A DNA stretch of 58,126 bases, from IMG/VR virus record IMGVR_UViG_3300001847_000530, positions 1-58,126 of that record; one strand, 5' to 3'. Position numbers and translations under genes: made by a program. This stretch comes from a virus. The notes below the pieces were generated by a model. It saw nothing but the letters and a program-made list of their open reading frames with translations. It did not search any database and was not told the origin of the DNA. This document shows, one piece after another, positions 1-58,126 of this stretch. Within the stretch, counting starts at the first letter, position 1. The number at the start of each line of letters is the position of its first letter.

Positions 1-333
1 CAAGTACTCTCGCAAGGGTATAACGGCTTTCCTCGCGGCATAAATGACGATACCTTTCGTCTTACTGTCCGCGAGGTCAAGTACAAGTACATCGTCCATG
101 CTGAGATGAATGCTATCTACAATGCTAGCTTCAATGGTGTTTCTCTTGCCGGATCGACGATGTACGTTCATGGACTGCCATGCTGCTCTGACTGTGCAAA
201 AGGTTTGATTCAGGTCGGTGTCAAGCGTATAGTAATGGGCGTGAAAGACATACCCGAAAAATGGCAAGAATCATGGCAGCTCAGCAAGTCAATGTTTGAA
301 GAGGCAGAAGTCGAGATCAAAATCTATGAGTAA
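1..333 (+). CDS. dCMP deaminase, C-terminal part (cut by window start)
   Basis: Reading frame 1 is open from the first base, so the 5' end lies outside the window. The zinc-binding cytidine/deoxycytidylate deaminase signature is complete: HAE at 97-105 and PCCSDC at 178-195, giving the His and two Cys ligands and the proton-shuttling Glu. Phage enzymes of this family convert dCMP to dUMP and feed dTMP synthesis, which fits with ThyX at 10.2 kb. The stop overlaps the start of the next gene (ATGAGTAA), so the two are translationally linked. dCMP deaminase fits better than a free-nucleoside deaminase because of the phage setting and the tail after the PCxxC motif. Confidence 0.88.
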   Translation, partial: QVLSQGYNGFPRGINDDTFRLTVREVKYKYIVHAEMNAIYNASFNGVSLAGSTMYVHGLPCCSDCAKGLIQVGVKRIVMGVKDIPEKWQESWQLSKSMFEEAEVEIKIYE

Positions 334-1648
334 ACTCAACATCGTCTTTGGCAAAATCGGCAAGAGCCTAAGTTTTCGTCAGGGCAAATGGGGCATGATC
401 GGTGGCGATCACGAAGCTCCAGCATTGCTTTCTATGCTTGCTCAGATGAATCCCAACATCAACTTCCATATCATCAGCAAGAGTGATTGGAAAGATCTGA
501 CACCCGCTGAAAAGCTGCAGCACAATGGCAACGGAAACATTTTTGATGTCTGGGAGAAATGGAATTCCAAGGATGGATTCGACTGCACGAAGTGGCCGTT
601 GCACGTTCTGCAGAATACGAAGATTGACTTTGGCATCATCGTTTCCGGACCTACTGGATTCTCGACTATTCCGAACGCGATGAGAACGCTAGATGATGAC
701 CGAGTTGCTAAGCCATCAATGATGAGCGAGCGATACGTCGGACCGATCACGCGCTTTCTGAACGAGTCGAAGATCAAGTATATGGAGATCGGCGAGGATC
801 CGCGCTACTATCCGATTGCTGCTCGCGATCTGTTCAACCGCCCAGAGTATATCTGTGGCACTCGTGATGTTGCTAAGCACCGCTCTGTCGAGATCATCGA
901 TGGATACTTTGGTGCAGTAAAAGAAATTAACCTGCCTGTCCGCGACTATCGAGTAAGCCATATGTTCATGGCTATGGAACCATCGGACAAGCGGCTCAAA
1001 GAACCTGGAACGCGCCAGAATCTGATGTCCATTTACTCAAACGGTCTGCGCAATCAAGGTGGAATGCAGAAGTTTCCGGCAATCAAGCAGTATGTTCTCG
1101 ATCAATTTCCAGATGCTACTATCTTTGGCGAGTGGCCCGAGGATACTCCTGGGATCAAGTCGTATCTGGACAGAATCAAGCCCACACCGATGATCGAGCT
1201 CATCGACCAGATGTACGATACTAAGTATGCTTTTATGATTCCGATTCAGGAAGGCTGGCCCACCAGCAAGTTCTTCAAGCATCTACTGTTTGGCATCATT
1301 CCTTTCTTTCATCCTCTGTGTGGCGCAGACTATTACGATGATCTGCCAGACTATCTCAGGCTCAAGTCAGCTGCTGATTTCAAAGAAAAGATCGGCTTTC
1401 TTGAAAGCAATCCAAAAGAATATCTTAAGCTTTGGAAGCAGTGTCAATCGATGCTCGCAGATGAGTACTTTGATGGCAGCTACTTCAATGACATCATTCT
1501 GAACGAGATCTCACTTCACGTTGGCAAGAATGCTATTGACTGGACAACTAAGCCAATTATTCACAAGATGAGCTGTCTTTGGCCTGCCGAACAGGATGTA
1601 GTTGTTCGCAGCACAGAAGAAAGAAATGATCTTTCTGCGTTTTTCTGA
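326..1648 (+). CDS. Glycosyltransferase-like protein (GT-B type C-terminal half)
   Basis: 440 aa. The ATG at 326 overlaps the deaminase stop and gives an N-terminus MSKLNIVFGKIG that begins a Rossmann-type strand-loop-helix. The second half (about residues 295-400) reads as the donor-binding half of a GT-B glycosyltransferase: a strand YAFMIPIQEGWPTSKFFKHL, a hydrophobic strand GIIPFFH, then a long helix ending near LWKQCQSML. No GT motif is diagnostic enough to name the sugar. It sits between a deoxynucleotide enzyme and a nonulosonate/C5-methyltransferase cluster. That fits a base or virion glycosyltransferase, but the acceptor is inferred. A structural homologue without GT activity cannot be excluded. 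Confidence 0.55.
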   Translation: MSKLNIVFGKIGKSLSFRQGKWGMIGGDHEAPALLSMLAQMNPNINFHIISKSDWKDLTPAEKLQHNGNGNIFDVWEKWNSKDGFDCTKWPLHVLQNTKIDFGIIVSGPTGFSTIPNAMRTLDDDRVAKPSMMSERYVGPITRFLNESKIKYMEIGEDPRYYPIAARDLFNRPEYICGTRDVAKHRSVEIIDGYFGAVKEINLPVRDYRVSHMFMAMEPSDKRLKEPGTRQNLMSIYSNGLRNQGGMQKFPAIKQYVLDQFPDATIFGEWPEDTPGIKSYLDRIKPTPMIELIDQMYDTKYAFMIPIQEGWPTSKFFKHLLFGIIPFFHPLCGADYYDDLPDYLRLKSAADFKEKIGFLESNPKEYLKLWKQCQSMLADEYFDGSYFNDIILNEISLHVGKNAIDWTTKPIIHKMSCLWPAEQDVVVRSTEERNDLSAFF

Positions 1649-1677
1649 TTTGCAAATAGCGAATCAGCGTGTAGTAT
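1649..1677 (+). promoter_or_regulatory. Sigma70-like promoter of the nonulosonate operon
   Basis: TTTGCA (1649-1654), 17-nt spacer, TAGTAT (1672-1677), then exactly 6 nt to the ATG at 1684. This is the spacing of the recurrent leaderless promoter class in this window. It overlaps the end of the upstream gene. Confidence 0.65.
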
Positions 1678-1683
1678 TTGACT

Positions 1684-2391
1684 ATGAAAGTTTTCAAGGA
1701 AATCAAGCAGAACATAAAGTATGCTTTGCCAGAGATTCTTAAACTGCGCAATTCTGCACAGAAAAAAGAAGATGGTAGCTACGTCACCGGCGGCGATCTG
1801 TATGCAGATACAGTCATCGCCAATACTATTCGTCTGCATTATCCAAGTGCAATTATAGTTTCTGAGGAAAACAAACAAGAAGAACTCGATTACGATGCTA
1901 TCGGCTCAAACGATATCTTCGTGGTCGATCCGATTGATGGCACTGAAAACTTTACTTCTGGTTTACCCGAATGGGGTATTTCGATCAGTCATTACTCCAA
2001 AGGCAAGCATGCTGCATCTATGCTGTGGTGCCCAGAACTGAATTTGTGGCTTGACAGTAAAAAGCCAAAGACTATGCCCACGAGTCGATCACGCATCGCT
2101 GGTATTTCCTCATCGATGCGCACTGAAGATCTGATGAATGTGACTCCTGGGTATGAGTACCGTATGTTCGGCTGCTGCGTTTACAGCATGATTCAGACAG
2201 TCCGTGGATCTTTTGTCTCATTTGAGAATCCGCGCCGTGCTAATTCCTGGGACATTCTTGCTGGTCTGAACATTGCACGCATCAATGGATTGTCAGTAAA
2301 GGTCAACGGGTATGACTACACCGGTGACTATCTGCATTCATCTGTAAAGTATAGTTTCAGAATCGAACACCCTGTTCAGCATGCCAATTGA
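1684..2391 (+). CDS. Inositol-monophosphatase-family phosphatase
   Basis: 235 aa, near the usual 250-270 aa of the family. The metal/catalytic motif VVDPIDGTENF matches the IMPase/FIG/CysQ signature DPIDGTxNF, and an upstream acidic EE (VSEENKQEE) supplies the first metal ligands. The second signature near the C-terminus is weak (NSWDILAGLNIARINGLSV corresponds to WDxAAGxxLLxxAG). ATG 1684 is preferred over an in-frame TTG at 1678 because it lies 6 nt after the -10. Its 3' end overlaps neuB by 11 nt. In this context it may dephosphorylate a sugar intermediate (a nonulosonate-9-phosphate or a sugar phosphate); that role is inferred. Confidence 0.8.
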   Translation: MKVFKEIKQNIKYALPEILKLRNSAQKKEDGSYVTGGDLYADTVIANTIRLHYPSAIIVSEENKQEELDYDAIGSNDIFVVDPIDGTENFTSGLPEWGISISHYSKGKHAASMLWCPELNLWLDSKKPKTMPTSRSRIAGISSSMRTEDLMNVTPGYEYRMFGCCVYSMIQTVRGSFVSFENPRRANSWDILAGLNIARINGLSVKVNGYDYTGDYLHSSVKYSFRIEHPVQHAN

Positions 2392-3241
2392 TCTGGTAAA
2401 TCCTTCGCGTGCGCTGATTGTTGCTGAGCTGACGAACAATCACCTGGGCAACAAAGACAATCTTATGGAGATGGTCAGATTGTCTAAGCAGTCAGGTGCT
2501 GATCTGATCAAAGTTCAGAAGCGCGATGTCGATAGCTTCTACACCAAAGATCAGCTCAACTCTCCATACGAGTCTCCATTTGGCACCACGCTAGGTGACT
2601 ATCGCCGCGGCGTTGAGCTGAACGACGAGCTGCTGGATGTGCTTGAGCAGACCTGTGTGGAAAACGACATCGAGTGGTTCTGTTCAGTGCTTGATTATCC
2701 GTCATACTTGGCGATCAAGCGCTTCAATCCTCGGCTGATCAAACTTCCTTCCACGATCTCGAATCATCGGACGTATATGCGAGCTCTTGCTAAAGAATAC
2801 GCCGGCACGCTTGTCGTTTCTACTGGCTACACTGATAAGAGCTACGAGGACTACATTCTGGAAACATTTCCACAGAATCAAATTTACCTGCTGCATTGTG
2901 TATCAGCATATCCTACTCCGCCAGAGCACTGCAATGCAGCTGTGGTCCAACATTACGCTAAAAACTTGAGCAAGCACGACATCATTCCAGGTTATTCTAG
3001 CCATGATGAAGGATCACTTGCATCGCAACTTGCAGTTGCTGCTGGTGCGCGAATGCTCGAGAAGCACGTGAAATTAGACAATTCCAACTGGATTCATTTT
3101 GACAACGTGGCAGTGAATCTTCGCAAAGGAGATTTCGCAAAGTACGTTGCAGACATTCGTCACGCCGAGACTATTCTCGGTTCATCTGAAAAGCAGGTAC
3201 TGTCCTGCGAGCATCACAAATATGGCCATGACATCCGATAA
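2381..3241 (+). CDS. neuB: NeuB-like N-acylneuraminate/nonulosonate synthase, TIM-barrel only
   Basis: 286 aa. It condenses PEP with an N-acylmannosamine-type sugar to make a nine-carbon nonulosonic acid. The active-site string of the family is intact in order: IVAELTNNHLG, DLIKVQK, CSVLDYPS, IKLPS, VVSTGYT, LLHCVSAYPTPPE, GYSSHDEG and LEKHVKLD. Typical NeuB proteins are about 345 aa with a C-terminal SAF (antifreeze-like) domain; here the chain ends after the barrel. Overlapping start (11 nt with the IMPase) and overlapping stop (with neuA) indicate one operon. Confidence 0.88.
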   Translation: MPIDLVNPSRALIVAELTNNHLGNKDNLMEMVRLSKQSGADLIKVQKRDVDSFYTKDQLNSPYESPFGTTLGDYRRGVELNDELLDVLEQTCVENDIEWFCSVLDYPSYLAIKRFNPRLIKLPSTISNHRTYMRALAKEYAGTLVVSTGYTDKSYEDYILETFPQNQIYLLHCVSAYPTPPEHCNAAVVQHYAKNLSKHDIIPGYSSHDEGSLASQLAVAAGARMLEKHVKLDNSNWIHFDNVAVNLRKGDFAKYVADIRHAETILGSSEKQVLSCEHHKYGHDIR

Positions 3242-3905
3242 TATCTGCGCTATCGTTCCGGTTCGTGCTGGATCAAAGCGCGTGCCCGACAAGAACATTC
3301 GTCCGTTTGCAAGCAAAAGTCTGCTTCAGGTGAAGCTTGAGCAGTTGCTGCAGGTATTCTTAGCTAAAGACATCGTTGTCAGCACTGACTGCGGATATTC
3401 TGCAACGCTTGCTAGCGATGTCGGCGTGACAGTATTATGGCGCCCGTCTGAAATGGCATCAGATACTGTCTCGATGAGCGATGTCTACAAGTATCTTGCA
3501 GAGTCAGTAAAGCACGAGCATATTCTGTTTACTCACGTTACTAATCCTCTGTGTGATGCTCAGGAATATCTGACAGCTATCAGCCTGTATAAGAATCTTA
3601 CCTCTGGCTATGATTCGATCACCACGATCAGCTACCTGAAAGATTTCCTCTACACGCCAGATGCTAAGCCGCTCAACTTCGACCCGCTGAACAAGCCGCG
3701 TTCGCAAGATCTGCCAAACTACTTCAAGCTTAACCATGCGATTTCTATACTGCCACGCGAGATGATGATTGCTCAGAAAAACATCGTGGGCACATCGCCA
3801 TTTTTTCTGGAAATCTCAAACGTCGCAGCAATGGATGTCGATACGTTCTTAGACTTTCAGATCGCTGAGTATGTTTACAATCAGGAACGCGCTCACTATC
3901 CTTGA
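3222..3905 (+). CDS. neuA: CMP-nonulosonate (CMP-N-acetylneuraminate) synthetase
   Basis: 227 aa, the usual length for bacterial CMP-sialate synthetase domains. The P-loop-like N-terminus IVPVRAGSKRVPDKNIRPF is the diagnostic NeuA/PseF motif, followed by VVSTDCG and FTHVTNPLCDAQEYL. It activates the NeuB product with CTP, giving the donor for a transferase. Two candidate ATGs lie at 3222 and 3228; both are inside neuB (overlap 14-20 nt). There is no Shine-Dalgarno sequence. The acid could be Neu5Ac, pseudaminic or legionaminic acid, and the sequence does not decide. Two nearby enzymes with possible sugar roles are the IMPase and the GT-like protein. Confidence 0.85.
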   Translation: MAMTSDNICAIVPVRAGSKRVPDKNIRPFASKSLLQVKLEQLLQVFLAKDIVVSTDCGYSATLASDVGVTVLWRPSEMASDTVSMSDVYKYLAESVKHEHILFTHVTNPLCDAQEYLTAISLYKNLTSGYDSITTISYLKDFLYTPDAKPLNFDPLNKPRSQDLPNYFKLNHAISILPREMMIAQKNIVGTSPFFLEISNVAAMDVDTFLDFQIAEYVYNQERAHYP

Positions 3906-3931
3906 TACATAATTCTGTACCTCTCTACATC

Positions 3932-5164
3932 ATGGCCAAAAAGAAAATTACTTACGCATCTATCGTACCGCTAATCGGCGGCGAAAACTTGGGAATCCAT
4001 CAGGCACTTGACGGGCAACTACCAGAGTATGTTCTGTCTTACACGCCTTTTCAGCATAACGACAAGCACTACATTTCCTATCTGCGCGATCAGAAGAAGT
4101 GGAAGGGCGACTACGTTTTCTTGGACGAGAAGCCAGACTACAAAGCTAAGCACGTGAACGCTGTCAATGCAGTATGCCCGTGTGCTGGTCTGTCCTCGCT
4201 CTCGCATCAGTCAAGTTCTGATTCCGCGATCAACAAGTGGATGTACGAATCCGCCGAGTATGTCCTGAAGAACATTAAGCCCGATGTCTTCTGGGGTGAA
4301 AATGCTCCGCGTCTTTCGACTGAAAAGGGCCGCCCTGTTGCTGACAAGCTTTATCAGATCGGCCGCGAGAATGGCTACTCTATGACGCTGTACTACACGG
4401 AATCGCGTCTGCATGGCCTGTCACAGAAGCGCCCGCGCACCTTTTACTTCCTGATGAAGGGCGACAAGGCTCCGATTCTGAACCGTTTCTTCCGCGAGCC
4501 GGAGCCGATTGAAGCAATCCTTGAGCAGCCTGCTATTCCGAACGATCCGATGGATGTTCTGATCAATGACGATGATCCGATGGATTGTGGCTTCCTGCAG
4601 TACTGCATGGCAATGGAAGGCACAAAGACTCTAAAGCAGTTCTACAAGAAGATCAATCAATCGACTGTGGTGGTTCGTTCTGCTATCGATGAGTACTCAA
4701 AGCGCAATCCTGAAGAGGTCATCAAATGGATGGTCGAGAACAAGGTTCAGGATAAGTACATTCGCCGCGCTCAGGGAATTAAGGGCAAGCTTGATCAGGG
4801 ACTGGGATACTGGGCGCATGGCAACACTGTGCTGAAGGGCGTGATTCCAGCTTTTGTCTCGATGATTCCGTTTTGTGCTATCAATGCTCAGAAAGGTCGA
4901 TTCCTGACAGTGCGTGAAGCGCTGCGCATTATGAAGATGCCAGATGACTTTGTTCTAGCTAATGAGGATCCGCTTGCTGATGTCAACCACATCTGCCAGA
5001 ATGTTCCTGTCACTACTGCTGCTGATATGGCCGCAGAGGTCAATCGAATGATTCGCGGCGAGATCGAACTAGCTAGTTCTGCCTTCATCCGTCAATCCAA
5101 CAAGAACGGCGAGATCAATTATCTCGAGGAAGCGCCTAAAGCTACTATCGAATCCTTTTTGTGA
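3932..5164 (+). CDS. C5-cytosine DNA methyltransferase family protein
   Basis: 410 aa. The motifs appear in the right order. Motif I-like: PLIGGENLGIHQAL. Motif IV, with the catalytic Cys: CPCAGLSSLS. Motif VI: WGENAP. Motif VIII: SQKRPRTFYF. Motif IX: RFLTVREALRIMKMPDDF. Motif X: QNVPVTTAADMAAEVNRMI. PCAG replaces the usual PPCQ and ENA the usual ENV, so it is divergent but keeps the nucleophile. It could make 5mC, or prime cytosines for further modification. It follows neuA by 26 nt. ATG 3932 (MAKKKITYASIV) is chosen over an upstream TTG. Confidence 0.82.
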   Translation: MAKKKITYASIVPLIGGENLGIHQALDGQLPEYVLSYTPFQHNDKHYISYLRDQKKWKGDYVFLDEKPDYKAKHVNAVNAVCPCAGLSSLSHQSSSDSAINKWMYESAEYVLKNIKPDVFWGENAPRLSTEKGRPVADKLYQIGRENGYSMTLYYTESRLHGLSQKRPRTFYFLMKGDKAPILNRFFREPEPIEAILEQPAIPNDPMDVLINDDDPMDCGFLQYCMAMEGTKTLKQFYKKINQSTVVVRSAIDEYSKRNPEEVIKWMVENKVQDKYIRRAQGIKGKLDQGLGYWAHGNTVLKGVIPAFVSMIPFCAINAQKGRFLTVREALRIMKMPDDFVLANEDPLADVNHICQNVPVTTAADMAAEVNRMIRGEIELASSAFIRQSNKNGEINYLEEAPKATIESFL

Positions 5165-5192
5165 TTTACAGCAGCAACCGCTCGAATATAGT
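5165..5192 (+). promoter_or_regulatory. Promoter for uvsX-helicase operon
   Basis: TTTACA (5165-5170), 16-nt spacer, TATAGT (5187-5192). The uvsX ATG begins 9 nt after the -10, so the expected transcript start nearly coincides with the start codon. Confidence 0.65.
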
Positions 5193-5200
5193 CTATTATT

Positions 5201-6238
5201 ATGTCGTTACTCAATAAGCTGAAGAAGAATTCGAAGATCGAACTGACGGATGTGCTCGACAAATCCGAGTTGTTCAATGATAAGGATCTGATCCCCACGA
5301 GCATTCCGATGCTTAATGTAGCGTTGTCGGGCTCGCTTGATGGCGGATTGAGTTCTGGCCTGACTGTGCTTGCTGGCCCGTCGAAGCACTTCAAGTCATC
5401 GTATGCGCTGATCATGGCATCTGCTTACCTGAACAAGTATCCGGAAGCAGTAATGCTGTTCTATGATTCGGAGTTCGGCTCACCGCAGCATTACTTCAAG
5501 ACGTTCGGCATCGATCCTGCTCGTGTGCTGCACACTCCGATCACTAACGTCGAGCAGCTGAAATTCGATGTCATCAATCAGCTCAGCGGAATCGAGCGTG
5601 GCGAGAAGGTCGTGGTTGTCATCGATTCGATTGGCAATCTTGCTTCTAAGAAAGAACTCGAGGATGCAATGAACGAAAAGTCAGTGGCTGATATGTCCCG
5701 CGCGAAGGCTCTGAAGGGTCTGTTTCGCATGGTCACGCCGTACCTGACAATGAAGAACATTCCGATGCTTGCTATCAACCATAGTTATAAGACTATGGAA
5801 ATGTACTCAAAGGATGTGATGTCCGGTGGTACTGGTATTTACTATTCTGCCAACGCAGTCTGGATGCTCGGTCGTCAGCAAGACAAGGACGACGATGGTC
5901 TGCAAGGCTATCACTTCGTCATCAACATCGACAAGTCGCGCTTCGTGAAGGAAAAATCCAAGATTCCGATCTCTGTTTCCTTTGCTGGCGGCGTAGAAAA
6001 GTACTCCGGTCTGCTCGAGATCGCTCTTGAGGGCGGTTTCGTTGTCAAGCCCTCGATGGGATGGTATTCGCTCAAAGGCCAGGAAAAGAAGTACCGCGAG
6101 AAGGACACATACACCGGCGAGTTCTGGGACGACCTGCTCGCCTCAGATGAGTTCAAGAACTACATCAAAGAACGCTACACTATCGGTTATCGTTCTGCGC
6201 TGATTAACTCTATAGCTGACGAGGAAGACGATGAATAA
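5201..6238 (+). CDS. uvsX: UvsX-like recombinase (RecA/RAD51 superfamily)
   Basis: 345 aa. It forms presynaptic filaments on ssDNA for recombination-dependent replication. The Walker A motif AGPSKHFKSS (about residues 58-67) has the T4 UvsX-type GPSKxFKS form, and Walker B is VVVVIDSIGNL. A conserved loop follows (SGGTGIYYSANAVWMLGR). The acidic C-terminal tail ADEEDDE is also typical. It is followed immediately by a small gene and the gp41-type helicase, the T4 order uvsX-40-41. The start is fixed by the promoter spacing; there is no Shine-Dalgarno sequence. Confidence 0.93.
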   Translation: MSLLNKLKKNSKIELTDVLDKSELFNDKDLIPTSIPMLNVALSGSLDGGLSSGLTVLAGPSKHFKSSYALIMASAYLNKYPEAVMLFYDSEFGSPQHYFKTFGIDPARVLHTPITNVEQLKFDVINQLSGIERGEKVVVVIDSIGNLASKKELEDAMNEKSVADMSRAKALKGLFRMVTPYLTMKNIPMLAINHSYKTMEMYSKDVMSGGTGIYYSANAVWMLGRQQDKDDDGLQGYHFVINIDKSRFVKEKSKIPISVSFAGGVEKYSGLLEIALEGGFVVKPSMGWYSLKGQEKKYREKDTYTGEFWDDLLASDEFKNYIKERYTIGYRSALINSIADEEDDE

Positions 6239-6611
6239 GATTACTGAAAAGTCATACGCGCTGGTACCAGATGTAGAGGATAACGAGGCAATCTACACAA
6301 TCAAGATCTCGCACGAACCATGGGTTGACATCATCGTCCAATATGGTAAGATTGGTCTAAATGTTACCGATGATGGCGAGTCTGCAAAACTATCTTTCAG
6401 ATATGCTATCGTCAGTTGCCCAGAAAATCACAATAAGCAAGAACTAGAACAGAACAAAGACTTCCATACTTTCCTGGGAGATCTTTTAGCCTACATTATT
6501 CAATCAGCATTCGACAGCGGAAACTACAAAGTTGGTACGCCCGATAAATCTTCAGATCCTATAGATGTCCAATCCACTTCAGCTGACGGTCCTGCAGAAG
6601 ATCGTCCATGA
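6231..6611 (+). CDS. Small protein between uvsX and helicase, unknown
   Basis: 126 aa, starting inside the last codons of uvsX and ending 47 nt inside the helicase gene. It has no motif I recognise, no membrane segment and an acidic C-terminus. It occupies the position of T4 gene 40, but I see no sequence reason to call it gp40. Confidence 0.65.
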   Translation: MNKITEKSYALVPDVEDNEAIYTIKISHEPWVDIIVQYGKIGLNVTDDGESAKLSFRYAIVSCPENHNKQELEQNKDFHTFLGDLLAYIIQSAFDSGNYKVGTPDKSSDPIDVQSTSADGPAEDRP

Positions 6612-7953
6612 CGAAAAGTATTGTCGCAAAGTTCTTCCGTTCATCAAGACGGAGTATTTCGATGAGCACCACAAGGTAATCTATCGTCTGATTCTTGACT
6701 TCATCTCGAAGTACAACAAGCTTCCGACGAAGACAGCGCTTGAGGTAGACTTTCAGAATGCCAAAGAGGTCACCGAGGAAAATTATACTCCTCTGACCAC
6801 GATCCTTGAATCGCTCAAGGACAATCCGCTAGTCGAGGAAAACTGGCTTCTTGCCAGCACAGAAAAGTGGTGCAAGGATCGCGCAATCGACATCGCGCTG
6901 ATCGATTCTATTCAGATCCGCTCAGGTGAAAAGAAAGGCATCACTCGCGAGGCTATTCCCGATATCCTGCAGAAAGCTATTGCTCTCACGTTCGATACTT
7001 CTGTGGGTCACGATTACATTGGTGACTTCGCTAAGCGATATGACTTCTATCATAAGGTAGAAGATCGTCTGCCATTTGATCTCGAGAAGTTCAATCTGAT
7101 CTCTAAAGGCGGTGTTCCACGCAAGACGCTGAACATCATTCTGGCTGGTACCGGTGTGGGTAAGTCGATGTTTATGTGCCATCAGGCAGCATCTGCTCTT
7201 TCGCTGGGCAAGAATGTTCTTTACATCACGCTTGAAATGGCGGAAGAAAGAATCGCTGAGCGCATTGATGCGAACCTGCTGAATGTTGCTATCGACCAAC
7301 TGCCGAATCTGCCAAAAGATCTGTTCGCAGAAAAGGTTCAGCGAATCGCATCCACGACTGTCGGCAAGCTGATCATCAAGGAATACCCGACTGCATCTGC
7401 TCATGCCAATCATTTCCGAGCACTGCTGAACGAGCTGAAGCTAAAGAAGGAATTCGTTCCAGATGTCATCTTCATCGATTACCTGAACATCTGCGCATCT
7501 GCTCGAATGAAGGGTCTGGGTGGTTCTGTGAACACTTATTCGCTCATCAAGGCAATTGCCGAAGAACTTCGCGGCCTTGCTGTTGAGTTCAACGTCCCGA
7601 TCTTTTCTGCTACTCAGACGACTCGTTCTGGTTATTCTAATACCGATGTCGATCTGACCGATACTTCTGAGTCGTTCGGCCTACCTGCCACTGCTGACTT
7701 TATGTTTGCTCTGATCTCCACCGAGGAACTCGAGCGCCTAAATCAGATCATGGTGAAACAACTCAAGAACCGATACAACGATCCCACCGCAAACAAGCGG
7801 TTTCTGATCGGCGTGGATCGGTCGAAGATGCGGCTGTTCGATGTGGAAGAAAAGGCACAAACACTGACCAAGGAACTCACTGTGAAAGGCGGTAACTCCT
7901 GGCAGAAAGAATCTAGCGCAGATGACATGGACTTCACAAACTTCAAAGTATAA
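6565..7953 (+). CDS. 41: Replicative DNA helicase, DnaB/gp41 type
   Basis: 462 aa, matching T4 gp41 length. An N-terminal helical domain (1-150) precedes a RecA-fold motor: Walker A ILAGTGVGKS (about 192-201), Walker B PDVIFIDYLN, a helicase Gln motif in IFSATQTTRSGY, and an Arg-finger region KNRYNDPTANKRFLIGVDRSKM. It unwinds DNA ahead of the replisome; its loader gp59 is encoded at 57.4 kb. The gene overlaps the preceding small ORF in another frame. The start at 6565 gives MSNPLQLTVLQKIVHDEKY, a normal N-terminus for the family. Confidence 0.93.
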   Translation: MSNPLQLTVLQKIVHDEKYCRKVLPFIKTEYFDEHHKVIYRLILDFISKYNKLPTKTALEVDFQNAKEVTEENYTPLTTILESLKDNPLVEENWLLASTEKWCKDRAIDIALIDSIQIRSGEKKGITREAIPDILQKAIALTFDTSVGHDYIGDFAKRYDFYHKVEDRLPFDLEKFNLISKGGVPRKTLNIILAGTGVGKSMFMCHQAASALSLGKNVLYITLEMAEERIAERIDANLLNVAIDQLPNLPKDLFAEKVQRIASTTVGKLIIKEYPTASAHANHFRALLNELKLKKEFVPDVIFIDYLNICASARMKGLGGSVNTYSLIKAIAEELRGLAVEFNVPIFSATQTTRSGYSNTDVDLTDTSESFGLPATADFMFALISTEELERLNQIMVKQLKNRYNDPTANKRFLIGVDRSKMRLFDVEEKAQTLTKELTVKGGNSWQKESSADDMDFTNFKV

Positions 7954-7958
7954 ATCTT

Positions 7959-8540
7959 ATGGGAATGTTCGATACTATCGCATGGGGTGAAAAGCTTCCT
8001 TTTTCACCGGAAATGGAAGAACTCGGTCTGAACAAAAACGACTGGAGTTTTCAGACAAAAGATCTAGACAACGGCATGGACGAATACGTCGTGCAAGAAG
8101 GCAAGATCTTTTTGATTGCTTACGAAAAGCAAGAATGGGTTGAGGGCGATAAAGATTCAAAAGATCTTTTTGCTAAAATCGGCCACATTGAACGTACTGG
8201 TAGGTATCTTAAACCAATTGATCTTACTGCTACTATTTGCATCTATGACTATCGTCATAGCGTGCAAGATAAGTGGGATTGCCGGATAGATTACGAGGCT
8301 GTATTCGTCAAGGGTGCTCTTGAATCTGTCAAATTGCTAAAGTTCGAGAAAACGGATAACGCTGACAGATTGCAATTTGAAAAGGAATGGCAAGAGCGTT
8401 ATCTTCGCGAAGCTTCTCTTTGGTACAATAAGTACATCTTTGACACCACGATCTGGCGCAAGTTTATTGGATGGTATCTGCGCAGATTTTTTATTGCATC
8501 ATCCCAATTTCTTGATAAGATTTCTTCTAAAATACCATGA
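7959..8540 (+). CDS. Conserved phage protein of unknown function (MGMFDT... family)
   Basis: 193 aa. The N-terminus MGMFDTIAWGEKLPF with a beta-rich first half (fdtiawg... DEYVVQEGKIF) resembles a family common in tailed phages but without assigned function. The C-terminal third is basic and hydrophobic (FIGWYLRRFFIASSQFLDKI), possibly amphipathic or membrane-touching. The upstream gap is 5 nt with no ribosome site. Confidence 0.65.
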   Translation: MGMFDTIAWGEKLPFSPEMEELGLNKNDWSFQTKDLDNGMDEYVVQEGKIFLIAYEKQEWVEGDKDSKDLFAKIGHIERTGRYLKPIDLTATICIYDYRHSVQDKWDCRIDYEAVFVKGALESVKLLKFEKTDNADRLQFEKEWQERYLREASLWYNKYIFDTTIWRKFIGWYLRRFFIASSQFLDKISSKIP

Positions 8541-8872
8541 GTAACAGCAACACACAGCCAACTACACGCGATGCTAACCAGCTGAGGGTGTTTACCTCGC
8601 CGATCTATCGCCAGAAGATCAAGCGGATGGTTGAAATGACCAAGACGATCTATGGCATTCATGGCAAGATTCCGAAGGGATCGCTGCCGAAGCTGAAGGA
8701 AAACGCCACTGAACGTGAGCGCATTGCTCGTGCAGAAAAGGAAAACTATCGCCTGAATATCGATGTGCTGCATTACTTTGCCACGCCGATTGCCGGAGCA
8801 TCGTATGCGTCTAAGCAGGAAAAGGCGGCTGCTGCTGAAACCAATAACACTGATACCACTCAGACAGCATGA
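8537..8872 (+). CDS. Small hypothetical protein
   Basis: 111 aa, overlapping both neighbours by 4 nt (ATGA type). A basic helical core (residues about 20-80: YRQKIKRMVEMTKTIYGIHG) is followed by an Ala/Thr-rich tail. No family recognised. Its coupling places it in the helicase operon. Confidence 0.6.
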   Translation: MSNSNTQPTTRDANQLRVFTSPIYRQKIKRMVEMTKTIYGIHGKIPKGSLPKLKENATERERIARAEKENYRLNIDVLHYFATPIAGASYASKQEKAAAAETNNTDTTQTA

Positions 8873-9228
8873 GCTACAAGCTTTTCTTGGATGATATCCG
8901 CGATCCAAAGGAATTCGCCAAGATTTATCCATTGCCTCTTGGTCCCTGGACAGTTATTCGTTCCTACATCGACTTTTGCCGAGTGATCGAATCAAAAGGC
9001 CTACCTAACTACATTAGTTTCGACCATGATCTTGCTCCTGAGCATTACACGAATCCGCCTACTCCTACAACAGAGAAGACAGGATATGATTGTGCTCTTT
9101 GGCTGTGCGATTACTGCCTGACATTCAAGCACTCGCTGCCAAAATATGGAGTACACTCGATGAATCCCGTGGGTAAGCGCAGAATAGAAGCACTGCTCGA
9201 ATCATTCAATCAGAACCACATCAAATAA
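8869..9228 (+). CDS. Cyclic-phosphate-processing receiver-domain-like protein
   Basis: 119 aa. It carries the family pattern LFLDDIRDP at the N-terminus, ISFDHDLAPE in the middle, a central KTGYDCALWLCDYC helix and GVHSMNPVGKRRIEALLESF at the C-terminus. Such receiver-like domains have been linked in the literature to RNA 2',3'-cyclic-phosphate processing; activity in phages is unproven. All acidic and His positions (DD, DHD, HS) are present here. A divergent paralogue lies two genes downstream. Confidence 0.7.
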   Translation: MSYKLFLDDIRDPKEFAKIYPLPLGPWTVIRSYIDFCRVIESKGLPNYISFDHDLAPEHYTNPPTPTTEKTGYDCALWLCDYCLTFKHSLPKYGVHSMNPVGKRRIEALLESFNQNHIK

Positions 9229-9232
9229 TCTT

Positions 9233-9457
9233 ATGATATTTTTGTTATTCTTAGCATTCTGTGCAATCTGGTCGTTCAGCGGCGTTTTCATCTGGACAGG
9301 AATGGCAGATGACGTTAAGCGCTGGTACAAGAAGCTGATTTTGCTTCTAATTTCTGGCCCATTTGTTTGGGTGTTTTGGATTCTGATGCGTATACTTATT
9401 ACTATAGACAGCTGCGCATGGATCTATACTCGCTTTGAGAAATGGATGAAGGAATAA
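9233..9457 (+). CDS. Small two-helix membrane protein
   Basis: 74 aa with two clear hydrophobic segments (about 2-22 and 36-59) separated by a basic loop MADDVKRWYKK. Unknown function. It lies between two paralogous receiver-like genes and overlaps the second through TAATG. Confidence 0.6.
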   Translation: MIFLLFLAFCAIWSFSGVFIWTGMADDVKRWYKKLILLLISGPFVWVFWILMRILITIDSCAWIYTRFEKWMKE

Positions 9458-9828
9458 TGAGCTACAACATATTTTTAGACAACTTCAAGCATTTTCGCAA
9501 GCCCGTCGAATTCAATACCGAGCACCGCGATGTGTCTGGTGAAGCCTGGGTTGTTGCTCGTACCTACGAGGAGTTTTGCAACGTGATCCTGACTCGAAAG
9601 TCTTTACCCGACTACATCAGCTTTGACTACGATCTAGGAGATCGTAGTGAACGGCCTAAAACTGGCTGGCATTGTGCTCAATTCGTTTGCGATTGCTGTT
9701 TAGCTGTAGAAAGTCCGCCGCCTAAATTTGGCGTGCATTCTACAAATGAAGAGGCTAAACGTGCCATCGAAGGTATGCTACGCGGGTTTGATAATTTTAC
9801 TCGATTCGGTAAAAATAATACTCAATGA
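9457..9828 (+). CDS. Divergent paralogue of the receiver-domain-like protein
   Basis: 123 aa from ATG 9457 (TAATG overlap); an in-frame ATG at 9442 is inside the previous gene. It aligns with the protein at 8869 along its length: YNIFLDNF for YKLFLDDI, ISFDYDLGD for ISFDHDLAP, KTGWHCAQFVCDCC, and FGVHSTNEEAKRAIEGML. The DD pair has become DN and DHD has become DYD, so catalytic or metal residues of the family are altered. Confidence 0.65.
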   Translation: MSYNIFLDNFKHFRKPVEFNTEHRDVSGEAWVVARTYEEFCNVILTRKSLPDYISFDYDLGDRSERPKTGWHCAQFVCDCCLAVESPPPKFGVHSTNEEAKRAIEGMLRGFDNFTRFGKNNTQ

Positions 9829-10211
9829 GCGAAAGCATTTTAGACTTTGAAATCGATCAGAAGGTCGAGAAGTTTGCAGAGGCGATCAATGATACGATAA
9901 TAAAGAATTATCCACACATAGAGTTAACTATCACTGGCGATAGCGCAGAAAATACAGATCACACACTGCGCGCACAGCGCATTTATCTGAAAACCGACCA
10001 TGGCGTGGTCATCGTGATGCCGGACTTCAATAATCGGTCTGCTGCTGCGTGTGTCGTCAATGTGCGTCTGTGGCGCTGGATGTCTATGGAAGGATTCGAT
10101 GATGAGGCAATTGATCGAGAAGGAAAGCTGCTATCTAACCCATTACCCCATACTGACAGCAATGTGGAAATTCTGAGCTATTACCTCTCGCATAAAAATA
10201 GTGGATCATGA
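9825..10211 (+). CDS. Hypothetical protein
   Basis: 128 aa, with 4-nt overlaps with both neighbours. It appears to be an alpha/beta protein (helix EKFAEAINDTIIKNY, strands ELTITG and GVVIVMPDF). No motif recognised; co-transcribed with thyX. Confidence 0.6.
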   Translation: MSESILDFEIDQKVEKFAEAINDTIIKNYPHIELTITGDSAENTDHTLRAQRIYLKTDHGVVIVMPDFNNRSAAACVVNVRLWRWMSMEGFDDEAIDREGKLLSNPLPHTDSNVEILSYYLSHKNSGS

Positions 10212-10915
10212 AGAAATTTGATTACCAGAAAGTCAAGCTGATCAGCCATAGCATTAGCTCGGATTATGACAACGTGATGGAACCAGACGAACTGGTTGCA
10301 TACTGTGCTCGTGTTAGCAATCCTGCTAATCAAAACAATCACGAGACGGCCGGCAAACTCGTGCAATATCTTGTGAAGCACAAGCATTGGTCACCGCTCG
10401 AGATGGTGTCTGCTACCGTCGAGATCGAGACCACACGAGACATTGCTCGTCAGATTCTGCGTCACCGTTCGTTTTCGTTTCAGGAGTTCTCACAGAGATA
10501 TGCTGATCCTACTGCTGCTCTTGACTTTACAACACGAGAAGCTCGGTTGCAGGATACTAAGAATCGTCAAAACAGCATTGCAACTGAGGACGAAGAGCTT
10601 GCTGACGAATGGGCGCGGATGCAGAATAAAGCAATCAATGCTGCTCGGAAAGCATACGACTGGGCGATCTCGAATGGAATTGCAAAGGAGCAGGCGCGCG
10701 CAGTTCTTCCGGAGGGTAACACGATGTCTAGAATGTATATGGCAGGAACTCTGCGCTCGTTCATTCACTACATCGATGTTCGCACTGGCAACGGAACTCA
10801 GGCTGAGCACATGGATGTTGCAAACAAGGTAGCAATATCTCTGTATCCGATCTTTCCGCTAGTTGTTGACTTCAACAGACAGTTTGGAGTTAAGAGTCAA
10901 GGACAAACTGAATAA
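10208..10915 (+). CDS. thyX: FAD-dependent thymidylate synthase ThyX
   Basis: 235 aa. It makes dTMP from dUMP with FAD and methylene-tetrahydrofolate. The ThyX signature RHRxxSxNExSxRY appears as RHRSFSFQEFSQRY (residues 85-98) with one N-to-Q substitution. The second conserved region is ARAVLPEGNTMSRMYMAGTLRSFIHYI, containing the nucleotide-binding Arg and the LRS/F element. It is paired functionally with the dCMP deaminase at the window start, which supplies dUMP. It overlaps the preceding ORF by 4 nt. Confidence 0.94.
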   Translation: MKKFDYQKVKLISHSISSDYDNVMEPDELVAYCARVSNPANQNNHETAGKLVQYLVKHKHWSPLEMVSATVEIETTRDIARQILRHRSFSFQEFSQRYADPTAALDFTTREARLQDTKNRQNSIATEDEELADEWARMQNKAINAARKAYDWAISNGIAKEQARAVLPEGNTMSRMYMAGTLRSFIHYIDVRTGNGTQAEHMDVANKVAISLYPIFPLVVDFNRQFGVKSQGQTE

Positions 10916-10938
10916 TCTTGTTTTTGGCCAAATTCTTG

Positions 10939-10966
10939 TTTACATTTCATGCCAAAAGCATAAGAT
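10939..10966 (+). promoter_or_regulatory. Promoter of the 10985 gene
   Basis: TTTACA (10939-10944), 16-nt spacer, TAAGAT (10961-10966); the ATG lies 18 nt further on, so a short leader is expected. Confidence 0.6.
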
Positions 10967-10984
10967 TGATCTTGTAAATTCGCA

Positions 10985-11344
10985 ATGAATACCAATACTA
11001 ATAATACCACTACTAATACTAACTCTACGACGGCTACGGCCGCTAAGTCGCCCAAGACTAAGCCGACCGCTCCGACGAAGCCCACACCGACGACCAATCC
11101 GAAGCGTGGTGCTAAGAAGTCCGAGGTTGTTGCTCTGCTCAAGAACTTCACGTTTCCTGCTAACCCGTTCACGGTTCGTGAGGTATACTGCTCGCTGGGC
11201 GTCTGCCACGGTCTGATTCGTTCCTACGTCAAGAAGAACGCCAAGATCGTCGGTGATGCACCCAAGGCTGCTGGTTCGACCGGCAAAGCTCGTGGCAAGG
11301 CTGCAAAGCTCTATCAGCTGCCTGCCGACAAGCTGAACTACTAA
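10985..11344 (+). CDS. Asn/Thr-rich small protein with winged-helix-like C-terminus
   Basis: 119 aa. The first 40 residues are low-complexity (N/T, then K/P/T), encoded by aac/act repeats. Residues 45-110 read as a compact basic domain (SEVVALLKNFTFPANPFTVREVYCSLGVCHGLIRSYVKKNAKIV, quoted in parts) consistent with a winged helix. Possible DNA-binding regulator; inferred. Confidence 0.6.
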   Translation: MNTNTNNTTTNTNSTTATAAKSPKTKPTAPTKPTPTTNPKRGAKKSEVVALLKNFTFPANPFTVREVYCSLGVCHGLIRSYVKKNAKIVGDAPKAAGSTGKARGKAAKLYQLPADKLNY

Positions 11345-11362
11345 GTTTCTTCGTCATCGCCG

Positions 11363-11397
11363 ACCAGCGGCGGCGATAAGATCCGCTGGTTTGTGTT
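11363..11397 (+). terminator. Hairpin after the 10985 gene, probable terminator
   Basis: Perfect 8-bp stem ACCAGCGG (11363-11370) / CCGCTGGT (11383-11390) with a 12-nt loop, followed by TTGTGTT. The T-run is imperfect. Confidence 0.5.
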
Positions 11398-11410
11398 ATG
11401 CATAAACACA

Positions 11411-11436
11411 CTTCCTAGTCCTCACCGACTAGGAAG
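11411..11436. repeat. Perfect 9-bp inverted repeat
   Basis: CTTCCTAGT (11411-11419) and ACTAGGAAG (11428-11436) with an 8-nt loop. No T-run follows, so it may be an operator or an RNA-processing hairpin rather than a terminator. It lies upstream of the 11480 promoter. Confidence 0.45.
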
Positions 11437-11479
11437 TCGTGCTTTAGCTGGTAGTCAATGACTTACGCAATTTTATTTC

Positions 11480-11508
11480 CTATCATTTTTTCTAGAATAG
11501 TGTAGGAT
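11480..11508 (+). promoter_or_regulatory. Leaderless-class early promoter
   Basis: CTATCA (11480-11485), 17 nt, TAGGAT (11503-11508), 6 nt, ATGATG at 11515. A copy of the YATCAACGGGTTAYGYAA-like element lies just upstream (about 11456-11470). Confidence 0.75.
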
Positions 11509-11514
11509 ATCTCC

Positions 11515-11946
11515 ATGATGAATACTGCTACTATCAACCGTAACGTTCTTACGGCCATTCGCGCCGATCTCGATGCCGCTATCGCCGCCGTTGCTGCCAA
11601 GCACGGTGTATCGATGAAAACCGGTTCTGCTCGGTTTTCGTCCGCTGCTGCGACGATGAAGGTTGAGATCGCCACGATCTCTGCTACCGGCGAGGTCATC
11701 AGCAAGACGATTGCTGCTTTGCGCGCCAACTACAAGTACCTTGGTCTGACTGAGGATCATCTGAATGCGACGTTCAGCATCGCCGGTCGTACCTACAAGC
11801 TCGCCGGCTACAACTCGCGCCGGTATGCTAAGCCGTTCGAGATCAAGTGCTTGGATAACGGCAAGATCTACGTTACCACCGAGGCGCAGATTCGCGCTGC
11901 GCTCGGAATTCCCGCCAAGATCTCGCAATTTTCCTCGCGCTTCTGA
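11515..11946 (+). CDS. Small early protein, unknown
   Basis: 143 aa beginning MMNTATINRNVLTAIRADLD. The N-terminal half is helical and Ala-rich (IAAVAAKHGVSM). The C-terminal half is beta-like (GRTYKLAGYNSRRYAKPF, GKIYVTTEAQIRAAL). It is GC-richer than late genes. It is the first of several small genes under identical promoters, a layout typical of host-takeover genes. No family assigned. Confidence 0.65.
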   Translation: MMNTATINRNVLTAIRADLDAAIAAVAAKHGVSMKTGSARFSSAAATMKVEIATISATGEVISKTIAALRANYKYLGLTEDHLNATFSIAGRTYKLAGYNSRRYAKPFEIKCLDNGKIYVTTEAQIRAALGIPAKISQFSSRF

Positions 11947-11974
11947 GCTCCAACAACTTACGTAACTTTCTTTC

Positions 11975-12003
11975 CTATCATTTTAGCTATAACCTGTTAG
12001 GAT
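11975..12003 (+). promoter_or_regulatory. Leaderless-class early promoter
   Basis: CTATCA (11975-11980), 17 nt, TAGGAT (11998-12003), 6 nt, ATGATG at 12010. A CAACAACTTACGTAAC element precedes it. Confidence 0.75.
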
Positions 12004-12009
12004 TTATCC

Positions 12010-12300
12010 ATGATGAAACTTAAGCAACATTCCTCCAATTGTCACGAACTCGCTCTTGCTCGCGGTGCGGTTCTCTTCTCGTACGAGACGCCCGTGGCCA
12101 TTTCATTCGATTACCCGACGAAGGTCAAGTTCACGTCTGAACAGCTCGACATCGAAGCCGAGTTCTACGGCGTCTATCGTACTGACGTAAAGTACAGCAA
12201 GGCAACGACTAAGCATATCAATGCTTGGACTGCGACTACGCGCACGCTCTCGCAGGAAGTTCTCGAGGATCTCGCCGGCCAGATTCTTCGTAACGTCTGA
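12010..12300 (+). CDS. Small early protein, unknown
   Basis: 96 aa, MMKLKQHSSNCHELALARG. A central stretch (ISFDYPTKVKF...EAEFYGVYRTDVKYSKATTKHINAW) looks beta-rich, ending in a helix LSQEVLEDLAGQILRNV. No recognised family. Its start is set by the promoter. Confidence 0.65.
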   Translation: MMKLKQHSSNCHELALARGAVLFSYETPVAISFDYPTKVKFTSEQLDIEAEFYGVYRTDVKYSKATTKHINAWTATTRTLSQEVLEDLAGQILRNV

Positions 12301-12313
12301 GCATCAACAGGTT

Positions 12314-12604
12314 ATGCAACCTAAAGTAGGGTCATTTTTTGTCCATCCAGATCAGCAAGCTAGTCGATCTGACTTTTATGTGCTGGCACAGATCGTAGAC
12401 GACAGATCTAAGCAAGTTGGTTACGTCGCTCTACCGGTGTTTATTGACCGTCGATCTTGCTTTCGCAAACCCGCCAAACTCGCTTCTGAGGCCGTTTCTG
12501 GACTTCTTACTGCTGGCTTTTCAGCCTATAAGATACACAAGATCGAGGTGCGGGCAATCGTTAATAATCAAGGGGTTATACAAACCGAGAACGGTCATTG
12601 GTAA
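12314..12604 (+). CDS. Small hypothetical protein
   Basis: 96 aa from ATG 12314, which lies inside a copy of the CATCAACAGGTTATG repeat element. It has no -10 of its own, so it is probably co-transcribed with the 12010 gene. Beta-rich appearance (GSFFVHPDQ, FYVLAQIVDD, GYVALPVFID). Unknown function. Confidence 0.55.
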   Translation: MQPKVGSFFVHPDQQASRSDFYVLAQIVDDRSKQVGYVALPVFIDRRSCFRKPAKLASEAVSGLLTAGFSAYKIHKIEVRAIVNNQGVIQTENGHW

Positions 12605-12629
12605 TCAACGGGTTACGTTTTTTTCTCGC

Positions 12630-12658
12630 CTATCATTTCTTCTAGAGCCTGTTAAGAT
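12630..12658 (+). promoter_or_regulatory. Leaderless-class early promoter
   Basis: CTATCA (12630-12635), 17 nt, TAAGAT (12653-12658), 6 nt, ATGATG at 12665; AATCAACGGGTTACG sits upstream at 12603-12617. Confidence 0.75.
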
Positions 12659-12664
12659 ATTCTC

Positions 12665-12871
12665 ATGATGAAACTTACCACTAAACTTCCGAACGGCAAG
12701 TTCAAGGTCAACAAAGCTGCGGTCATCGCACGACTCAAGAAGCTTCGCAAGCAGCGCAAGGAGGTCGATATCCCAGGTCTGCTTCCGGTCTCTCAGCGTG
12801 AAGTTTCCGCTGAGGCGCGCGAGATGACTCGCTACCGCGCTGACAACTTCATCAATACCTCTGAGGAATAA
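12665..12871 (+). CDS. Small basic early protein
   Basis: 68 aa, very basic first half (AAVIARLKKLRKQRKEV), acidic end. Possible nucleic-acid or polymerase binder by composition only. It starts at ATGATG after the leaderless promoter. Confidence 0.6.
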   Translation: MMKLTTKLPNGKFKVNKAAVIARLKKLRKQRKEVDIPGLLPVSQREVSAEAREMTRYRADNFINTSEE

Positions 12872-12872
12872 G

Positions 12873-13136
12873 ATGAATTCCGAGAACATCTACGACTCTG
12901 GCCATTTTAACTGGCAGCATAATGGCATCTTCGGGGTGTCATCGATCAGCCGCCTGTTCGGTCCTGTCTGGAAAGCTCCGCCGAGCGACATCGGAGTCAA
13001 ATCCGCGCGCACCGGCGCCATCAAAATTTTCCATCTTGATACCACCGCGCCTGGGTACGAGGACGGCTGGGACGGCGAGTACAAGCGCTACATTTCTACT
13101 GATGGCAGCATCAAGCTGCAGATCGACCTTCACTAA
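12873..13136 (+). CDS. Small hypothetical protein
   Basis: 87 aa, Trp/Gly-containing (HFNWQHNGIFGVSSISRLFGPVW). It begins 1 nt after the previous stop. A reversed-strand ORF also covers this stretch, but the forward frame continues the operon and has the better start. No function recognised. Confidence 0.5.
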   Translation: MNSENIYDSGHFNWQHNGIFGVSSISRLFGPVWKAPPSDIGVKSARTGAIKIFHLDTTAPGYEDGWDGEYKRYISTDGSIKLQIDLH

Positions 13137-13140
13137 TACT

Positions 13141-13347
13141 ATGGACTACTCAAAAATTCCTGACACGCTCTCGCAAGAAATCCGCGATGCAGCGCTTGAT
13201 GAGAGGCGGGTCATCTTTGACGATCCGCAGCAGCTGCGGTTCATCTTTGACGATCCGCAGCAATGCTGGCACGGCCCTCGCTGGCATATCCGCGATGAGC
13301 AGCTCGCAGACATTCTGCTGAGCCGCGAGAATCCCAACTCTTTTTGA
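13141..13347 (+). CDS. Small protein with an internal 10-residue duplication
   Basis: 68 aa, MDYSKIPDTLSQEIRDAALD. A decapeptide is repeated in tandem (RVIFDDPQQL then RFIFDDPQQC), from a 30-nt DNA duplication at 13207-13266. The end is DEQLADILLSREN. Function unknown. Confidence 0.55.
   Translation: MDYSKIPDTLSQEIRDAALDERRVIFDDPQQLRFIFDDPQQCWHGPRWHIRDEQLADILLSRENPNSF
13207..13266 (+). repeat. Two-copy 30-bp tandem repeat
   Basis: The two copies (start of each: CGGGTCATCTTTGACGATCC and CGGTTCATCTTTGACGATCC) differ at few bases, so the duplication is recent. It stays in frame within the coding sequence. Confidence 0.75.
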
Positions 13348-13353
13348 CACACC

Positions 13354-13566
13354 ATGACATCTAAACTCTATTCTATTCTGCGCTGGTGCGACCGTTACGG
13401 CGCTGTTATTCTAAGCATTCTTTGGCTTGCTCTGGCCATATTCGACTTTGTCTACGGAGTGTGGTTCGGACCACACGAGAACACAAAGAGTCACCTGATC
13501 AGCGCCGGCTATGAAGCACTGCTAGCAATGTCGTGGTTCATCATCGATGCATTCTACCGCAAGTAA
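13354..13566 (+). CDS. Small membrane protein
   Basis: 70 aa. Two hydrophobic segments, about residues 16-38 (GAVILSILWLALAIFDFVYG) and 50-66 (YEALLAMSWFIIDAFY). Downstream gene starts directly after its stop. Function unknown. Confidence 0.6.
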   Translation: MTSKLYSILRWCDRYGAVILSILWLALAIFDFVYGVWFGPHENTKSHLISAGYEALLAMSWFIIDAFYRK

Positions 13567-14043
13567 GTGGACATCATAGTCGTAGGCGGAACAAAGCAGC
13601 AGCGCGCATTAGTTGAGCAGGCTGCTGCCTTTTACAGCAACTTTCTGATAGGCAGTGTGTCTGACTTGTTCATCACGATCAAGCTCAAGCGTAACCTGCT
13701 GAACAAGGAAGATGTCAAGGCGGACTGTCTGCTAGATGAAGACGAGGATGACTACAAGTCGTTTGAGATTCGCATAGACAGTCTGATGAATATGCCCGGG
13801 GTGTTGCGATCTCTTGCTCACGAGATGGTCCATGTCAGTCAGTACTACAGCGGCAAAATGAAAGACCGCGGCATCAGCGGTGTTGTCTGGAAGGGTCAGG
13901 CGATGAGTCTGACCATCGCGCATTACTACGATCTTCCTTGGGAAGTCGAGGCGTACAGCATGGAGGAGGGCCTTTACGAGCGGTTCGTCACTCGCAAGAA
14001 ACTAGGCCGTGCAAAATGGTACAGAGATAGGGACTATCTATAA
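13567..14043 (+). CDS. SprT-like zinc metalloprotease
   Basis: 158 aa from a GTG directly after the preceding TAA; no upstream ATG is available. The metalloprotease motif HEMVH is at residues 85-89 (LAHEMVHVSQYY), and a downstream acidic residue in WEVEAYSMEEGL could be the third zinc ligand. Small SprT/wss-like proteases of this size are common in T4-like phages. The substrate is unknown. Late promoter TATAAATA lies across its stop and drives the next gene. Confidence 0.7.
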   Translation: MDIIVVGGTKQQRALVEQAAAFYSNFLIGSVSDLFITIKLKRNLLNKEDVKADCLLDEDEDDYKSFEIRIDSLMNMPGVLRSLAHEMVHVSQYYSGKMKDRGISGVVWKGQAMSLTIAHYYDLPWEVEAYSMEEGLYERFVTRKKLGRAKWYRDRDYL

Positions 14044-14046
14044 ATA
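14039..14046 (+). promoter_or_regulatory. T4-type late promoter
   Basis: TATAAATA with the next ATG 8 nt after its last base. In T4 the start of late transcripts lies about 6 nt after this box, so the mRNA would be essentially leaderless. Confidence 0.7.
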
Positions 14047-14053
14047 GCCTTAA

Positions 14054-14824
14054 ATGGCTCAACAAGGATTTCAGTACGAGATTAATGCTTGCGACGTTCT
14101 AAAACCTATGGGCTTTGTCCCCAAGGAATTCAAGCCTGCGGGTGCAGGGCACAACCAACCAGATCTGATGCTCTTGCACAAGGGACAGACTGCTGGGTGT
14201 GAATTGAAAATTACTGCTGCTTCTGCTGGATCTCTTGTGCTGAAATACGATTCGCCGATCGGTGGAATGAAGATCGGTTATGGCGGCGGAAAAAACCCAT
14301 GGAGTTTTGGCAAGATCGGACCCGATGAGGATGAAAAGCAATTCATTTCCTCGCTTGCCGAGGAAGTTGGTGTCTTCAAGCGTATCGCAAAGGAATGGAC
14401 AGAAGAACCACTAAAGCGTGAAAGCAAAGATGATAAGTGGAAAGCTACTGCTGGCAAATTGTCTCCAAAGGAAAGATATGAGCGCGACAGAGATACCTTT
14501 CACGACATCATTGGTGAGATTCCTGCTACTAAAATCGAGGACTATTACATCAAGAAGCACACCTATTACGTCAACGTGGGCACGCATGGATTCTACCTAA
14601 TGGGCAGCCAAAATCCGCTTAAGCTTGAAGGCGTGCCGCGGTTTGGATCATCTGCATCCGCTACATATCGTGCGCGTGTGCAGTATAAGGGATCGGGAAA
14701 CTATCAGTTTACTTTTGAGATGCAGTTCAGAATGCGCGCAAAGTCTCCTTTCAACATCGCACCGGTGAACGGCAAATCAGTTGAGATCATTAAATCCCAA
14801 CTGAATCTATCCTGCTTTACTTGA
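14054..14824 (+). CDS. Putative nuclease-fold late protein
   Basis: 256 aa. The N-terminal region reads like a restriction-endonuclease fold: FQYEINACDVLKPMGF, then HNQPDLMLLHKGQ and AGCELKITAASAGS. PD-x(n)-ELK matches the PD-(D/E)xK pattern. Related proteins occur in T4-like cyanophages without assigned roles. It is convergent with the minus-strand gene at 14817 (8-nt overlap). Confidence 0.55.
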   Translation: MAQQGFQYEINACDVLKPMGFVPKEFKPAGAGHNQPDLMLLHKGQTAGCELKITAASAGSLVLKYDSPIGGMKIGYGGGKNPWSFGKIGPDEDEKQFISSLAEEVGVFKRIAKEWTEEPLKRESKDDKWKATAGKLSPKERYERDRDTFHDIIGEIPATKIEDYYIKKHTYYVNVGTHGFYLMGSQNPLKLEGVPRFGSSASATYRARVQYKGSGNYQFTFEMQFRMRAKSPFNIAPVNGKSVEIIKSQLNLSCFT

Positions 14825-15428
14825 TTCCAATACCACGACGGACATCGTGGTACATTTCGTTCTTGTGCGCTGTTGTCATCTTCGATGGAGCGCCTGAATG
14901 AAATTCTTTCTTGTTGCCGGCAGCAGCGTGAGCGCGCATCTTACTAGCTGACATACCACTCGTGCCTTCAGCATCTGGGTCACGCTCGCCAGCAGAGTGA
15001 ACAGTGATTGACTTGAAGTTGTAGCTGCCATGATCGAGCTTCTTGCCGTTGTACTTGTGCAGCAAATTGTGCAGCTCTTCCTTGCGATCAGATCCTGCAA
15101 CCACATGGAGATGCTGGACGCCTTGCTTGTGCAGATCGGCTGCATGATGCAGAATTGTGGGTTTCTCCTTGCTTGCCGCCTTCACGTTCGTTCCCGGGAA
15201 TGCGCGCTTGGCATGCTTCACCCTTTGCGCAGCAGTCAGCGGATTCTTCTTGGGATCTGTCGAGTGCGACAGCACGACAGTATGCTCTGCGCCATGCTCC
15301 TTAGCAACATCATGAACTTTATTGACGAGTGCTTCGTGGCCGGACGTCACTGGATTCATACGGCCAAAAGCTAGAACGTGATGGCCGTTGCCGGCTGCTT
15401 CTTTGAAGAATGTGCTGAACGATTTCAT
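14817..15428 (-). CDS. Nucleotidyltransferase (NMNAT/cytidylyltransferase fold), CTS-like N-terminus
   Basis: 203 aa. The HxGH-type motif is GRMNPVTSGHEALV and the second motif GMSASKMRAHAAAG corresponds to ISSTxIR, so the adenylyl/cytidylyl-transfer site looks intact. The first 12 residues MKSFSTFFKEAA resemble the T4 capsid-targeting sequence (MKTYQEFIAEA). The substrate (NMN, phosphopantetheine or other) cannot be read. It overlaps the start of its minus-strand partner by 4 nt. A paralogue is on the plus strand at 17430. Confidence 0.75.
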   Translation of the reverse strand: MKSFSTFFKEAAGNGHHVLAFGRMNPVTSGHEALVNKVHDVAKEHGAEHTVVLSHSTDPKKNPLTAAQRVKHAKRAFPGTNVKAASKEKPTILHHAADLHKQGVQHLHVVAGSDRKEELHNLLHKYNGKKLDHGSYNFKSITVHSAGERDPDAEGTSGMSASKMRAHAAAGNKKEFHSGAPSKMTTAHKNEMYHDVRRGIGIK

Positions 15429-16675
15429 CCGCGCGATTTGAGAAGGTTAGCGCGAGCAAACTCAGCGCGATTGACGAGCTTAGTGGGTTCTTCGTGGCCC
15501 TTGAACTTGTGATTGATGACGAATCCTTCAGGTTTTGACTTGTTGCTGCCGATGTGGTGGCTCAGGCCGCCTTCGTGCTTCTCAAGGTTGTGTACCAGAA
15601 CGTTCTTGGCCTGCTGTAGGTGATGGTGCATCGAGAGCAGATTGGCATAATGCTTTGCGTGCTTCTCGATGTGTGCGTTATGCTCGGCGCCGATTGCGCG
15701 CTTCTTTTCCTGCCCAGCAGGTGTCTTCAATCCACTTGCCTGCTTTTCGTAGTGTGAGGTAATGTGGTGCTGCAGTCCTTGAACAGAAGGCTTCTCGCCA
15801 GTACGCACAGTATGATTGATGTAGGTTGACAGATGCCCAGCCTCGCCGCGATGTTTCTCAGTCGCAGCGTACATCTTATTCTTGTGCGTATCATGGATTT
15901 CCTTAGCAGCTGCCATGTGCTTCTCGAACGAGTGCTGATCGTGCTTAGGATACTCAATCTTGCTGGTATCGTGCTCAGCAGTTTTCAGGTGAACATCGGG
16001 ATGCGACTTGAAGTTATGAGTGTCTGGATGAGCACTGACCGACATATGCTCCACACCATCTTCTTTGCTGTGCGGGTGATACTGTTGGTGAACCACCACA
16101 CCAAACTTAGAGCGTGCTACCTTCTTAGCCTCATCTCCATGAGCAGTGTAGGTAATCGTGTTAGGCGTGAACGAGACAGACTTAGCTTCCAGCAGGATCG
16201 CATTCTCGTGTAGATGCTTGCTGTCAGCGGTGTGCAGAACGTCACCCTGATAGACACCGTGCTTTGGCGCGACCTTTGGCAGATGCTTTAGCGCATGCTT
16301 CAGAGTACGAACCAGACCAGGAGCATGACCGTGATTCTTATCGATGTCATGCTCGGTGTAATTGATCTTCGGATTCTTGTTGAACGCGCTCTTTGTGGCC
16401 ACGAAAAACTTCTTTGTCTTCGGATGATGACCGAAAACAATCGATGGCGACCCGTCATACTTCATCGTCAGCGTGCTGTCATGCTTGCCTGCCTTCATAT
16501 GCTCGTGAGCGTGCATCAGTGCGGCATGAGCGTGCTCGAATCCCTCGCTGCCATGAAGCAGCGGGCGATCCTCGGCGTGATGAATGTGCTTCAGTTGCTG
16601 AGGTGACTCAGCTGCTTCCTGAAGCATATCTGTGTAGGTTTCAGCAATCGTTTTAAGGGCGGAAAGTTGCAGCAT
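15425..16675 (-). CDS. Ligase/nucleotidyltransferase-fold protein, His-rich
   Basis: 416 aa. Motif I of covalent nucleotidyltransferases appears as TMKYDGSPS (Kx-DG). A motif III-like GVYQGDVLHT follows, then a motif IV-like EGFVINHKF and a motif V-like TKLVNR near the end. The middle is unusually rich in His and Lys (HSKEDGVEHMSVSAHPDTH and similar). Homologous His-rich proteins occur in T4-like cyanophages as uncharacterised families. It may be an RNA/DNA ligase-like enzyme or a degenerate relative. The N-terminus (ALKTIAETYTDMLQEAAE) resembles other late proteins here. Driven by a late promoter at 16689. Confidence 0.6.
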   Translation of the reverse strand: MLQLSALKTIAETYTDMLQEAAESPQQLKHIHHAEDRPLLHGSEGFEHAHAALMHAHEHMKAGKHDSTLTMKYDGSPSIVFGHHPKTKKFFVATKSAFNKNPKINYTEHDIDKNHGHAPGLVRTLKHALKHLPKVAPKHGVYQGDVLHTADSKHLHENAILLEAKSVSFTPNTITYTAHGDEAKKVARSKFGVVVHQQYHPHSKEDGVEHMSVSAHPDTHNFKSHPDVHLKTAEHDTSKIEYPKHDQHSFEKHMAAAKEIHDTHKNKMYAATEKHRGEAGHLSTYINHTVRTGEKPSVQGLQHHITSHYEKQASGLKTPAGQEKKRAIGAEHNAHIEKHAKHYANLLSMHHHLQQAKNVLVHNLEKHEGGLSHHIGSNKSKPEGFVINHKFKGHEEPTKLVNRAEFARANLLKSRG

Positions 16676-16688
16676 AAATTGGTTTTTC

Positions 16689-16696
16689 TATTTATA
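16689..16696 (-). promoter_or_regulatory. T4-type late promoter (minus strand)
   Basis: TATTTATA on the plus strand, TATAAATA on the minus strand, 13 nt before the ATG of the ligase-fold gene. Confidence 0.65.
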
Positions 16697-16709
16697 AAAA
16701 TACGCAGAA

Positions 16710-16738
16710 TAAAAAACCCGTGATGTAAATCACGGGTT
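16710..16738 (-). terminator. Rho-independent terminator of the 16761 lipoprotein gene
   Basis: Perfect 10-bp stem AACCCGTGAT / ATCACGGGTT with a 4-nt loop. On the minus strand it is followed by TTTTTTATT. It lies between two minus-strand genes, just upstream of the late promoter. Confidence 0.85.
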
Positions 16739-16760
16739 GTTACAGAGCTTAAACTGAGTA

Positions 16761-17060
16761 TTACTTAGCGGCAGGAGGCGGAGCGATGATCTCCGATGTG
16801 CCCTTGACCATGCTGCCTACAAGGTCAAGTCCGCCACCGACGATTTTGCCGCCGCCGGAAATAACCTTACCTGCTGTATCCGAAACGACGCCCAGAGACT
16901 TGCCGATATCTGCTGCACCGTTGCCGACAACATTGCCGACGCCGCCTACAGCTGACTGGCCGATACCCTTAGCCGAATTATAGGTTGCATCAACAGTGCC
17001 GCAACCTGAGAAAGTAGCAGTAATTGCTACGAGTGAGAGAACAGTGATAGTTTTCTTCAT
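16761..17060 (-). CDS. Small Gly-rich lipoprotein
   Basis: 99 aa. Signal peptide with lipobox (ITATFSGC, Cys about residue 20). The mature part is repeats of G-x-x-V-G (GVGNVVGNGAADIGKSLG) and ends PPPAAK. Likely exported to the cell envelope; role in lysis or superinfection exclusion is only a guess. Has its own late promoter and terminator. Confidence 0.7.
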   Translation of the reverse strand: MKKTITVLSLVAITATFSGCGTVDATYNSAKGIGQSAVGGVGNVVGNGAADIGKSLGVVSDTAGKVISGGGKIVGGGLDLVGSMVKGTSEIIAPPPAAK

Positions 17061-17069
17061 AAGGAAAAG

Positions 17070-17077
17070 TATTTATG
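17070..17077 (-). promoter_or_regulatory. Late promoter (CATAAATA, minus strand)
   Basis: CATAAATA on the minus strand with 9 nt to the ATG of the 17060 gene, the spacing seen at other late starts here. Confidence 0.6.
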
Positions 17078-17105
17078 GGTCTGGTACTTCAGATTCTAAC
17101 ATCTG

Positions 17106-17113
17106 TATAAATA
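17106..17113 (+). promoter_or_regulatory. T4-type late promoter
   Basis: TATAAATA upstream of the 17179-21519 late gene run. Candidate ATGs follow at 17134 and 17179. Confidence 0.65.
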
Positions 17114-17178
17114 GAATTCTATATTGCTTTTGGATGTCAATTTCGGCATTCAAAAAATGGGTAACTCGACACATTTCA

Positions 17179-17433
17179 ATGCTCTCGTTCAAAGACTTTC
17201 TGGCAGCTAACATCACGACAGACGAAACCGGCCAACAAGACCTCACAGCAATGAAGAGGCAATGTGGTCTGGTGGATGAGGAGGAAGAAAAGGTGGATGA
17301 GCATATCGTGAAAGTGTCAGGAGGTTACCGCCTTGTCAGCAAGAAGTCTGGCAAAAACCTCGGAACATATCCGACAAAGGCAGGCGCAGAAAAACGTGAA
17401 CGTCAGGTGCAGTACTTCAAGCACAATAAATGA
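17179..17433 (+). CDS. Small virion-associated-type protein
   Basis: 84 aa from ATG 17179 (MLSFKDFLAANITTDETG), chosen because this N-terminus resembles neighbouring capsid-targeting-like sequences; an in-frame ATG at 17134 is possible. The C-terminal segment GGYRLVSKKSGKNLGTYPTK and ERQVQYFKH is a conserved block found in many T4-like phage proteins of unknown function. It overlaps the next gene by 4 nt. Confidence 0.6.
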   Translation: MLSFKDFLAANITTDETGQQDLTAMKRQCGLVDEEEEKVDEHIVKVSGGYRLVSKKSGKNLGTYPTKAGAEKRERQVQYFKHNK

Positions 17434-18347
17434 TGATGAAATCTTTTAGCCAATTCGTCACCGAGACTGCTGCCAAGGAGATCGTCTGCGTGTTCGGGCG
17501 ATTCAATCCTCCCACAACAGCTCACGAGAAGCTTCTCGATGAAGCAGCTAAAATCGCCGGTAAAGGTCAGTACCGCGTGTATGCATCGAAGGCAGAGGAC
17601 AAGAGCACTAACCCTGTCTGCTTTGCCGAGAAAGTAAAGTATGTCCGCAAGATGTTTCCACGCCATGCGCGTGCTGTGATGTCAGATTCAGACATCGGAA
17701 ATCACCTGCAACTCTGTTCAAAACTTCACGAGCAAGGATTCACGAAGGTCACACTGGTCGTCAGCGAGGACAAGCTGGAAGAAACATCCGCTCTGATGCG
17801 TCACTACAACGGCCGAGCGCTGACAGAAGGAAAGGCATTCAATTTCCCACATCCGATTCGCGTGGTATCTACTGGCGAATCGGATCCCGACGCCGTTGCC
17901 TCGCAGAAGCTGAATGAGTCAGCAGCTGCTAACAATCTCGAGGTATTCAGCAAAGGTCTGCCCGCCACATTTACCGAGACAAAAGAACTGTTCAATGCAG
18001 TTCGCGCAGGAATGGGCCTGAAGGAATCAAAGACATTCCGCAAGCATATTCAGCTCGAGACAGTTTCTGAGCGTCGCGAGGCATATATCAAGGGCGAAAT
18101 CTTCAATCTAGGAGACGATGTGGTGTTGACAGAATCCAACGAGGTTGGTAAAATATGTCTTCGCGGTGCAAATTATCTGCTGGTATCATTGGCTGATGGG
18201 CGCAAGGTGCGTCGCTGGCTGAACGGCGTCGAACTGGTGGAAAAGCTGACGCCTGATGTGATTGAGTTAGATTCTACGCCAATCATCGAGTGCATTTCTA
18301 CTGGTCCAGGTAAATCTATTTCTAAAATCCGCCAAGTCAAGCAATGA
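17430..18347 (+). CDS. Nucleotidyltransferase (NMNAT/cytidylyltransferase fold) with C-terminal extension
   Basis: 305 aa. GRFNPPTTAHEKLLDEA is the HxGH-type nucleotide-binding motif. It is a paralogue of the minus-strand protein at 14817, sharing the MKSFSxF start, the ALMRHYNGRALTEG / NLLHKYNGKKLDHG segment and the STGESDPDA / SAGERDPDA segment. The clear SxSKMR second motif of the paralogue is less evident here (ASQKLNESAA), so activity may differ. Residues about 205-305 add a domain with no recognised motif. Three ATG codons in a row open the gene. Confidence 0.72.
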   Translation: MMMKSFSQFVTETAAKEIVCVFGRFNPPTTAHEKLLDEAAKIAGKGQYRVYASKAEDKSTNPVCFAEKVKYVRKMFPRHARAVMSDSDIGNHLQLCSKLHEQGFTKVTLVVSEDKLEETSALMRHYNGRALTEGKAFNFPHPIRVVSTGESDPDAVASQKLNESAAANNLEVFSKGLPATFTETKELFNAVRAGMGLKESKTFRKHIQLETVSERREAYIKGEIFNLGDDVVLTESNEVGKICLRGANYLLVSLADGRKVRRWLNGVELVEKLTPDVIELDSTPIIECISTGPGKSISKIRQVKQ

Positions 18348-19348
18348 AGAATCTTAAGTCAATCCGCCAAGAAACTCAGACCGAAGGCCTGAAGGATGCA
18401 TGCTGGAAGGATTATGAGGCGATTGGAACTAAGCCCGGAAAGAATGGAAAGCCGGTTCCGAACTGCGTGCCAAAAGAAGGTCATGCTGAAGATGCTCAGA
18501 CTGCACACCAAGCTGCTCATGCTGCCTTGAAGAAGGGCGACATCGACACGTACCATCAGGAAATGGACAAGAAGTTTGCTGCTCATCTAGCTGCATCAGA
18601 TGAAGCATCAAAGAAGCCAGTAAAGACATTTGAGGATACCGACGAGCAAAAGAACCTTAAGATCACGAAGCACGAGAAAGCAGCAGTTGAAGCCGAAAAG
18701 CGTGGCGACACAAATGCTCAGAAATATCATTTAGATCGCGTCAAGTCTTTGCAATCTGAATCAGTTGTCACTGAGGCAAAGAAAGTAGAAGAAGATAAGC
18801 CCCTGAAGCATCTGGTTACTGTGACCGTGACTGATCCGCATCATGGTATGTCATCAAAGCGCAAAGAGAAGATCATGAAGCGCGTGAAGGTTTCTGCCGC
18901 TAATCCAAGGGAAGCTGTCAAGAAGGCAGAGGCACACTACAAGAAGCACGGTTTCAAGGTGCATGACTCACTGCATCATTCAATCGTGAATGAGAGCTTG
19001 GATACCGACGAATTTATTGACTCCTATGACCCAACTAATTCCCACAAAGATACTGAAGGCAACGTCTCAGAAAATTCTACGGAGGGAGAAACCCAAGCGC
19101 CGGAAGACAAAGAAGCAGTCGAAAAGATCAAGCTCCTCATCCGCCTCGGAATGCTAGAGATGTCCGATCTGCCGATTGCTGCACGAGTCATTCGTCGCAT
19201 CGAGCTCGATCAGCCAGTTACTGCTACTCAGGAACGCGCAGTGCTTGCTAAGCTAATGCGTAAGTTCGTCGAGTTTGTCACGCAGGACGACTTCATTTTC
19301 CGCAAGGTTCGTCAGTCGGTGGTGTCTGCTAATAAGAACACTGAGTAA
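18344..19348 (+). CDS. Putative prohead/internal virion protein
   Basis: 334 aa, strongly charged and helical. The N-terminus MKNLKSIRQETQTEG is followed by LKDACWKDYEAIG and NGKPVPNCVPKEG, a short conserved segment seen in many T4-like phage structural proteins. The middle is Lys/Glu/His rich. The C-terminal 75 residues form a separate helical domain (KEAVEKIKLLIRLGMLEMSDL). No enzymatic motif. Overlaps the previous gene by 4 nt. Confidence 0.55.
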   Translation: MKNLKSIRQETQTEGLKDACWKDYEAIGTKPGKNGKPVPNCVPKEGHAEDAQTAHQAAHAALKKGDIDTYHQEMDKKFAAHLAASDEASKKPVKTFEDTDEQKNLKITKHEKAAVEAEKRGDTNAQKYHLDRVKSLQSESVVTEAKKVEEDKPLKHLVTVTVTDPHHGMSSKRKEKIMKRVKVSAANPREAVKKAEAHYKKHGFKVHDSLHHSIVNESLDTDEFIDSYDPTNSHKDTEGNVSENSTEGETQAPEDKEAVEKIKLLIRLGMLEMSDLPIAARVIRRIELDQPVTATQERAVLAKLMRKFVEFVTQDDFIFRKVRQSVVSANKNTE

Positions 19349-19353
19349 CAACA

Positions 19354-19650
19354 ATGGCTACCACAAAAGCACAAGTTGACGGTCGCCTAGACCGCATCGA
19401 ACAGAAGATCGACAAGCTCTCAGAAGCTATCATTTCTATCGCACGCGCAGAAGAAAAGCTCGTGGCGCTTGAAAACGACAAGAAGTTTCTGATGAAGCGT
19501 CTTGTTGAGATCGATCAGCGCGTAGTCAATGTCGAGAAGAAAACAGACGACAATACCTCAGCAATTTCTATCATTCAGAAAATCACATGGATTGCAGTAT
19601 CCACTGCAGTCGCGTCAGCAGTCGGAGCAATCCTTCACTTCACCAAATAA
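19354..19650 (+). CDS. Coiled coil plus C-terminal membrane helix
   Basis: 98 aa. Heptad-like segment at residues 10-70 (RLDRIEQKIDKLSEAIISIA) and one membrane helix near the end (ITWIAVSTAVASAVGAILHF). This resembles XhlA/holin-accessory architecture. Its place in a late operon is consistent with a lysis role, but that is inferred. Confidence 0.6.
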   Translation: MATTKAQVDGRLDRIEQKIDKLSEAIISIARAEEKLVALENDKKFLMKRLVEIDQRVVNVEKKTDDNTSAISIIQKITWIAVSTAVASAVGAILHFTK

Positions 19651-19672
19651 CAACCAGTAACTTATAGCTATT

Positions 19673-21106
19673 ATGTCGAACATCAAGTCAATCCTTTCAG
19701 TTGCCGAGGCCTACTTCAAGATGGTCACCGAGGCAAATCACAGCGCTGATGCTGAAGCTGCTTCCGAGCACGCAAAGAACAGCCCATCAGTGGCCACACA
19801 CCATGCTGCATCAACTGCGCACGAAAAGGCAGCTGAGCACCTGCATTCCAAGATCGACAAGATCAAGAAGACCGATCATGCGGGCAAAGAAGATGGCGCA
19901 GTCATGAGCATGGAGCGCCAGGCTAAGTCGCACCAGCAGCAGGCGCAGCGCCACCGCTTTCATGCTCATCGCATCGCAAGCACACAGAAGGAATCATTCG
20001 AGCTGACAGAGAAGCTTGATCCAAAGGCAGATGCTGGAACATGGATTCATGACTTCGTGCATTCCGATGATCCTAAGTTCGCAGGCAAGTCAGCAGAGGA
20101 ACGCAAGAATCAAGCACTCGCTGCATACTACTCTGCACGCCGCGATGCAGGTCTGAAGAACGAAGATACCGGTGAGGAAGGCGATCAAAGCAACAAGCGC
20201 CCAGAAGTTGATCTGAAGCCTGACACCGACAATCTAGCTGCTACAGATGCCGCTGATGCTCAGAAGAAGCAAGATCCACAGGACGAGATTCCAGCATGGG
20301 TCCCGGGCAACATCGAGGACAAGAAAGGATTTGCTGAAGCTGCTAAGAAGGCATGGGAGTCCGACAACAACACGTTTGACTTCAAGGGACGTACCTACAA
20401 GATCACCGAGAATGTAAAGAATGAAGAACTCGTAGGCAATCAGAAGAAGCTTGATGTGAACGGCAATGGCAAGATCGATGGCGATGACCTTGCTGCTCTG
20501 CGTGCTGGTAAGCCTGCCAACGAAGACCTCGAGAAGGAAACCGAGACGCCTGGTCAATCCGCTGAAATGCCAGAAGGTGAACCACGTGGCGATGGCGACA
20601 ACGACGAGGACGACAAGACAGATATGGGCGATGATGACAATGACGCAAAGAAAGCAGTCAAAGAATCTGCCGACAATCCTACTGACAAGCTCACACTCGA
20701 TGTTCCTGCTATGATTCGTGCTCTCGAAAAGGCACGTGAGGACTTCAAGTCAGATGCCGATGTTCATAACTTTGTGCAGAATATGCTGCATCAAAAGGAC
20801 ACCACAATCAATACAAACAAGATTGAAACTGATGCTCCTACAAAGGTGAATGAAGGTGGCCCTGGTGAAGCAGAAGCTGGTCCTGAAGTAATGGATTCAC
20901 TCACGCAGGACACCAAGGACGACCACGATGACGAGACAAAGGTCGAGGATGCTCCTTACACCAACAAGGCAGATGGATCAGAAAACGTTGTTCCTGCTGA
21001 CAAGCCTGCTGCAAAGCCATCACCGATGCCAAAGCTTGCTGCTGAGCAGACGATCCGCTCAGTTGCTGATGCGTATGCCAAAATGGTTGCAGCAGAACAA
21101 AAATAA
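19673..21106 (+). CDS. Large acidic internal/structural protein with EF-hand-like loop
   Basis: 477 aa, highly acidic. Ala/His-rich N-terminal helices (residues 15-110), then a block DAGTWIHDFVHSDDPKFAGK that recurs in head-associated proteins of T4-like phages. A calcium-loop-like KLDVNGNGKIDGDDL lies near residue 265. Long D/E-rich linkers follow. A sequence close to the N-terminus is repeated at the C-terminus (SVAEAYFKMV and SVADAYAKMV), perhaps two copies of a targeting or assembly helix. Role inferred from position and composition. Confidence 0.55.
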   Translation: MSNIKSILSVAEAYFKMVTEANHSADAEAASEHAKNSPSVATHHAASTAHEKAAEHLHSKIDKIKKTDHAGKEDGAVMSMERQAKSHQQQAQRHRFHAHRIASTQKESFELTEKLDPKADAGTWIHDFVHSDDPKFAGKSAEERKNQALAAYYSARRDAGLKNEDTGEEGDQSNKRPEVDLKPDTDNLAATDAADAQKKQDPQDEIPAWVPGNIEDKKGFAEAAKKAWESDNNTFDFKGRTYKITENVKNEELVGNQKKLDVNGNGKIDGDDLAALRAGKPANEDLEKETETPGQSAEMPEGEPRGDGDNDEDDKTDMGDDDNDAKKAVKESADNPTDKLTLDVPAMIRALEKAREDFKSDADVHNFVQNMLHQKDTTINTNKIETDAPTKVNEGGPGEAEAGPEVMDSLTQDTKDDHDDETKVEDAPYTNKADGSENVVPADKPAAKPSPMPKLAAEQTIRSVADAYAKMVAAEQK

Positions 21107-21127
21107 TTCATAATCTAAATCATCGTC

Positions 21128-21430
21128 ATGGCTATATTATTCGACAAGATCAAGCGCGCCTTGGGTTTCTATCCCAAGGCCACATACTACAAGGTTGATC
21201 AGATCACAGGCGAGCCGATCAAAGTCGAGTACTCGCCTGTTCCTACTCCTCCGCAGGATTCTGCTCCAGCAGAAGTAGAAGAGCCTGCAGTGGATAATAA
21301 GTATGATGGCATTGATCTTGCAGCTATGACGAAAGCACAACTGCGCCAATTTGCTGGTGAACGTGCTATTCCAGTAAACAACAGGATGACGAAGCAAGAG
21401 CTCATCGACACAATCAACGCAGCAATCTAA
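21128..21430 (+). CDS. Small protein with HeH/SAP-like C-terminal motif
   Basis: 100 aa. Residues 65-100 (LAAMTKAQLRQFAGERAIPV then MTKQELIDTINAAI) match the short helix-extension-helix (SAP/LEM-like) pattern found at the end of phage structural proteins. The central linker is Pro-rich. Overlaps the next start through TAATG. Confidence 0.55.
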   Translation: MAILFDKIKRALGFYPKATYYKVDQITGEPIKVEYSPVPTPPQDSAPAEVEEPAVDNKYDGIDLAAMTKAQLRQFAGERAIPVNNRMTKQELIDTINAAI

Positions 21431-21519
21431 TGGCTAAGAAAAACAGCGCTAAGAAATGGGTGGCGTATAAGCGCCGCCCATCAGGTAAGAACAAACATAA
21501 GGCCGGTCGGTTTATTTGA
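21430..21519 (+). CDS. 29-residue basic peptide
   Basis: ORF of 30 codons starting in the TAATG overlap and ending TGA at 21517-21519: MAKKNSAKKWVAYKRRPSGK and a short basic tail. Very basic. Too short for family recognition; the tight coupling is the evidence for translation. Confidence 0.45.
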   Translation: MAKKNSAKKWVAYKRRPSGKNKHKAGRFI

Positions 21520-21536
21520 TTTGCCATACGCGGTAG

Positions 21537-21544
21537 CATAAATA
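21537..21544 (+). promoter_or_regulatory. Late promoter (CATAAATA)
   Basis: CATAAATA with the ATG of the next gene 9 nt after its last base, the near-leaderless late spacing. Confidence 0.65.
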
Positions 21545-21552
21545 CCGGGTAT

Positions 21553-21921
21553 ATGAAGCTATTTGATGAATTGACTGAAGACAACTTTACGCTCTTTGCA
21601 GCAAAGCATTACAACAATCCGCAGTGTCTGGATGTAGCTGAGTTTGAGGATGATCTGGCACGTTTCAAATACATCAAGCGTCTGCTGCGAAAATACATTC
21701 ACACTGGCGAGATTCAGGAACGACTAGTGCTAAACCACCTGATCGTGATCTACAATGTCTTTGGAATCGCTGCTGCTAATCGTATGTCGTTCTTTCGCCT
21801 TGAAGCAGAACTCTGGCCAGCACTCAAGACATTTTTAGTTTATCTGAATTACCTCCCTGAAAGCGAAAAGGTCGAGGTACCACTAGATGATAAGATAGTC
21901 AAAGTACTCAGAAGCATTTAA
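21553..21921 (+). CDS. Conserved late protein, unknown
   Basis: 122 aa, MKLFDELTEDNFTLFAAKHY. Helical throughout (FKYIKRLLRKYIHTGEIQER, HLIVIYNVFGIAAANRMSFF). Small helical proteins like this occur in T4-like cyanophages next to head genes. No motif to assign function. Confidence 0.6.
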   Translation: MKLFDELTEDNFTLFAAKHYNNPQCLDVAEFEDDLARFKYIKRLLRKYIHTGEIQERLVLNHLIVIYNVFGIAAANRMSFFRLEAELWPALKTFLVYLNYLPESEKVEVPLDDKIVKVLRSI

Positions 21922-21928
21922 TCTCTCA

Positions 21929-22297
21929 ATGAAAAATTTCAAGAAACTACGCGAGGACGGCAGCCCTGCTGGAGGAGCACCTGGTATGAGCACTCCCAAC
22001 GCAGACATTCCCAACACGACTGGCGACACGCCCACGATGGCTATGCCGCCTGCTGTTCCCGGAAAAGTGCAGCGCCGCTACAAGCAATTCGATGTCGACT
22101 CCGATACCTTTCGTAAGTTTCAGACAGGCCGAATGAAGTTCGAGCACTGGTCTAAGTTTCTGAATCTGCAGAACGAAAGCCACAAGGCAATCTACGACTA
22201 CGCCTACGAGAATCGCAAGCACGATCATCTCATTGTGCTGAAGAATTCTGACACTGGAGCGCTGCGAGCTATTCGCCGTCCAGCATCTACCGAATAA
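21929..22297 (+). CDS. Small late protein, T4-like conserved
   Basis: 122 aa. N-terminus MKNFKKLREDGSPAGGAPG followed by a Pro/Ala linker. The C-terminal half (YKQFDVDSDTFRKFQTGRMK, FEHWSKFL, IVLKNSDTGALRAI) is a compact segment conserved in T4-like phage proteins. Unknown role. Confidence 0.55.
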   Translation: MKNFKKLREDGSPAGGAPGMSTPNADIPNTTGDTPTMAMPPAVPGKVQRRYKQFDVDSDTFRKFQTGRMKFEHWSKFLNLQNESHKAIYDYAYENRKHDHLIVLKNSDTGALRAIRRPASTE

Positions 22298-22388
22298 AGT
22301 CCAGTCACGCTGGAGTATAGATAGTTTGCCTCGGAAAAAAGAGGCCGGCAGGTTTTCCGGTTTACTTTTTTTCACCAATGGGTTACAG
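22298..22388 (+). other. Intergenic region before nrdB with short hairpins
   Basis: Contains TCCAG/CTGGA and GCCTC/GAGGC hairpins, then GCCGG...CCGGT followed by TTTACTTTTTTT. It may be a weak terminator of the late run and the upstream part of the nrdB promoter. Evidence is structural only. Confidence 0.35.
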
Positions 22389-22394
22389 TAGTAT
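22389..22394 (+). promoter_or_regulatory. -10 element of the nrdB promoter
   Basis: TAGTAT preceded by GGGTTACAG. The -35 at 16-17 nt is poor (TTTTTC-like). ATG is 13 nt downstream. Confidence 0.45.
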
Positions 22395-22406
22395 TTCACT
22401 CTAACT

Positions 22407-23378
22407 ATGATTTTCGAAGAACAGATCTCGCGCAAGCCAGATCATTATCCCTGGACTGAAGAGTTTATCACCGCCATGCATAATGGCTTCTGGACTGACA
22501 AAGAGTTCAATTTCCAGAGTGACATTCAGGACTTCAAAACCGAACTGACTGATCAGGAACGCGAGATCATCACGCGCTGCTTGTCCGCTATCGGCCAGAT
22601 CGAGGTAGCAGTCAAGACATTCTGGGCCAAGCTGGGCGAAAACCTGCCACACCCGTCGCTCACCGATCTGGGCTATGTGATGGCTAATGTGGAGGTCATT
22701 CACAACAATGCATACGAGCGTCTGCTGCGTGTGCTTGAGATGGAGCACCTGTTCGAGGAAAACTTGAAGCTGGACATCATTCAGGGTCGCGTCGGATACC
22801 TCAGAAAGTATCTCAAGAAGCATTACAAGGATGCGCGTAAGCAGTACGTCTATAGTCTGATTCTGTTCACTCTATACGTCGAGAATGTCTCGCTGTTCAG
22901 TCAGTTCTATGTCATCAACTGGTTCAATCGCCACCGCAATGTTCTGAAAGATACAGCTCAGCAGGTCGCATACACCTCCAAGGAAGAACTGATTCACGCG
23001 CTAGTGGGTATCAAGCTCGTCAACGTGATCCGCGAGGAACATCCTGAGCTGTTCGATGAAGAACTCGTTGAGCGCATTCGCCACGAGTGCGAGGAAGCTT
23101 ACAAGGCAGAAGCTAAGATCATCGACTGGGCAGTGAATGGCTACAAGCAGGATGGCCTGAATGCTGAGTTGCTCAAGGAGTTCATCAAGAATCGACTGAA
23201 CGACTCACTGATTCAGATCGGTATCAAGCCGGTATTCGAGGTTGATCAGAAACTCCTTGAAAAGACTACCTGGTTCGATGAAGATGTGCTGGGCAATAAT
23301 GCTACCGATTTCTTCTATCGTAGGCCGGTGGAATACTCAAAGAAGGCACAATGCTTCGATTCCTCCACATTGTTTTGA
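22407..23378 (+). CDS. nrdB: Ribonucleoside-diphosphate reductase beta subunit
   Basis: 323 aa class I R2 protein. Metal ligands are visible in QIEVAVKTFW (first carboxylate helix), EVIHNNAYERLL (E, H and the Tyr four residues after the His, the position of the radical Tyr) and in KEELIHALVGIKLV (second E..H helix). The C-terminal tail ends CFDSSTLF, the peptide that docks to NrdA. Sequence style (QIEVAVKTFW) is closer to short NrdB forms of marine phages and Bacteroidota than to E. coli. The gene order is nrdB, an unrelated gene, then nrdA. Confidence 0.92.
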   Translation: MIFEEQISRKPDHYPWTEEFITAMHNGFWTDKEFNFQSDIQDFKTELTDQEREIITRCLSAIGQIEVAVKTFWAKLGENLPHPSLTDLGYVMANVEVIHNNAYERLLRVLEMEHLFEENLKLDIIQGRVGYLRKYLKKHYKDARKQYVYSLILFTLYVENVSLFSQFYVINWFNRHRNVLKDTAQQVAYTSKEELIHALVGIKLVNVIREEHPELFDEELVERIRHECEEAYKAEAKIIDWAVNGYKQDGLNAELLKEFIKNRLNDSLIQIGIKPVFEVDQKLLEKTTWFDEDVLGNNATDFFYRRPVEYSKKAQCFDSSTLF

Positions 23379-23381
23379 TCT

Positions 23382-24104
23382 ATGCCGAACTACTTACTTA
23401 AACTAATTGGATATAAGCACAACTATGGCGGCAGAGACCGCTCATATAGATTTTCTTGGGGCGAGATTGCTTTGTGGACAAAAGACATTTCATTTAGATG
23501 GAATGGTCCGCATTATTGTTATGAATCTAAACTGATTGTCGATTTATATTTCATTGCTTTCTATATTCGCACTCCGTCATTTGGAGTAGAAGCCGCACAA
23601 AGTTCAAGAGAAGAACGCAACTATGGCTTTTATCTTTATCCCAACCTCAACAAGTTGGAATCAGTGGTGCTTCAATTCTACAACAAATCGCGGCATATTG
23701 AAATGCCTTGGACATACAAGTGGAAACGCACTGAACTACTTGATTGGGATATGAACACTGTTTGTAAAGAAGAAGCAGGAAAGCGAGATTGGGATAAATG
23801 GTGTAGTGAAAGTCGAGCTTGGGTAGCAATCAATGCCAAGACATACGACTATACATATATTCTAAAGAATGGCACTGTGCAAAATCGCAAGGCTACTTGT
23901 CATATTGAACGTAGAACTTGGAGTGTAAGATGGGCTCCTTGGCTGAAGAAAGTTAGCACTACATTGGATGTAAATTTTAACGATGAAGTAGGTGAAAGAA
24001 GTGGAACTTGGAAAGGTGGAACGATTGGCTGCTCTTATGAAATGCTGCCAAATGAAACACCTGAGCAAACACTTCGCAGAATGGAAAAAGAAAGAAAGTT
24101 TTAA
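23382..24104 (+). CDS. Hypothetical protein inserted between nrdB and nrdA
   Basis: 240 aa, rich in Trp and Tyr (beta-type: FSWGEIALWTKDISFRWNG, TYILKNGTV). It ends with GCSYEMLPNETPEQTLRRME, a tail I associate with a widespread but uncharacterised phage family. It uses AGA for many Arg residues and is AT-richer than nrdB and nrdA, suggesting a different history. No HNH or GIY-YIG motif, so it is not a recognisable homing endonuclease. Confidence 0.6.
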   Translation: MPNYLLKLIGYKHNYGGRDRSYRFSWGEIALWTKDISFRWNGPHYCYESKLIVDLYFIAFYIRTPSFGVEAAQSSREERNYGFYLYPNLNKLESVVLQFYNKSRHIEMPWTYKWKRTELLDWDMNTVCKEEAGKRDWDKWCSESRAWVAINAKTYDYTYILKNGTVQNRKATCHIERRTWSVRWAPWLKKVSTTLDVNFNDEVGERSGTWKGGTIGCSYEMLPNETPEQTLRRMEKERKF

Positions 24105-24118
24105 TCTTGGATTCAAAT

Positions 24119-25768
24119 ATGAACGACCGTTACTATTGGCTAAACGAGGATTCTCGTCTCTTCTTGGAGCGCGGATACCTTCAACCTAATCAGACACCAG
24201 AGCAACGTGTCCGCCAGATCGCAGATGCAGCAGAAGCTATTCTGCGCATCGATGGCTTTGCAAACAAGTTTGAGGATTACATGGCCAAAGGCTGGTACTC
24301 GCTGTCCAGCCCGATCTGGGCCAACTTTGGCATTCAGCGTGGCCTGCCGATCTCGTGCTTTGGCTCATATGTCTGTGACAAGCTTGAGTGCATTCTTGAG
24401 AAGACAGCAGAGGCTGGAATGATGACGAAGATGGGCGGCGGAACATCTGCGTATTTCGGTGCTCTGCGTGCTCGCGGATCGGAAATATCCACTGGCGGCA
24501 AATCATCTGGTCCGGTACACTTCATGGAAATGTATGAGACTGTGACGAATGTGGTCTCGCAGTCCAATGTCCGCCGTGGTTCTTTTGCGGCATATCTGCC
24601 AATCGAGCATCCTGACATTCTCGAATTCCTGCAGATTCGCAGTGAGGGGCATCCGATTCAGAACCTTTCTATTGGTGTGACTGTTACTGACGAATGGATG
24701 AAGTCGATGATCGGTGGAGATGAGAACAAGCGCAAGATCTGGGGCAAGGTCATTCAGAAGCGCTTTGAGTCTGGCTATCCGTATGTCGTGTTCAGCGATA
24801 ACGTGAACAACAATGCTCCGCAGGTTTACAAAGACAAGAACAAGAAGATCTACGCATCGAATCTGTGCTCTGAGATCGCTCTGTCTGCCAACGAGGATGA
24901 GTCATTCGTCTGCAATCTGAGCTCGATGAATCTGCTGCATTATGAGCAATGGAAGGATACCGATGCTCCAGAGGTGCTGACATACTTCCTAGATGCAGTG
25001 ATGACAGAGTTCATTCGCAAAGTAGCAGACCTGCCGTTTATGCAGGCGCCATACAAGTTCGCAGTACAGCAGCGTGCTCTCGGAATTGGTGTGCTGGGAT
25101 GGCATTCGTTCCTGCAGTCCAAGATGATTCCATTCGAGTCATTTGAGGCAAAGATGCTGAACGTGCAAATTCACAAGTTATTGCGCGATAAGACTCAGGC
25201 TGCATCACGCAAGATGGCAATTGAGTATGGCGAGCCTGAGTTGCTTAGAGGCTACGGTCTGCGCAACGTGACCACACTTGCTATTGCTCCGACAACATCC
25301 TCAAGCTTCATTCTAGGACAGGTATCACCGAGCATCGAGCCTCTCAACAGCAATTACTTCGTGAAGGACCTTTCGAAGGGCAAGTTTACCTACAAGAATC
25401 CTTACCTCGAGGCAGTACTTGAAACACACGGCAAGAACGACAAGGCGACATGGCAGACAATCCTGCTGAAGGGTGGATCTGTGCAGCATCTGGAATTTCT
25501 GTCTGCTAACGAGAAGGAGGTATTTAAGACATTCGGTGAGATCAGCCAGAAGGAAATCGTCATTCAGGCATCTGCTCGTCAGAAGTTCATCGATCAGTCT
25601 CAGTCAATCAATCTGATGGTACATCCCAAGACATCGCCAAAGGATGTCAATCAGCTGCTGATCTTCGCCTGGGAACAAGGCGTGAAGAGTCTTTACTACC
25701 AACGTGGCACTAACCCAGCACAAGAGCTAGGACGTAACCTGCTTCAGTGCGTATCCTGCGAGGCCTAA
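24119..25768 (+). CDS. nrdA: Ribonucleoside-diphosphate reductase alpha subunit
   Basis: 549 aa, a compact class I R1. Substrate-site cysteines are in LPISCFGSYV, the radical Cys region in NLCSEIAL, and the partner Cys in VCNLSSMNL. The radical-transfer Tyr pair is YYQRG, and the C-terminal redox pair is CVSCEA. The N-terminus is short: no room for a full ATP-cone, so allosteric activity control is probably missing. ATG 24119 is used instead of an upstream TTG at 24107. Confidence 0.92.
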   Translation: MNDRYYWLNEDSRLFLERGYLQPNQTPEQRVRQIADAAEAILRIDGFANKFEDYMAKGWYSLSSPIWANFGIQRGLPISCFGSYVCDKLECILEKTAEAGMMTKMGGGTSAYFGALRARGSEISTGGKSSGPVHFMEMYETVTNVVSQSNVRRGSFAAYLPIEHPDILEFLQIRSEGHPIQNLSIGVTVTDEWMKSMIGGDENKRKIWGKVIQKRFESGYPYVVFSDNVNNNAPQVYKDKNKKIYASNLCSEIALSANEDESFVCNLSSMNLLHYEQWKDTDAPEVLTYFLDAVMTEFIRKVADLPFMQAPYKFAVQQRALGIGVLGWHSFLQSKMIPFESFEAKMLNVQIHKLLRDKTQAASRKMAIEYGEPELLRGYGLRNVTTLAIAPTTSSSFILGQVSPSIEPLNSNYFVKDLSKGKFTYKNPYLEAVLETHGKNDKATWQTILLKGGSVQHLEFLSANEKEVFKTFGEISQKEIVIQASARQKFIDQSQSINLMVHPKTSPKDVNQLLIFAWEQGVKSLYYQRGTNPAQELGRNLLQCVSCEA

Positions 25769-25770
25769 CA

Positions 25771-25965
25771 ATGAAGGTTGACAAAGAATGCCCATGCTGC
25801 GGCGCTCAATACTCGATTCGCTTCGAGCAGATCATCGCTGATCTGGATCCTGAGATCGACAACGAGACAATTTACGATGACGATAGCGAGCAAGAAATGT
25901 ATCCAGAGTTCTGCCCGTTCTGCGGATCACACGAGTCGGACGACGGAGAGATAGACGAAGACTAA
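25771..25965 (+). CDS. Zinc-ribbon protein
   Basis: 64 aa from ATG 25771, directly after nrdA. Two CxxC knuckles: CPCCGAQY near the start and FCPFCGSHE near the end, separated by a very acidic segment. Likely zinc-binding; function unknown. A glutaredoxin is ruled out by size and lack of fold residues. Confidence 0.65.
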   Translation: MKVDKECPCCGAQYSIRFEQIIADLDPEIDNETIYDDDSEQEMYPEFCPFCGSHESDDGEIDED

Positions 25966-25993
25966 CTGTTACGTATAGATACCACATATCCAT

Positions 25994-26410
25994 ATGTGGT
26001 ATTTTGAGAACGAAGTCTTTGATCCCAAACCAGAAGAACTGGACCCGAAGGTAAACATCGGGTTCGTGTATCTGATCACTAACCTAGTCAATGGAAAGAA
26101 GTACATTGGCAAGAAGCTGTTCTTCTCATCTAAGAGCAAGCAAGTAAACGGCAAGAAGAAAAAGACTAAGGTTGAGTCTGACTGGCGCAAGTACTACGGA
26201 TCGAACGCTGCTATTCAGCAGGATGTCAAGGATCTGGGAACAGCTAACTTTCGCCGTGAGATACTGTATATGTGCAAGTCTAAGTCAGAATGCAATTATC
26301 TAGAGGCATATGAGCAGTTCACGCGCCAGGCTATTCTGGACAAGACTTACTACAACGATTGGCTGACTGTCAAGGTAACTAGAAAACATCTGGGCGCACT
26401 CCAATTTTGA
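25994..26410 (+). CDS. GIY-YIG family nuclease
   Basis: 138 aa. The core GFVYLITNLVNGKKYIGKK corresponds to the GIY...YIG strands, with the conserved Arg/Tyr helix in WRKYYGSNAAIQQDVKD and the catalytic Glu likely in ECNYLEAYEQF. Phage members act as free-standing homing or repair endonucleases. No intron is seen nearby. Confidence 0.78.
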   Translation: MWYFENEVFDPKPEELDPKVNIGFVYLITNLVNGKKYIGKKLFFSSKSKQVNGKKKKTKVESDWRKYYGSNAAIQQDVKDLGTANFRREILYMCKSKSECNYLEAYEQFTRQAILDKTYYNDWLTVKVTRKHLGALQF

Positions 26411-26412
26411 TG

Positions 26413-26441
26413 TTTACTTTGAGCTCGGTATGGCATAGGAT
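26413..26441 (+). promoter_or_regulatory. Promoter of the RNase H operon
   Basis: TTTACT (26413-26418), 17 nt, TAGGAT (26436-26441). The ATG is 28 nt further, leaving a leader of about 20 nt. Confidence 0.65.
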
Positions 26442-26450
26442 GTATGCCAT
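26430..26450. promoter_or_regulatory. Operator-like palindrome over the -10
   Basis: ATGGCATA (26430-26437), 5-nt centre, TATGCCAT (26443-26450): a perfect 8-bp dyad that overlaps the -10 and the predicted start site. A site where a dimeric repressor would block initiation, or a 5' mRNA hairpin. Confidence 0.5.
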
Positions 26451-26469
26451 AAATCGACATTCTTAAACT

Positions 26470-27333
26470 ATGGCTATTATCGTAGACTACTCCGGCGTTG
26501 CTATCGCTAACCTTTTTGCAATGAAGATGAACAAGATCGATGAGAATCTAGTTCGTCATATGATTCTAAACTCTCTGCGGATGTATAACGTCAAGTACCG
26601 CAAGGAGTATGGCCAGATGATTTTAGCTTGCGATGGCGGCAATACGTGGCGCAAGGAAATCTATCCGCAGTACAAAGCGCAGCGCAAGAAAAACCGTGAG
26701 GAATCATCGATTGACTGGAAAGAATTCTTCCGAGTGCTCGGTATGGTCCGCGATGAGATCCGCGAGTATGTTCCGTTCAAGGTCGTGCATCTACAGGGTG
26801 TGGAGGCTGATGATGTGATTGCCACGCTAGTTGAACAGACTCAAGGTTTCGGCAAGCACGAACCGGTGATGATCGTTTCTGCTGACAAGGACTTCATTCA
26901 GCTGCAGCGTTACAGCAATGTCAAGCAGTTCAGCCCGATGACGAAAGCGCTTGTCAAAGATCCGAATCCGATGCGCTATTTGCAGGAGCACGTGCTGCGC
27001 GGTGATTCAGGCGATGGCGTTCCTAACGTTCTGTCGGGCGATGATGTCTTTGTTTCTGGCGGCCGCCAGACTCCGCTGCGTGCTAAGCTGATCGACGAGT
27101 GGGTTACGAACTGGAATCAGCTCGATAAAGTGATGACTGGCGAGCAATACCGCAATTTTCAGCGCAATCAACATTTGATCGATCTTTCTGCAATTCCAGC
27201 ATCCAAGAAAGCTGAGATCATAAATACCTACGCCAACGTGAAGACAGGCAACAACACTCTGAACTATCTTATATCCAGGCGGTGCACTCAGCTTATTGAA
27301 TGTGCCTCCGAATTCAATTCCTCTACACTATGA
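26470..27333 (+). CDS. rnh: RNase H / 5'-3' exonuclease (FEN family, T4 Rnh type)
   Basis: 287 aa. It removes RNA primers and flaps. FEN/PIN-type acidic residues are visible in order: IVDYSG, ILACDGGNTWRKEIYPQYK, VEADDVIATLV, IVSADKDFIQL and the H3TH region RGDSGDGVPNVLSGDDVFV. T4 Rnh is 305 aa, close in length. Its stop overlaps the next start by 4 nt. Confidence 0.9.
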   Translation: MAIIVDYSGVAIANLFAMKMNKIDENLVRHMILNSLRMYNVKYRKEYGQMILACDGGNTWRKEIYPQYKAQRKKNREESSIDWKEFFRVLGMVRDEIREYVPFKVVHLQGVEADDVIATLVEQTQGFGKHEPVMIVSADKDFIQLQRYSNVKQFSPMTKALVKDPNPMRYLQEHVLRGDSGDGVPNVLSGDDVFVSGGRQTPLRAKLIDEWVTNWNQLDKVMTGEQYRNFQRNQHLIDLSAIPASKKAEIINTYANVKTGNNTLNYLISRRCTQLIECASEFNSSTL

Positions 27334-27764
27334 GATTCACTAAAATCCACGAGATTCTAGAAAAAGCGCAACAGGCACCCGATGACAAAGAACGTGCTAA
27401 GATTTTGGCGGCAAATAACTGTCTGGGTCTACGCGACGTTCTTCGTGCGGCATATGACGACACCATCGTCTTTACTTTGCCTGAAGGAATTCCTCCGTAT
27501 ACTTCCAACGTTTCACAGGAAGGTATCTCGCCCACAAATCTGATTCGCAATACCACGCAGTTCACATACTTCGTGAAGCGCGGTGAAGGCGACAAGATTC
27601 CGCAGTTCAAGCGCGAGTCGGTATTTGTGCGCCTGCTGGAAGGAATCGATCCAAAGGATGCAGAGGTCTTGTGCGCAGTAAAAGAAAAGCGCCTACAGGC
27701 ACAGTACTCAAAGGTCACGAAAGAACTTGTGCAGAAGATCTGGCCGAAGCTCATTCTCAAATGA
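27330..27764 (+). CDS. Conserved T4-like phage protein (DUF6433-like)
   Basis: 144 aa from ATG 27330. MRFTKIHEILEKAQQAPDDK, LRDVLRAAYDDTIVFTLPEG and YFVKRGEGDKIP are the landmarks of a family common in T4-like cyanophages, always of unknown function and often near replication genes. The family name is from memory and unchecked. Confidence 0.65.
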   Translation: MRFTKIHEILEKAQQAPDDKERAKILAANNCLGLRDVLRAAYDDTIVFTLPEGIPPYTSNVSQEGISPTNLIRNTTQFTYFVKRGEGDKIPQFKRESVFVRLLEGIDPKDAEVLCAVKEKRLQAQYSKVTKELVQKIWPKLILK

Positions 27765-27816
27765 TGGCACGATAACGTGCTCGTTACATCATGGCATTAG
27801 CAATAAACCCAACGCT

Positions 27817-28002
27817 ATGATTACAAACCAACTGGAAAGACTCAAGCAAGACTGCATCGAACTAGATTATTTCATTCAGCGACTCCAGAAAGAAGGAAGC
27901 GACAAAAGAGTAAAAGCAATCCGACGCAAGCAAGAATATCTGCAAGAGTATATCCAGCAAATGACAATGACAGCGCAGCATCCACAGGCATTAGAAATCT
28001 AA
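27817..28002 (+). CDS. Small coiled-coil protein
   Basis: 61 aa, nearly all helix with heptad character (LERLKQDCIELDYFIQRLQK, then a basic segment). Upstream 52 nt contain a GCAC/GTGC hairpin. Unknown function. Confidence 0.5.
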   Translation: MITNQLERLKQDCIELDYFIQRLQKEGSDKRVKAIRRKQEYLQEYIQQMTMTAQHPQALEI

Positions 28003-28042
28003 CCTGTACTTAAGTCTGCTTCTTGATTGAATAGTTTTTGCA

Positions 28043-28606
28043 ATGAATATCTTTATACTTGACGAGTCTCCCGTGCTTGCCGCGCAGTATCAGTGCGACA
28101 AGCACGTTGTCAAGATGATCGTCGAATCAGCTCAAATGCTTTCCACTGCTCATCGTATTCTTGATGGCAAGATGAAAGTCATCGAGCGCATCAGCCCGCG
28201 TTCCGGCAAGCCACGCAAGCTCAAAGTGTATCAGCTTGACCAGCACGATACCGATCTGTACGGCGTGACTCATCCTGGGCATCCATCGACTATCTGGACG
28301 ATGGCGACTAATTCTAATTACCTCTGGCATTACCACCACTTCATCGCGCTGTGCGACGAGTACACTCATCGCTACGGCAAGAAGCACAAGACCGATACTA
28401 AGCTTCGCGGCATTCTTTACAACTGCCCGCGGAACATTCCGTCCGGTCCGCTGACTAAGTTCGCGCTTGCTATGCAGTCGCAGCCGCAGTGTATAAATCA
28501 CGATGATCCGATTGGATCATACCGTGCATTCTATCAGACTAAACAAGGCCGCTTCAAGATGAAGTGGACGAACCGCGAGAAGCCCGCATGGTTTGTCTGT
28601 TCATAA
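28043..28606 (+). CDS. Conserved phage protein, unknown
   Basis: 187 aa. MNIFILDESPVLAAQYQCDK, HVVKMIVESAQMLSTAHR and a His-rich centre (WHYHHFIALCDEYTHRY) define a family found in many large phages with no proven activity. Conserved His and Cys residues suggest metal binding or catalysis. Not similar to T4 DenV. Confidence 0.65.
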   Translation: MNIFILDESPVLAAQYQCDKHVVKMIVESAQMLSTAHRILDGKMKVIERISPRSGKPRKLKVYQLDQHDTDLYGVTHPGHPSTIWTMATNSNYLWHYHHFIALCDEYTHRYGKKHKTDTKLRGILYNCPRNIPSGPLTKFALAMQSQPQCINHDDPIGSYRAFYQTKQGRFKMKWTNREKPAWFVCS

Positions 28607-28610
28607 TTCT

Positions 28611-28862
28611 ATGCCTAATTACGATTTTAACTGCGATTCCTGTGGGCATGAGTTCACAGAGAACGTGCCAATTGACAAGCGCGACGATCCTCGCCCGTGC
28701 CCGCAGTGTGGAAAGAACAAGACTAAACGAGCAGTATCGGCTGTAAAGGTCTCGTACTCTGGATTCATTGATCCGCTCAAGAGAGCAGGCAGTGGATGGA
28801 ATGACGTTCTGAAGAAAGTCAAGCGTGGTTCTGGGCGCACTAATACTATTCGTACTCGCTAA
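28611..28862 (+). CDS. FmdB-like zinc-ribbon protein
   Basis: 83 aa. CDSCGHEF at the N-terminus and CPQCGKNKTKRAVSAV form a four-Cys rubredoxin-type ribbon as in FmdB regulators; the tail is basic (KKVKRGSGRTNTIRTR). Starts at ATG 28611, 4 nt after the previous stop. Confidence 0.7.
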   Translation: MPNYDFNCDSCGHEFTENVPIDKRDDPRPCPQCGKNKTKRAVSAVKVSYSGFIDPLKRAGSGWNDVLKKVKRGSGRTNTIRTR

Positions 28863-28864
28863 TA

Positions 28865-29599
28865 ATGGCTAAATCTAAAAAGCAAAAAGCTAAGCAACCA
28901 CAGGCGCCTCAGTCGATTGTACCCAAGTACGACACGTTGAAGGTGATTGAGCCGCTGACTGCATCACAGAAGAAAGTCTTTGCTGCATTCAAGAAGAACA
29001 ATCACCTGTGCCTTTCTGGATGTGCTGGTACCGGCAAGACGTTCTTGGCGATGTACCTTGCTCTAGAGGAAATTTTGAAGGGCGAATCGAAGACTGAGAA
29101 GATCATCATTGTTCGCTCGATTGTTCCCACACGCGACATTGGATTTCTTCCGGGCGACAGAGCAGAAAAGGAATCGACCTATCTGTATCCGTACATTGCA
29201 ATCTGCGCAGAGCTGTTTGGCGATTCTCAGGCATGGAACAAGCTTGTAGCTTCTAAGAAGATCGAGTTTCTGACCACATCGTTCGTCCGCGGCATCACGC
29301 TGCACGATGCAGTGGTCATTATCGATGAGATGCAGAATCTGACATTCCATGAGCTTGATTCGATCATCACTCGTCTGGGTGAGAACTGCCGACTGGTGAT
29401 GTGTGGCGACTACTATCAGACTGACTTTGAGAAATCAAAAGACAAAAGCGGGATTCTAGAATTTATGGAGATCATCGACCAGATGAAGTACTTCTATTCG
29501 ATTGAGTTCGGATGGCAAGACATCGTTCGTTCTGGTTTGGTGCGCGACTACATAATGACAAAGGAAATCGTTCAGAAGGAAAAGACTAAGAAGCAATGA
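28865..29599 (+). CDS. phoH: PhoH-like ATPase
   Basis: 244 aa. Walker A GCAGTGKT (residues 52-59), Walker B VVIIDEMQN, an Arg-containing region VRSIVPTRDIGFLPGD and CGDYYQTD, all typical of PhoH/superfamily 1-like ATPases in T4-like phages. A basic Lys/Gln-rich N-terminal extension of about 20 residues precedes the domain. The cellular function of phage PhoH is unsettled. Confidence 0.92.
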   Translation: MAKSKKQKAKQPQAPQSIVPKYDTLKVIEPLTASQKKVFAAFKKNNHLCLSGCAGTGKTFLAMYLALEEILKGESKTEKIIIVRSIVPTRDIGFLPGDRAEKESTYLYPYIAICAELFGDSQAWNKLVASKKIEFLTTSFVRGITLHDAVVIIDEMQNLTFHELDSIITRLGENCRLVMCGDYYQTDFEKSKDKSGILEFMEIIDQMKYFYSIEFGWQDIVRSGLVRDYIMTKEIVQKEKTKKQ

Positions 29600-29787
29600 A
29601 GCCATTCAAAGGTAATTGGTCCAAGCACGGCCAGTCTGACAAAGAAGCAGATGCTTTTGAGCGCAATGCTCGAAAGAACAAGAAACGTGGTCGCCCTCAG
29701 GAAGAAGATCCGTATAAGGACCATCATCGAATCCGACCTGAAGACTTTGATCTAGATGATGACGAAATTCCGACACAATCCGATTGA
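29596..29787 (+). CDS. Small charged protein
   Basis: 63 aa, basic first half (AFERNARKNKKRGRPQ), acidic second half (EDFDLDDDEIPTQSD). It overlaps phoH by 4 nt and the next gene by 32 nt. Unknown. Confidence 0.5.
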   Translation: MKPFKGNWSKHGQSDKEADAFERNARKNKKRGRPQEEDPYKDHHRIRPEDFDLDDDEIPTQSD

Positions 29788-30442
29788 TCTGGGCTACGAT
29801 ACTCTGCTCTGCGAGAACCAGAGCACTGGTCGTACCTATGTCACTCCACAGGGCAATCGTTATCCATCGATTACCTCTGTGCTGGGTATTCTGTCAAAGG
29901 ATCATATTCGCGCATGGCGGCACCGAGTGGGCGAGGAAGAAGCAAATCGAGTCTCGCGTGTAGCTGCTGGACGCGGCACCTCGGTACATTCGCTTGTAGA
30001 AGACTATCTAGACAACAAAGAACTTGATCTAGAAAAAGCAATGCCGAACGCATCTGCTGCATTCCGCGCGATTCAGCCGATACTCGATGAGCGTCTGAAT
30101 GATATCTGCATTCAGGAGGCACCACTTTACTCAGATCATCTTAAAGTGGCTGGACGCTGCGACATTGTAGCTAAGTTCGATGGCGTGCTTTCTGTGGTCG
30201 ACATCAAGACCTCGAGCAGAGTAAAGACAGCAGAAGACATTCCCAATTACTTTATGCAGGAAGCTGCTTATGCCATTATGTTCGAGGAGCGTACTGGCAT
30301 TCCGATTACTAACGTGGTGACAATCATGGCAGTCGATTTTGCTCCCGCAATTGTCTTCAAAGAACACCGAGACAATTGGACTAAAAGTTTGCTAGAAACA
30401 ATCGCAGAACACCGTCGTCAAAAACTGTTTGGACTTTCTTGA
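29756..30442 (+). CDS. PD-(D/E)XK exonuclease, RecB/MGME1-like
   Basis: 228 aa. GRGTSVHSLVEDYL (His-containing motif I), VAGRCDIVAKFDGVLSVVDI (Asp, then D-x-K in VDIKTSS) and a QEAAYAIMFEERTG Gln-Tyr motif match the RecB-type nuclease of MGME1/phage exonucleases. It probably processes DNA ends. Opens with ATGATG inside the preceding gene. Confidence 0.82.
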   Translation: MMTKFRHNPIDLGYDTLLCENQSTGRTYVTPQGNRYPSITSVLGILSKDHIRAWRHRVGEEEANRVSRVAAGRGTSVHSLVEDYLDNKELDLEKAMPNASAAFRAIQPILDERLNDICIQEAPLYSDHLKVAGRCDIVAKFDGVLSVVDIKTSSRVKTAEDIPNYFMQEAAYAIMFEERTGIPITNVVTIMAVDFAPAIVFKEHRDNWTKSLLETIAEHRRQKLFGLS

Positions 30443-30454
30443 TACATATACTTA

Positions 30455-31075
30455 ATGAATACCACTAAAATTATGGCTAATCCACTGGTTGAAATGTTGA
30501 GCGGAGAAAAGAAACCTCAGAACGCCTTTACCGAAAAGTCCCTTGCTCATCTACACGAGTACTATCTCGTGGGCCATGTCGAGGAGCCCAGCAAGTATAC
30601 CGAGTGGTTCAATCAGATTCGCCATGCCACGCCGAACGATCTGATCAAGATCTACATCAATTCGTACGGCGGCGACCTGTGGACAGCTATTCAGTTCATT
30701 CGCGTGATTCGCGAGACTAAAGCACCGGTTGTAGTTTCTGTCGAGGGTGCGTGTATGAGTGCAGCAACGATCATCTTTCTGATGGCTGACAGCCATGAAA
30801 TCTCGCCACACTCCATGTTTATGTTCCACAATTATTCTGGCGGAACAATTGGTAAAGGTGGCGAGATGATCGATCAGATCAAGCACGAGCGCAAATGGTC
30901 GCAAAAGCTGCTGATGGAAATCTATGAGAATTTTCTAACAGCTGACGAGATTCAGGCAATCCTAAATAACAGGGACATCTGGATGACAGCAGAAGAAGTC
31001 GTTGCACGATTGAACAAGAAGGCGAAGTCACTGAAGAAAACGGTCAAAGCTAAGAGCAAAAAGACAGAAGAATAA
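30455..31075 (+). CDS. ClpP-like serine protease
   Basis: 206 aa, close to bacterial ClpP. INSYGGDLWTA corresponds to the substrate-binding loop, VEGACMSAATIIFLMAD contains the nucleophilic Ser (about 102), and MFMFHNYSGG has the His (about 125). The third residue is not obvious by eye. No signal peptide. The C-terminal tail is Lys-rich (KKAKSLKKTVKAKSKKTEE). It could act in head maturation, as proposed for phage ClpP families, or with a host Clp ATPase; a phage tmRNA is encoded 5 kb away. Confidence 0.85.
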   Translation: MNTTKIMANPLVEMLSGEKKPQNAFTEKSLAHLHEYYLVGHVEEPSKYTEWFNQIRHATPNDLIKIYINSYGGDLWTAIQFIRVIRETKAPVVVSVEGACMSAATIIFLMADSHEISPHSMFMFHNYSGGTIGKGGEMIDQIKHERKWSQKLLMEIYENFLTADEIQAILNNRDIWMTAEEVVARLNKKAKSLKKTVKAKSKKTEE

Positions 31076-31081
31076 GACGCC

Positions 31082-31104
31082 CGTTGGCTATCAACGGGTT
31101 ATGT
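31082..31104. repeat. CCCGTTG-N5-CAACGGG dyad upstream of early promoter
   Basis: Perfect 7-bp inverted repeat followed by TTATGTAA, one of at least ten related elements near early promoters (others near 11456, 11951, 12302, 12603, 31281, 40543, 42886, 42924, 54292, 54625, 54975 and 55007). Confidence 0.65.
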
Positions 31105-31116
31105 AAATTCTAGTAG

Positions 31117-31144
31117 TTTACATTTCATGGAGATTATGTAGTAT
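31117..31144 (+). promoter_or_regulatory. Leaderless-class early promoter
   Basis: TTTACA (31117-31122), 16 nt, TAGTAT (31139-31144), 6 nt, ATGATG at 31151. Confidence 0.75.
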
Positions 31145-31150
31145 GTCTCC

Positions 31151-31282
31151 ATGATGAAGAAAGTTAAAATCAAGATTCGCTCCGTGTTTACTTCAGGCGT
31201 CAACCTCGGCGGTGCAGTTCACCGTACTCGTAAGGGTAAAGGCTCGTACTCACGCAAGAATCGCTACGGGCGTGATTGGTAA
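31151..31282 (+). CDS. 43-residue basic early peptide
   Basis: 44 codons opening ATGATG and ending TAA at 31280-31282; about a third Lys/Arg (MMKKVKIKIRSVFTSGV, RTRKGKGSYSRKNRYG). The exact promoter spacing supports expression. Nucleic-acid binding is a guess from charge. Confidence 0.6.
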   Translation: MMKKVKIKIRSVFTSGVNLGGAVHRTRKGKGSYSRKNRYGRDW

Positions 31283-31307
31283 TCAACGGGTTACGCAATT
31301 TTCTTTC

Positions 31308-31336
31308 CTATCATTTTCTCTACTGCCTGTTAAGAT
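31308..31336 (+). promoter_or_regulatory. Leaderless-class early promoter
   Basis: CTATCA (31308-31313), 17 nt, TAAGAT (31331-31336), 6 nt, ATGATG at 31343; AATCAACGGGTTACGCAA precedes at 31281. Confidence 0.75.
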
Positions 31337-31342
31337 TTCTAT

Positions 31343-31660
31343 ATGATGAAACGTGGTTCTACCTCCTATATCTTCACCGCTGATCCGCTCTGCTGCGATT
31401 CCATGCAACAGATCAACCTCGTCAAGAGCACGCTGAAGAAGATCAATGCTCTTGCCGTTCCTAGCCACACGCGCAGCGGCGCCTATGGCAAGAAATACTG
31501 GCGCATCAAGCTGCATGGCCGCCTCGGCAAGAACAATCCTGCCGCTGCTAAGTATCGCGGCCGTAGTTGGCGGACTATTGCTTTGGCCGATGCTCAGCGC
31601 ATCGATGTCTACATCTATCCTGAGTTCCGTGTTCTCAAGACGCCCACGCCTAACTTCTAA
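31343..31660 (+). CDS. Small early protein, unknown
   Basis: 105 aa. MMKRGSTSYIFTADPLCCDS, then a helix MQQINLVKSTLKKINAL and a basic region GKKYWRIKLHGRLGKN. No family recognised. First gene of a short early operon. Confidence 0.6.
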   Translation: MMKRGSTSYIFTADPLCCDSMQQINLVKSTLKKINALAVPSHTRSGAYGKKYWRIKLHGRLGKNNPAAAKYRGRSWRTIALADAQRIDVYIYPEFRVLKTPTPNF

Positions 31661-31667
31661 TCAATTT

Positions 31668-31883
31668 ATGACTACTCCTTCTCAACAAGAAACGTTCGAT
31701 GAGATTGTCCGCTTTGCTGACTATCAAACTAAGTATAATCTTATGGTCGCGCAAATTGCTCAGGACATCAAAGAGTTTGCAGCTGAGCATCACGATGCAG
31801 ACTTTCAGCCTGACCCCGAGGATCTGGTGAATACCTACATGGAAGGTCTGGCAGCGGATGTCCTTGCCAAGTTGTCCGAATAA
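31668..31883 (+). CDS. Small acidic helical protein
   Basis: 71 aa from ATG 31668, MTTPSQQETFDEIVRFADYQ, ending EGLAADVLAKLSE. Upstream in-frame codons belong to the previous gene region and are rejected. Unknown. Confidence 0.55.
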   Translation: MTTPSQQETFDEIVRFADYQTKYNLMVAQIAQDIKEFAAEHHDADFQPDPEDLVNTYMEGLAADVLAKLSE

Positions 31884-31898
31884 GTGCAGAATTCTGTT

Positions 31899-32126
31899 AT
31901 GTATACCGAATCTGAAGCTACTCGTAGGCTGATTGCAGCTGGCATTCTGCCTAATCCCAACTTTGTGCCGCGTGAGACTACAGTCAATCGTTTCGGCGTG
32001 ATGATCTGGGACCACAAGACTGCAGGTCACTGTCAGGTTCTGAATGGTGACAGCTGGCGTACTGCGCGTAAGTATAACGTGCCGCGCCGTGGTTTCGCAT
32101 CTGTCGTCAAGTCCATCGTGGGCTGA
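31899..32126 (+). CDS. Small hypothetical protein
   Basis: 75 aa from ATG 31899 (MYTESEATRRLIAAGILPNP); the GTG at 31884 is a weaker choice. Basic C-terminus (ARKYNVPRRGFASVVKSIVG). Unknown. Confidence 0.5.
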   Translation: MYTESEATRRLIAAGILPNPNFVPRETTVNRFGVMIWDHKTAGHCQVLNGDSWRTARKYNVPRRGFASVVKSIVG

Positions 32127-32127
32127 G

Positions 32128-32781
32128 ATGATTCCGGTAGATCCGCATCATCGCACGACTCTCGTACTAAACAAGAACTACCAATCGCTAGGCAAGTTCT
32201 TTACTGCGAGAGCAGCTATTCGTCACATGATGAATGGCCGAGTCAAAGGTCTGGACGCATCTGGCAATTGTGTCTCATGGACTGGCGCAGATGTCGAGAA
32301 CATCAACGGTGAAGCTAGTTCTCTAAGTTGGGCTGATGTGACGGTGGATCTTTATCCCGATCAGCCTTGCTTACGCTCTGCGCCCAATACGCTGACTGGT
32401 CAGGAAACACAGTGGCCAGTACCCACGTTGGTAGTCTGCACGCATCACTTTGGCTATCACGGCGCAGGCAGTCGCAGTCTTTCGCTGCGTTCAATCTACA
32501 GCATCTGCAAGGGCGTGTGCCAATACTGCCTGCAGAAGATCCCGTTTTCCGAAGCAACCAAGGATCACATTTATCCAAAGTCGCTGGGCGGAACGAATGA
32601 TGACTTCAACGTCATTATGGCGTGCCGCTCGTGTAATGCTGCTAAGAACAATCTTTACCCGTATCTGAACGCAGATGGTCATCAGGTGAAACCGATTTCG
32701 CGGATGCGCGTGGGCACAGGGTTTGTGCCTGACAATTTGACGACCCGTGAGGAGTGGAAACCCTTTCTTTTTCTGCAATAA
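32128..32781 (+). CDS. HNH endonuclease
   Basis: 217 aa. The N-terminal domain VLNKNYQSLGKFFTARAAIR resembles the extension of small HNH proteins related to phage restriction-like nucleases. The HNH core is CQYCLQKIPF, ATKDHIYPKSLGG and MACRSCNAAKNN with its two CxxC knuckles and DH. Could be a free-standing homing enzyme or a host-directed nuclease. Confidence 0.82.
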   Translation: MIPVDPHHRTTLVLNKNYQSLGKFFTARAAIRHMMNGRVKGLDASGNCVSWTGADVENINGEASSLSWADVTVDLYPDQPCLRSAPNTLTGQETQWPVPTLVVCTHHFGYHGAGSRSLSLRSIYSICKGVCQYCLQKIPFSEATKDHIYPKSLGGTNDDFNVIMACRSCNAAKNNLYPYLNADGHQVKPISRMRVGTGFVPDNLTTREEWKPFLFLQ

Positions 32782-32801
32782 TGCCTTTACTTTTGGCATA
32801 C

Positions 32802-32809
32802 TATAAATA
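32802..32809 (+). promoter_or_regulatory. T4-type late promoter
   Basis: TATAAATA not followed by a close ATG; the first product would be the structured RNA leader at 32815-32976. Confidence 0.6.
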
Positions 32810-32814
32810 GAATC

Positions 32815-32976
32815 TCTTTTCAATTCGACCGCCAGACTTCGGCTACAAGGAGTCCAAACGACCGACACAGGGGGTCCAATCCGCGCAACAGTGCGAGAGG
32901 GGCCGAGAGCAATTTGTTCTTTTTAGAATTGAGCGGCCCCGGACGCTCGCGATCAAATAATCCGCCGGGTTTTTTT
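32815..32976 (+). ncRNA. Structured leader/attenuator-like RNA
   Basis: A 160-nt non-coding stretch with mutually exclusive helices. Long hairpin: GGGGCCG (32899-32905) with CGGCCCC (32934-32940), plus inner CAATT/AATTG. Alternative: GAGCG (32931-32935) with CGCTC (32944-32948). Terminator-like: CCCGG (32938-32942) with CCGGG (32965-32969) followed by T7. The T-run abuts the ATG of the next gene. This layout is that of an attenuator or a terminated small RNA; no known riboswitch class recognised. Confidence 0.5.
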
Positions 32977-33324
32977 ATGAAAACTAAACTTAAACAATCA
33001 ATCATCTATACTTCAGTATTTGCACTCGGAATGCTTTCCGCAGCATTGATCAGTAATGTCTCTGCTCAAAAGGAATCGGATAATTTCATTGACGATGAGG
33101 AATCGGATAATGTCATTGACGATGAAATCACTAAAAATACTTTAGATAAAAATAGCGCAGAAAGTCTTCTGTCGATTATTCAGACAGAAGGAATGCACGA
33201 TGCATTCACGCACTATTCTACCTATCGAGATATTGGTGATCAGAACTTTCACAAGCTTCGCTTGCGCTATGTCGCTGCATCTGATGATCTAATGCAGTAC
33301 ATTGCTGAAGCAGAAAACAAGTAA
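32977..33324 (+). CDS. Exported acidic protein
   Basis: 115 aa from ATG 32977. Signal peptide (KLKQSIIYTSVFALGMLSAA, cleavage near NVSAQ), then an acidic tandem ESDNFIDDEESDNVIDDE and a helical C-terminal part. Translation begins directly after the T-run of the upstream hairpin. Unknown function; likely periplasmic. Confidence 0.65.
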   Translation: MKTKLKQSIIYTSVFALGMLSAALISNVSAQKESDNFIDDEESDNVIDDEITKNTLDKNSAESLLSIIQTEGMHDAFTHYSTYRDIGDQNFHKLRLRYVAASDDLMQYIAEAENK

Positions 33325-33329
33325 AATTT

Positions 33330-33414
33330 GCCGTAGTGGCTCAGCGGCAACAGCACTGGTTTTGTAAACCAGCGGGGTAACCCTACATCGGTTCGAGTCC
33401 GATCTACGGCTCCA
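33330..33414 (+). tRNA. tRNA-Thr(TGT)
   Basis: Acceptor GCCGTAG/CTACGGC, anticodon stem CTGGT/ACCAG with loop TTTGTAA (anticodon TGT), T-arm ATCGG-TTCGAGT-CCGAT, discriminator T, encoded CCA. Unusual 14-nt variable region with a small GGG-TAA-CCC stem, unlike ordinary class I Thr tRNAs. Confidence 0.85.
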
Positions 33415-33419
33415 CTTAA

Positions 33420-33508
33420 GGAAGGGTGGCAGAGCGGTTTAACGTGCTTGTCTTGAAAACAAGAGTGGCTAATCCCCACCGTGAGTTCGAATCTCACCCC
33501 TTCCGCCA
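33420..33508 (+). tRNA. tRNA-Ser(TGA)
   Basis: GGAAGGG/CCCTTCC acceptor, anticodon loop CTTGAAA (TGA), long class II variable arm, T-loop TTCGAAT, discriminator G and CCA. Confidence 0.93.
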
Positions 33509-33573
33509 TTTACTAACCTAATCATTGGCTCCAATGTGCGTTTGGGCACTGAAATGCCAGTGGAAATTTTTTA
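33509..33573. other. Spacer with terminator-like hairpin
   Basis: CATTG/CAATG hairpin, then CACT...AGTG followed by GAAATTTTTT. May be a weak terminator or processing site between tRNAs. Confidence 0.3.
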
Positions 33574-33649
33574 GGGCCATTAGCTCATTTGGCAGAGCGC
33601 CTGATTTGCATTCAGGAGGTGAACGGTTCGACCCCGTTATGGTCCACCA
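33574..33649 (+). tRNA. tRNA-Ala(TGC)
   Basis: GGGCCAT/ATGGTCC acceptor with one G-U, anticodon stem CCTGA/TCAGG, loop TTTGCAT (TGC), discriminator A, CCA. Confidence 0.93.
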
Positions 33650-33653
33650 ATTT

Positions 33654-33728
33654 GCACGGGAAGTCAAACGGTCAGACACCAGTTTGCAAAACTGCTATTA
33701 GCGAGTTCAACTCTCGCACCGTGCTCCA
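33654..33728 (+). tRNA. tRNA-Cys(GCA)
   Basis: GCACGG/CCGTGC acceptor (seventh pair mismatched), anticodon loop TTGCAAA (GCA), T-arm GCGAG-TTCAACT-CTCGC, discriminator T as usual for Cys, CCA. Confidence 0.88.
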
Positions 33729-33733
33729 TTTTC

Positions 33734-33809
33734 GCGGTAGTAGCTCAATTGGCAGAGCGCCATCCTTCCAAGCTGGATGTTGCAGGTTCGAGCCCTGTCT
33801 GCCGCACCA
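33734..33809 (+). tRNA. tRNA-Gly(TCC)
   Basis: GCGGTAG/CTGCCGC acceptor, anticodon loop CTTCCAA (TCC), stem CCATC/GCTGG with one T-C mismatch, discriminator A, CCA. Confidence 0.9.
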
Positions 33810-34000
33810 ACTTTCTGGTCGAAAGACTGGAAATGGTGGAGGGTGTGAATCCTTCACTCCCCTAGAGAGAAACAGTCAATCTCTTTAAATCGACTGCCGA
33901 ACCGAAGCGCGTGCCTTCGGTGTATGTCACGGGCGCAGACGAACAGTGAGGCTTGCATATCCTCGGCGCCACTAATTTTGAACCTGAAAAAGTTGTAGCG
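33810..34000. other. Unexplained spacer in the tRNA array
   Basis: About 190 nt without a convincing gene. It contains hairpins (CTTTC/GAAAG; CCGAAG-N7-CTTCGG near 33900) and ends CTCGGCGCCAC, but no tRNA fold. A minus-strand ORF across it is rejected. Confidence 0.4.
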
Positions 34001-34008
34001 CATAAATA
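34001..34008 (+). promoter_or_regulatory. Late promoter (CATAAATA) of the HNH gene
   Basis: CATAAATA with the ATG 9 nt after its last base, identical to the spacing at 21537. Confidence 0.65.
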
Positions 34009-34016
34009 CTTGTACT

Positions 34017-34526
34017 ATGTCATTTTCTAACGAACAGGTTTTTTGCGTCAATAGCACCTATGCGCGTCATCTCATTAAGAAGCGCTTAATAGTTCAGAAG
34101 CTAATTCCATACGAGTGTTGCGAATGTAAGAATAGCGGTGAATGGAATACTAAGCCATTAGTTCTTCAGTTAGATCATAGCAATGGAATTAACAACGATA
34201 ATCGTTTAGAAAATCTTAGATTTATTTGCCCAAACTGCCATTCTCAGACTGAAACGTATGCTGGAAAAAATAGCGCTGGTGTTAGACATCGCAAGATAAA
34301 ACCTAATTTTAGAGCAGAAAAAAGAAAAAGAGATAAAGATTTACTAGAAAAGATAAAAGCAGATCCATCGATTAGATTTGGCGAATGGGGATGGAAAACA
34401 CGATTTGCTGAAAAGCTTAGCATTTCGCCCCAGAAAGTCGAAAAATGGATTGCTAGAGTAGATCACGATTTTTACATCACGGTAGCTCAATTTGGTAGAG
34501 CTGCGGCCTCCAAATCCGCAGGTTAA
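34017..34526 (+). CDS. HNH homing-type endonuclease inside the tRNA array
   Basis: 169 aa. CCECKNSGEW, LVLQLDHSNGINNDNRLENL and FICPNCHSQTETY form the HNH zinc-finger core; the C-terminal region (ISPQKVEKWIARV) may be a helix-turn-helix. AT-rich with many AGA codons, unlike neighbours. The last 17 codons run into tRNA-Trp, so its stop lies inside the tRNA gene. Such enzymes often insert at or target tRNA loci. Confidence 0.85.
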   Translation: MSFSNEQVFCVNSTYARHLIKKRLIVQKLIPYECCECKNSGEWNTKPLVLQLDHSNGINNDNRLENLRFICPNCHSQTETYAGKNSAGVRHRKIKPNFRAEKRKRDKDLLEKIKADPSIRFGEWGWKTRFAEKLSISPQKVEKWIARVDHDFYITVAQFGRAAASKSAG

Positions 34527-34552
34527 AGGTTCAAGTCCTTTCCGTGATGCCA
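34476..34552 (+). tRNA. tRNA-Trp(CCA)
   Basis: ATCACGG/CCGTGAT acceptor, anticodon loop CTCCAAA (CCA), T-loop TTCAAGT, discriminator G typical of Trp, CCA. Overlaps the 3' end of the HNH gene by 51 nt. Confidence 0.9.
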
Positions 34553-34560
34553 CTTTATGT

Positions 34561-34687
34561 AGGGATGCTGGTACCAGAAGGCGAGATGCTGCGCGCGCGA
34601 GGCAGTCAAAGCCGATGGTTTGAAGTTGTGCCTAGTGAGTGGCGTACCACTCTAGAGTTGCAGGTTAGAGTCCTGCCGTCCCTGCCA
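34561..34687 (+). tRNA. Aberrant tRNA-like element, 127 nt
   Basis: Acceptor AGGGATG (34561-34567) pairs with CGTCCCT, followed by G and CCA; T-stem GCAGG/CCTGC is perfect but the loop TTAGAGT lacks the invariant C56. The middle is about 40 nt too long: AGGCA and TGCCT could form an anticodon stem closing a 24-nt loop, followed by a GAGTGG-CGTA-CCACTC hairpin. No anticodon can be assigned. Degenerate tRNA, an interrupted tRNA or a tRNA mimic. Confidence 0.5.
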
Positions 34688-34692
34688 AATTT

Positions 34693-34767
34693 GCCGCCAT
34701 CGTCTAACGGTTAGGACAAATCCCTTTCACGGATGCAATCGGGGTTCAATTCCCCGTGGTGGTACCA
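34693..34767 (+). tRNA. tRNA-Glu(TTC)
   Basis: GCCGCCA/TGGTGGT acceptor with two G-U pairs, anticodon loop CTTTCAC (TTC), T-loop TTCAATT, discriminator A, CCA. Confidence 0.9.
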
Positions 34768-34785
34768 CTATACATATTTTGTCAA

Positions 34786-34863
34786 CGGCGCGTAGCACAG
34801 TCTGGCTAGTGCGCTACATTTGGGATGTAGAAGTCGCAGGTTCAAATCCTGCCGCGCCGACCA
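34786..34863 (+). tRNA. tRNA-Pro(TGG)
   Basis: CGGCGCG/CGCGCCG acceptor starting with C as in Pro tRNAs, anticodon stem CTACA/TGTAG, loop TTTGGGA (TGG), discriminator A, CCA. Confidence 0.93.
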
Positions 34864-34864
34864 T

Positions 34865-34939
34865 TGACTCATGGTGTAATGGTCAGCACAGCTGACTTTG
34901 ACTCAGCTAGTTGGGGTTCGAGTCCCTGTGAGTCAGCCA
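34865..34939 (+). tRNA. tRNA-Gln(TTG)
   Basis: TGACTCA/TGAGTCA acceptor, anticodon stem GCTGA/TCAGC, loop CTTTGAC (TTG), discriminator G, CCA. Starts 1 nt after tRNA-Pro. Confidence 0.92.
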
Positions 34940-34942
34940 CCC

Positions 34943-35019
34943 GTCCTCGTAGCTCAACCGGATAGAGCACCGGTTTTCTAAACCGGTGGTTGTGGGTTCG
35001 ATCCCCGCCGAGGGCGCCA
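34943..35019 (+). tRNA. tRNA-Arg(TCT)
   Basis: GTCCTCG/CGAGGGC acceptor, anticodon stem CCGGT/ACCGG, loop TTTCTAA (TCT, reads AGA/AGG), discriminator G, CCA. AGA is rare in most genes here but common in several apparently acquired segments. Confidence 0.93.
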
Positions 35020-35028
35020 TTATACTTT

Positions 35029-35229
35029 ATGAAAAAGTTACTTATATTGTCAGCGATTGTATTGCTTTTAGGCGGATGTATTTCTATCTGCGAAGATCAT
35101 CCTGCAGTTAGAATATACCGTTCTTATCAGCCGCAGTATATTCATCACGAAGTTGTTCCGATCCGCACTCCTCAGTACATCGGATATCGTGATCGGTTTG
35201 GTACGCTACATCTGTGGCCGGCACAGTAA
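35029..35229 (+). CDS. Small lipoprotein between tRNA genes
   Basis: 66 aa from ATG 35029. Signal with lipobox VLLLGGC (Cys about 16); the mature part has Tyr/His/Arg (IYRSYQPQYIHHEVVPIRTP). An upstream in-frame start would lie inside tRNA-Arg and is rejected. Possibly envelope-acting (Rz1-like by size), unproven. Confidence 0.6.
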   Translation: MKKLLILSAIVLLLGGCISICEDHPAVRIYRSYQPQYIHHEVVPIRTPQYIGYRDRFGTLHLWPAQ

Positions 35230-35231
35230 TC

Positions 35232-35312
35232 GCCCTAGTGTTGAAATGGCAGACAAGACAGTCTTAGAAGCTGTTGCCTCATGGCGTGCAGGTTCAAGTC
35301 CTGCCTAGGGCA
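35232..35312 (+). tRNA. tRNA-Leu(TAG), no encoded CCA
   Basis: GCCCTAG/CTAGGGC acceptor, anticodon stem ACAGT/GCTGT, loop CTTAGAA (TAG), class II variable arm, T-loop TTCAAGT, discriminator A followed by CTT instead of CCA. The only canonical tRNA in the array without CCA. Confidence 0.88.
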
Positions 35313-35313
35313 C

Positions 35314-35745
35314 TTATTTTTTTGCTCGGAAGATTTCTATTACTTCTCCGATGATGTTCTGTTGAGTAACATACTCGATGTCTGCAGCAAGATTGTTGTC
35401 TCCTTTTGCCACATAACCTTCTTTATATTTCCGCACCAATCGATGCGTCACTGCTACTGCTACGTTATTGCTTTTATATGCTACAATTTTTCCTAGAAGA
35501 TCATTCTCAGAGAATGTTTTAGGCATAACGATCAAGTAATCGTCAGTTTTGATAATGGGTAACATAGATCCATAACCAATACAATGAAACACTAATCCTT
35601 TTACTTTAAATGATTCTGTGCAAGCCAGTAGTTCAATCTGTGCTGGATTGCAATATACTATTGGCGGATTTATTGGTCGATAATTGCTGACGCAGCTGCT
35701 TAATGGAAAAATTATTAACAGCAAAAGCAGCATTAATCTTTTCAT
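35314..35745 (-). CDS. Signal-peptidase-like (S26, archaeal/SipW type) lipoprotein
   Basis: 143 aa. Signal with lipobox PLSSC (Cys about 18). CIGYGSMLPIIKTDDYLIV is the catalytic-Ser box, GKIVAYKSNNVAVAVTHRLV carries the conserved His used by the Ser/His (SipW/SEC11) branch, and YVAKGDNN is box E. AT-rich, ends 1 nt from tRNA-Leu. Could be a phage signal peptidase or a related anchored protease. Confidence 0.68.
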   Translation of the reverse strand: MKRLMLLLLLIIFPLSSCVSNYRPINPPIVYCNPAQIELLACTESFKVKGLVFHCIGYGSMLPIIKTDDYLIVMPKTFSENDLLGKIVAYKSNNVAVAVTHRLVRKYKEGYVAKGDNNLAADIEYVTQQNIIGEVIEIFRAKK

Positions 35746-35754
35746 TTATCTAGC

Positions 35755-35762
35755 TATTTATT
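35755..35762 (-). promoter_or_regulatory. Late promoter (AATAAATA, minus strand)
   Basis: Plus-strand TATTTATT; on the minus strand AATAAATA with 9 nt to the ATG of the S26-like gene. Confidence 0.5.
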
Positions 35763-35764
35763 TT

Positions 35765-36136
35765 GGGCGCGTTCTGGATTCTACTTAAATGTGGCCTTCT
35801 GGGAAGCAAGCATGGATACTACGATCCATTCAACATCGTGGAAAAACACAAACGGCATTTCTAATATGCTCAAGAGCCTCTTCGCTGTCAATCAGCAGGA
35901 AGCTCAACTCGCAGCCTAAGCAGCTGTGAATGAAGTCGACGCGATACTCGCTGATGTCGACTTCATCATCTAGCGAGTCTGCTTGTTCGGTTGGTGACGT
36001 TGCGAACAAGCAGTACTCAATGTCACGTACTTCATCGTTCTGCGCAGAGTTCGATGTCGCATTACCTGCGATAAGCTTGTAGAAACTTAGCGGAAAATAC
36101 TTAAGCACAGGGGTTCGACTCCCCTCGCGTCCACCA
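35765..36136 (+). ncRNA. ssrA: tmRNA (one-piece)
   Basis: 5' end GGGCGCG (35765-35771) pairs with CGCGTCC before ACCA at 36133-36136 (one G-U). The tmRNA D-domain string GTTCTGGATTC follows the acceptor and the T-arm is AGGGG-TTCGACT-CCCCT. An internal open frame ends ...NQQEAQLAA with TAA at 35917-35919, a typical proteolysis tag end; the resume codon is probably GGC near 35854, giving a tag of about 21 residues. Length 372 nt is normal. It would rescue stalled ribosomes and tag nascent chains. Confidence 0.93.
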
Positions 36137-36215
36137 ATTTCTTCTCGGTGACAGTATCCGAGAGAACAACCGAAGCCCTCACACGGCAGAAGTTCCTAAC
36201 AAGAAAGACAACACA

Positions 36216-36404
36216 ATGTACGCATCCATCACGGTTGCATACCTTGCGATTGCCGGTCTGTTGAAACTCGCACACGAGGACTACAGCAAACTGGCCAAGC
36301 GCTCGCCAGAGCGTGGAAGCAGTAAGGTAAAGCGTGTTATGTCCAAAGTTGGATCCGAGGCTAAGAAAGCTTGGATCTCAATGGGGCAATACCCGCTTCA
36401 GTAA
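36216..36404 (+). CDS. Small protein after tmRNA
   Basis: 62 aa, hydrophobic N-terminal helix (ITVAYLAIAGLLKLA), then basic (KLAKRSPERGSSKVKRVMSK). Followed by a strong terminator. The 79 nt between tmRNA and this ORF contain nothing else I can name. Confidence 0.5.
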   Translation: MYASITVAYLAIAGLLKLAHEDYSKLAKRSPERGSSKVKRVMSKVGSEAKKAWISMGQYPLQ

Positions 36405-36412
36405 GCAAACAC

Positions 36413-36447
36413 AACTCTGCCATGCTTGTGGTGGCAGAGTTCCTTTT
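36413..36447 (+). terminator. Rho-independent terminator
   Basis: AACTCTGCCA (36413-36422), 9-nt loop, TGGCAGAGTT (36432-36441), then CCTTTTG. Ends the tmRNA/36216 unit. Confidence 0.85.
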
Positions 36448-36471
36448 GTTCTAAATTTTTCCATTTTCCTG

Positions 36472-36499
36472 TTTACACGGACCCGCCGCCGTGTATTGT
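36472..36499 (+). promoter_or_regulatory. Promoter of the giant RNA
   Basis: TTTACA (36472-36477), 16 nt, TATTGT (36494-36499), the same class as the early promoters; predicted start about 36506. Confidence 0.6.
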
Positions 36500-36505
36500 T
36501 CTATA

Positions 36506-37440
36506 TGTTCTTTTGATAACAACATTTTTGTGACGGAATAAACCATTCTAATGGGGTTAACGTATGCACCACGTGAAGAACGTGGTGCAGTTTCCGAATC
36601 GATTAGTAAGTAAGGTACTATGCTGAGGCTTAGGTTGGCCAACCGAAGCTACCAGAGGTATGGCTCGTAAGCTTGAATATAGAATGACAAGCGAGTCATT
36701 ACGGTGCGGCGGCATCAATTGTCTGAATAACAGAAACTCGAAGCTGGAATGGAGGTAATCATTAATCCTCCCAATTTATTTTCATCATACTCGACTAGGC
36801 GAGTCTAAACAGAAGTATAGGCCTAGTGCGGCGGTACAGAAATGTGCCGCGACTTGCCACGCCTTGGTTCCGCTGTGCACCGGATTAAATTCTGATTAAA
36901 ATCCAGTTACCAAGAAAAATAAGTACGAGACAAAGGCTGCGGTTTCAATAGCAGAAACGCCGCATATAAATCTCGTTGCTCAAGCTATGAGTTAGCGTGG
37001 CACCCAATTTTGTTCTTTACATTAGAATTTCTTGGTGTGGCCTTTAACCAGCAAATGCGCTGTTAGCGGTCGTATTCATCGAAGTCAGCAACATCAGAAT
37101 AGCAGGACAGCTATGATGCCAAGTGGCTAATTACGACGGATGGTATGCGAAACCCGGATGTTAAGACCCGCTGTTAACTAAAATGGTCTCATCCAGTGAC
37201 AGTAATGTCTAGCAGAGCCCAGGACAACATCGATGAGCAGCCACATCAAGAATGTAGACGACACGTGGAAATACACCTCATCAGCATGAAGATGGGGAAG
37301 CTTCCTCTCGGTCTGAACCTCGCGCGGTAGAAAGATTCCGCGGCGTTTGCTAGCAAATGATGCGTACTATCGACAAATGATGGCGAGTACCCGCAATACG
37401 AGGCTCTGGAAGTTCGCAAAGACCGTTCCACATCTACCTG
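36506..37440 (+). ncRNA. Giant structured non-coding RNA (GOLLD/ROOL-like candidate)
   Basis: About 930 nt with no credible ORF and dense self-complementarity. Hairpins include TGCACCACGT/ACGTGGTGCA (36565-36589), GGAGG/CCTCC, ATGAC/GTCAT, GCGGTAC/GTGCCGC, CTTGGT/ACCAAG enclosing GGATT/AATCC, ACGAGA/TCTCGT enclosing GTTTC/GAAAC, GACA-GTAA-TGTC (GNRA loop), CCTCATC/GATGGGG and CGCGG/CCGCG. The loop ACTAGG (36794-36799) of the ACTCG/CGAGT hairpin can pair with CCTAGT (36822-36827), a pseudoknot. Location next to phage tRNAs and the size fit the GOLLD and ROOL classes. Boundaries are approximate; no terminator at the 3' end, so it might extend into the leader of the adhesin gene. Confidence 0.7.
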
Positions 37441-37459
37441 ATCTATAGATACAAACGTT

Positions 37460-38968
37460 ATGACAAAACAAACCAACAAACAAACCGCACGCAGATTGCT
37501 CTCTAGCATTCTGCTTTCTGTGTTTACAGCTACTGCTCTAGCATTACCTAGCACAGATCCTACTAACCTGCAAACCTCGGCCGGCGTGACCGTTCTGCAA
37601 GCAACGAATGCGCTGACGATCACTGCACCAAACCGTGCTGTCCTGAACTGGACAAACTTCGGATCCGGAACGGACACGATTTCGCGAAGTGACTTGCTGA
37701 CATATCAGCTGCCTGATGCAAAGTCATCAGTACTAAATATCGTCACTGGTTCTGCACAATCGATGATCGATGGATATATTTCCTCAAATGGAAAAGTTTA
37801 TATCATCAATCCTAACGGCATTGTCATCGGAGCAAATTCGCGCTTTGATGTGGCCTCGCTAGCACTATCTGCTAGCGATAATCCAGTAGCTGCTCAGCTG
37901 CAATACCTGCGTGATGGTACTGTTCCATCCGAGGTTGGAATTCGGAGCGCATTTGGCTCGCTGACAGTCAATAGCTCAGCAATGATTCTAAGCCCAAACA
38001 TCACGCTTCTTGCCAAGAATGTATATGTCGGTGCTGCGATGTTCGGTGGTGCAACCACAATCAATGCTGACGGAGATGTCCAGCTTGGTGTGCAAGGCGG
38101 CTCGACGGTCTTCGGAGGTCTGACAATCACCAATGCCAGCGGAAATACAGTGCTGAGCATGGCAGGATCGACAGTCAATTCAACTGGTCCAATCGTTGCA
38201 ACCAGTGATCGTGGTAATGTTCTCAGTCAGGCAGGATCGCGCCTTGTGACTAAGAATCTAACTGTTACCTCGAATTACGGTGCTGTCAATCTTGGTGCTG
38301 ACGGTGCTCTGATTACAACCGCAACCGCTCCAACAGTCACGATTGCTCTTGATGGTCTGACACCTAATCCATCAGTTGGTGGATCTTCGACTGGCGCATT
38401 TGCTGTGACATCACCCGCATCTTTCAAGGTTGATGGAGTTACTGGTGTCAGCAATTCGCCATTCAGCTTTACGTCTGGCGGAGATCTTACACTGGGTGCT
38501 GTTCACCTTGATGTGACCAGTGCAACGACGTTTGCAGGAAAGACAGTCACAGATACCACAAACGGAATCTTCGTTTACGGCCCAGTGCTGTTTTCTGCTA
38601 CTGGTGGAGATATTTCAATCACCAAAGGCAATCATAGCTTTGGTCCTGTCAGCGTATTTGCCAACGGAAATGCGACAGTTTATGAAGCTGCTGCTCTCAA
38701 TTTGAATACTGTCAATGTCAAGAATCTTGTGCTGAAAACAGGAGAATACTTTTTTCAGACACCGACAACAGCAAGTCTCTTAGCCAATTCTTTCAATTTG
38801 ACTGCCTCAGGTGCCGTTTCATTGTTTACTGGAAACATCGCCTCGGGTCTTACGATCAGTGCCGGTTCATCAAGTGTAGATCTGAGCAGACTCAGTATTG
38901 CCACGAATTTGAACGGCATCGCACCAACAGTGACAACGACCGGTGCTGTTGGACAACCTAATCCTTAA
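37460..38968 (+). CDS. Filamentous-haemagglutinin-type TPS-domain exported protein
   Basis: 502 aa. A signal peptide (LLSSILLSVFTATALA) precedes a two-partner-secretion domain: AITAPNRAVLNWTNF-like strand (ALTITAPNRAVLNWTNFG), then SSNGKVYIINPNGIVIGANS, the hallmark NPNG(I/V) motif. The rest is repetitive beta-helix sequence (GNVLSQAGSRLVTKNLTVTS; VTDTTNGIFVYGPVLFSATG), far shorter than bacterial haemagglutinins. It should adopt a beta-helix on the cell surface or virion; no TpsB-type partner with POTRA domains is visible in the window. Confidence 0.85.
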   Translation: MTKQTNKQTARRLLSSILLSVFTATALALPSTDPTNLQTSAGVTVLQATNALTITAPNRAVLNWTNFGSGTDTISRSDLLTYQLPDAKSSVLNIVTGSAQSMIDGYISSNGKVYIINPNGIVIGANSRFDVASLALSASDNPVAAQLQYLRDGTVPSEVGIRSAFGSLTVNSSAMILSPNITLLAKNVYVGAAMFGGATTINADGDVQLGVQGGSTVFGGLTITNASGNTVLSMAGSTVNSTGPIVATSDRGNVLSQAGSRLVTKNLTVTSNYGAVNLGADGALITTATAPTVTIALDGLTPNPSVGGSSTGAFAVTSPASFKVDGVTGVSNSPFSFTSGGDLTLGAVHLDVTSATTFAGKTVTDTTNGIFVYGPVLFSATGGDISITKGNHSFGPVSVFANGNATVYEAAALNLNTVNVKNLVLKTGEYFFQTPTTASLLANSFNLTASGAVSLFTGNIASGLTISAGSSSVDLSRLSIATNLNGIAPTVTTTGAVGQPNP

Positions 38969-38974
38969 TAAATA
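38967..38974 (+). promoter_or_regulatory. Late-type promoter (AATAAATA)
   Basis: AATAAATA overlapping the adhesin stop, with the next ATG 8 nt after its last base (38982). Confidence 0.55.
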
Positions 38975-38981
38975 GTTAAGT

Positions 38982-39644
38982 ATGAAAAAGCTAATCGCAT
39001 TGTTTGCTGCGCTATCTTCGATTGCAGCAGCTCAAGTCACAACCGAACTGACAGCAGGTTACCGCTCGAAGGATTTTTCTTTCGGTAAGGTAGCATCTAC
39101 TGTCAGCGCTTATACCACTACTGCTGATATTCGCATCAATAGTTTTCGCCTGGGTACAAGCGTGCAGGATCAACTGACACTCAAGAGCTCAAAGTTGTAT
39201 CAGCTCGATTTGATCGGCGGATACAAGTTTTTCTCATCTCTTGCTGATGTCGAGTTTGGAACGAGGTATGTCACTAAGGGCATCTTTGCCAAGTACGATA
39301 TGAAGAATCACTGGCGCCCATTCGTGGAAGTCAGCAAAGGTATCTTCAGTGTCCGCAGTCAGATGGATCTTGAGGCTAAGACATCGAACATCGAGGGCGC
39401 GCTGAAACGTGCTCTTCCGCTCGGTGCTGGTTTCAAGTTCACGCCATCTGTTTATGTCGGATATACCGATGCGAATGACGCACTGCCACACACCATCAAG
39501 GAAATCAAGTACACCAACGTGTACTACGGTGGTTCTGGCGATGTCTCATGGAAGTGGGCTACAGCTGGTCTGTACACGATCCATACCAAGATCGACAAGA
39601 AATACACCAACGGCTATCGTGCTGGTGTTGCTCTGAAGTTTTGA
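38982..39644 (+). CDS. Outer-membrane beta-barrel-like protein
   Basis: 220 aa. Signal peptide (MKKLIALFAALSSIAAAQ), then alternating amphipathic strands (TELTAGYRSKDFSFGK, LYQLDLIGGYKFF, VEFGTRYVTKGIF, WATAGLYTIHTKIDK) and a C-terminal VALKF with terminal Phe, the outer-membrane insertion signature. Probable small barrel; whether it exports the upstream adhesin is unknown, and it lacks POTRA domains. Confidence 0.75.
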   Translation: MKKLIALFAALSSIAAAQVTTELTAGYRSKDFSFGKVASTVSAYTTTADIRINSFRLGTSVQDQLTLKSSKLYQLDLIGGYKFFSSLADVEFGTRYVTKGIFAKYDMKNHWRPFVEVSKGIFSVRSQMDLEAKTSNIEGALKRALPLGAGFKFTPSVYVGYTDANDALPHTIKEIKYTNVYYGGSGDVSWKWATAGLYTIHTKIDKKYTNGYRAGVALKF

Positions 39645-39650
39645 ATTTCC

Positions 39651-39670
39651 GCTGATCAATTCCGATCAGC
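39651..39670. repeat. 7-bp hairpin between exported-protein genes
   Basis: GCTGATC-AATTCC-GATCAGC; no T-run. Possible mRNA processing or stability element. Confidence 0.45.
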
Positions 39671-39688
39671 AAAACAAAGGAAAAACGT

Positions 39689-39916
39689 ATGAAGAAATAT
39701 ATCGCTATTGCTGTAGCAACTGCCTCGCTGGCAATTGCTGCTGAAAAAGGTGAAAAGAAAAACGGTCCAGTCCTAACCGATGAGCAGAAAGCAATCATCG
39801 CGAAGTATGACACGAACAAGGATGGAAAACTCGACAAAGAAGAACGAGCAAAGATGACGCCGGAAGATGCAGCTAAACTGCCGCCTCCGCCTGATCGTAA
39901 GAAAAAGAAAGACTGA
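39689..39916 (+). CDS. Exported EF-hand protein
   Basis: 75 aa. Signal peptide (YIAIAVATASLAIAA), one canonical EF-hand loop DTNKDGKLDKEE, basic Pro-rich tail PPPPDRKKKKD. One of the few genes with an AAAGGA sequence 9 nt before ATG. Likely periplasmic or surface calcium binder. Confidence 0.72.
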   Translation: MKKYIAIAVATASLAIAAEKGEKKNGPVLTDEQKAIIAKYDTNKDGKLDKEERAKMTPEDAAKLPPPPDRKKKKD

Positions 39917-39938
39917 TTTCTTCATAATTAACTAATCA

Positions 39939-39971
39939 AGTGGCTGCATCAAAAGTGCAGCCACTTTTTTG
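39939..39971 (+). terminator. Rho-independent terminator
   Basis: AGTGGCTGCA (39939-39948), 7-nt loop, TGCAGCCACT, then TTTTTT. Strong and directly followed by a new promoter. Confidence 0.92.
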
Positions 39972-40000
39972 TTTACAGACGCAGCAGTTTGGTGTAGGAT
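39972..40000 (+). promoter_or_regulatory. Promoter of the HAD-phosphatase gene
   Basis: TTTACA (39972-39977), 17 nt, TAGGAT (39995-40000). Confidence 0.7.
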
Positions 40001-40008
40001 AGATGAGT

Positions 40009-40539
40009 ATGTCACCAAAATACATTTTCGTAGATCTTGACGAGACGCTGATCAGCACAACATTCGTGGGCCGTACACGACCAGATACCGGTGGAATGGC
40101 TATTAGCTACATTCAGCTGATCGGCAATGAAACTGAAGAAGTTGACTATTACCGCGTGCGTCTGCGCGAAGGCGCTCGTATGCTGCTGAATGAACTGCGC
40201 GCAGTTGCTCCTGAGCACGTGCGTCTGCTAACTGCAGCTCAGCGTGACTACGCAGAGGCGATCAATACTCTGTACCAGTTCGGTTTTAGCACGGATGACA
40301 TTCACTCTCGCGAGGATATGCGGGCAGGAAACCTGACTGCTCGAGATTTTCCTGCTGGCGATGTCTATCTGATCGATAACCTGCCGCGGCACGAGAACCG
40401 CGTTAAGATCGATTATCTGCGCGCTATCACCGACGGTGACATAAACTACATCAAGGTAGCTGAGTACGTCGGCCATATCGAGAACGACTTCGCATTCGGT
40501 GACATCCAAGGTATTCTGGACGCGATCAATCGTAAGTGA
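40009..40539 (+). CDS. HAD-superfamily phosphatase
   Basis: 176 aa from ATG 40009; the ATG at 40003 would precede the expected transcript start. Motif I is VDLDETLIST (DxDxT), motif II region VRLLTAAQ, acidic motif DVYLIDNLP. The DxDET form resembles FCP1/NIF-type or 5'-nucleotidase phosphatases. Substrate unknown; T4 PseT-like polynucleotide phosphatase is a possibility but has no kinase domain here. Confidence 0.72.
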   Translation: MSPKYIFVDLDETLISTTFVGRTRPDTGGMAISYIQLIGNETEEVDYYRVRLREGARMLLNELRAVAPEHVRLLTAAQRDYAEAINTLYQFGFSTDDIHSREDMRAGNLTARDFPAGDVYLIDNLPRHENRVKIDYLRAITDGDINYIKVAEYVGHIENDFAFGDIQGILDAINRK

Positions 40540-40608
40540 TTGATAGTCAACAACTTAGATAGTTTTGTAACCCGTTGATAGTCAGTCAGATAAAGGCCAT
40601 CAAAAACC

Positions 40609-40637
40609 TATACAAATTGCCAGAAATAGTGTAGAAT
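40609..40637 (+). promoter_or_regulatory. Promoter upstream of the ligase operon
   Basis: TATACA (40609-40614), 17 nt, TAGAAT (40632-40637). A 23-nt gap to ATGATG at 40661 makes this an exception to the leaderless spacing. Two repeat-element copies in opposite orientation lie at 40543-40590. Confidence 0.55.
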
Positions 40638-40660
40638 ATCTGACAGTTAACCAATACTTA

Positions 40661-41185
40661 ATGATGAAGATCAATGCTACCGCTCAAAAGGTGTTCACCG
40701 CCCTTACTGCTCAGTTTCCGAATCAAACGGAATTCAAGCGCTCTGCAATCCATGCGATTGCGATTCAGCTCGGTTACGGCACCAAGAACTACAAGGATCT
40801 GATCACCGATGAGTTCAAGATCCGCAAGGGTCTCTACAACTACGCCACTCTGATCGATCCGACTGCTGCTAAGTCGGTGTCATCGATGAACCTCGCGAAG
40901 TCGACTGACAGCAAAAAGCCTGCTAAGGCTGCAAAGAAGCTGAAGTCTGACCGTACATGGAAAGGCAAGAAAATCATTGATGCTGACGGAGATTTCCTTG
41001 CGGTGGAATCAACCGACGAAAAGATCAAGCGCAATGATGAGCCGTCCATGCCTACTGGTTGGCGTACCTCCCAATCTGTAATTGATTCTGATGGTTATGT
41101 CCGAGTCTATACGGATGGCAAGCTTGTTTCTAAGTATCGCCATTCTGAGGCTGGCAAGAATAACAGCAACAATACTAATGCCTAA
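40661..41185 (+). CDS. Hypothetical early protein with basic linker
   Basis: 174 aa. The N-terminal domain (KVFTALTAQFPNQTEFKRSA, LGYGTKNYKDLITDEF) looks like a small helical DNA-binding module. A Lys/Ala linker (KKPAKAAKKLKSDRTWKGKK) and a beta-type C-terminus follow. Overlaps the ligase start by 8 nt. Confidence 0.55.
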   Translation: MMKINATAQKVFTALTAQFPNQTEFKRSAIHAIAIQLGYGTKNYKDLITDEFKIRKGLYNYATLIDPTAAKSVSSMNLAKSTDSKKPAKAAKKLKSDRTWKGKKIIDADGDFLAVESTDEKIKRNDEPSMPTGWRTSQSVIDSDGYVRVYTDGKLVSKYRHSEAGKNNSNNTNA

Positions 41186-42281
41186 TAAACTACCAACTCT
41201 GTACTCGCGCACCTCTGCCGGAGGTGTGCAAGAGTGGACTATCGAGATCAGCGGTGACAAGTACCGCACCACGTACGGTCTGGTAGATGGCAAAAAGCAG
41301 ACGACAGAATGGATGATCTGCCAGCCAACAAACGTGGGCCGTTCTAACGAACGTGACGGAAATGCTCAGGCGATCTTCGAAGCTACTGCAGTCTGGAAGA
41401 AGCGTACAGAGCGTGGTTACTATCCGGACATCGAGGACATTGACAAGCCGCCGTTTATCGAGCCAATGCTTGCTCAGAAGTACGAGGATCGCAAGGACGA
41501 GATTGTCTTTCCAGTCTACAGCCAGCCCAAGCTGGATGGCATTCGCTGCATCACCACGCGCCTCGGTATGTTCAGCCGCAACGGCAAGAAGATCGTCTCA
41601 GCTCCGCACATCCACACCGAGCTGAAGGCGTTCTTTGAGCAGCATCCGGATGCGATTCTCGATGGCGAGTTATACTGCGACAAGTTAGCTAATGACTTCA
41701 ACAAGATCTGCTCGCTCGTCAAGAAGACTAAGCCGACCGCTGCTGATCTTGGAGAATCTGCTTCGAAGATCGAGTACCACATCTACGATCTGATCGACAC
41801 CTCGCAGACATTTACTGAACGCTACAACTGGGTAATAGCTCACGTTCCGACATCTGCCAAGACCAAGGTGCGTCTCGTCAGTACTGCTTTGATTCGTCTG
41901 CCAAATGATCTGGATGAGTACTACGCAGCTTATTTGGCTGCCGGCTACGAAGGTCAGATGGTGCGAATCGATGAATGCTACGAGCAGAAACGCTCAAAGT
42001 ATCTGTTGAAGCGCAAGGAGTTTCAGGATGCAGAGTACAAGATTCTGAGCATCCATGAAGGCGAGGGCAATCGTTCTGGCATGGCGGGCTATGCTATTCT
42101 AGAAAACCGCGATGGCACGACGTTCAAGTCGAACATCAAAGGTACTCACGAGTATCTCAAAGAATTGCTCGAGGACAAGGATATCCTTGCAAATCAGATG
42201 GCTACCGTGCAGTATTTCAATCTGACGCCAGATGGCGTTCCGCGCTTTCCATACGTCATTGCAATCCGTAACTATGAATAA
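41178..42281 (+). CDS. ATP-dependent DNA ligase
   Basis: 367 aa from ATG 41178. Nucleotidyltransferase motifs in order: I SQPKLDGIRC (Lys about 118), III ILDGELYCD, IV YEGQMVRI, V SKYLLKRKEF. The C-terminal OB part is compact, like the short ligases of cyanophages and of T7 rather than T4 gp30 (487 aa). Seals nicks in replication and repair. Next gene overlaps by 8 nt. Confidence 0.92.
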   Translation: MPNKLPTLYSRTSAGGVQEWTIEISGDKYRTTYGLVDGKKQTTEWMICQPTNVGRSNERDGNAQAIFEATAVWKKRTERGYYPDIEDIDKPPFIEPMLAQKYEDRKDEIVFPVYSQPKLDGIRCITTRLGMFSRNGKKIVSAPHIHTELKAFFEQHPDAILDGELYCDKLANDFNKICSLVKKTKPTAADLGESASKIEYHIYDLIDTSQTFTERYNWVIAHVPTSAKTKVRLVSTALIRLPNDLDEYYAAYLAAGYEGQMVRIDECYEQKRSKYLLKRKEFQDAEYKILSIHEGEGNRSGMAGYAILENRDGTTFKSNIKGTHEYLKELLEDKDILANQMATVQYFNLTPDGVPRFPYVIAIRNYE

Positions 42282-42459
42282 GCCACTTCGTGAGCCATAT
42301 ATGGAAGATATAAACGCAGCTACGGTAGCTGCGATGAATAAGCTGATTGAGCTTAACATCATTGACGGCGAGGATCGTGCTCAGGATATTCTTTTCGATC
42401 AAATTTCAGCAGTTCTAGAGAAACATTTTAACTATCCAGATTACAGCAACTACAATTAG
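42274..42459 (+). CDS. Small acidic helical protein
   Basis: 61 aa from ATG 42274, overlapping the ligase stop. MNKPLREPYMEDINAATVAA; no motif recognised. Confidence 0.5.
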   Translation: MNKPLREPYMEDINAATVAAMNKLIELNIIDGEDRAQDILFDQISAVLEKHFNYPDYSNYN

Positions 42460-42461
42460 CA

Positions 42462-42659
42462 ATGAGCAATGAGAGTGGAAACAATAACGGTAAAGGATCT
42501 AAGCCCAGACCTTTCTCGGTGGATCGAAAGACTTTTGAGGAGAATTGGGACAGAATTTTTTCGTCAAACCGGAGGTCTGACCCATTTGACGAGAACGACA
42601 CAGACACACAGAATCAGACACCTAAGAAAAGGAAGAAAAATGGCTACAAACAATGGTAA
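42462..42659 (+). CDS. Small hydrophilic protein
   Basis: 65 aa, low complexity at both ends (MSNESGNNNGKGSKPRPF; TPKKRKKNGYKQW). Probably disordered. Overlaps the next gene by 20 nt. Confidence 0.45.
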   Translation: MSNESGNNNGKGSKPRPFSVDRKTFEENWDRIFSSNRRSDPFDENDTDTQNQTPKKRKKNGYKQW

Positions 42660-42879
42660 TAAGAACGCCTACGAGATTCGTCTCGAGGTACTCCAAGCAG
42701 CAATCAGTATCGCTGAGAGCGCATACTATCAGCAGCTCGACAAGCGTCGCTTTGACGCTGAGCAGAGCAAGAGCGCTTACGAGCTCCCAGAGGATACTCG
42801 TGTGCGTGATGCACTGCGCATCGCCAAGAAGCTCTACGCCTTCGTGGAAGGCCCTGAGGACGTTCAGTCAGCAGAATAA
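42640..42879 (+). CDS. Small helical protein
   Basis: 79 aa from ATG 42640 preceded by GGAAGAAAAA, one of the few purine-rich ribosome-site-like sequences. NAYEIRLEVLQAAISIAESA then a charged helix. Unknown. Confidence 0.5.
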   Translation: MATNNGNKNAYEIRLEVLQAAISIAESAYYQQLDKRRFDAEQSKSAYELPEDTRVRDALRIAKKLYAFVEGPEDVQSAE

Positions 42880-42885
42880 GCGTTA

Positions 42886-42948
42886 GTTTATGTAACCCGT
42901 TGGCTGTCAGCGGCCTAGAAAATCGTTGATAGTCAACGGGTTATAAAC
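42886..42948. repeat. Paired copies of the CCCGTTG/CAACGGG element
   Basis: TTATGTAACCCGTTGGCTGTCAG (reverse orientation, given in part) and CGTTGATAGTCAACGGGTTA, the latter a CGTTGA/TCAACG hairpin. They lie immediately upstream of the 42958 promoter. Confidence 0.6.
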
Positions 42949-42957
42949 TTTTGTTTC

Positions 42958-42986
42958 CTTTCATTTTTTGAGCAACCATGTAGTAT
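42958..42986 (+). promoter_or_regulatory. Leaderless-class early promoter
   Basis: CTTTCA (42958-42963), 17 nt, TAGTAT (42981-42986), 6 nt, ATGATG at 42993. Confidence 0.75.
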
Positions 42987-42992
42987 GTTCTC

Positions 42993-43292
42993 ATGATGGT
43001 GATCGTGATGAATGTTACTGCTGTAAAAAAGATCAATGACTGGAAGATTGCGAGGTTTGTGACACCCACCGCTTTTACTTCAGCTGGCCAGCCGATTCAA
43101 GGCGGCAAGACGATTGTCAACTTTTACTCGAGTCTCGATGAGATCGAGATTTATAGTACCGATGAGAACGGCGACATCATTGATCCTGCGAAGTTCGTGC
43201 CAGTTCATGATACTAGCGCGTGGAACTCTCTAGTAGAATCATATGAGCAGCATGCTGCGGCTGGCACCTTTCAGCGTTACATTCTCGCCTAA
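42993..43292 (+). CDS. Small early protein, unknown
   Basis: 99 aa, beta-rich (MNVTAVKKINDWKIARFVTP, GGKTIVNFYSSLDEIEIYST). Lies under a leaderless-class promoter at the head of a run of small genes. No family recognised. Confidence 0.6.
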   Translation: MMVIVMNVTAVKKINDWKIARFVTPTAFTSAGQPIQGGKTIVNFYSSLDEIEIYSTDENGDIIDPAKFVPVHDTSAWNSLVESYEQHAAAGTFQRYILA

Positions 43293-43295
43293 TTT

Positions 43296-43589
43296 ATGAC
43301 GTATCCAGACGAAGTGACTAACTTACGCGCTCGCGTTCACGAATTGCTAGTGGAGCGCGCCGATCTCCAGCGTGAAAACGCCGCATTGGAAGCTCAAATT
43401 GAGCAAGATGCTAATGAAGATTGGCGAGCTTGGTGCGAAAAGTTTGAGCGTGAGAATGCAGCATTGCGAGACGCTCTGATTGAGTGCAAAGATACTTTGG
43501 TAGAATACGTCCACGGAGATATTGAAAATCCGGCGCGAATGAACTCTGCTTTAAACATTGCTCGTGCTGCACTTCAAAAAACACGCTAA
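43296..43589 (+). CDS. Coiled-coil protein
   Basis: 97 aa. Leucine-heptad helix VTNLRARVHELLVERADLQR continuing through ENAALEAQIEQ and again FERENAALRDALIECKDTL. Likely dimeric. Unknown function. Confidence 0.55.
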   Translation: MTYPDEVTNLRARVHELLVERADLQRENAALEAQIEQDANEDWRAWCEKFERENAALRDALIECKDTLVEYVHGDIENPARMNSALNIARAALQKTR

Positions 43590-43598
43590 AGAAACATT

Positions 43599-44135
43599 AT
43601 GAATCCAGAACTTGAATCTAAACTTTGTCAAAAGTACCCTACCATATTCCGTGACAGAATAAAGTCACCGCAGGAATCCTGCATGGCATTCGGTATCGAA
43701 TGCGGCGATGGCTGGTACACTGCAATCGACACGCTGTGCGAGTGTCTGTCATCTCTGTATTCTACATGGATATCCACGGGCGATGACTCGTTTGAGTTGG
43801 ATGCGCCTATAGTGGTTGCAGATCAAATCCAGGAAAAGCATGCCGGACTTCGCTTTTACTATCACATCGAGCTGACTGAAAATGCTCGTGCTATTTACGA
43901 AAAGTACAAAGACAATCCAGAATTCATGAAGAAGTACACGGAGGCTTCTCTTGGCTATACGCGCTACATCGCCGGCGCAATAGCCATGGCTAAAACCATA
44001 TGCTCGCGTACTTGCGAGGATACTGGACGTGAAGGTGTTCTTCACGTCAGCGAAGGTGGTTGGTGCCGCATATTAAATACTAAATTCGCGCAAACTGAAC
44101 AGCATTACATAAACCAAGGATATAAACCACTATGA
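43599..44135 (+). CDS. Conserved phage protein, unknown
   Basis: 178 aa. Landmarks: SCMAFGIECGDGWYTAIDTL, QIQEKHAGLRFYYHI and ICSRTCEDTGREGVLHVSEGGW. This Cys-containing family is frequent in large phages without known function. 4-nt overlap with the next gene. Confidence 0.6.
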   Translation: MNPELESKLCQKYPTIFRDRIKSPQESCMAFGIECGDGWYTAIDTLCECLSSLYSTWISTGDDSFELDAPIVVADQIQEKHAGLRFYYHIELTENARAIYEKYKDNPEFMKKYTEASLGYTRYIAGAIAMAKTICSRTCEDTGREGVLHVSEGGWCRILNTKFAQTEQHYINQGYKPL

Positions 44136-44356
44136 GCAAGTACAGTAAAGTAACACTGACAATCGATGATGAAGTAGCAGACCAGCTGGTCTGCAGTAGA
44201 CTTGACGTCTCGATTAATTACTTGCGAGAGGACATCAAGAAACTGATCAAGAAGAAAAAGCTCGCTCCCTACGAAAAGGAAGACCTTGCAGACTGTCAGA
44301 AGGATCTGGCAGCTCTTGAGCAGGCGTTTGACTATTACGGCGGAAACTTGAAGTGA
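44132..44356 (+). CDS. Small phage protein, helical
   Basis: 74 aa, KVTLTIDDEVADQLV followed by a Lys-rich helix (LREDIKKLIKKKKLAPYEKE). Resembles small accessory proteins widespread in phages. Overlaps neighbours by 4 nt. Confidence 0.55.
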   Translation: MSKYSKVTLTIDDEVADQLVCSRLDVSINYLREDIKKLIKKKKLAPYEKEDLADCQKDLAALEQAFDYYGGNLK

Positions 44357-45051
44357 CTAAGATCTGCTTCATTTCTGATACGCACGGCGCGCACCTCGGT
44401 CTGCAGTTGCCAGACGCAGACATTCTGGTACACTGCGGCGACTTCAGCAGCCATGGCACCTACATGGATGCGCTGAGATTCGTCAATTGGTTTGGCGCAC
44501 AGCCGCACAAGCACAAGATCTTCATTGCGGGCAACCATGATCTGTACTTTGAGCAAGGCAATCCATCGGACATAACAGTGTTTCTGCAGCAGCTTCCGCC
44601 GAATGTTCATTACTTGCAGGACAGCGGAATTGAGCTGGAAGGCATTACTTTTTGGGGCTCGCCGGTACAGCCTCGCTTTTTTAACTGGGCATTCAATCGT
44701 GACAGAGGAGCAGACATCAAGAAGCACTGGGATCTGATTCCGCATAAGACAGATGTTCTGATCACGCACGGACCTGCGTATGCTCGATGCGATGAAGCTC
44801 CAAGAGCTGGTCGATTCGGCGATGTAAGCTGGCTCGAGCGAACTGGCTGCAAAGATCTGCTTGACGCCATCAAGCAAGTCAAGCCGAAGATTCACGCATT
44901 CGGGCATATTCACTACGCTTACGGCTACACCTTTTCCGAGAACGTCCACCATTTCAATGCATCGATCTGTACTGAGGGTTACGTTCCAAACAACAAGCCA
45001 TTTCTGGTTGATCTAAATGGTTGCAGTGTGGAGAAGATTGACATATTATAG
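44353..45051 (+). CDS. Calcineurin-like metallophosphoesterase
   Basis: 232 aa from GTG 44353 (no ATG option; overlaps previous stop). FISDTHGAH (D-x-H), ILVHCGDFS (GD), FIAGNHDLYF (GNHD), LITHGPAY (H) and AFGHIHYAYG (GHxH) give the complete two-metal centre. Phosphatase or cyclic-nucleotide phosphodiesterase activity is possible; substrate unknown. Its presence in the same genome as a cyclase is worth noting. Confidence 0.88.
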   Translation: MTKICFISDTHGAHLGLQLPDADILVHCGDFSSHGTYMDALRFVNWFGAQPHKHKIFIAGNHDLYFEQGNPSDITVFLQQLPPNVHYLQDSGIELEGITFWGSPVQPRFFNWAFNRDRGADIKKHWDLIPHKTDVLITHGPAYARCDEAPRAGRFGDVSWLERTGCKDLLDAIKQVKPKIHAFGHIHYAYGYTFSENVHHFNASICTEGYVPNNKPFLVDLNGCSVEKIDIL

Positions 45052-45058
45052 CTGCTAA

Positions 45059-45364
45059 ATGAGCTTACCCAAGTTTAAGTTACGTAAGAAATACTTTACT
45101 GATGTTATCATCACAGAGCCAATAACTATTACGTGGCCGGATGGAAAACAGACTAACGTCACGGTCCGCGGCACCATAGATCATCCGAAATTTACCGAGC
45201 TTCGCGAAAAGCTTGGTGCAAACGGATTGATAGAAATCGAGCGAGGATGGTGGAATGGCGACAGAGTGCTGAAGCCGTTTTATCTCAACAAGCACAAGTT
45301 TTCTGTGGGTGACAAATTTCTCAGCGCGATTGCTATGGCGGTGATGTTCGAGACAACAAAATGA
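45059..45364 (+). CDS. Small hypothetical protein
   Basis: 101 aa, beta-type (DVIITEPITITWPDGKQTNV). Overlaps the next start by 4 nt. Unknown. Confidence 0.5.
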   Translation: MSLPKFKLRKKYFTDVIITEPITITWPDGKQTNVTVRGTIDHPKFTELREKLGANGLIEIERGWWNGDRVLKPFYLNKHKFSVGDKFLSAIAMAVMFETTK

Positions 45365-45549
45365 AAGTATCATCTGTTAGACTCGCTATTGTCTTTCTAT
45401 ACTGCCTCGCTGTTCTGTACGGCGTCGGGTATGTAGTATTCTACAAAGGCGCCAGCGCTTGGTGGTTTTTAGCGGCAGGCTGTGTCCTGCCTCGCGGCGA
45501 TTTTATCCTGCGGTTGGCGCAGGAGGAGCCGGAGGAGCCGGAGGAGTAG
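45361..45549 (+). CDS. Small membrane protein, convergent overlap
   Basis: 62 aa with two hydrophobic segments (VRLAIVFLYCLAVLYGVGYV and ASAWWFLAAGCVL), ending EEPEEPEE. Its last 47 nt overlap the 3' end of the minus-strand lipoprotein gene. Confidence 0.5.
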   Translation: MKVSSVRLAIVFLYCLAVLYGVGYVVFYKGASAWWFLAAGCVLPRGDFILRLAQEEPEEPEE

Positions 45550-46507
45550 AATCTTCTTTCTTCTTGGCAAACGGCGAGATGCTGCCTCCGCCTTTCTTGT
45601 GGCTCATGACTGCCATGACGACCACAAATAGTCCCATTACTGCGCCGACGACCCAGAACGGAATCGTGGCAGCTACATAAGAAAGGCCAAGCATTACTAA
45701 GCCGCCGATGATGAACACCGGACTCTTCAGCAGGAATCCTAGTACCATTAGTACTATGCCCACGCCCAGAAGTGCTTTGACGATCATACCGACCATCTCC
45801 TGCTTCTGTTTTTCCTTGGCGATCTCAACAGCATCATCAGCTTCCTTCTTCATCTTTGCGCGGAATGCTTCCTGTTCTTCCTGAAGTTTCTTGAGTGACT
45901 CAGCTTGCTCAGAACGAATCTTTGACTTTTCTTCTTCTTTCTGCTTGACAAGTTTATCAGCTTCTGCGTAACGCTTTGCGTCTTCCTCGGATTGTTTTAG
46001 CAGCACGCTATACTTTTTGCGAATGTCATCCTCAGCCTTCTGGCGATCTGCAGTGATGTCTGCCTCGATTTCCTTTTTCTTTCCTTCCGGTACTGGCATT
46101 AGTATTACAGCTGCTTCCTTTGACTTCAGGTTTGCAATCAGCACGCGCTTATCAAGTCCAGTAATTTCCTCGGTGGCAAATGTGATCCCGTAGTTGATAG
46201 CAGAAATCTTGTCAAAGTTATCATTGTCGATCTTTTCGCGTTTTGCATACGCATCTGCTAATTCCTGCCGAAACTTCTCGTAACGGATTTCCATTGCTTT
46301 GCGCGCCTCAGCCTCGCGCCGTGCAATTTCTGTCATTCTATCCACAGCATTGGAAGTTGCTTGAGCACCCGCAACTGTTCCACTGGTATCGCCGCCTTTA
46401 TTTTTATCTAGACGGTCGCCTAACGATGCTATCTTTCCGCCAATACCAGTAAGCAACTGGCAACCGGTCATAAGCATTAAGCAGAATAGTATGAATATCC
46501 ATCTCAT
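45503..46507 (-). CDS. Coiled-coil membrane lipoprotein
   Basis: 334 aa. Lipobox LMLMTGC (Cys about 16), a long charged coiled coil (residues 55-235, e.g. AEADKLVKQKEEEKSKIRSE), then two or three membrane segments (MIVKALLGVGIVLMVLGFLL; PVFIIGGLVMLGLSYVAATI; VVGAVMGLFVVVMAVMS) and a Pro/Ala tail. Envelope protein, possibly linking membranes as spanins do; inference. Late expressed from the shared promoter at 46514. Confidence 0.65.
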   Translation of the reverse strand: MRWIFILFCLMLMTGCQLLTGIGGKIASLGDRLDKNKGGDTSGTVAGAQATSNAVDRMTEIARREAEARKAMEIRYEKFRQELADAYAKREKIDNDNFDKISAINYGITFATEEITGLDKRVLIANLKSKEAAVILMPVPEGKKKEIEADITADRQKAEDDIRKKYSVLLKQSEEDAKRYAEADKLVKQKEEEKSKIRSEQAESLKKLQEEQEAFRAKMKKEADDAVEIAKEKQKQEMVGMIVKALLGVGIVLMVLGFLLKSPVFIIGGLVMLGLSYVAATIPFWVVGAVMGLFVVVMAVMSHKKGGGSISPFAKKKEDSTPPAPPAPPAPTAG

Positions 46508-46513
46508 CCTGGA

Positions 46514-46525
46514 TATTTATAAATA
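46514..46525. promoter_or_regulatory. Bidirectional T4-type late promoter
   Basis: The palindrome TATTTATAAATA contains TATAAATA on both strands (plus 46518-46525; minus 46521-46514). Minus-strand ATG is 6 nt away (46507); plus-strand ATG at 46556. It divides the lipoprotein gene from the curli-containing run. Confidence 0.7.
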
Positions 46526-46555
46526 GACTTGAATTCAACTCAATCACAACTACTT

Positions 46556-46813
46556 ATGGTTACACCTATCATCAAACTTCTGGGCACAGAAGCCTCGGTT
46601 AATGCTTCTGGAAGCACATTCAACGGCGCGCACTTGGTGCGAATTTATAACTCAAATGCGACAGATGTGCTGATTACTGTTACAGACACTGATACCAGCA
46701 CTGTCACCGGTACATTTACGCTGAAAACATACGAGACAGCATTCGTTCGCAAAAATGCGGCTGAAAGCATTTCAGCCGCTACTGCCTGCAAGATGGTCGC
46801 TATTGCGTTTTAA
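46556..46813 (+). CDS. Small beta-rich late protein
   Basis: 85 aa from ATG 46556; an in-frame TTG at 46529 lies before the expected transcript start. Beta-strand pattern (GAHLVRIYNSNATDVLITVT, GTFTLKTYETAFVRKNAAES) as in small virion decoration or fibre-tip proteins. First gene of the curli-containing run. Confidence 0.55.
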   Translation: MVTPIIKLLGTEASVNASGSTFNGAHLVRIYNSNATDVLITVTDTDTSTVTGTFTLKTYETAFVRKNAAESISAATACKMVAIAF

Positions 46814-46834
46814 TTACTAAACACTTTTTATAAT

Positions 46835-47425
46835 ATGAGCGCAGACAAAAACTTCGAATCACACGTTGCAGAAACTGGATCAAATATCCAGGGACGCATT
46901 ATTCCAGACAGCAATATCAATGCTCTGGACTATTCAGACATTCTTAAGTTTTCAAACTGCAAAGACATTGTGGTTGATGGCTGTACTGTTACTGGCGGCC
47001 AAGAAGATTGCATCGATGCAGTACGCGGATCAAACTACACGATCAAAAACTGCACACTGCTTCCTTACGTCAATGGCATCACTCTGAAAGGATCAATCGA
47101 TGGCATTCGCATTCAGAATGTCGTGTTTGCGAATCACGGAAAAGAATGCGACATTGACATTGGACAGTTTGACAATTACTGGTGGATCGGTCGTGCTTCA
47201 ACACGAAACATTCGCATCGATGGAGTAAATGCTACTGATGGAAAGCCAGTGATTGTTCGTCTGTGGGATTCAGATACTCCTACCGTCACGAATTCAAACG
47301 TCAAGATCATTCGCATTCCAAAGATTATCTGGTGGCCTTACTTTGTGTTTCGCGCCGGTCAGACGCGCGGATTCAAGAACGTAGCTACTCCAGTTGCCGA
47401 CAGCTCTTTTATCAAGACCAAATAA
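46835..47425 (+). CDS. Right-handed parallel beta-helix protein (pectate-lyase-like)
   Basis: 196 aa. Rungs typical of beta-helix proteins: CKDIVVDGCTVTGGQEDCID, NYTIKNCTLLPYVNGITLKG, GIRIQNVVFANHGKECDIDI and TRNIRIDGVNATDGKPVIVR. Catalytic residues of a known lyase are not clear. It may bind or cut surface polysaccharide, as tail-spike depolymerases do, or be structural. Confidence 0.65.
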   Translation: MSADKNFESHVAETGSNIQGRIIPDSNINALDYSDILKFSNCKDIVVDGCTVTGGQEDCIDAVRGSNYTIKNCTLLPYVNGITLKGSIDGIRIQNVVFANHGKECDIDIGQFDNYWWIGRASTRNIRIDGVNATDGKPVIVRLWDSDTPTVTNSNVKIIRIPKIIWWPYFVFRAGQTRGFKNVATPVADSSFIKTK

Positions 47426-47426
47426 T

Positions 47427-47897
47427 ATGAAATCATTAATCGTATACTCGTCATTGCTTCTAGCGCTTGCAACTTCTGGTTGGGCGCAGAGCGCTAATAC
47501 TGCCGCAGGTGCTGCCATCGGCGCCGTTGCTGGTGCTGCAATCGGAGCACATAATAAAGCTCCTGTTGCTAGCGCAATAACCGGTGCTATTGTTGGAGGT
47601 CTGATCGGCAATGCAGTTGACCAGAATTCTGCTCCGCCTCCGCCACCACCTCCTCCTCCGCCACCTCCTCCACCGCCGCCCGTACCAGCTACTCCTTCGG
47701 CAGACATCATCGTTCGTGAGGTACCCGTGGTTGTGGTTGAAACGCCCATCATAATTGATGAACGTATCTGGGTCGGAAATGATTTGTGGATCTATTCATA
47801 CCACGGATTCCGTGATCGCGCAGGCCGTATTCGCTACGAAAGCCGCGTGCCGTTTCATCGCGTATTTGTTCGCGGTGGATATCGATATCGCCGATAA
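47427..47897 (+). CDS. Exported glycine-zipper / polyproline protein
   Basis: 156 aa from ATG 47427. Signal peptide (LLLALATSGWAQ), glycine-zipper repeats (AAGAAIGAVAGAAIGAHNKA, ITGAIVGGLIGN), then a run of 16 prolines, and a C-terminal aromatic/Arg-rich domain (YHGFRDRAGRIRYESRVPFH). Typical of outer-membrane-associated gly-zipper proteins. Confidence 0.68.
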   Translation: MKSLIVYSSLLLALATSGWAQSANTAAGAAIGAVAGAAIGAHNKAPVASAITGAIVGGLIGNAVDQNSAPPPPPPPPPPPPPPPPVPATPSADIIVREVPVVVVETPIIIDERIWVGNDLWIYSYHGFRDRAGRIRYESRVPFHRVFVRGGYRYRR

Positions 47898-47902
47898 GAT
47901 TT

Positions 47903-48145
47903 ATGTCTCAGCCGCAAAAATATAAGCTTAAGCGCTTGTACGATGCGATAATTCCGCTACTGCAAAATTTGAAAAAGAGCTCAGAAACAACACCCGATGA
48001 GCAGCGCGCACAGCGTCTGGCAATCGATTCGCTGGGCGATAGAATCTGGGTTACCACAGATCTTTATCTTTTCATAGCATTCTCAGGAGTCTTTGGATTT
48101 GGCCTTGGACTTCTGATTGGAATCATAGCTGCATATGGCCGATAA
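47903..48145 (+). CDS. Small protein with C-terminal membrane helix
   Basis: 80 aa. KLKRLYDAIIPLLQNLKKSS is shared with the next protein; a membrane helix LFIAFSGVFGFGLGLLIGII ends it. Overlaps the next gene by 11 nt. Confidence 0.55.
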   Translation: MSQPQKYKLKRLYDAIIPLLQNLKKSSETTPDEQRAQRLAIDSLGDRIWVTTDLYLFIAFSGVFGFGLGLLIGIIAAYGR

Positions 48146-48392
48146 CAAAGACATCTTCGATTTTGGTTTTACCGCTGTCGATGAAGACGAGCTCGATATC
48201 TCGAAGCAGGCAGAAGAAGCACGCACGATTGCGGGGCAGCACGAGGACAAGCTGAATCGCTTGTATGAGGCAATTCTGCCGTTGCTGCACAATCTCAAGA
48301 AGAACCCAGAGAAGGACTACATCAAATGGCCCAACCGCGTGAAGAAGGTTGAGGAATTTGAGAAGATGATTGCTGGCATCGTGAATGGATAA
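48135..48392 (+). CDS. Conserved small T4-like protein
   Basis: 85 aa. Ends with KLNRLYEAILPLLHNLKKNP and DYIKWPNRVKKVEEFEKMI, a block I recall as conserved in T4-like cyanophage genomes; function unknown. Partly paralogous to the preceding protein. Confidence 0.6.
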   Translation: MADNKDIFDFGFTAVDEDELDISKQAEEARTIAGQHEDKLNRLYEAILPLLHNLKKNPEKDYIKWPNRVKKVEEFEKMIAGIVNG

Positions 48393-48676
48393 TGAACGCA
48401 GAAGCCTTCAAGTCGCTGATGGATTTGGGCTTCTCGGTAGCCGCTGTAGCTATCGGCGGAGTATTCATTGTTATCTTGCTGAAGTACATTCTGGCGGGAG
48501 TCGTCTCGGATGTGAAGTCAATTTCAGGACTGGCGGGAATGCTGAACAACCGTGTCCGCACAATGAACAACGATTTGGTCAGAATCGATGCTCTGATTTC
48601 AGCAAAATTTGGATTGCGTGTAGATCTTGAACGCCTTGCTCGTACTGACGGCAAGACTGATGCTCGAAAGGACTGA
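48392..48676 (+). CDS. Membrane helix plus coiled coil
   Basis: 94 aa. Membrane segment near residues 12-35 (FSVAAVAIGGVFIVILLKYI), then SGLAGMLNNRVRTMNNDLVR. Related in layout to the next protein. Possibly a holin-like or anchoring protein. Confidence 0.5.
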   Translation: MNAEAFKSLMDLGFSVAAVAIGGVFIVILLKYILAGVVSDVKSISGLAGMLNNRVRTMNNDLVRIDALISAKFGLRVDLERLARTDGKTDARKD

Positions 48677-48678
48677 GG

Positions 48679-49005
48679 ATGACAGACGAGATCAGCACGT
48701 TCAAGATGATGGTAAACCAGTACGGGTTGCCGATCATGGCAGCTGGCGGCATGGGATACTTCATTTATTTTGTCTGGAAATTCGTCACGGAGAACATCAA
48801 CACTGAGTTGTCCAACGCGAAGAAAACGATGATTGAGCTGATCGACAGGATTAGAATGCTTGATAATGATTTGATCAGGTTAGAGCAAAAAATCAATACG
48901 GCTATTGAAGTCCAACGAGTCAAAGATGAAAAACCAAAAACAGCATCCGTCATCGAACAGTCTGATACTAATAGTAGTGTTCCTCCTCCTGCTATTTTGT
49001 CTTAG
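48679..49005 (+). CDS. Membrane helix plus coiled coil (paralogue-like)
   Basis: 108 aa. Membrane segment GLPIMAAGGMGYFIYFVWKF, then a helix KTMIELIDRIRMLDNDLIRL echoing the previous gene's MNNDLVRIDAL, then a disordered tail. Its last 80 nt overlap csgF. Confidence 0.5.
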   Translation: MTDEISTFKMMVNQYGLPIMAAGGMGYFIYFVWKFVTENINTELSNAKKTMIELIDRIRMLDNDLIRLEQKINTAIEVQRVKDEKPKTASVIEQSDTNSSVPPPAILS

Positions 49006-49447
49006 CGTGCTTCCACAGTGTGCTTTGCGCGGCTCGGATATGACATACAGTTTCAAGTCGCCTGCGTTCAACGGAATCGGATACTCTGCACACGAGATCA
49101 CTATCGAGAATATCTCGCGTACTCGTAAGCAAAACATCCAGGATGTTGCAAAGGCTGAGGCGGAAAACCTGAAGCTTGCATCTCAGAATACTCCTCTGAA
49201 CAACTTCATCGTCAATCTGCAGGCGCGCATTTACTCGCAGCTGGCCTCGCAAGTCACAGATCAGATTTTCAATGGCAGCGCGACGTTTGGTGCGATCAAT
49301 CTGCAGGGCGGTGCTACAGTAACTTGGGTGCGCTCGGGTGACATTGTGACTCTTTACATCGTCGATCCTGCCACGGGAAATATGACTTCAATTCAGGTAC
49401 CAGTCGGAAGTCTGGCACCTGCTACAACGACTCCGCCTACCGGCTGA
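48926..49447 (+). CDS. csgF: CsgF-like curli assembly factor
   Basis: 173 aa from ATG 48926 (a TTG at 48905 is less likely). N-terminal signal (SLILIVVFLLLLFCLSVLP); the mature start MTYSFKSPAFNG matches the conserved CsgF N-terminus (MTFQFRNPNFGG) that inserts into the CsgG pore. Further matches: LNNFIVNLQARIYSQLASQV to the helix, and DIVTLYIVDPATGNMTSIQV to the C-terminal sheet. It has an extra 25-residue helix compared with E. coli (138 aa). In curli systems CsgF couples secretion to nucleation outside the cell. csgG follows after 3 nt. Confidence 0.88.
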   Translation: MKNQKQHPSSNSLILIVVFLLLLFCLSVLPQCALRGSDMTYSFKSPAFNGIGYSAHEITIENISRTRKQNIQDVAKAEAENLKLASQNTPLNNFIVNLQARIYSQLASQVTDQIFNGSATFGAINLQGGATVTWVRSGDIVTLYIVDPATGNMTSIQVPVGSLAPATTTPPTG

Positions 49448-49450
49448 TCG

Positions 49451-50275
49451 ATGAAGAAACTGCTAACAGCCACACTACTGCTATCTTTACTTTTTAGCGG
49501 CTGTGCTTCAGTTTCGCGCAGTCCACGCATTCTTGAAATGCCGCGACTGCAGGAAAGCCCGCTACAAAAGCAGCTGTTCGCGCTGCCTGCAATCGATGGC
49601 TCAAAGATCACGATTGCTGTCTATAACTTCGCAGACAAGACTGGACAGCGCAAGACTGTAGATACCTACGCATCGTTTTCATCAGCAGTTACTCAAGGCG
49701 CAGACAGCTGGCTGATCGATGCGCTGCGCCTGGCTGGAAACAATCATTGGTTTCAGGTGCTCGAGCGTTCCTCGCTGGACAATCTTGTCAAGGAACGACA
49801 GCTCATCGCGCAGACTCGCGAGTCGTTTCAAGGCAAGGATGCAGAAAAGCTTTCACCGCTGCTGTTCGCGGGCATCATCGCAGAAGGCGGAATCATCGGA
49901 TACGACACTAACGTCTTTACTGGTGGCGCGGGCGCAAGCTTGCTGGGTATTTCGAGCTCGACACAGTACCGCAAAGATGTAGTCACTGTTTCCCTGCGCT
50001 TCATTTCAGTACAGACAGGCGAGGTGATGCTCTCAACAGCAGTGACAAAGACAATTACCTCGGTTGCTCTTTCAGGCAACCTATTCAAATTTTATGAGCA
50101 TGGAGTGACACCAGCAGAATCAGAACTAGGGTTCACAGCAAACGAGCCGAATACAATCGCGGTACGTTCTGCTATCGACCAAGCAGTGATTGAAATCATC
50201 AATCAAGGCGCTAAGACTGGCCTCTGGAAATTCGCAGTGACAGGTAAACCACAACCAACCAACCAAAGCAAATGA
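49451..50275 (+). CDS. csgG: CsgG-like curli secretion pore lipoprotein
   Basis: 274 aa, same length as E. coli CsgG (277). Lipobox LLFSGC (Cys 18). Conserved blocks: ITIAVYNFADKTGQRK, VTQGADSWLIDAL, WFQVLERSSLDNLVKERQLI, IIAEGGIIGYDTNVFTGGAG, TQYRKDVVTVSLRFISVQTG and VGYTSNEP-like LGFTANEPN. The constriction loop reads VDTYASFSSAV where E. coli has PYPASNFSTAV: the Tyr and Phe remain but the Asn is lost and the loop is one residue shorter. It should assemble as a nonameric outer-membrane channel. Overlaps the curlin gene by 4 nt. Confidence 0.93.
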   Translation: MKKLLTATLLLSLLFSGCASVSRSPRILEMPRLQESPLQKQLFALPAIDGSKITIAVYNFADKTGQRKTVDTYASFSSAVTQGADSWLIDALRLAGNNHWFQVLERSSLDNLVKERQLIAQTRESFQGKDAEKLSPLLFAGIIAEGGIIGYDTNVFTGGAGASLLGISSSTQYRKDVVTVSLRFISVQTGEVMLSTAVTKTITSVALSGNLFKFYEHGVTPAESELGFTANEPNTIAVRSAIDQAVIEIINQGAKTGLWKFAVTGKPQPTNQSK

Positions 50276-51078
50276 AAAATAAAGTCGTAGCGCTATTCAC
50301 CCTGCTTTTGCTCCTCACTGCGACAACTCGAGGACAGAATCAGATCTACGTGAATCAGATCACCACGAGTGGCACAACCACTCTCGTTCAGGTAGGAAGC
50401 CTGAACAAAATCGGCTCCTCGCAGACACCAAGCGACATCACGGGAGACAACATCGTCTTTGAAATGCGTCAGATCGGTGACAGCAATACGACTGACTTCT
50501 CGATTGCTAGCGCGAACAACCTGAAGTTCATCTCGGCATATACTGGCAACAGCAACACGCAGAAGTACTACTTCAGCGGTGCTAGCAACAATATGAACTT
50601 CTCGGTGGCAGGCAACAGCAACTCGTTCTTGCTGAACAAGGATACCACAGTAGATCATACCTCGAATACTGACAGCTCGAAAGCCACACTTCAGAACTCA
50701 GACCTGAAGTTTACTGTCACGGGTAATTCCAATACCTTCAAGTTCGCAATCGACTCAGGTAAATACAACTACCTCGATTACAACATCACGGGCAACTCAA
50801 ATACCATCAAGTCCACACAGATCGGCAATACCTCTGGATCTGCTGCTAAGGACGGGCATGAGCAGACAGTCAACATCACTGGATCTTCCAATGATCTGAC
50901 AATCTATCAGGCAGGTATCGAAAAGCAGCTGTTTAACTACACGCTGACAGGATCAACGAACACCGTGAAGATCGTGCAGACACAGGCAGGTTATGCTCCA
51001 GTAATGACTACAACTGGAACAAATGGCCCTGCGGGAACAGCACAGACCACAAATTCGATTACTCCTCCAACACAGTAA
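50272..51078 (+). CDS. Curlin-like repeat protein (CsgA/CsgB-type amyloid subunit candidate)
   Basis: 268 aa. Signal peptide (VVALFTLLLLLTATTRG), then at least eight imperfect repeats built on G-x-(S/T)-N followed by alternating residues and often Q-x-G: IGDSNTTDFSIA, TGNSNTQKYYFSG, AGNSNSFLL, TGNSNTFKFAID, TGNSNTIKSTQIG, TGSSNDLTIYQAG and TGSTNTVKIVQTQAG. Curlins use S-x5-Q-x-G-x-x-N-x5-Q. The match is looser here, but the neighbouring csgF and csgG make it the natural substrate. Confidence 0.8.
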   Translation: MKNKVVALFTLLLLLTATTRGQNQIYVNQITTSGTTTLVQVGSLNKIGSSQTPSDITGDNIVFEMRQIGDSNTTDFSIASANNLKFISAYTGNSNTQKYYFSGASNNMNFSVAGNSNSFLLNKDTTVDHTSNTDSSKATLQNSDLKFTVTGNSNTFKFAIDSGKYNYLDYNITGNSNTIKSTQIGNTSGSAAKDGHEQTVNITGSSNDLTIYQAGIEKQLFNYTLTGSTNTVKIVQTQAGYAPVMTTTGTNGPAGTAQTTNSITPPTQ

Positions 51079-51087
51079 GATTTAGTA

Positions 51088-52230
51088 ATGAATAGTAAAG
51101 CCGCTATTGCGATCATAGCCATGGCGGCTTTTTTGTCTGCGCACGGAGCGGTGGGTAAGATGGATACTGTCACTGGCCCAACTCAGATCGCGCGCGGCAA
51201 GGAGAAGATCGAAGGCAAGAAAGATACAGATGTCGAGATGAATGACTCTGTCGAGACGCTGAAAGCGCGTGTCGGTATTACCTTTGAGGACAACACGAAG
51301 ATGCAGGTGACAGAATTCTCAAAGCTCAAGATCGATGAATTCGTGTACGATCCCAAGTCAGGTAAAGGTAGTCTTTCTATCAAAGCAGCATTTGGCACAG
51401 TTCGGTATGCATCAGGAGCAATCGCAAAGAATAGCCGCGAGAACGTCAAGGTGCAGACACCGACAGCAAAGGTATCAGTACGCGGCACAGACTTCTCGAT
51501 GACTGTCTCGGAGGATGGCAAAAGCTTGATCGTGCTACTGCCATCGATTCCAAAAGCATCAGGTTTGCCACCGGTTGTCGGTGAGATTACTGTCTCAAAT
51601 CTGGGCGGTTCTGTGCTCATGAATCAGGCATATCAGGCCACATTTGTATCCTCGCAGAACACAGCACCCACACCACCCGTGGTACTCGACTTTCAGGACG
51701 AATCTAAGATCAATAATATGCTGATCGTGGAAACACCGCGTCAGGTTACTCAGGCAGTCAAAGAACAAAAGAAAGAAAAGCAACAAACACAAAGCACCGA
51801 TGATGAAGACAATAAGCCCAAAAAGAAAGACACAAAGACTGCAATTACTCAATCTGATACGCCGCCGGCTACTGCAACAGTGGCTGCACAACAAGCAACA
51901 ACGACTGACAATACTCAGCCAGTGACCACAGATCTGAACATCAATGCTATTCAGCCGCAGGTGCTACAGAATGTAGCAACCGTAATTGAAAAGGCTCAGC
52001 CGCCAGCTCCTCCACCAAATTTGGTTGTTGGTACTGCTGTAGTCAATACTGGGTGGGCATCTGATGGCACGAATGCCACACTGCTGATAGACAATAATGG
52101 CAATGTGGTGCAGTATTCGACAAAGGCGAACGCCAATCTCTTGATAGATATTACGACAGATGAAGGCACTAAATCATACCCGCTGAATTTCGGTGATAAA
52201 CTAAAGGTGAACATCACGCAAAAGAAATAA
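51088..52230 (+). CDS. FecR-domain periplasmic protein
   Basis: 380 aa. Signal peptide (AAIAIIAMAAFLSAHGAVG), then a FecR domain: TGPTQIARGKEKIEG, GITFEDNTKMQVTEFSKLKI, IKAAFGTVRYASGAIAKN and VQTPTAKVSVRGTDF (VRGTDF at 131-136 is diagnostic). A Gln/Lys-rich, disordered linker (residues 215-300) and a short C-terminal beta domain follow. No N-terminal cytoplasmic segment, so it is not a classical FecR anti-sigma factor; free FecR-domain proteins are often neighbours of CHASE2 proteins, as here. Stop overlaps the cyclase start (TAATGA). Confidence 0.85.
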   Translation: MNSKAAIAIIAMAAFLSAHGAVGKMDTVTGPTQIARGKEKIEGKKDTDVEMNDSVETLKARVGITFEDNTKMQVTEFSKLKIDEFVYDPKSGKGSLSIKAAFGTVRYASGAIAKNSRENVKVQTPTAKVSVRGTDFSMTVSEDGKSLIVLLPSIPKASGLPPVVGEITVSNLGGSVLMNQAYQATFVSSQNTAPTPPVVLDFQDESKINNMLIVETPRQVTQAVKEQKKEKQQTQSTDDEDNKPKKKDTKTAITQSDTPPATATVAAQQATTTDNTQPVTTDLNINAIQPQVLQNVATVIEKAQPPAPPPNLVVGTAVVNTGWASDGTNATLLIDNNGNVVQYSTKANANLLIDITTDEGTKSYPLNFGDKLKVNITQKK

Positions 52231-54287
52231 TGAAGAAGCATCAAATCAAGATCATCGGTATCGGACTAATCATGCTGGCAGTAGCTGTTGCGCTGCGTAT
52301 CTGGGATCCATATCCGATCGAGGTGCTGCGTCTCAAAGGATTAGACTTTTATCAGCGTCAGCAACAGAAAGAAGTATCCAAGAACATTGCTGTCATTGAG
52401 ATCGATGAGGCTGCTCTCGAAAAGAATGGTCAGTGGCCCTGGCGCCGTGATGTGCTGGGTGCTGCTGTCAGCAAGGCGATGGACGCTGGTGCAAGTGCAG
52501 TGGTGCTACCTATCATCTTTGCAGAGCCTGATCGTCTGGGCGGTGATAAGGAATTCATTCAGGTGATCGAGAAGGTACCCGTAATCATTGCTCAATCTGC
52601 TGCTCAGAAAGGCAAAGGCGAGCCAGTGCCGCGCGGGTTAGCAACAATTGGCGGAAAGGCAGAAGACTGGCTGTTCGATTATCCAGCGGCAATAGGACCA
52701 ACTAGTGACATTGGTAAATCGGCTGCAGGCGTGGGCATGCTGCTGACTGCTCCTGAGCTTGATGGGGTGGTGCGTCGTTTACCGCTGATCGTGCAAGTCA
52801 AAGGCGAGAAGTATCCCACATTGCCTCTGGAGGTGCTACGCGTCTTTGGTGGAGAGGCATCCAATCAGGCCAAGGCGAATGAGGGAGGCATCGTTGCTGT
52901 GCGCGTTGCTGGAATTCCGCCGATCAGGACAGATGCAAATGCTCGCGTCTGGCTGAATATGAAGTACACCTTTGAGAGCATCTCTTACACAAAGAATGAT
53001 TGGAGTGCTGTCAAAGGAAAGATCGCAGTCATCGCGCCAACAGCAGAAGGTCTGGCCAATACTGTAGCGACACCTCTGGGTACCACATATGGATACGAGG
53101 TCAATCTGCAAGCACTGCAGATGCTGATCGATGATGCGCGTCTGGAACGCCCAGCGGAAGCTGATCTGTACGAGCTTGCAGCTGGTGTGCTGCTGTGTCT
53201 GATTGCAATCGTGACAATCTGTTACCTGAACTACATCGCTGCGGGTATCCTGTTCGTGATTATGCTAGTCGCACCAGTTCAAACTGGATTTTACCTGTTC
53301 GCGAAGCATCAATCACTCTACGATTTTACCTGGGTGTGCGGCGCGCTGATCGGATCCTGGGGTGCAGCATTGTTCTGGCGGTTCGTGATGGAATTCAAAC
53401 TGAAGCAGCAGATCAAGAAGCAATTTGGTACATACCTTTCGCCTGCCATGGTTGAAAAACTGCAACAGAATCCTGACCTACTCAAACTTGGCGGCGATGA
53501 AAGAGAACTTTCCATTATGTTCACAGATGTTCGTGGCTTCACCGCCATATCAGAACACTATGGTAAGAATGTTCAAGGGCTGACGCAGATCATGAATCGC
53601 TACATGACTGCAATGACTCAGGCGATTCTTGACAACAATGGAACGCTTGACAAATATATCGGTGATGCTCAGATGGCATTTTGGAATGCTCCACTTGATG
53701 ACAAAGAACATGCCAAGAACGCTGTGAAGACCGCGATGAAAATGTTGAAGGACTTGGATGCATTCAATGCCGAAATAACCAAAGAAGGCGTACCAGCATT
53801 TGGTATGGGGCTTGGCATCAACACAGCAACGGTTGTTGTTGGTAATATGGGCAGCACACAAAGATTTGACTATACCTGTCTTGGAGACGGAGTAAATCTG
53901 GCATCAAGACTTGAAGGTCAAAGCAAGCCATATGGCGTAAGAATTGTCCTTGGTCAAGACACAGCAAGATATGTGCAACGCGATTATCAACTGTTTGAAT
54001 TGGACAAGATTGCTGTCAAAGGAAAGAAAGAAGGAGTAAGAATATTCACTGCGCTTGAAAATGAACTTGGTGTCGCAAAAGCACACGTCTTGGTATCTCA
54101 CCAAATGTTCCTGAATGGTTACAGAGAAAAAAATTGGGATAACGCCATTTATCACGCAAAGGAACTTATGAAATACAACAAGGAACTAAAAAAGTATTAC
54201 GAGATGATGATCGAGCGCATCGAGTACCTCCGTGACAATGACCCAGGCGAAAAGTGGGATGGCGTCTACAGAGCGACCAGCAAGTAA
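52230..54287 (+). CDS. CHASE2-domain class III adenylate cyclase
   Basis: 685 aa. An N-terminal membrane segment (IIGIGLIMLAVAVALRIW), a CHASE2 sensor (about 40-310; e.g. IAVIEIDEAALEKNGQWPW), three membrane helices (about 312-390), then a cyclase domain (about 405-600). Metal Asps lie in SIMFTDVRGFT (about 433) and KYIGDAQMAFW (about 478). The substrate-specifying Lys is in TLDKYIGD and Thr in FDYTCLGDGVNLASRLEG, a Lys/Thr pair typical of ATP-using enzymes; the transition-state Asn and Arg are in NLASR. All catalytic residues are present, so cAMP synthesis is predicted. AGA codons cluster only in the cyclase-domain half. Confidence 0.93.
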   Translation: MKKHQIKIIGIGLIMLAVAVALRIWDPYPIEVLRLKGLDFYQRQQQKEVSKNIAVIEIDEAALEKNGQWPWRRDVLGAAVSKAMDAGASAVVLPIIFAEPDRLGGDKEFIQVIEKVPVIIAQSAAQKGKGEPVPRGLATIGGKAEDWLFDYPAAIGPTSDIGKSAAGVGMLLTAPELDGVVRRLPLIVQVKGEKYPTLPLEVLRVFGGEASNQAKANEGGIVAVRVAGIPPIRTDANARVWLNMKYTFESISYTKNDWSAVKGKIAVIAPTAEGLANTVATPLGTTYGYEVNLQALQMLIDDARLERPAEADLYELAAGVLLCLIAIVTICYLNYIAAGILFVIMLVAPVQTGFYLFAKHQSLYDFTWVCGALIGSWGAALFWRFVMEFKLKQQIKKQFGTYLSPAMVEKLQQNPDLLKLGGDERELSIMFTDVRGFTAISEHYGKNVQGLTQIMNRYMTAMTQAILDNNGTLDKYIGDAQMAFWNAPLDDKEHAKNAVKTAMKMLKDLDAFNAEITKEGVPAFGMGLGINTATVVVGNMGSTQRFDYTCLGDGVNLASRLEGQSKPYGVRIVLGQDTARYVQRDYQLFELDKIAVKGKKEGVRIFTALENELGVAKAHVLVSHQMFLNGYREKNWDNAIYHAKELMKYNKELKKYYEMMIERIEYLRDNDPGEKWDGVYRATSK

Positions 54288-54318
54288 TAGCTATCAACGA
54301 CTTACGTAACTTTCTGTC

Positions 54319-54347
54319 CTTTCATTTTTTCTTGAATGTGGTAGTGT
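54319..54347 (+). promoter_or_regulatory. Leaderless-class early promoter
   Basis: CTTTCA (54319-54324), 17 nt, TAGTGT (54342-54347), 6 nt, ATGATG at 54354; CTATCAACGACTTACGTAAC lies upstream at 54292. Confidence 0.75.
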
Positions 54348-54353
54348 ATTGCT

Positions 54354-54608
54354 ATGATGAATCGCAATACTTCCACTACCCTCACCGCCGAACAGATCGC
54401 TCTGAACGAGTACATTGCTCAGGAGAACGCCGCGTTTGCTGAGCGGATGAAGGCCGAAGGTGCCACGTGGTGGTCCACCTACGCTCTGACCGCCGTCGAT
54501 CTGGCGGAGTACGGTGTCTTCAACATCGAGCAGTTCAAGGCGCACCGCGAGGAAAACGAGCGCCTCTGCGCCGCGAAGGAAGAGCGCAAGAACAGCTACG
54601 GCTGGTAA
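54354..54608 (+). CDS. Small early helical protein
   Basis: 84 aa, charged helix (LTAEQIALNEYIAQENAAFA, FKAHREENERLCAAKEERK). No family recognised. Confidence 0.6.
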   Translation: MMNRNTSTTLTAEQIALNEYIAQENAAFAERMKAEGATWWSTYALTAVDLAEYGVFNIEQFKAHREENERLCAAKEERKNSYGW

Positions 54609-54659
54609 TCTTTCGCCACGACGCCCGTTGGCTATCAATGACTTAGAAAATTTTGTTTC

Positions 54660-54688
54660 CTATCATTTTAGCTAGAATAGTGTAGGAT
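54660..54688 (+). promoter_or_regulatory. Leaderless-class early promoter
   Basis: CTATCA (54660-54665), 17 nt, TAGGAT (54683-54688), 6 nt, ATGATG at 54695; CCCGTTGGCTATCAATGACTTA precedes (given as an element at 54625, quoted in part). Confidence 0.75.
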
Positions 54689-54694
54689 ATCTCC

Positions 54695-54970
54695 ATGATG
54701 AAAACGATTAAGCACAACGGTATCCGCTACGACATCGCCAGCAATAACGGCGTCGAGGTTCTGCTCAAGCGCAAGACGCGCACCGGCTGGCGCCAGATCA
54801 CGCTTCAATACCGTGACATTCCGAAGCGTCTGCATCGCGCTCTGAAGGCTAGCAAGACGCACACCGACTACCACATGGTCCGAAACGTGATGAACGGCGC
54901 TCTGGTCCGCGAGGCGGTTGACACACCGTACGGTTGCTCGGTGGGCGATGAGGCCTACTGGTGCAACTGA
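54695..54970 (+). CDS. Small basic early protein
   Basis: 91 aa, MMKTIKHNGIRYDIASNNGV, with a basic middle (KRKTRTGWRQITLQYRDIPK). Unknown function. Confidence 0.6.
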   Translation: MMKTIKHNGIRYDIASNNGVEVLLKRKTRTGWRQITLQYRDIPKRLHRALKASKTHTDYHMVRNVMNGALVREAVDTPYGCSVGDEAYWCN

Positions 54971-54974
54971 TTGT

Positions 54975-55034
54975 TGCTCAACGGGTTAGAAAAACCTAGC
55001 GCGCCCGTTGCTAGTCAACGAGTTACAAACGTTA
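54975..55034. repeat. Two copies of the CCCGTTG/CAACGGG element
   Basis: TTGCTCAACGGGTTAG and CCCGTTGCTAGTCAACGAG followed by TTAC, directly upstream of the lysis-gene promoter. Confidence 0.55.
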
Positions 55035-55040
55035 AATAGC

Positions 55041-55068
55041 TTTACTTTCTGCTAAACTAGTGTAGGAT
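55041..55068 (+). promoter_or_regulatory. Early-class promoter of the transglycosylase gene
   Basis: TTTACT (55041-55046), 16 nt, TAGGAT (55063-55068). The usual ATGATG has become ATAATG, so only the second codon (55078) can initiate. Confidence 0.7.
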
Positions 55069-55077
55069 ATATCCATA

Positions 55078-55503
55078 ATGAAACTGATTCTTGCGCTGCT
55101 CGCTCTGACCGCCACCGCAAAAGCTGCTTCACCGCAACTGATTGACGCGCTGGTCGCTGTCGAATCGCACGGCAATGCTGCTGCTGTCGGCGACTCTGGC
55201 AAAGCTCTCGGTATCCTGCAGATTCATGCCACAATGGTTGCCGATGCGAATCGCATTGCTGGTACGCACTTTACGCATCGCGAGATGCTTGATCCCACCA
55301 AGGCGCGAGCTGTTGCGTCTATCGTGCTTGACCATTACTCGCGTCAGATCCTACGCACGACTGGACGGAATGCGTCTAACCGCGAGCTAGCGTTCATCTG
55401 GAACGGTGGTGCTAGTGCGTGGCGCCGTGCTGATGCGCCGATGAATGATGCAAAGCAGCGCAACCTCGAGGCGTACTGGAACAAGGTTTCTAAGTCGCTG
55501 TAA
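55078..55503 (+). CDS. Exported lytic transglycosylase-like protein
   Basis: 141 aa. Signal peptide (MKLILALLALTATAKAA), then a goose-lysozyme/SLT-type core: LVAVESHGNAAAVGDSGKAL with the catalytic Glu in VESHGN, GILQIHATMVADANR, and FIWNGGASAWRRA. Shorter than bacterial Slt. Candidate endolysin exported by the Sec system or a wall-remodelling enzyme for early infection, as its promoter is of the early class. Confidence 0.75.
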   Translation: MKLILALLALTATAKAASPQLIDALVAVESHGNAAAVGDSGKALGILQIHATMVADANRIAGTHFTHREMLDPTKARAVASIVLDHYSRQILRTTGRNASNRELAFIWNGGASAWRRADAPMNDAKQRNLEAYWNKVSKSL

Positions 55504-55514
55504 CTATCGCTCTG

Positions 55515-55522
55515 AATAAATA
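55515..55522 (+). promoter_or_regulatory. Late-type box (AATAAATA)
   Basis: Positioned so that transcripts would start about 55528, just before the hairpin-bounded RNA below. Confidence 0.4.
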
Positions 55523-55527
55523 CTTTC

Positions 55528-55651
55528 GTTCTGTGAAATGAGCCTACTTCTAGTAAGTAGATCAAGATATCGCACTTCGGCCCTAGACATAATCTGTTGG
55601 CCTAAATAGCATAAAGCATACTTCAACTCAGATTGAGGTAGGCTCATTTTA
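55528..55651 (+). ncRNA. Candidate small structured RNA
   Basis: AAATGAGCCTAC (55536-55547) pairs perfectly with GTAGGCTCATTT (55638-55649), enclosing about 90 nt that contain a competing CTACTT/AAGTAG hairpin. The closing helix extends further with G-U pairs and is followed by TTAC. No ORF inside. Either a small RNA with ends clamped together or a long-range leader element of the next gene. Confidence 0.5.
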
Positions 55652-55664
55652 CCGAACTTTCTGA

Positions 55665-55693
55665 TTTACATTCCTCCGCCTTTATGGCAGGAT
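55665..55693 (+). promoter_or_regulatory. Promoter of the 55703 gene
   Basis: TTTACA (55665-55670), 17 nt, CAGGAT (55688-55693), ATG 9 nt further on. Confidence 0.6.
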
Positions 55694-55702
55694 GACTACA
55701 TT

Positions 55703-56893
55703 ATGACTCGCGCAAAGAAGCAATCTAGCGGCTATAAAGTCCGCGTTACTGATGGTCGTTATACTGGTGAAGAACCGGTGTGGGATGGATGGGAAAAGTG
55801 GCCTGTGGAGAAGTTCGATAAGGAACGTTCTCGCGCATTCAACTTCTACAACTACTATCTAGATGCCGGTCAGTCTAAGCATGCTGTCCTTGAATGGATG
55901 GAAAAGAATGGCTACAGCAAGATTGACATTGCAGCAGTAAAGGCTGCTCCTGATTATCTCCCAGGTCCTACTACGGGTACGTTATGCATTTCTATGCTGC
56001 GCGGAATGCCTGCAAAGCACCCTGAGCTCGACTATCGCTCTGACGCCGACTTTGCTGCTGAACGAATCGCAGAGACGATCAGGACGGGCCGCACATTGAA
56101 TCCGAACCAAGGAGAAGCGGTTGAGCAGTTCATGAAGACTGATCCGGTTTCGCCGATGATTTTGCTTGCTGCAAAGACGCAGCGTACTGTGATTCTAGAT
56201 TTAGATGTTCTGCTTGACGAATGGATCAAGACTAGAGATAAGAAAGTGCGGCGTATCGATCTGTACGAGACAATGAAAGGACACGCTCTATCCGCGTTAG
56301 CTGCGCCCACAGTTGAACGCTGGCTGACTAACCTTCTGAACGGATTTGTGGCTGCGCGTGACAAGACCGATCCAGATTATGTTGAGGGCTACAGCTATCT
56401 TTCTGCATCTGAGCTGCGTGATCGAATCGATGCGCTTGAGGATATGCTCAAGGATCTGAATCGTTACGCTCTGGCAGCTAAGGCGACTCGTGCTCCTCGC
56501 AAGAAGCGTGTCAAGTCTGCCGACAAGCAAATTACCAAGCTGCAGTTCCGCAAGGAGGATGCTGACTACAAAATTGCATCGATCAATCCGACTCGAATCG
56601 TGGGTGCGTACCGACTGCTTGCATTCAATACCAAGAAGCGGGTGCTGCTTGACTTCTATGCTCAGAACGCTGAGGGTTTTGCTATCAAGGGTACATCGCT
56701 GAAGAACGTGGATGAACTCACGTCTCGTTGCACACGTCTGCGCAAGCCGCAGGAGTTCTTAGAGATCGTGCTGAACAATACGTCCAAGCAGATCGAAAAG
56801 GCCTGGGGCAATCTAACTACCAAGGAAAACAAGCCCAAACCCCGCATCAACAGCGATGTAGTTCTGCTGCGAGTCTTCGAACGAAAAGATTGA
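55703..56893 (+). CDS. Conserved T4-like protein, unknown (about 400 aa)
   Basis: 396 aa. N-terminal region with YTGEEPVWDGWEKWPVEKFD and FNFYNYYLDAGQSKHAVLEW; a central helical domain with basic linker ATRAPRKKRVKSADKQ; C-terminal half beta-rich (TRIVGAYRLLAFNTKKRVLL). I associate this with a family conserved in T4-like cyanophages near gp33/gp59; its role is unknown. Confidence 0.6.
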   Translation: MTRAKKQSSGYKVRVTDGRYTGEEPVWDGWEKWPVEKFDKERSRAFNFYNYYLDAGQSKHAVLEWMEKNGYSKIDIAAVKAAPDYLPGPTTGTLCISMLRGMPAKHPELDYRSDADFAAERIAETIRTGRTLNPNQGEAVEQFMKTDPVSPMILLAAKTQRTVILDLDVLLDEWIKTRDKKVRRIDLYETMKGHALSALAAPTVERWLTNLLNGFVAARDKTDPDYVEGYSYLSASELRDRIDALEDMLKDLNRYALAAKATRAPRKKRVKSADKQITKLQFRKEDADYKIASINPTRIVGAYRLLAFNTKKRVLLDFYAQNAEGFAIKGTSLKNVDELTSRCTRLRKPQEFLEIVLNNTSKQIEKAWGNLTTKENKPKPRINSDVVLLRVFERKD

Positions 56894-56913
56894 AATAGCT
56901 AATAGCTTTCTCC

Positions 56914-56942
56914 TTTACAAGATTTCTTGCAGACTGTATTAT
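56914..56942 (+). promoter_or_regulatory. Promoter of the gp33-gp59 operon
   Basis: TTTACA (56914-56919), 17 nt, TATTAT (56937-56942); ATG 18 nt further on. Confidence 0.65.
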
Positions 56943-56960
56943 ATTACTACTGATATCTTA

Positions 56961-57194
56961 ATGACACTAGACAACATCTTAACTAAAGCTAAATTGACTG
57001 AAATGGTTGAACAGCTCGTGCATCTTGAAAAGATGAGCTACATCGATGCTGTGCTGCATATCTGCTCTGAACGCGGCATTGATCCAGCTGACATCGGTAA
57101 GCTGATCTCACCTCCGATCAAAGCTAAGATTGAGGCCGAGGGCATGGCTGCCAATCTTCTTCCCAAGTCAAACTCGCTTGATTCTTTCCTATGA
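56961..57194 (+). CDS. 33: gp33-like late-transcription co-activator
   Basis: 77 aa. LVHLEKMSYIDAVLHICSER and ISPPIKAKIEAEGMAANLLP, ending in a short hydrophobic DSFL, match the small gp33 proteins of T4-like phages, which bridge the RNA-polymerase beta-flap, gp55 and the sliding clamp at TATAAATA promoters. Position just before gp59 and gp32 is the T4 order 33-59-32. It explains the late promoters seen in the window. Confidence 0.75.
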   Translation: MTLDNILTKAKLTEMVEQLVHLEKMSYIDAVLHICSERGIDPADIGKLISPPIKAKIEAEGMAANLLPKSNSLDSFL

Positions 57195-57376
57195 GCACTG
57201 ATACTACTACACCACCACAAAATGTCGTGGCAGATAAAGACGGCAATCTTAAAGTCAAGATGCCCAAAATTCGCCGCGGCCGCCACCCTGAAGTCACCGC
57301 TGGCGCGTTCGGCAATGGACGTACTCATAACGGAATCAAGTACCGCACGAGCAGTCTGATTCGTCGCTTTCGGTAA
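57191..57376 (+). CDS. Small basic protein between gp33 and gp59
   Basis: 61 aa, basic (MPKIRRGRHPEVTAGAFGNG, YRTSSLIRRFR). Overlaps the previous gene by 4 nt and abuts gp59 (TAATG). Unknown. Confidence 0.55.
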   Translation: MSTDTTTPPQNVVADKDGNLKVKMPKIRRGRHPEVTAGAFGNGRTHNGIKYRTSSLIRRFR

Positions 57377-57993
57377 TGCTTAAACCATGGGAAGCGTATC
57401 AGATCTATACTGCGCTAAAACTGCACTTTGAGACTGATACATATGATGCGCTGAGGTACAACTTCAAGACCTCAGCGTCTCAGGCATCGTTCCTTAAAAG
57501 AAAAGATCGGTTCTACTTTGCGAAGTTGGCAAAGAAGTATCCGGATCGTCAAACTTTGATTGACTATCTGGTCGCTTGTTTCACCTCTGGTAGCAAGACC
57601 TGGGCAGGCAATCTCATCGACAAAGAAGCTGAGGATCAGTACGCAGAGTGGTTGCGGAAACGTGACACGTTCTCATACTACTTCGGTGACCAAGTCGATT
57701 ATCTGCTGAACTACTGTCAGGAGAAGAAGATCGTATTCGATGACCTGTTCAAGGCCAAAGGATCTGATCATCCGCTCATAGTTCAGCTATATTCTCAACA
57801 GTACATTTCATTAGAGACGCTTGTGACCTTTGATGAGATGCTAGAATTCATGAAGAACCAGTCTGTGACTGAGACTATCTTCTGGCCAGAATTCTTTCAA
57901 CTGGTGAGCAAATACCGGCCCTTCTGGCGTCAGCAGGTCAACATTAAAAAGTGCAGGCAAACTGTGCTTTCTAGGTTTACAAGCAACGTCTGA
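57376..57993 (+). CDS. 59: gp59-like helicase loader
   Basis: 205 aa (T4 gp59 is 217). It loads the gp41-type helicase onto gp32-coated forks. Landmarks: PWEAYQIYTALKLHFETDTY, YNFKTSASQASFLKRKDRFY, FAKLAKKYPDRQTLIDYLVA, HPLIVQLYSQQYISLETLVT and KYRPFWRQQV. Adjacent to gp32 as in T4. Confidence 0.88.
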   Translation: MLKPWEAYQIYTALKLHFETDTYDALRYNFKTSASQASFLKRKDRFYFAKLAKKYPDRQTLIDYLVACFTSGSKTWAGNLIDKEAEDQYAEWLRKRDTFSYYFGDQVDYLLNYCQEKKIVFDDLFKAKGSDHPLIVQLYSQQYISLETLVTFDEMLEFMKNQSVTETIFWPEFFQLVSKYRPFWRQQVNIKKCRQTVLSRFTSNV

Positions 57994-58004
57994 TGTGTCA
58001 GGAT
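57976..58004 (+). promoter_or_regulatory. Promoter of gene 32
   Basis: TTTACA (57976-57981), 17 nt, CAGGAT (57999-58004), overlapping the gp59 stop. Leader of about 38 nt before ATG 58049, longer than for other genes, which could host translational control as in T4 gene 32. Confidence 0.65.
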
Positions 58005-58048
58005 ATACTCCGTAACATACACTAAAATACTACAACTACACTACTAAT

Positions 58049-58126
58049 ATGTCATTCGCAGATCTAAAGAAGAATCGCACCGCGGGCATCAGCAATCTGA
58101 TCTCGCAGGCGCAAAAGGCAGCAGGC
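58049..58126 (+). CDS. 32: gp32 single-stranded DNA-binding protein, N-terminus (cut by window end)
   Basis: 26 codons: MSFADLKKNRTAGISNLISQ then AQKAAG. The MSFxxLKKNR N-terminal LAST-type motif is that of T4 gp32, which mediates cooperative binding. The rest lies outside the window. Confidence 0.8.
   Translation, partial: MSFADLKKNRTAGISNLISQAQKAAG

Follow-up and report, generated by a model that had tools for sequence, protein, structure and literature searches.

A complete one-piece tmRNA gene with an extended tag in a T4-like phage genome and in related phages

tmRNA releases ribosomes that have become stuck and tags their unfinished products for degradation, and its gene is found in phages as well as in bacteria. 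Complete phage-encoded tmRNAs are described for the mycobacteriophages Bxz1, Cali and Wildcat and for Bacillus phage G, which belong to phage groups, and infect hosts, that are unrelated to those of the phage considered here (PMC4131195). Mycobacteriophage DS6A likewise carries a tmRNA-type tRNA-like domain, but its RNA has neither the tag nor the pseudoknot domain, both of which are present in the gene described below (PMC4131195). The aquatic, T4-like Methylophilales phage Melnitz combines a tmRNA with tRNAs, CsgG and a CHASE2-cyclase, as does our phage; its tmRNA, encoded alongside curli genes, is however of the permuted two-piece, alphaproteobacterial type, whereas ours is one-piece with a tag that starts with glycine (PMC9004378). 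In a survey of phage genomes, 402 of 18,146, given as 2.3%, contained a tmRNA (PMC9004378), and tmRNAs are also predicted in isolated phages of Stenotrophomonas, Xanthomonas, Alcaligenes and Tunturiibacter, one of them with a tag of 33 residues. The initial annotation of the present DNA had called phage tmRNAs rare, with Bxz1-like mycobacteriophages as the example; this cannot be maintained, as such genes are already known and are not especially rare.

The window, by which we mean the whole 58-kb IMG/VR virus record (58,126 nucleotides), stems from an uncultured phage and contains a single tmRNA. It is called by ARAGORN at 35765-36136 (+) with the tag GISNMLKSLFAVNQQEAQLAA, and the Rfam family RF00023 of one-piece tmRNAs (ssrA) matches the identical bases over its full length (model positions 1-374 of 374) with 84.5 bits (gathering score 47; E = 2.3e-31), although this is well under the about 123-205 bits of the bacterial tmRNAs that were found. 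With two methods in exact agreement, the locus is a genuine and complete phage tmRNA gene, as had been proposed. We estimate at about 85% the probability that it is a functional phage one-piece tmRNA that would employ the host AlaRS and SmpB, lead to ClpXP-type degradation and play a role in lytic infection of a probable Verrucomicrobiota host. Neither the tmRNA nor 25 kb of window sequence had a match when the phage collection was searched at the DNA level, and the tag peptide used as a query was equally without a match. For the exact 5' end, GGGCGCGTTCTGGATTC, there were 47 matches across 84,980 bacterial and archaeal genomes, which appear to be due to chance, since ARAGORN called a tmRNA in none of the 43 loci that were scanned.

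The tRNA-like domain is intact. The 5' arm of the acceptor stem, GGGCGCG (35765-35771, +), pairs with CGCGTCC (36126-36132) in all seven positions, the single G-U being pair 3, so that the alanylation identity element G3-U70 lies where the initial annotation had placed it. The T-arm, the 3' arm of the acceptor and an encoded CCA occupy 36109-36136 (+) according to the Rfam match and a stem check, with the T-stem paired in five of five positions, and the D-domain string TTCTGGATTC that had been noted before is also there. Pseudoknot PK1 (ATGGAT/ATCCAT and CTACG/CGTGG; 35812-35841, +) was confirmed by the stem check and precedes the tag frame at 35854-35919 (+). This frame, which was defined by ARAGORN and has homologous counterparts in the relatives, begins with the resume codon GGC at 35854, 12 nt past PK1, and encodes a hydrophobic protease signal before the stop codon TAA (35917-35919). 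The tag comprises 21 residues, in agreement with the earlier reading of about 21 residues ending in QQEAQLAA. The stop codon is located in the loop of helix H5 (CGCAGC/GCTGTG; 35910-35928, +; stem check).

Three H-type pseudoknots follow the tag. As the Rfam alignment is poor across PK2-PK4, they were tested apart from it, by a pseudoknot search scored as a simple count over the three structures and compared with dinucleotide shuffles. PK2 (35930-35978, +; S1 11 bp, S2 8 bp) and PK3 (35979-36026, +; S1 11 bp, S2 8-9 bp) were additionally supported by the stem check, while PK4 (36033-36070, +; S1 and S2 5 bp each) is the weakest of the four pseudoknots. The combined score of 99 exceeds all 150 shuffles, of which the highest reached 68. 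The stems were first written by eye and afterwards verified by script, and all four pseudoknots of the window gene can pair. With the pseudoknots closed and G3-U70 in place, neither of the two findings that the initial annotation had named as refuting a tmRNA occurred. The permuted two-piece form was excluded by the standard gene order and the RF00023 match, and the permuted families RF04321 and RF01850 gave no match at gathering score within the window. The DS6A type, which consists of the tRNA-like domain only, was excluded by the presence of both the tag and the pseudoknot domains.

A search for SmpB in the window and in ten related records, of which one has 140 kb, found none, so that the host SmpB is the likely partner of the phage RNA. 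A phage RNA that competes for host SmpB or AlaRS and thereby inhibits host trans-translation, as the RNA of DS6A may do, would fit phages without an SmpB of their own, and a phage form with only the tRNA-like domain does exist, a similar molecule being inhibitory to tmRNA (PMC4131195). A decoy, however, would not need a tag, pseudoknots or a protease-like end, and here the mRNA-like domain is retained with its tag frame and the full set of four pseudoknots, and the tag ends remain protease-like, which makes inhibition of the host system a highly improbable role. Ordinary trans-translation with host SmpB is most likely and is the simplest explanation. In this process, the host AlaRS would charge the phage tmRNA with alanine, host SmpB would bind it, and the complex would enter ribosomes that stall during infection, where the 21-residue tag ending in QLAA would be added to the unfinished protein, which would then be delivered to a ClpXP-type protease, presumably host ClpXP. 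The gene probably works in the phage and would be expressed there; it would be kept in the lineage beside a tRNA array, probably to sustain translation during lytic infection.

Relatives were collected with the neighboring exonuclease as query, which yielded 80 related-phage loci. A scan of 50 of the records with RF00023 detected five tmRNAs above the cut-off, and a search with a 3' pattern added two further contigs, so that seven IMG/VR contigs besides the window carry the gene. Most of these homologues adjoin tRNA arrays. G3-U70 together with a fully paired acceptor and T-stem is present in all five distinct phage homologues. PK1 stems equivalent to those of the window pair in the contigs L082, L085 and L149, while in L086 one stem pairs only partly. 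The PK2-PK4 score lies above every shuffle in four phage relatives, thus in five phages including the window, and recovery of PK3 and PK4 was incomplete across the relatives. In PK2, the S1 stems are unrelated in sequence: the 5' strand reads ATGAAGTCGAC, TAACAC, ATCATTC, CGGAATC or CGTTATAGTATA, always opposite a complementary 3' strand, and S2 keeps CTCGC/GCGAG throughout. As the S1 sequences change and the pairing is nevertheless kept, there is good evidence that the RNA structure is under selection. Drift has affected some sister copies, as judged from L085 (1501-1865, -), in which the frame implies an Arg resume codon (CGC) and which is missed by ARAGORN, and from L086, whose D-loop carries TTCTAGATTC. 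The D-loop region of L085 is longer by one base (TTCTTGGATTC). In L087 (record G049), a T4-like relative with 142 kb, the tmRNA is instead a permuted one of betaproteobacterial type with the tag ANDDVYALAA.

The tRNA-like part is 59-97% identical among the phages, and no sampled bacterium exceeds 69% identity to it. A FastTree analysis of this part grouped the phages in a clade with a support of 0.985, but IQ-TREE with a larger set did not recover this clade cleanly and gave support values mostly below 50 near the phage sequences; the alignment region is too short for such a tree to place the phages firmly. These data bear on the proposal that the phage has no use for the gene and merely carries what is left of a host ssrA, acquired when an element that had integrated there was excised imprecisely. 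The ssrA of hosts is a common integration site, and such an excision route has been suggested for Melnitz (PMC9004378). In the window, however, there is no tyrosine integrase (PF00589), and the copy is complete and has tRNAs beside it in a T4-like genome. The gene is moreover common to diverged phages, with the identities given above, pairing is kept while stem sequences change, and pairing and tag end are both conserved across the phages. We thus consider a passive remnant to be very unlikely, in favor of a tmRNA that is maintained as a functional phage gene.

The closest comparison on the bacterial side is the one-piece tmRNA of an Opitutus-like bacterium (RF00023, ssrA; L168, tag GNTEEMPLAA), which shares with the phage gene the tRNA-like domain with G3-U70 and CCA, PK1, a tag with a Gly resume codon, H5 and PK2-PK4. 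Relative to this bacterial tag, the phage tag is longer by about 11 residues, which are hydrophobic and lie at the N-terminus. The tags of the phages range from 11 to 30 residues: L082, L083, L084 and L150 encode GINKALSNFFGFAEEMPLAA, L149 has the longest with 30 aa (GIVNSLKGAFAAPVAALAAFFSTEELQFAA), L085 encodes RITNMLKGLFGSAGTLAYAA with its apparent Arg resume codon, and L086 has the 11-aa tag GNFNAEYALAA. The tags of L085 and L086, for neither of which there was an ARAGORN call, were read by hand. A hydrophobic extension at the N-terminus, GI..N.LK..F, is common to most phage tags, and every tag ends in XAA (LAA, YAA or FAA). An XAA end is the usual ClpX-type signal. Among the four distinct extended tags, mismatches at codon positions 1, 2 and 3 number 20, 23 and 28; with this slight lean towards the third position, selection may act on the tag peptide itself. 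The initial annotation had described the tag as long and unlike common ones. The window tag is indeed somewhat unusual, but its length alone is not exceptional, since tags of 15-28 residues are found on the chromosomes of several Verrucomicrobiota and the predicted tag of Tunturiibacter phage Tunturi_4 has 33.

A ClpP-like protease is encoded 4.7 kb upstream of the tmRNA (30455-31075, +; Pfam PF00574, E 3.2e-14), with an intact Ser/His/Asp triad when aligned to ClpP structures, and such a gene occurs in eight of ten related records. As the N-terminal segment is common to phages with otherwise different tag ends, the tag could in principle be a phage-specific signal, the hydrophobic segment directing proteins to the phage ClpP-like protease or to some fate other than that of host-tagged proteins. 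Several observations make such a signal unlikely. L149, with its 30-aa tag on a record of 119.8 kb, has no ClpP match, whereas L086 possesses a ClpP-like gene and a plain 11-aa tag; long tags are also encoded by bacterial chromosomes, and the tag shows a weak bias between codon positions. For the first two of these reasons we do not claim a link between ClpP and tag, and the protease is a candidate partner only, at the level of a hypothesis. The more specific scenario that the phage tmRNA gained the conserved hydrophobic N-terminal segment and kept a host-like tag end, so that the fate of tagged proteins changed, for example through the phage ClpP-like protease, appears a little less likely still; it would apply to the tmRNA lineage of phages that probably infect Verrucomicrobiota. 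The natural long tags provide material for asking whether phage tags have functions besides the marking of proteins for host proteases. Marking for a host ClpXP-type protease is the outcome that we favor.

The tag ends also offer a hint to the host. About 125 bacterial tmRNAs were surveyed, most of them from the Verrucomicrobiota class to which an Opitutus genome belongs. The end EEMPLAA, found in the tags of L082, L083, L084 and L150, recurs in the bacterial tags GNTEEMPLAA, GTYEEMPLAA and GNYEEMPLAA, which are all Opitutus-like, and among the surveyed tmRNAs this end and its close variants (EDMPLAA and EEMLMAA) were restricted to a single Opitutus-like group, which uses a Gly resume codon too. 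This identity suggests that the four phages infect Opitutus-like Verrucomicrobiota or took their tmRNA gene from them. A comparison of the tag with that of a candidate host, as envisaged in the initial annotation, gave a match for these sister contigs and none for the window itself, as its own end, QEAQLAA, was not found in 384 genomes of the Opitutus class. No host tag ending in EAQLAA was found in these genomes either, two pattern matches encoding EAQFAA. The host of the window phage is therefore an extrapolation from its relatives, and is probably also an Opitutus-like member of the Verrucomicrobiota. Related aquatic T4-like phages that probably infect Verrucomicrobiota join the known tmRNA carriers. 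The points of interest are the long tag and, in the sister phages, a tag with a host-like end, which illustrates that a tag end can serve as a host hint.

The tmRNA terminates an array of 11 tRNAs that lie upstream of it (33330-35313, +), ten of which are called by ARAGORN and one by Rfam only (33654-33725). The genes around it encode UvsX, PhoH, the exonuclease, gp59, ribonucleotide reductase and a DUF6267 protein, and these T4-like neighbors place the tmRNA in a T4-like phage rather than a bacterial contig. A consensus scan indicated a possible intrinsic terminator (36413-36441, +), which lies downstream of the tmRNA and of a 62-aa open reading frame. The region 36405-37459, of about 1 kb, has no convincing gene and contains a Pistol self-cleaving ribozyme (RF02679; 36789-36856, +; 52.1 bits against a cut-off of 34.5), about 650 bases 3' of the tmRNA.

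Beyond this region, 37460-39644 (+) encodes a pair of proteins that is unusual phage cargo: the first has 502 aa and includes a TPS secretion domain (Pfam PF05860), and the second, of 220 aa, is secreted or outer-membrane-like. As a host clue, the TPS-domain protein had weak matches only, to Verrucomicrobiota and Pseudomonadota alike, and thus names no host. A curli-like operon is located at 48905-54287 (+) and comprises CsgF, CsgG, a FecR protein and a CHASE2-adenylate/guanylate cyclase, together with a possible curlin-like protein at 50272-51078 that has no Pfam match. CsgG and the cyclase have relatives at 40-49% identity in Methylophilales phage Melnitz and in Pelagibacter phage HTVC008M; when genomes were scanned with the CHASE2 cyclase as query, no relative was found. 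Finally, an inositol-monophosphatase-like protein, a NeuB sialic-acid synthase and a CMP-sugar-synthetase-like protein are encoded in succession at 1678-3905 (+), and these genes possibly constitute a sugar nucleotide pathway in the phage.

Follow-up and report, generated by a model that had tools for sequence, protein, structure and literature searches.

A Predicted Miniature TpsA-Type Exoprotein in a Phage of the Wider T4 Kin and Its Putative Export through a Host Pore

The TPS Locus and Its Genome Setting

IMG/VR virus record IMGVR_UViG_3300001847_000530, possibly a fragment, was analyzed over its whole length of 58,126 bases, hereafter the window. The record is a member of the wider T4 kin: the UvsX it encodes shares 63% identity with that of Phage C48C1, it has genes for a helicase loader, the small subunit of ribonucleotide reductase, and a DNA ligase, and ARAGORN found a tmRNA and ten tRNAs. 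The same record also encodes CsgF, CsgG, a FecR protein, and a CHASE2-cyclase, the last with 42% identical relatives in Methylophilales phage Melnitz, a 40% identical relative in Pelagibacter phage HTVC008M, and relatives encoded in 596 IMG/VR stretches. The gene addressed here, which encodes a protein with a two-partner-secretion (TPS) domain, lies between the tRNA/tmRNA region and the DNA ligase gene. It is the first of three open reading frames (37460-38968, 38982-39644, and 39689-39916), all of which were found where an earlier reading of the letters (the sequence-only reading) had placed them. The features of the locus are listed below.

37444..37451, + strand: T4-like late-promoter-like octamer TATAGATA, its end 8 nt upstream of the TPS start codon
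37460..38968, + strand: predicted miniature TpsA-type exoprotein, 502 aa (Pfam/NCBIfam domain, profile matches, AlphaFold2, VIA)
37460..37549, + strand: Sec-type signal peptide, residues 1-30 (by eye)
37586..38281, + strand: TPS secretion domain, residues 43-274 (PF05860; VIA matches to HxuA, HMW1, EtpA, and FHA)
37808-37822, + strand: NPNGI, residues 117-121 (read in the translation)
38876..38926, + strand: conserved C-terminal motif, here VDLSRLSIATNLNGIAP, common to Opitutia TpsA C-termini
38967..38974, + strand: late-promoter-like octamer AATAAATA, its end 7 nt upstream of the barrel ATG
38982..39644, + strand: predicted outer-membrane beta-barrel, 220 aa, 12 strands, KdgM-like, no POTRA (AlphaFold2, Foldseek, VIA)
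39689..39916, + strand: small signal-peptide protein, 75 aa, with one EF-hand loop DTNKDGKLDKEE; a neighbor, not part of the pair
39938..39966, + strand: intrinsic terminator-like hairpin, 12-pair stem plus T-run, closing the three-gene run

The hairpin bears out the terminator noticed in the sequence-only reading, which had also joined the three genes into one cluster. This grouping did not hold for the third gene. Its reading frame and single loop are present as described, but the match to the EF-hand family PF00036 (21.1 bits) fell below the cut-off of 25.4. Moreover, the gene is absent behind the TPS-barrel pair in the related contigs L085-L087, L089, L101, and L102, and the loci of its own 35 IMG/VR relatives gave no match to the TPS or barrel profile. 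Thus, we rejected the EF-hand gene as a cluster member, as it is unrelated to the TPS-barrel pair in these relatives.

A TpsA-Family Protein with a Predicted TPS Fold

The product of 37460-38968 is, from its domain matches and structural model, a predicted exoprotein of the TpsA family with the TPS fold. The 502-residue frame and the NPNGI motif were confirmed, and the leader, read by eye, has a charged start, a hydrophobic stretch, and a small-x-small site before LP. The TPS domain, first proposed from the motif, scored 50.8 bits in Pfam (PF05860; cut-off 33.5) and 52.2 bits in NCBIfam (TIGR01901, adhes_NPXG; cut-off 29.1), with no TPS match in any of 14 control genomes. A three-sequence profile had four matches in the PDB up to an E value of 0.1, and each was a TPS protein, namely EtpA, HxuA (two), and HMW1 (E 7e-11 to 1e-9). 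Neither Pfam nor NCBIfam matched a toxin, anchor, effector, or known binding domain in the protein, and a PHROG search at E 0.1 gave no match for it, the barrel, or the EF-hand protein.

Structure prediction, which the sequence-only reading had named as a check and in which the lack of a TPS fold would have refuted its view, recovered the fold. The AlphaFold2 model, built with 11 sequences, is a right-handed beta-helix (pLDDT 90.0, pTM 0.85), and the 17 best rows of its VIA-align comparison were all TPS proteins, led by HxuA (Z 25.0, rmsd 2.3, 239 aligned) and including HMW1 (Z 24.1), EtpA (Z 23.9), and the FHA secretion domains (Z 21.6). The protein combines the TPS domain, a signal peptide (by eye), the NPNG motif, and a beta-helix (in the predicted model), as expected of a TpsA protein. 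In relatives, the NPNG motif is altered to NGSG (L101) or NPGG (L097). The description of the protein as a haemagglutinin fragment was wrong, because both its length (502-503 aa) and its C-terminus are kept in close relatives; in addition, the C-terminal motif DLS.LS..NL and the N-terminal leader are common to the first eight phage proteins.

Relatives in Phages and in Opitutia

Among the CHASE2-cyclase relatives, 50 of 80 loci, mostly longer contigs, were searched, and a TPS match was found in three. With the TPS protein or the barrel as a lone query, scans of viral contigs returned nothing, and alignments of close relatives succeeded: successive scans of IMG/VR yielded 13 and then 24 contigs with TPS relatives, the 24 including the 13. 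INPHARED gave no match at E 0.01 with the TPS protein as query and one marginal match (E 0.06) with a relative as query. The complete distinct phage proteins range from 502 to 657 aa, and their reading frames are intact. Pairwise dN/dS of the TPS gene among L085, L087, and L089 was 0.08-0.13, and values against the window gene itself were saturated or partly not computable. By this measure, the gene is under purifying selection. In one TPS-bearing phage contig, a 114-aa protein (L097:13327-13668) has a PEP-CTERM sorting signal that passed the Pfam cut-off (22.1 versus 20.7 bits).

When an eight-sequence alignment of the phage proteins was run against 84,980 species genomes, three bacterial relatives were found, all in Verrucomicrobiota: L113 (1208 aa), L115 (1623 aa), and L114 (686 aa, where the contig end cuts the protein). 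Within the same bacterial class, Opitutia, 38 of 286 genomes matched this alignment at E 1e-15. We then placed the N-terminal part of 28 proteins, eight from phages and 20 from bacteria, in an unrooted maximum-likelihood tree; the eight phage proteins had been picked before the wider scan added further distinct ones, and class loci with no N-terminal match were left out. All eight phage proteins formed one clade (support 98/95) that was sister to L113-L115, with support of 100/100 for the joint group, which stood apart from 17 further TpsA-like proteins from this class.

At the N-terminus, L113-L115 are the nearest relatives; L113 and L115 matched the phage profile there with 157 and 151 bits, and in these two proteins the likeness extends to the C-terminal motif, with 51 and 48 bits over about the last 230 profile positions; C-terminal parts in G066 and G082 matched the phage profile as well. 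The Opitutia proteins differ from the phage protein in their length of 1208 and 1623 aa and in their DUF5649 repeats. The TPS protein is thus closely akin to TpsA proteins of Opitutia (Verrucomicrobiota). We infer that the repeat middle was cut down in the phage lineage; the direction of the shortening is unproven because the tree is unrooted.

Late-Promoter-Like Octamers

The T4 late-promoter consensus is TATAAATA. Octamers with at most one mismatch to it also lie 8-9 nt before the TPS ATG in L085, L087, L089, and L101, and the TPS starts of L092, L095, and L097 (three of eight relatives) have no octamer at one mismatch. Of 74 ORFs picked automatically across the window, some of which are surely not genes, 12 have such an octamer ending 4-22 nt upstream of the start, compared with 0.7% of random positions; nine of the 12 octamers end 6-9 nt before the start. 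Shine-Dalgarno-like strings are rare (6/74 ORF starts), and the two patterns hint at late mRNAs that are leaderless. The octamer before the TPS start weakly suggests that the TPS transcripts of the window's lineage may be late and near-leaderless. Speculatively, such timing would suit a protein acting on the dying cell or on the debris and neighbors of that cell better than early superinfection exclusion.

TpsB Pores and Proposed Export through the Host

TpsA-type proteins normally leave the cell through a dedicated TpsB pore (type Vb secretion). The sequence-only reading had called a TpsB not evident, and our search of the rest of the window agreed, with no match to PF03865 (ShlB-type TpsB) over the cut-off. 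The same held for 19 related records, 15 of them with TPS, and for nine further TPS-bearing records, one of 297 kb. Altogether, 0 of 25 TPS-bearing phage records had a TpsB over the cut-off; these records may be fragments, so that a TpsB could sit in a missing part. The single match below the cut-off was one of 11.7 bits in G058. The search did find the family in 129 of the 286 Opitutia genomes and in the positive control, G066. Unlike the phage gene, two of the three closest bacterial TpsA genes have a ShlB-type TpsB next door, in divergent orientation (L114, 108.7 bits; L115, 100.1 bits). As no cognate TpsB passed the cut-off in these records, we filed the TPS gene as a variant rather than as a complete two-partner system.

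The tmRNA at 35765-36136 of the window carries a long predicted tag, GISNMLKSLFAVNQQEAQLAA, and the tag in L086 is similar in length and ends. An assignment of the host through tmRNA tags failed: the phage tags (GISN...QLAA) are unlike those of 25 loci of the bacterial class, which are mostly of the form AN.ELALAA and in nearly all cases only 9-15 residues long. Nothing independent therefore ties the phage to a TpsB-bearing host.

Because the TPS gene has a barrel next door but no TpsB, we proposed that the phage probably borrows a host pore and thereby alters the surface of the cell it infects. That the product is a late-made miniature TpsA exported through a host TpsB is a reading to which we give slightly better than even chances, with its export, surface location, and function all reasoned rather than observed. 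The altered NPNG motifs of L101 and L097 and the octamer missing from three relatives count against it. In this view, a single capture from a Verrucomicrobiota-like bacterium would have brought a TpsA gene into the phage lineage, and its repeat middle would then have been cut down. A T4-type late promoter would drive the gene late in infection, Sec would export the product, and a TpsB of the host would take it through the outer membrane for surface display or release. Once outside, it may coat or crosslink infected cells, or it may compete with the host's adhesin for the pore, and the barrel would sit in the outer membrane as a surface protein in its own right.

There is a different reading, which we consider unlikely, in which the TPS protein stays periplasmic or stalls in the host TpsB and thereby shuts off a host TPS adhesin or contact-dependent weapon. 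In its favor, the phage protein keeps the TpsB-docking domain and the C-terminal motif and not the long repeat middle, and no effector domain was matched. Nevertheless, a beta-helix of 502-655 aa is long enough for a functional exoprotein, and nothing in the data tells jamming from export.

If export through a host TpsB is true, lytic phages export their own cargo via a host type Vb pore, a route of cell-surface takeover of which we found no report. In particular, a search of the PMC literature by title and start of abstract, with subscription journals mostly outside its scope, found no report of a phage-borne TPS exoprotein among the top-ranked papers, and the word "hemagglutinin" is absent from the main text of PMC7029224 and PMC9004378. 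It would also show that a very long bacterial adhesin is reducible to a delivery domain plus a C-terminal motif, and it is directly testable, with one gene and one predicted host pore. The phage protein resembles the type Vb TpsA proteins HxuA, HMW1, EtpA, and FHA in TPS sequence and fold, NPNG motif, leader, and beta-helix. Unlike them, it is only 502 aa long, is phage-borne, has no TpsB in its record, and matches no known binding domain.

The sequence-only reading had further held that two unrelated adhesion systems, TPS and curli, serve the phage in remodeling the cell surface. The curli genes, csgF and csgG, are indeed present in the same record, and the two-system view is a reasonable inference. 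Pelagimyophages (PMC7029224) and methylophage Melnitz (PMC9004378) share csgF and csgG with this record, and CsgA/CsgB are reported missing from related phages (PMC9004378, PMC7029224). Two roles have been put forward for the phage curli genes, sibling capture in the first of these papers (PMC7029224) and control of lysis in the second (PMC9004378). Melnitz further resembles the present record in having a tmRNA, and its authors read a putative S-layer gene of this phage as protection against superinfection (PMC9004378). Between csgG and fecR, the window encodes a secreted-looking protein of 268 aa (50272-51078) with curlin-like Q-x-G-x-x-N stretches seen by eye and no match in a Pfam search, possibly a curli subunit.

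The Neighboring 12-Stranded Barrel

The second gene had been read as a barrel-like protein ending in Phe, and this description stood: the 220-aa sequence ends in ...LKF, and AlphaFold2 together with Foldseek and VIA agrees on a barrel. The model (pLDDT 77.9) has twelve long strands, counted from the strand list, and its best solved match is the KdgM porin 4pr7 (Z 18.0, rmsd 2.2, 163 aligned, on the predicted model). The barrel is thus like the monomeric 12-stranded porins of the KdgM/NanC type in predicted fold, size, and strand number, but unlike them in sequence, as it has no Pfam match. At E 0.1, it matched nothing in Pfam, PHROG, or NCBIfam, and thus no POTRA or ShlB family, and it had no match at E 1 among 50,697 phage records. 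With 220 aa, twelve long strands, and no POTRA or ShlB match, it was rejected as a TpsB/Omp85 protein. A source of the barrel in the same bacterial class was unsupported (0/286 class genomes, in an empty search that had no positive control). Pairwise dN/dS of the barrel gene among L085, L087, and L089 was 0.04-0.08.

We also considered whether the barrel itself is the translocator or anchor, such that the phages carry a self-contained, POTRA-less two-partner system of a new type. Barrels of 12 strands translocate in autotransporters such as NalP, and NalP, itself 12-stranded, matched the barrel model with Z 15.5. The window and 6 of the 24 TPS-bearing contigs have the barrel gene directly behind the TPS gene, and in L085, L087, and L089 the barrel ATG and the TPS stop overlap. 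Ten more of the 24 contigs have a barrel match elsewhere in the record, with 37.7 bits in three, 45.3 bits in two, and just 17 bits in the other five. However, the best fold match is a porin, the sequence lacks any POTRA or ShlB match, 8 of the 24 TPS-bearing contigs have no barrel match, the 297-kb record among them, and G007, G012, G015, G020, and G025 have the barrel with no TPS match. A strict TPS-barrel partnership was therefore rejected, and a translocator role of the barrel seems improbable. The barrel thus forms a phage family of its own, coupled to the TPS gene in one lineage.

Virion Component and Passenger Gene

That the TPS protein is a virion component, a fibre, spike, or decoration built on its beta-helix, is very unlikely. 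Tailspikes are beta-helices too, and two appeared in the VIA list (HK620, Z 11.9; CBA120 TSP1, Z 11.6), but TPS-domain matches were far stronger (Z 25 versus 12), a Sec-type leader is kept in 8/8 aligned phage proteins, and no structural module was seen in the region between the tRNA/tmRNA genes and the DNA ligase gene. The accessory position beside tRNA genes and the absence from most related records would suit a recently acquired bacterial gene with no function in the phage, but the single phage clade, the spread over 24 contigs, the low dN/dS, and the intact frames make such a passenger highly improbable, and we disfavored it.

Noncoding Blocks upstream of the TPS Gene

Three noncoding elements were observed between the tmRNA and the TPS gene. 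The first block (36506-36784) shows about 77% nucleotide identity in the diverged related phages L009, L086, L089, L095, L107, and L109 and ends in a terminator-like hairpin. It matched the manA RNA over the full length below the threshold (32.5 bits, E 2.6e-6, gathering 55.2), its counterpart in L095 scored 33.9 bits, and it looks like a divergent manA-type RNA. The second is a Pistol self-cleaving ribozyme at 36789-36856 of the window (52.1 bits), which was also found in L085 and L086. The third block, of about 190 nt (37051-37241), gave no match in an Rfam search. It is 81-91% identical in L086, L087, L089, and L101, and the TPS protein beside it is only 42-48% identical in the same loci. 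Its consensus fold has an energy of -45.8 kcal/mol, and 7 of 47 pairs are changed on both sides; we regard this block as a candidate new structured RNA.

Follow-up and report, generated by a model that had tools for sequence, protein, structure and literature searches.

The curli gene run and its terminal gene pair

The DNA analysed here (hereafter the window) is a virus record of 58,126 bp, IMGVR_UViG_3300001847_000530. It encodes T4-like replication proteins (UvsX, a DnaB-type helicase, RNR and a helicase loader) together with tRNA genes and one tmRNA; the closest relatives of the helicase are found in T4-like cyanophages and marine viruses. A lytic lifestyle is suggested by the T4-like genes only. 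The features of the gene run are:

46514–46525, both strands (46514–46521 minus, 46518–46525 plus): two divergent motifs, TATAAATA, that match the consensus of the T4-type late promoter; the plus copy faces the gene run that ends in the cyclase
48392–48676, plus: tm3, short transmembrane and coiled-coil protein (phrog_18771), 94 aa; no kinase domain found
48679–49005, plus: tm4, second phrog_18771 paralogue in the same operon as tm3, 108 aa; its 3′ end overlaps the called start of csgF
48905–49447, plus: CsgF homologue (PF10614, E=9e-14); the true start may be slightly downstream
49451–50275, plus: CsgG homologue, outer-membrane pore lipoprotein (PF03783, E=4e-51)
50272–51078, plus: curlin-repeat-like secreted protein (signal peptide by eye; Melnitz homologue)
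51088–52230, plus: FecR-domain protein, 380 aa (PF04773, E=2e-9)
52230–54287, plus: CHASE2/class III nucleotidyl cyclase, 685 aa (Pfam, alignment, AlphaFold, Foldseek)
52371–53129, plus: CHASE2 periplasmic sensor domain, residues ∼48–300 (PF05226, AlphaFold), with TM1 before it and TM2–4 after
53412–53550, plus: linker with an inferred recombination breakpoint, residues ∼395–440 (sliding identities, trees, AU tests)
53496–54053, plus: class III catalytic domain, residues 423–608 (alignment, Foldseek)

The csgF, csgG and curlin-repeat-like genes lie 5′ of the fecR–cyclase pair and are co-directional with it. The original prediction had placed a FecR-domain protein and a 685-residue CHASE2 cyclase, overlapping stop to start, downstream of curli genes, and both parts of this arrangement were recovered: the two open reading frames (51088–52230 and 52230–54287) share a single base (TAATG), and the upstream genes are identified as curli genes by Pfam or, in the case of the curlin-repeat-like gene, by homology to a Melnitz gene annotated ‘curlin associated repeat protein’ (the protein encoded at 50272–51078 has no Pfam match).

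The FecR protein comprises a signal peptide, the FecR domain (residues 56–148), a low-complexity linker and a C-terminal domain; the FecR domain and the N-terminal signal-like segment are the only recognizable elements. The FecR of the iron-citrate system FecIRA spans the membrane, and its gene adjoins those for a TonB receptor and a sigma factor of the ECF type; neither of these was seen among the genes immediately adjoining the window fecR. A PDB sequence search with the FecR protein found no relatives. Pfam scores for the FecR, CHASE2 and Guanylate_cyc domains all exceed the curated cut-offs.

Relatives among phages

FecR and an adenylate cyclase are already known components of pelagiphage curli clusters, and the window holds another such cluster. 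A scan of IMG/VR returned at least 596 relatives of the window cyclase, and the same gene run is present in two cultured phages, HTVC008M (SAR11 host; gp014–019) and Melnitz (OM43 host; gp99–104), where the gene is already annotated as a cyclase. The view that a cyclase of this kind would be most unusual in a phage is thus contradicted by these counts, by the cultured phages and by the work of Wittmers 2022 (PMC9599517), who describe pelagiphage T8SS clusters, of alphaproteobacterial origin, that include FecR, an adenylate cyclase and a ‘histidine kinase’, and who report that the viral curli genes and FecR are expressed in metatranscriptomes. Zaragoza-Solas 2020 (PMC7029224) and Buchholz 2022 (PMC9004378) discuss the phage curli genes and leave out the cyclase.

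The genes csgF, csgG, curlin repeat, fecR and cyclase stand in the window in the order given by Wittmers 2022. The histidine kinase that precedes csgF in that order is absent; the genes at this position belong to phrog_18771 and have no kinase domain. Window, HTVC008M and Melnitz share the order csgF-csgG-curlin-fecR-(curlin)-cyclase and encode homologous proteins (the window cyclase is 38–42% identical to those of the two cultured phages); all are T4-like phages, and the tmRNA is common to Melnitz and the window. The differences are of several kinds. The GC content of the window phage is 48% as against ∼34–37% at the loci of the two cultured phages, and a swap of the catalytic domain is evident in the window phage, unlike in HTVC008M or Melnitz. 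In the window, moreover, fecR and the cyclase overlap by 1 base, whereas pelagiphage T8SS modules frequently, though not universally, have a second curlin gene in between (Wittmers 2022, PMC9599517).

Two Flavobacteriaceae MAG contigs are probably phage DNA that was binned with bacteria, since one (L085) carries a phage-type module and the other (L086) a phage-like cyclase. A match to the cyclase of the Acinetobacter ‘phage’ MD-2021a (H7) was discarded: its neighbours are mfd, isc and hsc genes, and it looks bacterial.

A cyclase that is likely active

Pfam recognizes both halves of the cyclase: CHASE2 (PF05226, E=4e-40; 138 bits against a cut-off of 26.3) and Guanylate_cyc (PF00211, E=1e-19). 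The AlphaFold model (mean pLDDT 85.7) has helices at residues 3–25 (TM1) and at 311–332, 335–360 and 367–399 (TM2–4), an extracytoplasmic CHASE2 domain at 48–300, and C-terminal helices beyond the catalytic domain (423–608). The architecture of CHASE2 proteins, a transmembrane helix, an extracytoplasmic domain and three further transmembrane helices, is therefore present. In a Foldseek search the catalytic half matched CyaC (1wc1) with a TM-score of 0.82 by target length, and the top PDB matches were cyclases; for the CHASE2 half, no solved structure with a related sequence turned up in the PDB.

The active site was mapped by alignment to solved cyclases (6fht, CyaB and Cya2) and to homologues comprising 84 phage sequences (the window and L086 included) and 78 bacterial ones. 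Six catalytic residues align: the metal-binding D433 and D479 (codons starting at 53526 and 53664), the base-binding K475 and T549 (53652 and 53874) and the transition-state residues N556 and R560 (53895 and 53907). All catalytic pairs are thus kept, as had been claimed from the sequence, with the correction that the second metal aspartate, earlier given as D478, is D479. The DKDTNR set is intact in 77 of the 84 phage sequences (window included), the remaining 7 retaining D, K, D and R; both metal aspartates are present in all 84. Where the window has Thr (with Lys) in the base pair of residues, HTVC008M has Ser, while Melnitz and two further phage sequences (L053 and L054) have Asp at the T549 position and Ser at the N556 position; the specificity or activity of these three may therefore differ.

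At the position of K475 the guanylyl cyclase Cya2 (2w01) has Glu and the engineered enzyme 6fht has Lys, which points to ATP as the likely substrate of the window cyclase. Among pairs with measurable dS, dN/dS is ∼0.007–0.02 for the catalytic domain and ∼0.03–0.1 for the sensor. Together the retention of DKDTNR in 77 of 84 sequences and the low catalytic dN/dS exclude a chance origin, and the strong purifying selection on the catalytic domain makes an active, cAMP-making enzyme likely.

Exchange of catalytic domains

The two halves of the window cyclase give different trees. For the sensor the window groups with L002, L003 and L005 (support 100); for the catalytic domain it is placed with L007 and L008. 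By AU tests the catalytic half is incompatible with the sensor-type grouping (p=4e-4), and the sensor with the catalytic-type grouping (p=2e-40), although these p-values are optimistic because the groups were picked after seeing the sliding identities. A similar pattern is seen in L051–L054, whose sensors are 61–64% identical to that of the window and whose catalytic domains are only 51–56% identical. Judged from these trees and identities, the window cyclase is a recombinant, a finding new here, with a sensor derived from the L002–L006 clade and a catalytic half from the L007–L011 clade; by the same evidence phages swap catalytic cassettes at the linker.

Expression timing

The late-promoter motif occurs six times in the window against an expectation of 0.82. 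Many relatives, which are not independent of one another, have similar copies ahead of the operon on its own (plus) strand; L024 has the same divergent pair as the window. The operon is thus probably expressed late, from T4-type late promoters, and this motif finding is new here.

An old pairing of FecR and CHASE2

Every one of the 36 phage loci in which 6 kb or more of sequence precedes the cyclase has a FecR gene there; some of these loci are near-duplicates. In bacteria FecR is found within 3 kb of 24 of the 54 CHASE2-cyclase genes with enough flanking DNA (a count that includes L085, probably phage). Across 10 genomes, chosen for having the cyclase, FecR lies within ∼3 kb of 8 of 19 CHASE2 genes, where ∼0.2 would be expected by chance given 45 FecR domains in 40 Mb; a class-wide sample, whose flanks are short, has FecR near CHASE2 in 3 of 29 loci. 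The pairing therefore pre-exists in alphaproteobacteria, a finding new here, and the phage and bacterial counts mark FecR and CHASE2 as an old functional pair.

The pair is found with exported surface proteins generally, not with curli alone. In Thalassospira and Sneathiella, as in the window, an exported FecR-domain protein is encoded beside a CHASE2 membrane sensor; in Sneathiella, however, the FecR domain sits within a large adhesin-like protein (an RTX/VWA/Calx-beta protein beside the CHASE2 cyclase). The phage-like contig L162 combines the cyclase with a giant FecR-domain protein and with OEP and HlyD genes. In a Caulobacteraceae contig (L088) the phage module has a bacterial equivalent, csgF-csgG-curlin-curlin-fecR-cyclase, which stands among genes read from their translations as TonB-receptor-like, peptidase and glycosyltransferase-like; the presence of the whole module in this contig suggests that phages probably acquired it from bacteria.

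Two described systems are close to the window pair. The Burkholderia BiofilmReg operon (PMC5192318) likewise has a FecR-LysM gene next to CHASE2, but its output is a histidine kinase. Sinorhizobium meliloti has the CHASE2 cyclases CyaD1, CyaD2 and CyaK (PMC13001267), and here there is an experimental precedent: cAMP rises when a protein signal at the envelope is sensed through an outer-membrane barrel, NsrA. The differences are that the barrel is NsrA and not CsgG, that Clr is a host transcription factor, and that the text of that source mentions neither FecR nor curli with it.

Because the FecR–CHASE2 link is general, and recurs beside other exported surface proteins, a reporter of envelope or secretion state is the most economical reading of the pair. 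Sensing of such a state by FecR and CHASE2 is plausible and better supported than before.

A cyclic-nucleotide-binding neighbour

Of 15 records searched with PF00027, two encode a cyclic-nucleotide-binding domain (cNBD) protein. After further scans the family was present in nine viral contigs, in seven of which the gene lies next to csgF and is divergent from it; in one of the cNBD-bearing loci (L054) a late-motif copy stands between the two genes. Its phosphate-binding cassette, GEGALVSGAPRNAT, hardly varies. We considered whether the gene beside csgF encodes a divergent CRP transcription factor and rejected the idea: the cNBD is present, but the protein has no HTH match and ends in a hydrophobic helical tail. 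Six of eight proteins have a moderately hydrophobic tail of this kind, and the AlphaFold pLDDT of the tail is mostly <50.

The cNBD gene and the phrog_18771 pair were not found together: 20 loci have the pair only, five the cNBD only, eight neither and none both (P ∼0.005 if loci are treated as independent, which they are not). The pair precedes csgF in the window's clade, in Melnitz and in HTVC008M. PF00027 has no match in the window, which is a fragment, nor in the large records L024 and L055 (near-complete, from the window's clade), Melnitz or HTVC008M; where both cNBD and tm3/tm4 are missing, no membrane partner gene is evident upstream of csgF. No report of a cNBD gene alongside phage curli was found in the literature, mostly open-access papers. 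The gene divergent from csgF in seven related phage contigs may thus encode a phage receptor for the cyclic nucleotide, a candidate new here, and hints at a signalling circuit run by the phage itself.

A metallophosphoesterase gene at 44353–45051, which we take to resemble MPPED, was considered as a cAMP phosphodiesterase and set aside, its matches being to generic families only.

A proposed role in envelope sensing

We think it reasonably probable that the genes form a phage module, expressed late, whose FecR and CHASE2 components turn the state of the envelope, or of secretion, into cAMP, read by the host or, in some relatives, by a phage receptor. Within a type VIII (curli) secretion module carried by the phage, the fecR–cyclase pair would do the sensing. 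FecR, exported to the periplasm by its signal peptide, would act on CHASE2, possibly together with exported curlin or with CsgG/CsgF, a contact suggested by gene linkage alone; the signal would then pass through the TM4 helix to a dimeric cytoplasmic catalytic domain, which would make cAMP. Given that the operon is probably late, cAMP would signal, towards the end of infection, whether the outer-membrane pore or fibre built by the phage is being assembled or is blocked. Neither the window nor the near-complete relatives from its clade yielded a cNMP-binding protein, so that for this clade the model has to postulate a receptor from the host, putatively a CRP-type protein; in some relatives the receptor would be the phage cNBD protein encoded divergently from csgF. 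The original prediction of a signal system responding to the envelope gains from the intact, selected membrane cyclase, its linkage to FecR and curli and the ATP preference predicted from K475; its claim to rarity is wrong.

A complete phage circuit can also be drawn, in which the late FecR/CHASE2-cyclase senses the curli pore and cAMP acts through the phage cNBD protein and its hydrophobic tail (or through the phrog_18771 pair in its place elsewhere, including the window's clade) to bring about a membrane or lysis response; in this full form we consider it distinctly unlikely. The module as such is widespread, and the combination of a selected cAMP-type cyclase, FecR and a nearby cNMP-binding gene turns it into a testable question of signalling, in which the cNBD neighbour most deserves to be followed up. 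It also offers a handle on what CHASE2 domains sense, described as unknown in PMC5192318.

Alternative explanations

The strongest rival, which is compatible with the envelope-sensing model, is control of lysis or the timing of release: curli pore, transmembrane coiled-coil pair and cyclase would form a lysis-control cassette, with cAMP or the membrane proteins opening the envelope. A lysis role for CsgGF has been proposed for Melnitz (Buchholz 2022, PMC9004378), and the late-promoter motifs, the small membrane proteins of phrog_18771 and the hydrophobic tail of the cNBD protein in some relatives are consistent with it, as is the fact that in the window's clade the run is flanked by a lipoprotein with C-terminal transmembrane segments (45503–46507, of u-spanin-like architecture) and an SLT transglycosylase (55078–55503), both conserved in relatives. 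However, this linkage was found only in the window's clade, the two genes being absent from the vicinity of the operon in Melnitz and HTVC008M, the tail is only moderately hydrophobic in a low-confidence model, and FecR–CHASE2 pairs occur on the own chromosomes of Alphaproteobacteria. We regard lysis control as possible, though unlikely.

Auxiliary metabolic genes are often carried by phages, and the cyclase, intact and under selection, could simply raise host cAMP to shift host transcription independently of curli. Such a takeover of metabolism is improbable: gene order is kept across very diverged phages, expression looks late rather than early, and the large and diverse sensor domain is retained although it would be superfluous for constitutive cAMP production.

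Very improbable is a role in counter-defence, with the cyclase and cNBD protein disturbing a Pycsar-type cyclic-nucleotide defence and the cNBD acting as sponge or decoy. The PADLOC models for PycC and PycTIR do match the catalytic domain (E=4e-25) and the cNBD (E=5e-11), respectively, but what the models pick up here are the class III and cNBD domains common to both systems. Pycsar consists of PycC with PycTM or PycTIR; the window shares the class III cyclase fold, whereas an effector is absent, a neighbouring cNBD protein occurs only in some relatives and not in the window, and the CHASE2 sensor and curli genes of the window are no part of Pycsar. Pycsar cyclases have pyrimidine (cCMP/cUMP) specificity; for the window enzyme K475/T549 predict ATP as substrate. 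Defence genes were not seen around the module.

That the genes are passive passengers, functionless remnants of bacterial curli DNA, is barely credible: the whole module does exist in the Caulobacteraceae contig, but purifying selection is strong, many phage contigs have the frames intact, synteny is conserved and the genes are expressed in the metatranscriptomes noted above, all of which argues against this reading.

Genes accompanying the curli operon and its cyclase

A cyclic-nucleotide-binding protein (PF00027, E about 1e-21) is encoded beside csgF, in divergent orientation, in seven related phage contigs (L014, L029, L038, L053, L054, L168 and L172), for example:

L014:5718-6356, minus strand, cyclic-nucleotide-binding protein (PF00027)
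L029:3867-4526, minus strand, cyclic-nucleotide-binding protein (PF00027)

A protein of the same kind is encoded in L169 and L170, where the examined flank of the gene contains no curli genes. In L169 the gene adjoins a lipoprotein-like gene that is kept across the clade of the window, and which in the window is separated from the divergent curli operon by a pair of late-promoter motifs. Its product has a coiled coil and C-terminal hydrophobic segments, a u-spanin-like architecture.

45503-46507, minus strand, lipoprotein-like protein, 334 aa
48392-49005, plus strand, two phrog_18771 paralogues, each with TM and coiled coil

The phrog_18771 pair accompanies the CHASE2 cyclase even where the strands are opposite; judged by Pfam, the paralogues are not histidine kinases. 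In L162, a phage-like contig binned as 'Rickettsiales MED657', the pair and the cyclase adjoin OEP and HlyD-type genes, and a FecR-domain protein of 1317 aa is also encoded. This gene set may correspond to the curli module, as its type I secretion equivalent in a phage.

Other elements of the window

44353-45051, plus strand, calcineurin-like metallophosphoesterase (PF00149, E=3e-9)
37460-38968, plus strand, two-partner-secretion exoprotein-domain protein, 502 aa (PF05860, E=3e-13)
36789-36856, plus strand, Pistol ribozyme (RF02679, 52 bits, over the gathering score)

The metallophosphoesterase gene, about 4 kb upstream of csgF, could in principle provide for cyclic-nucleotide degradation. The two-partner-secretion gene is a second surface-secretion gene of this phage, and the ribozyme lies a short way past the tmRNA gene.
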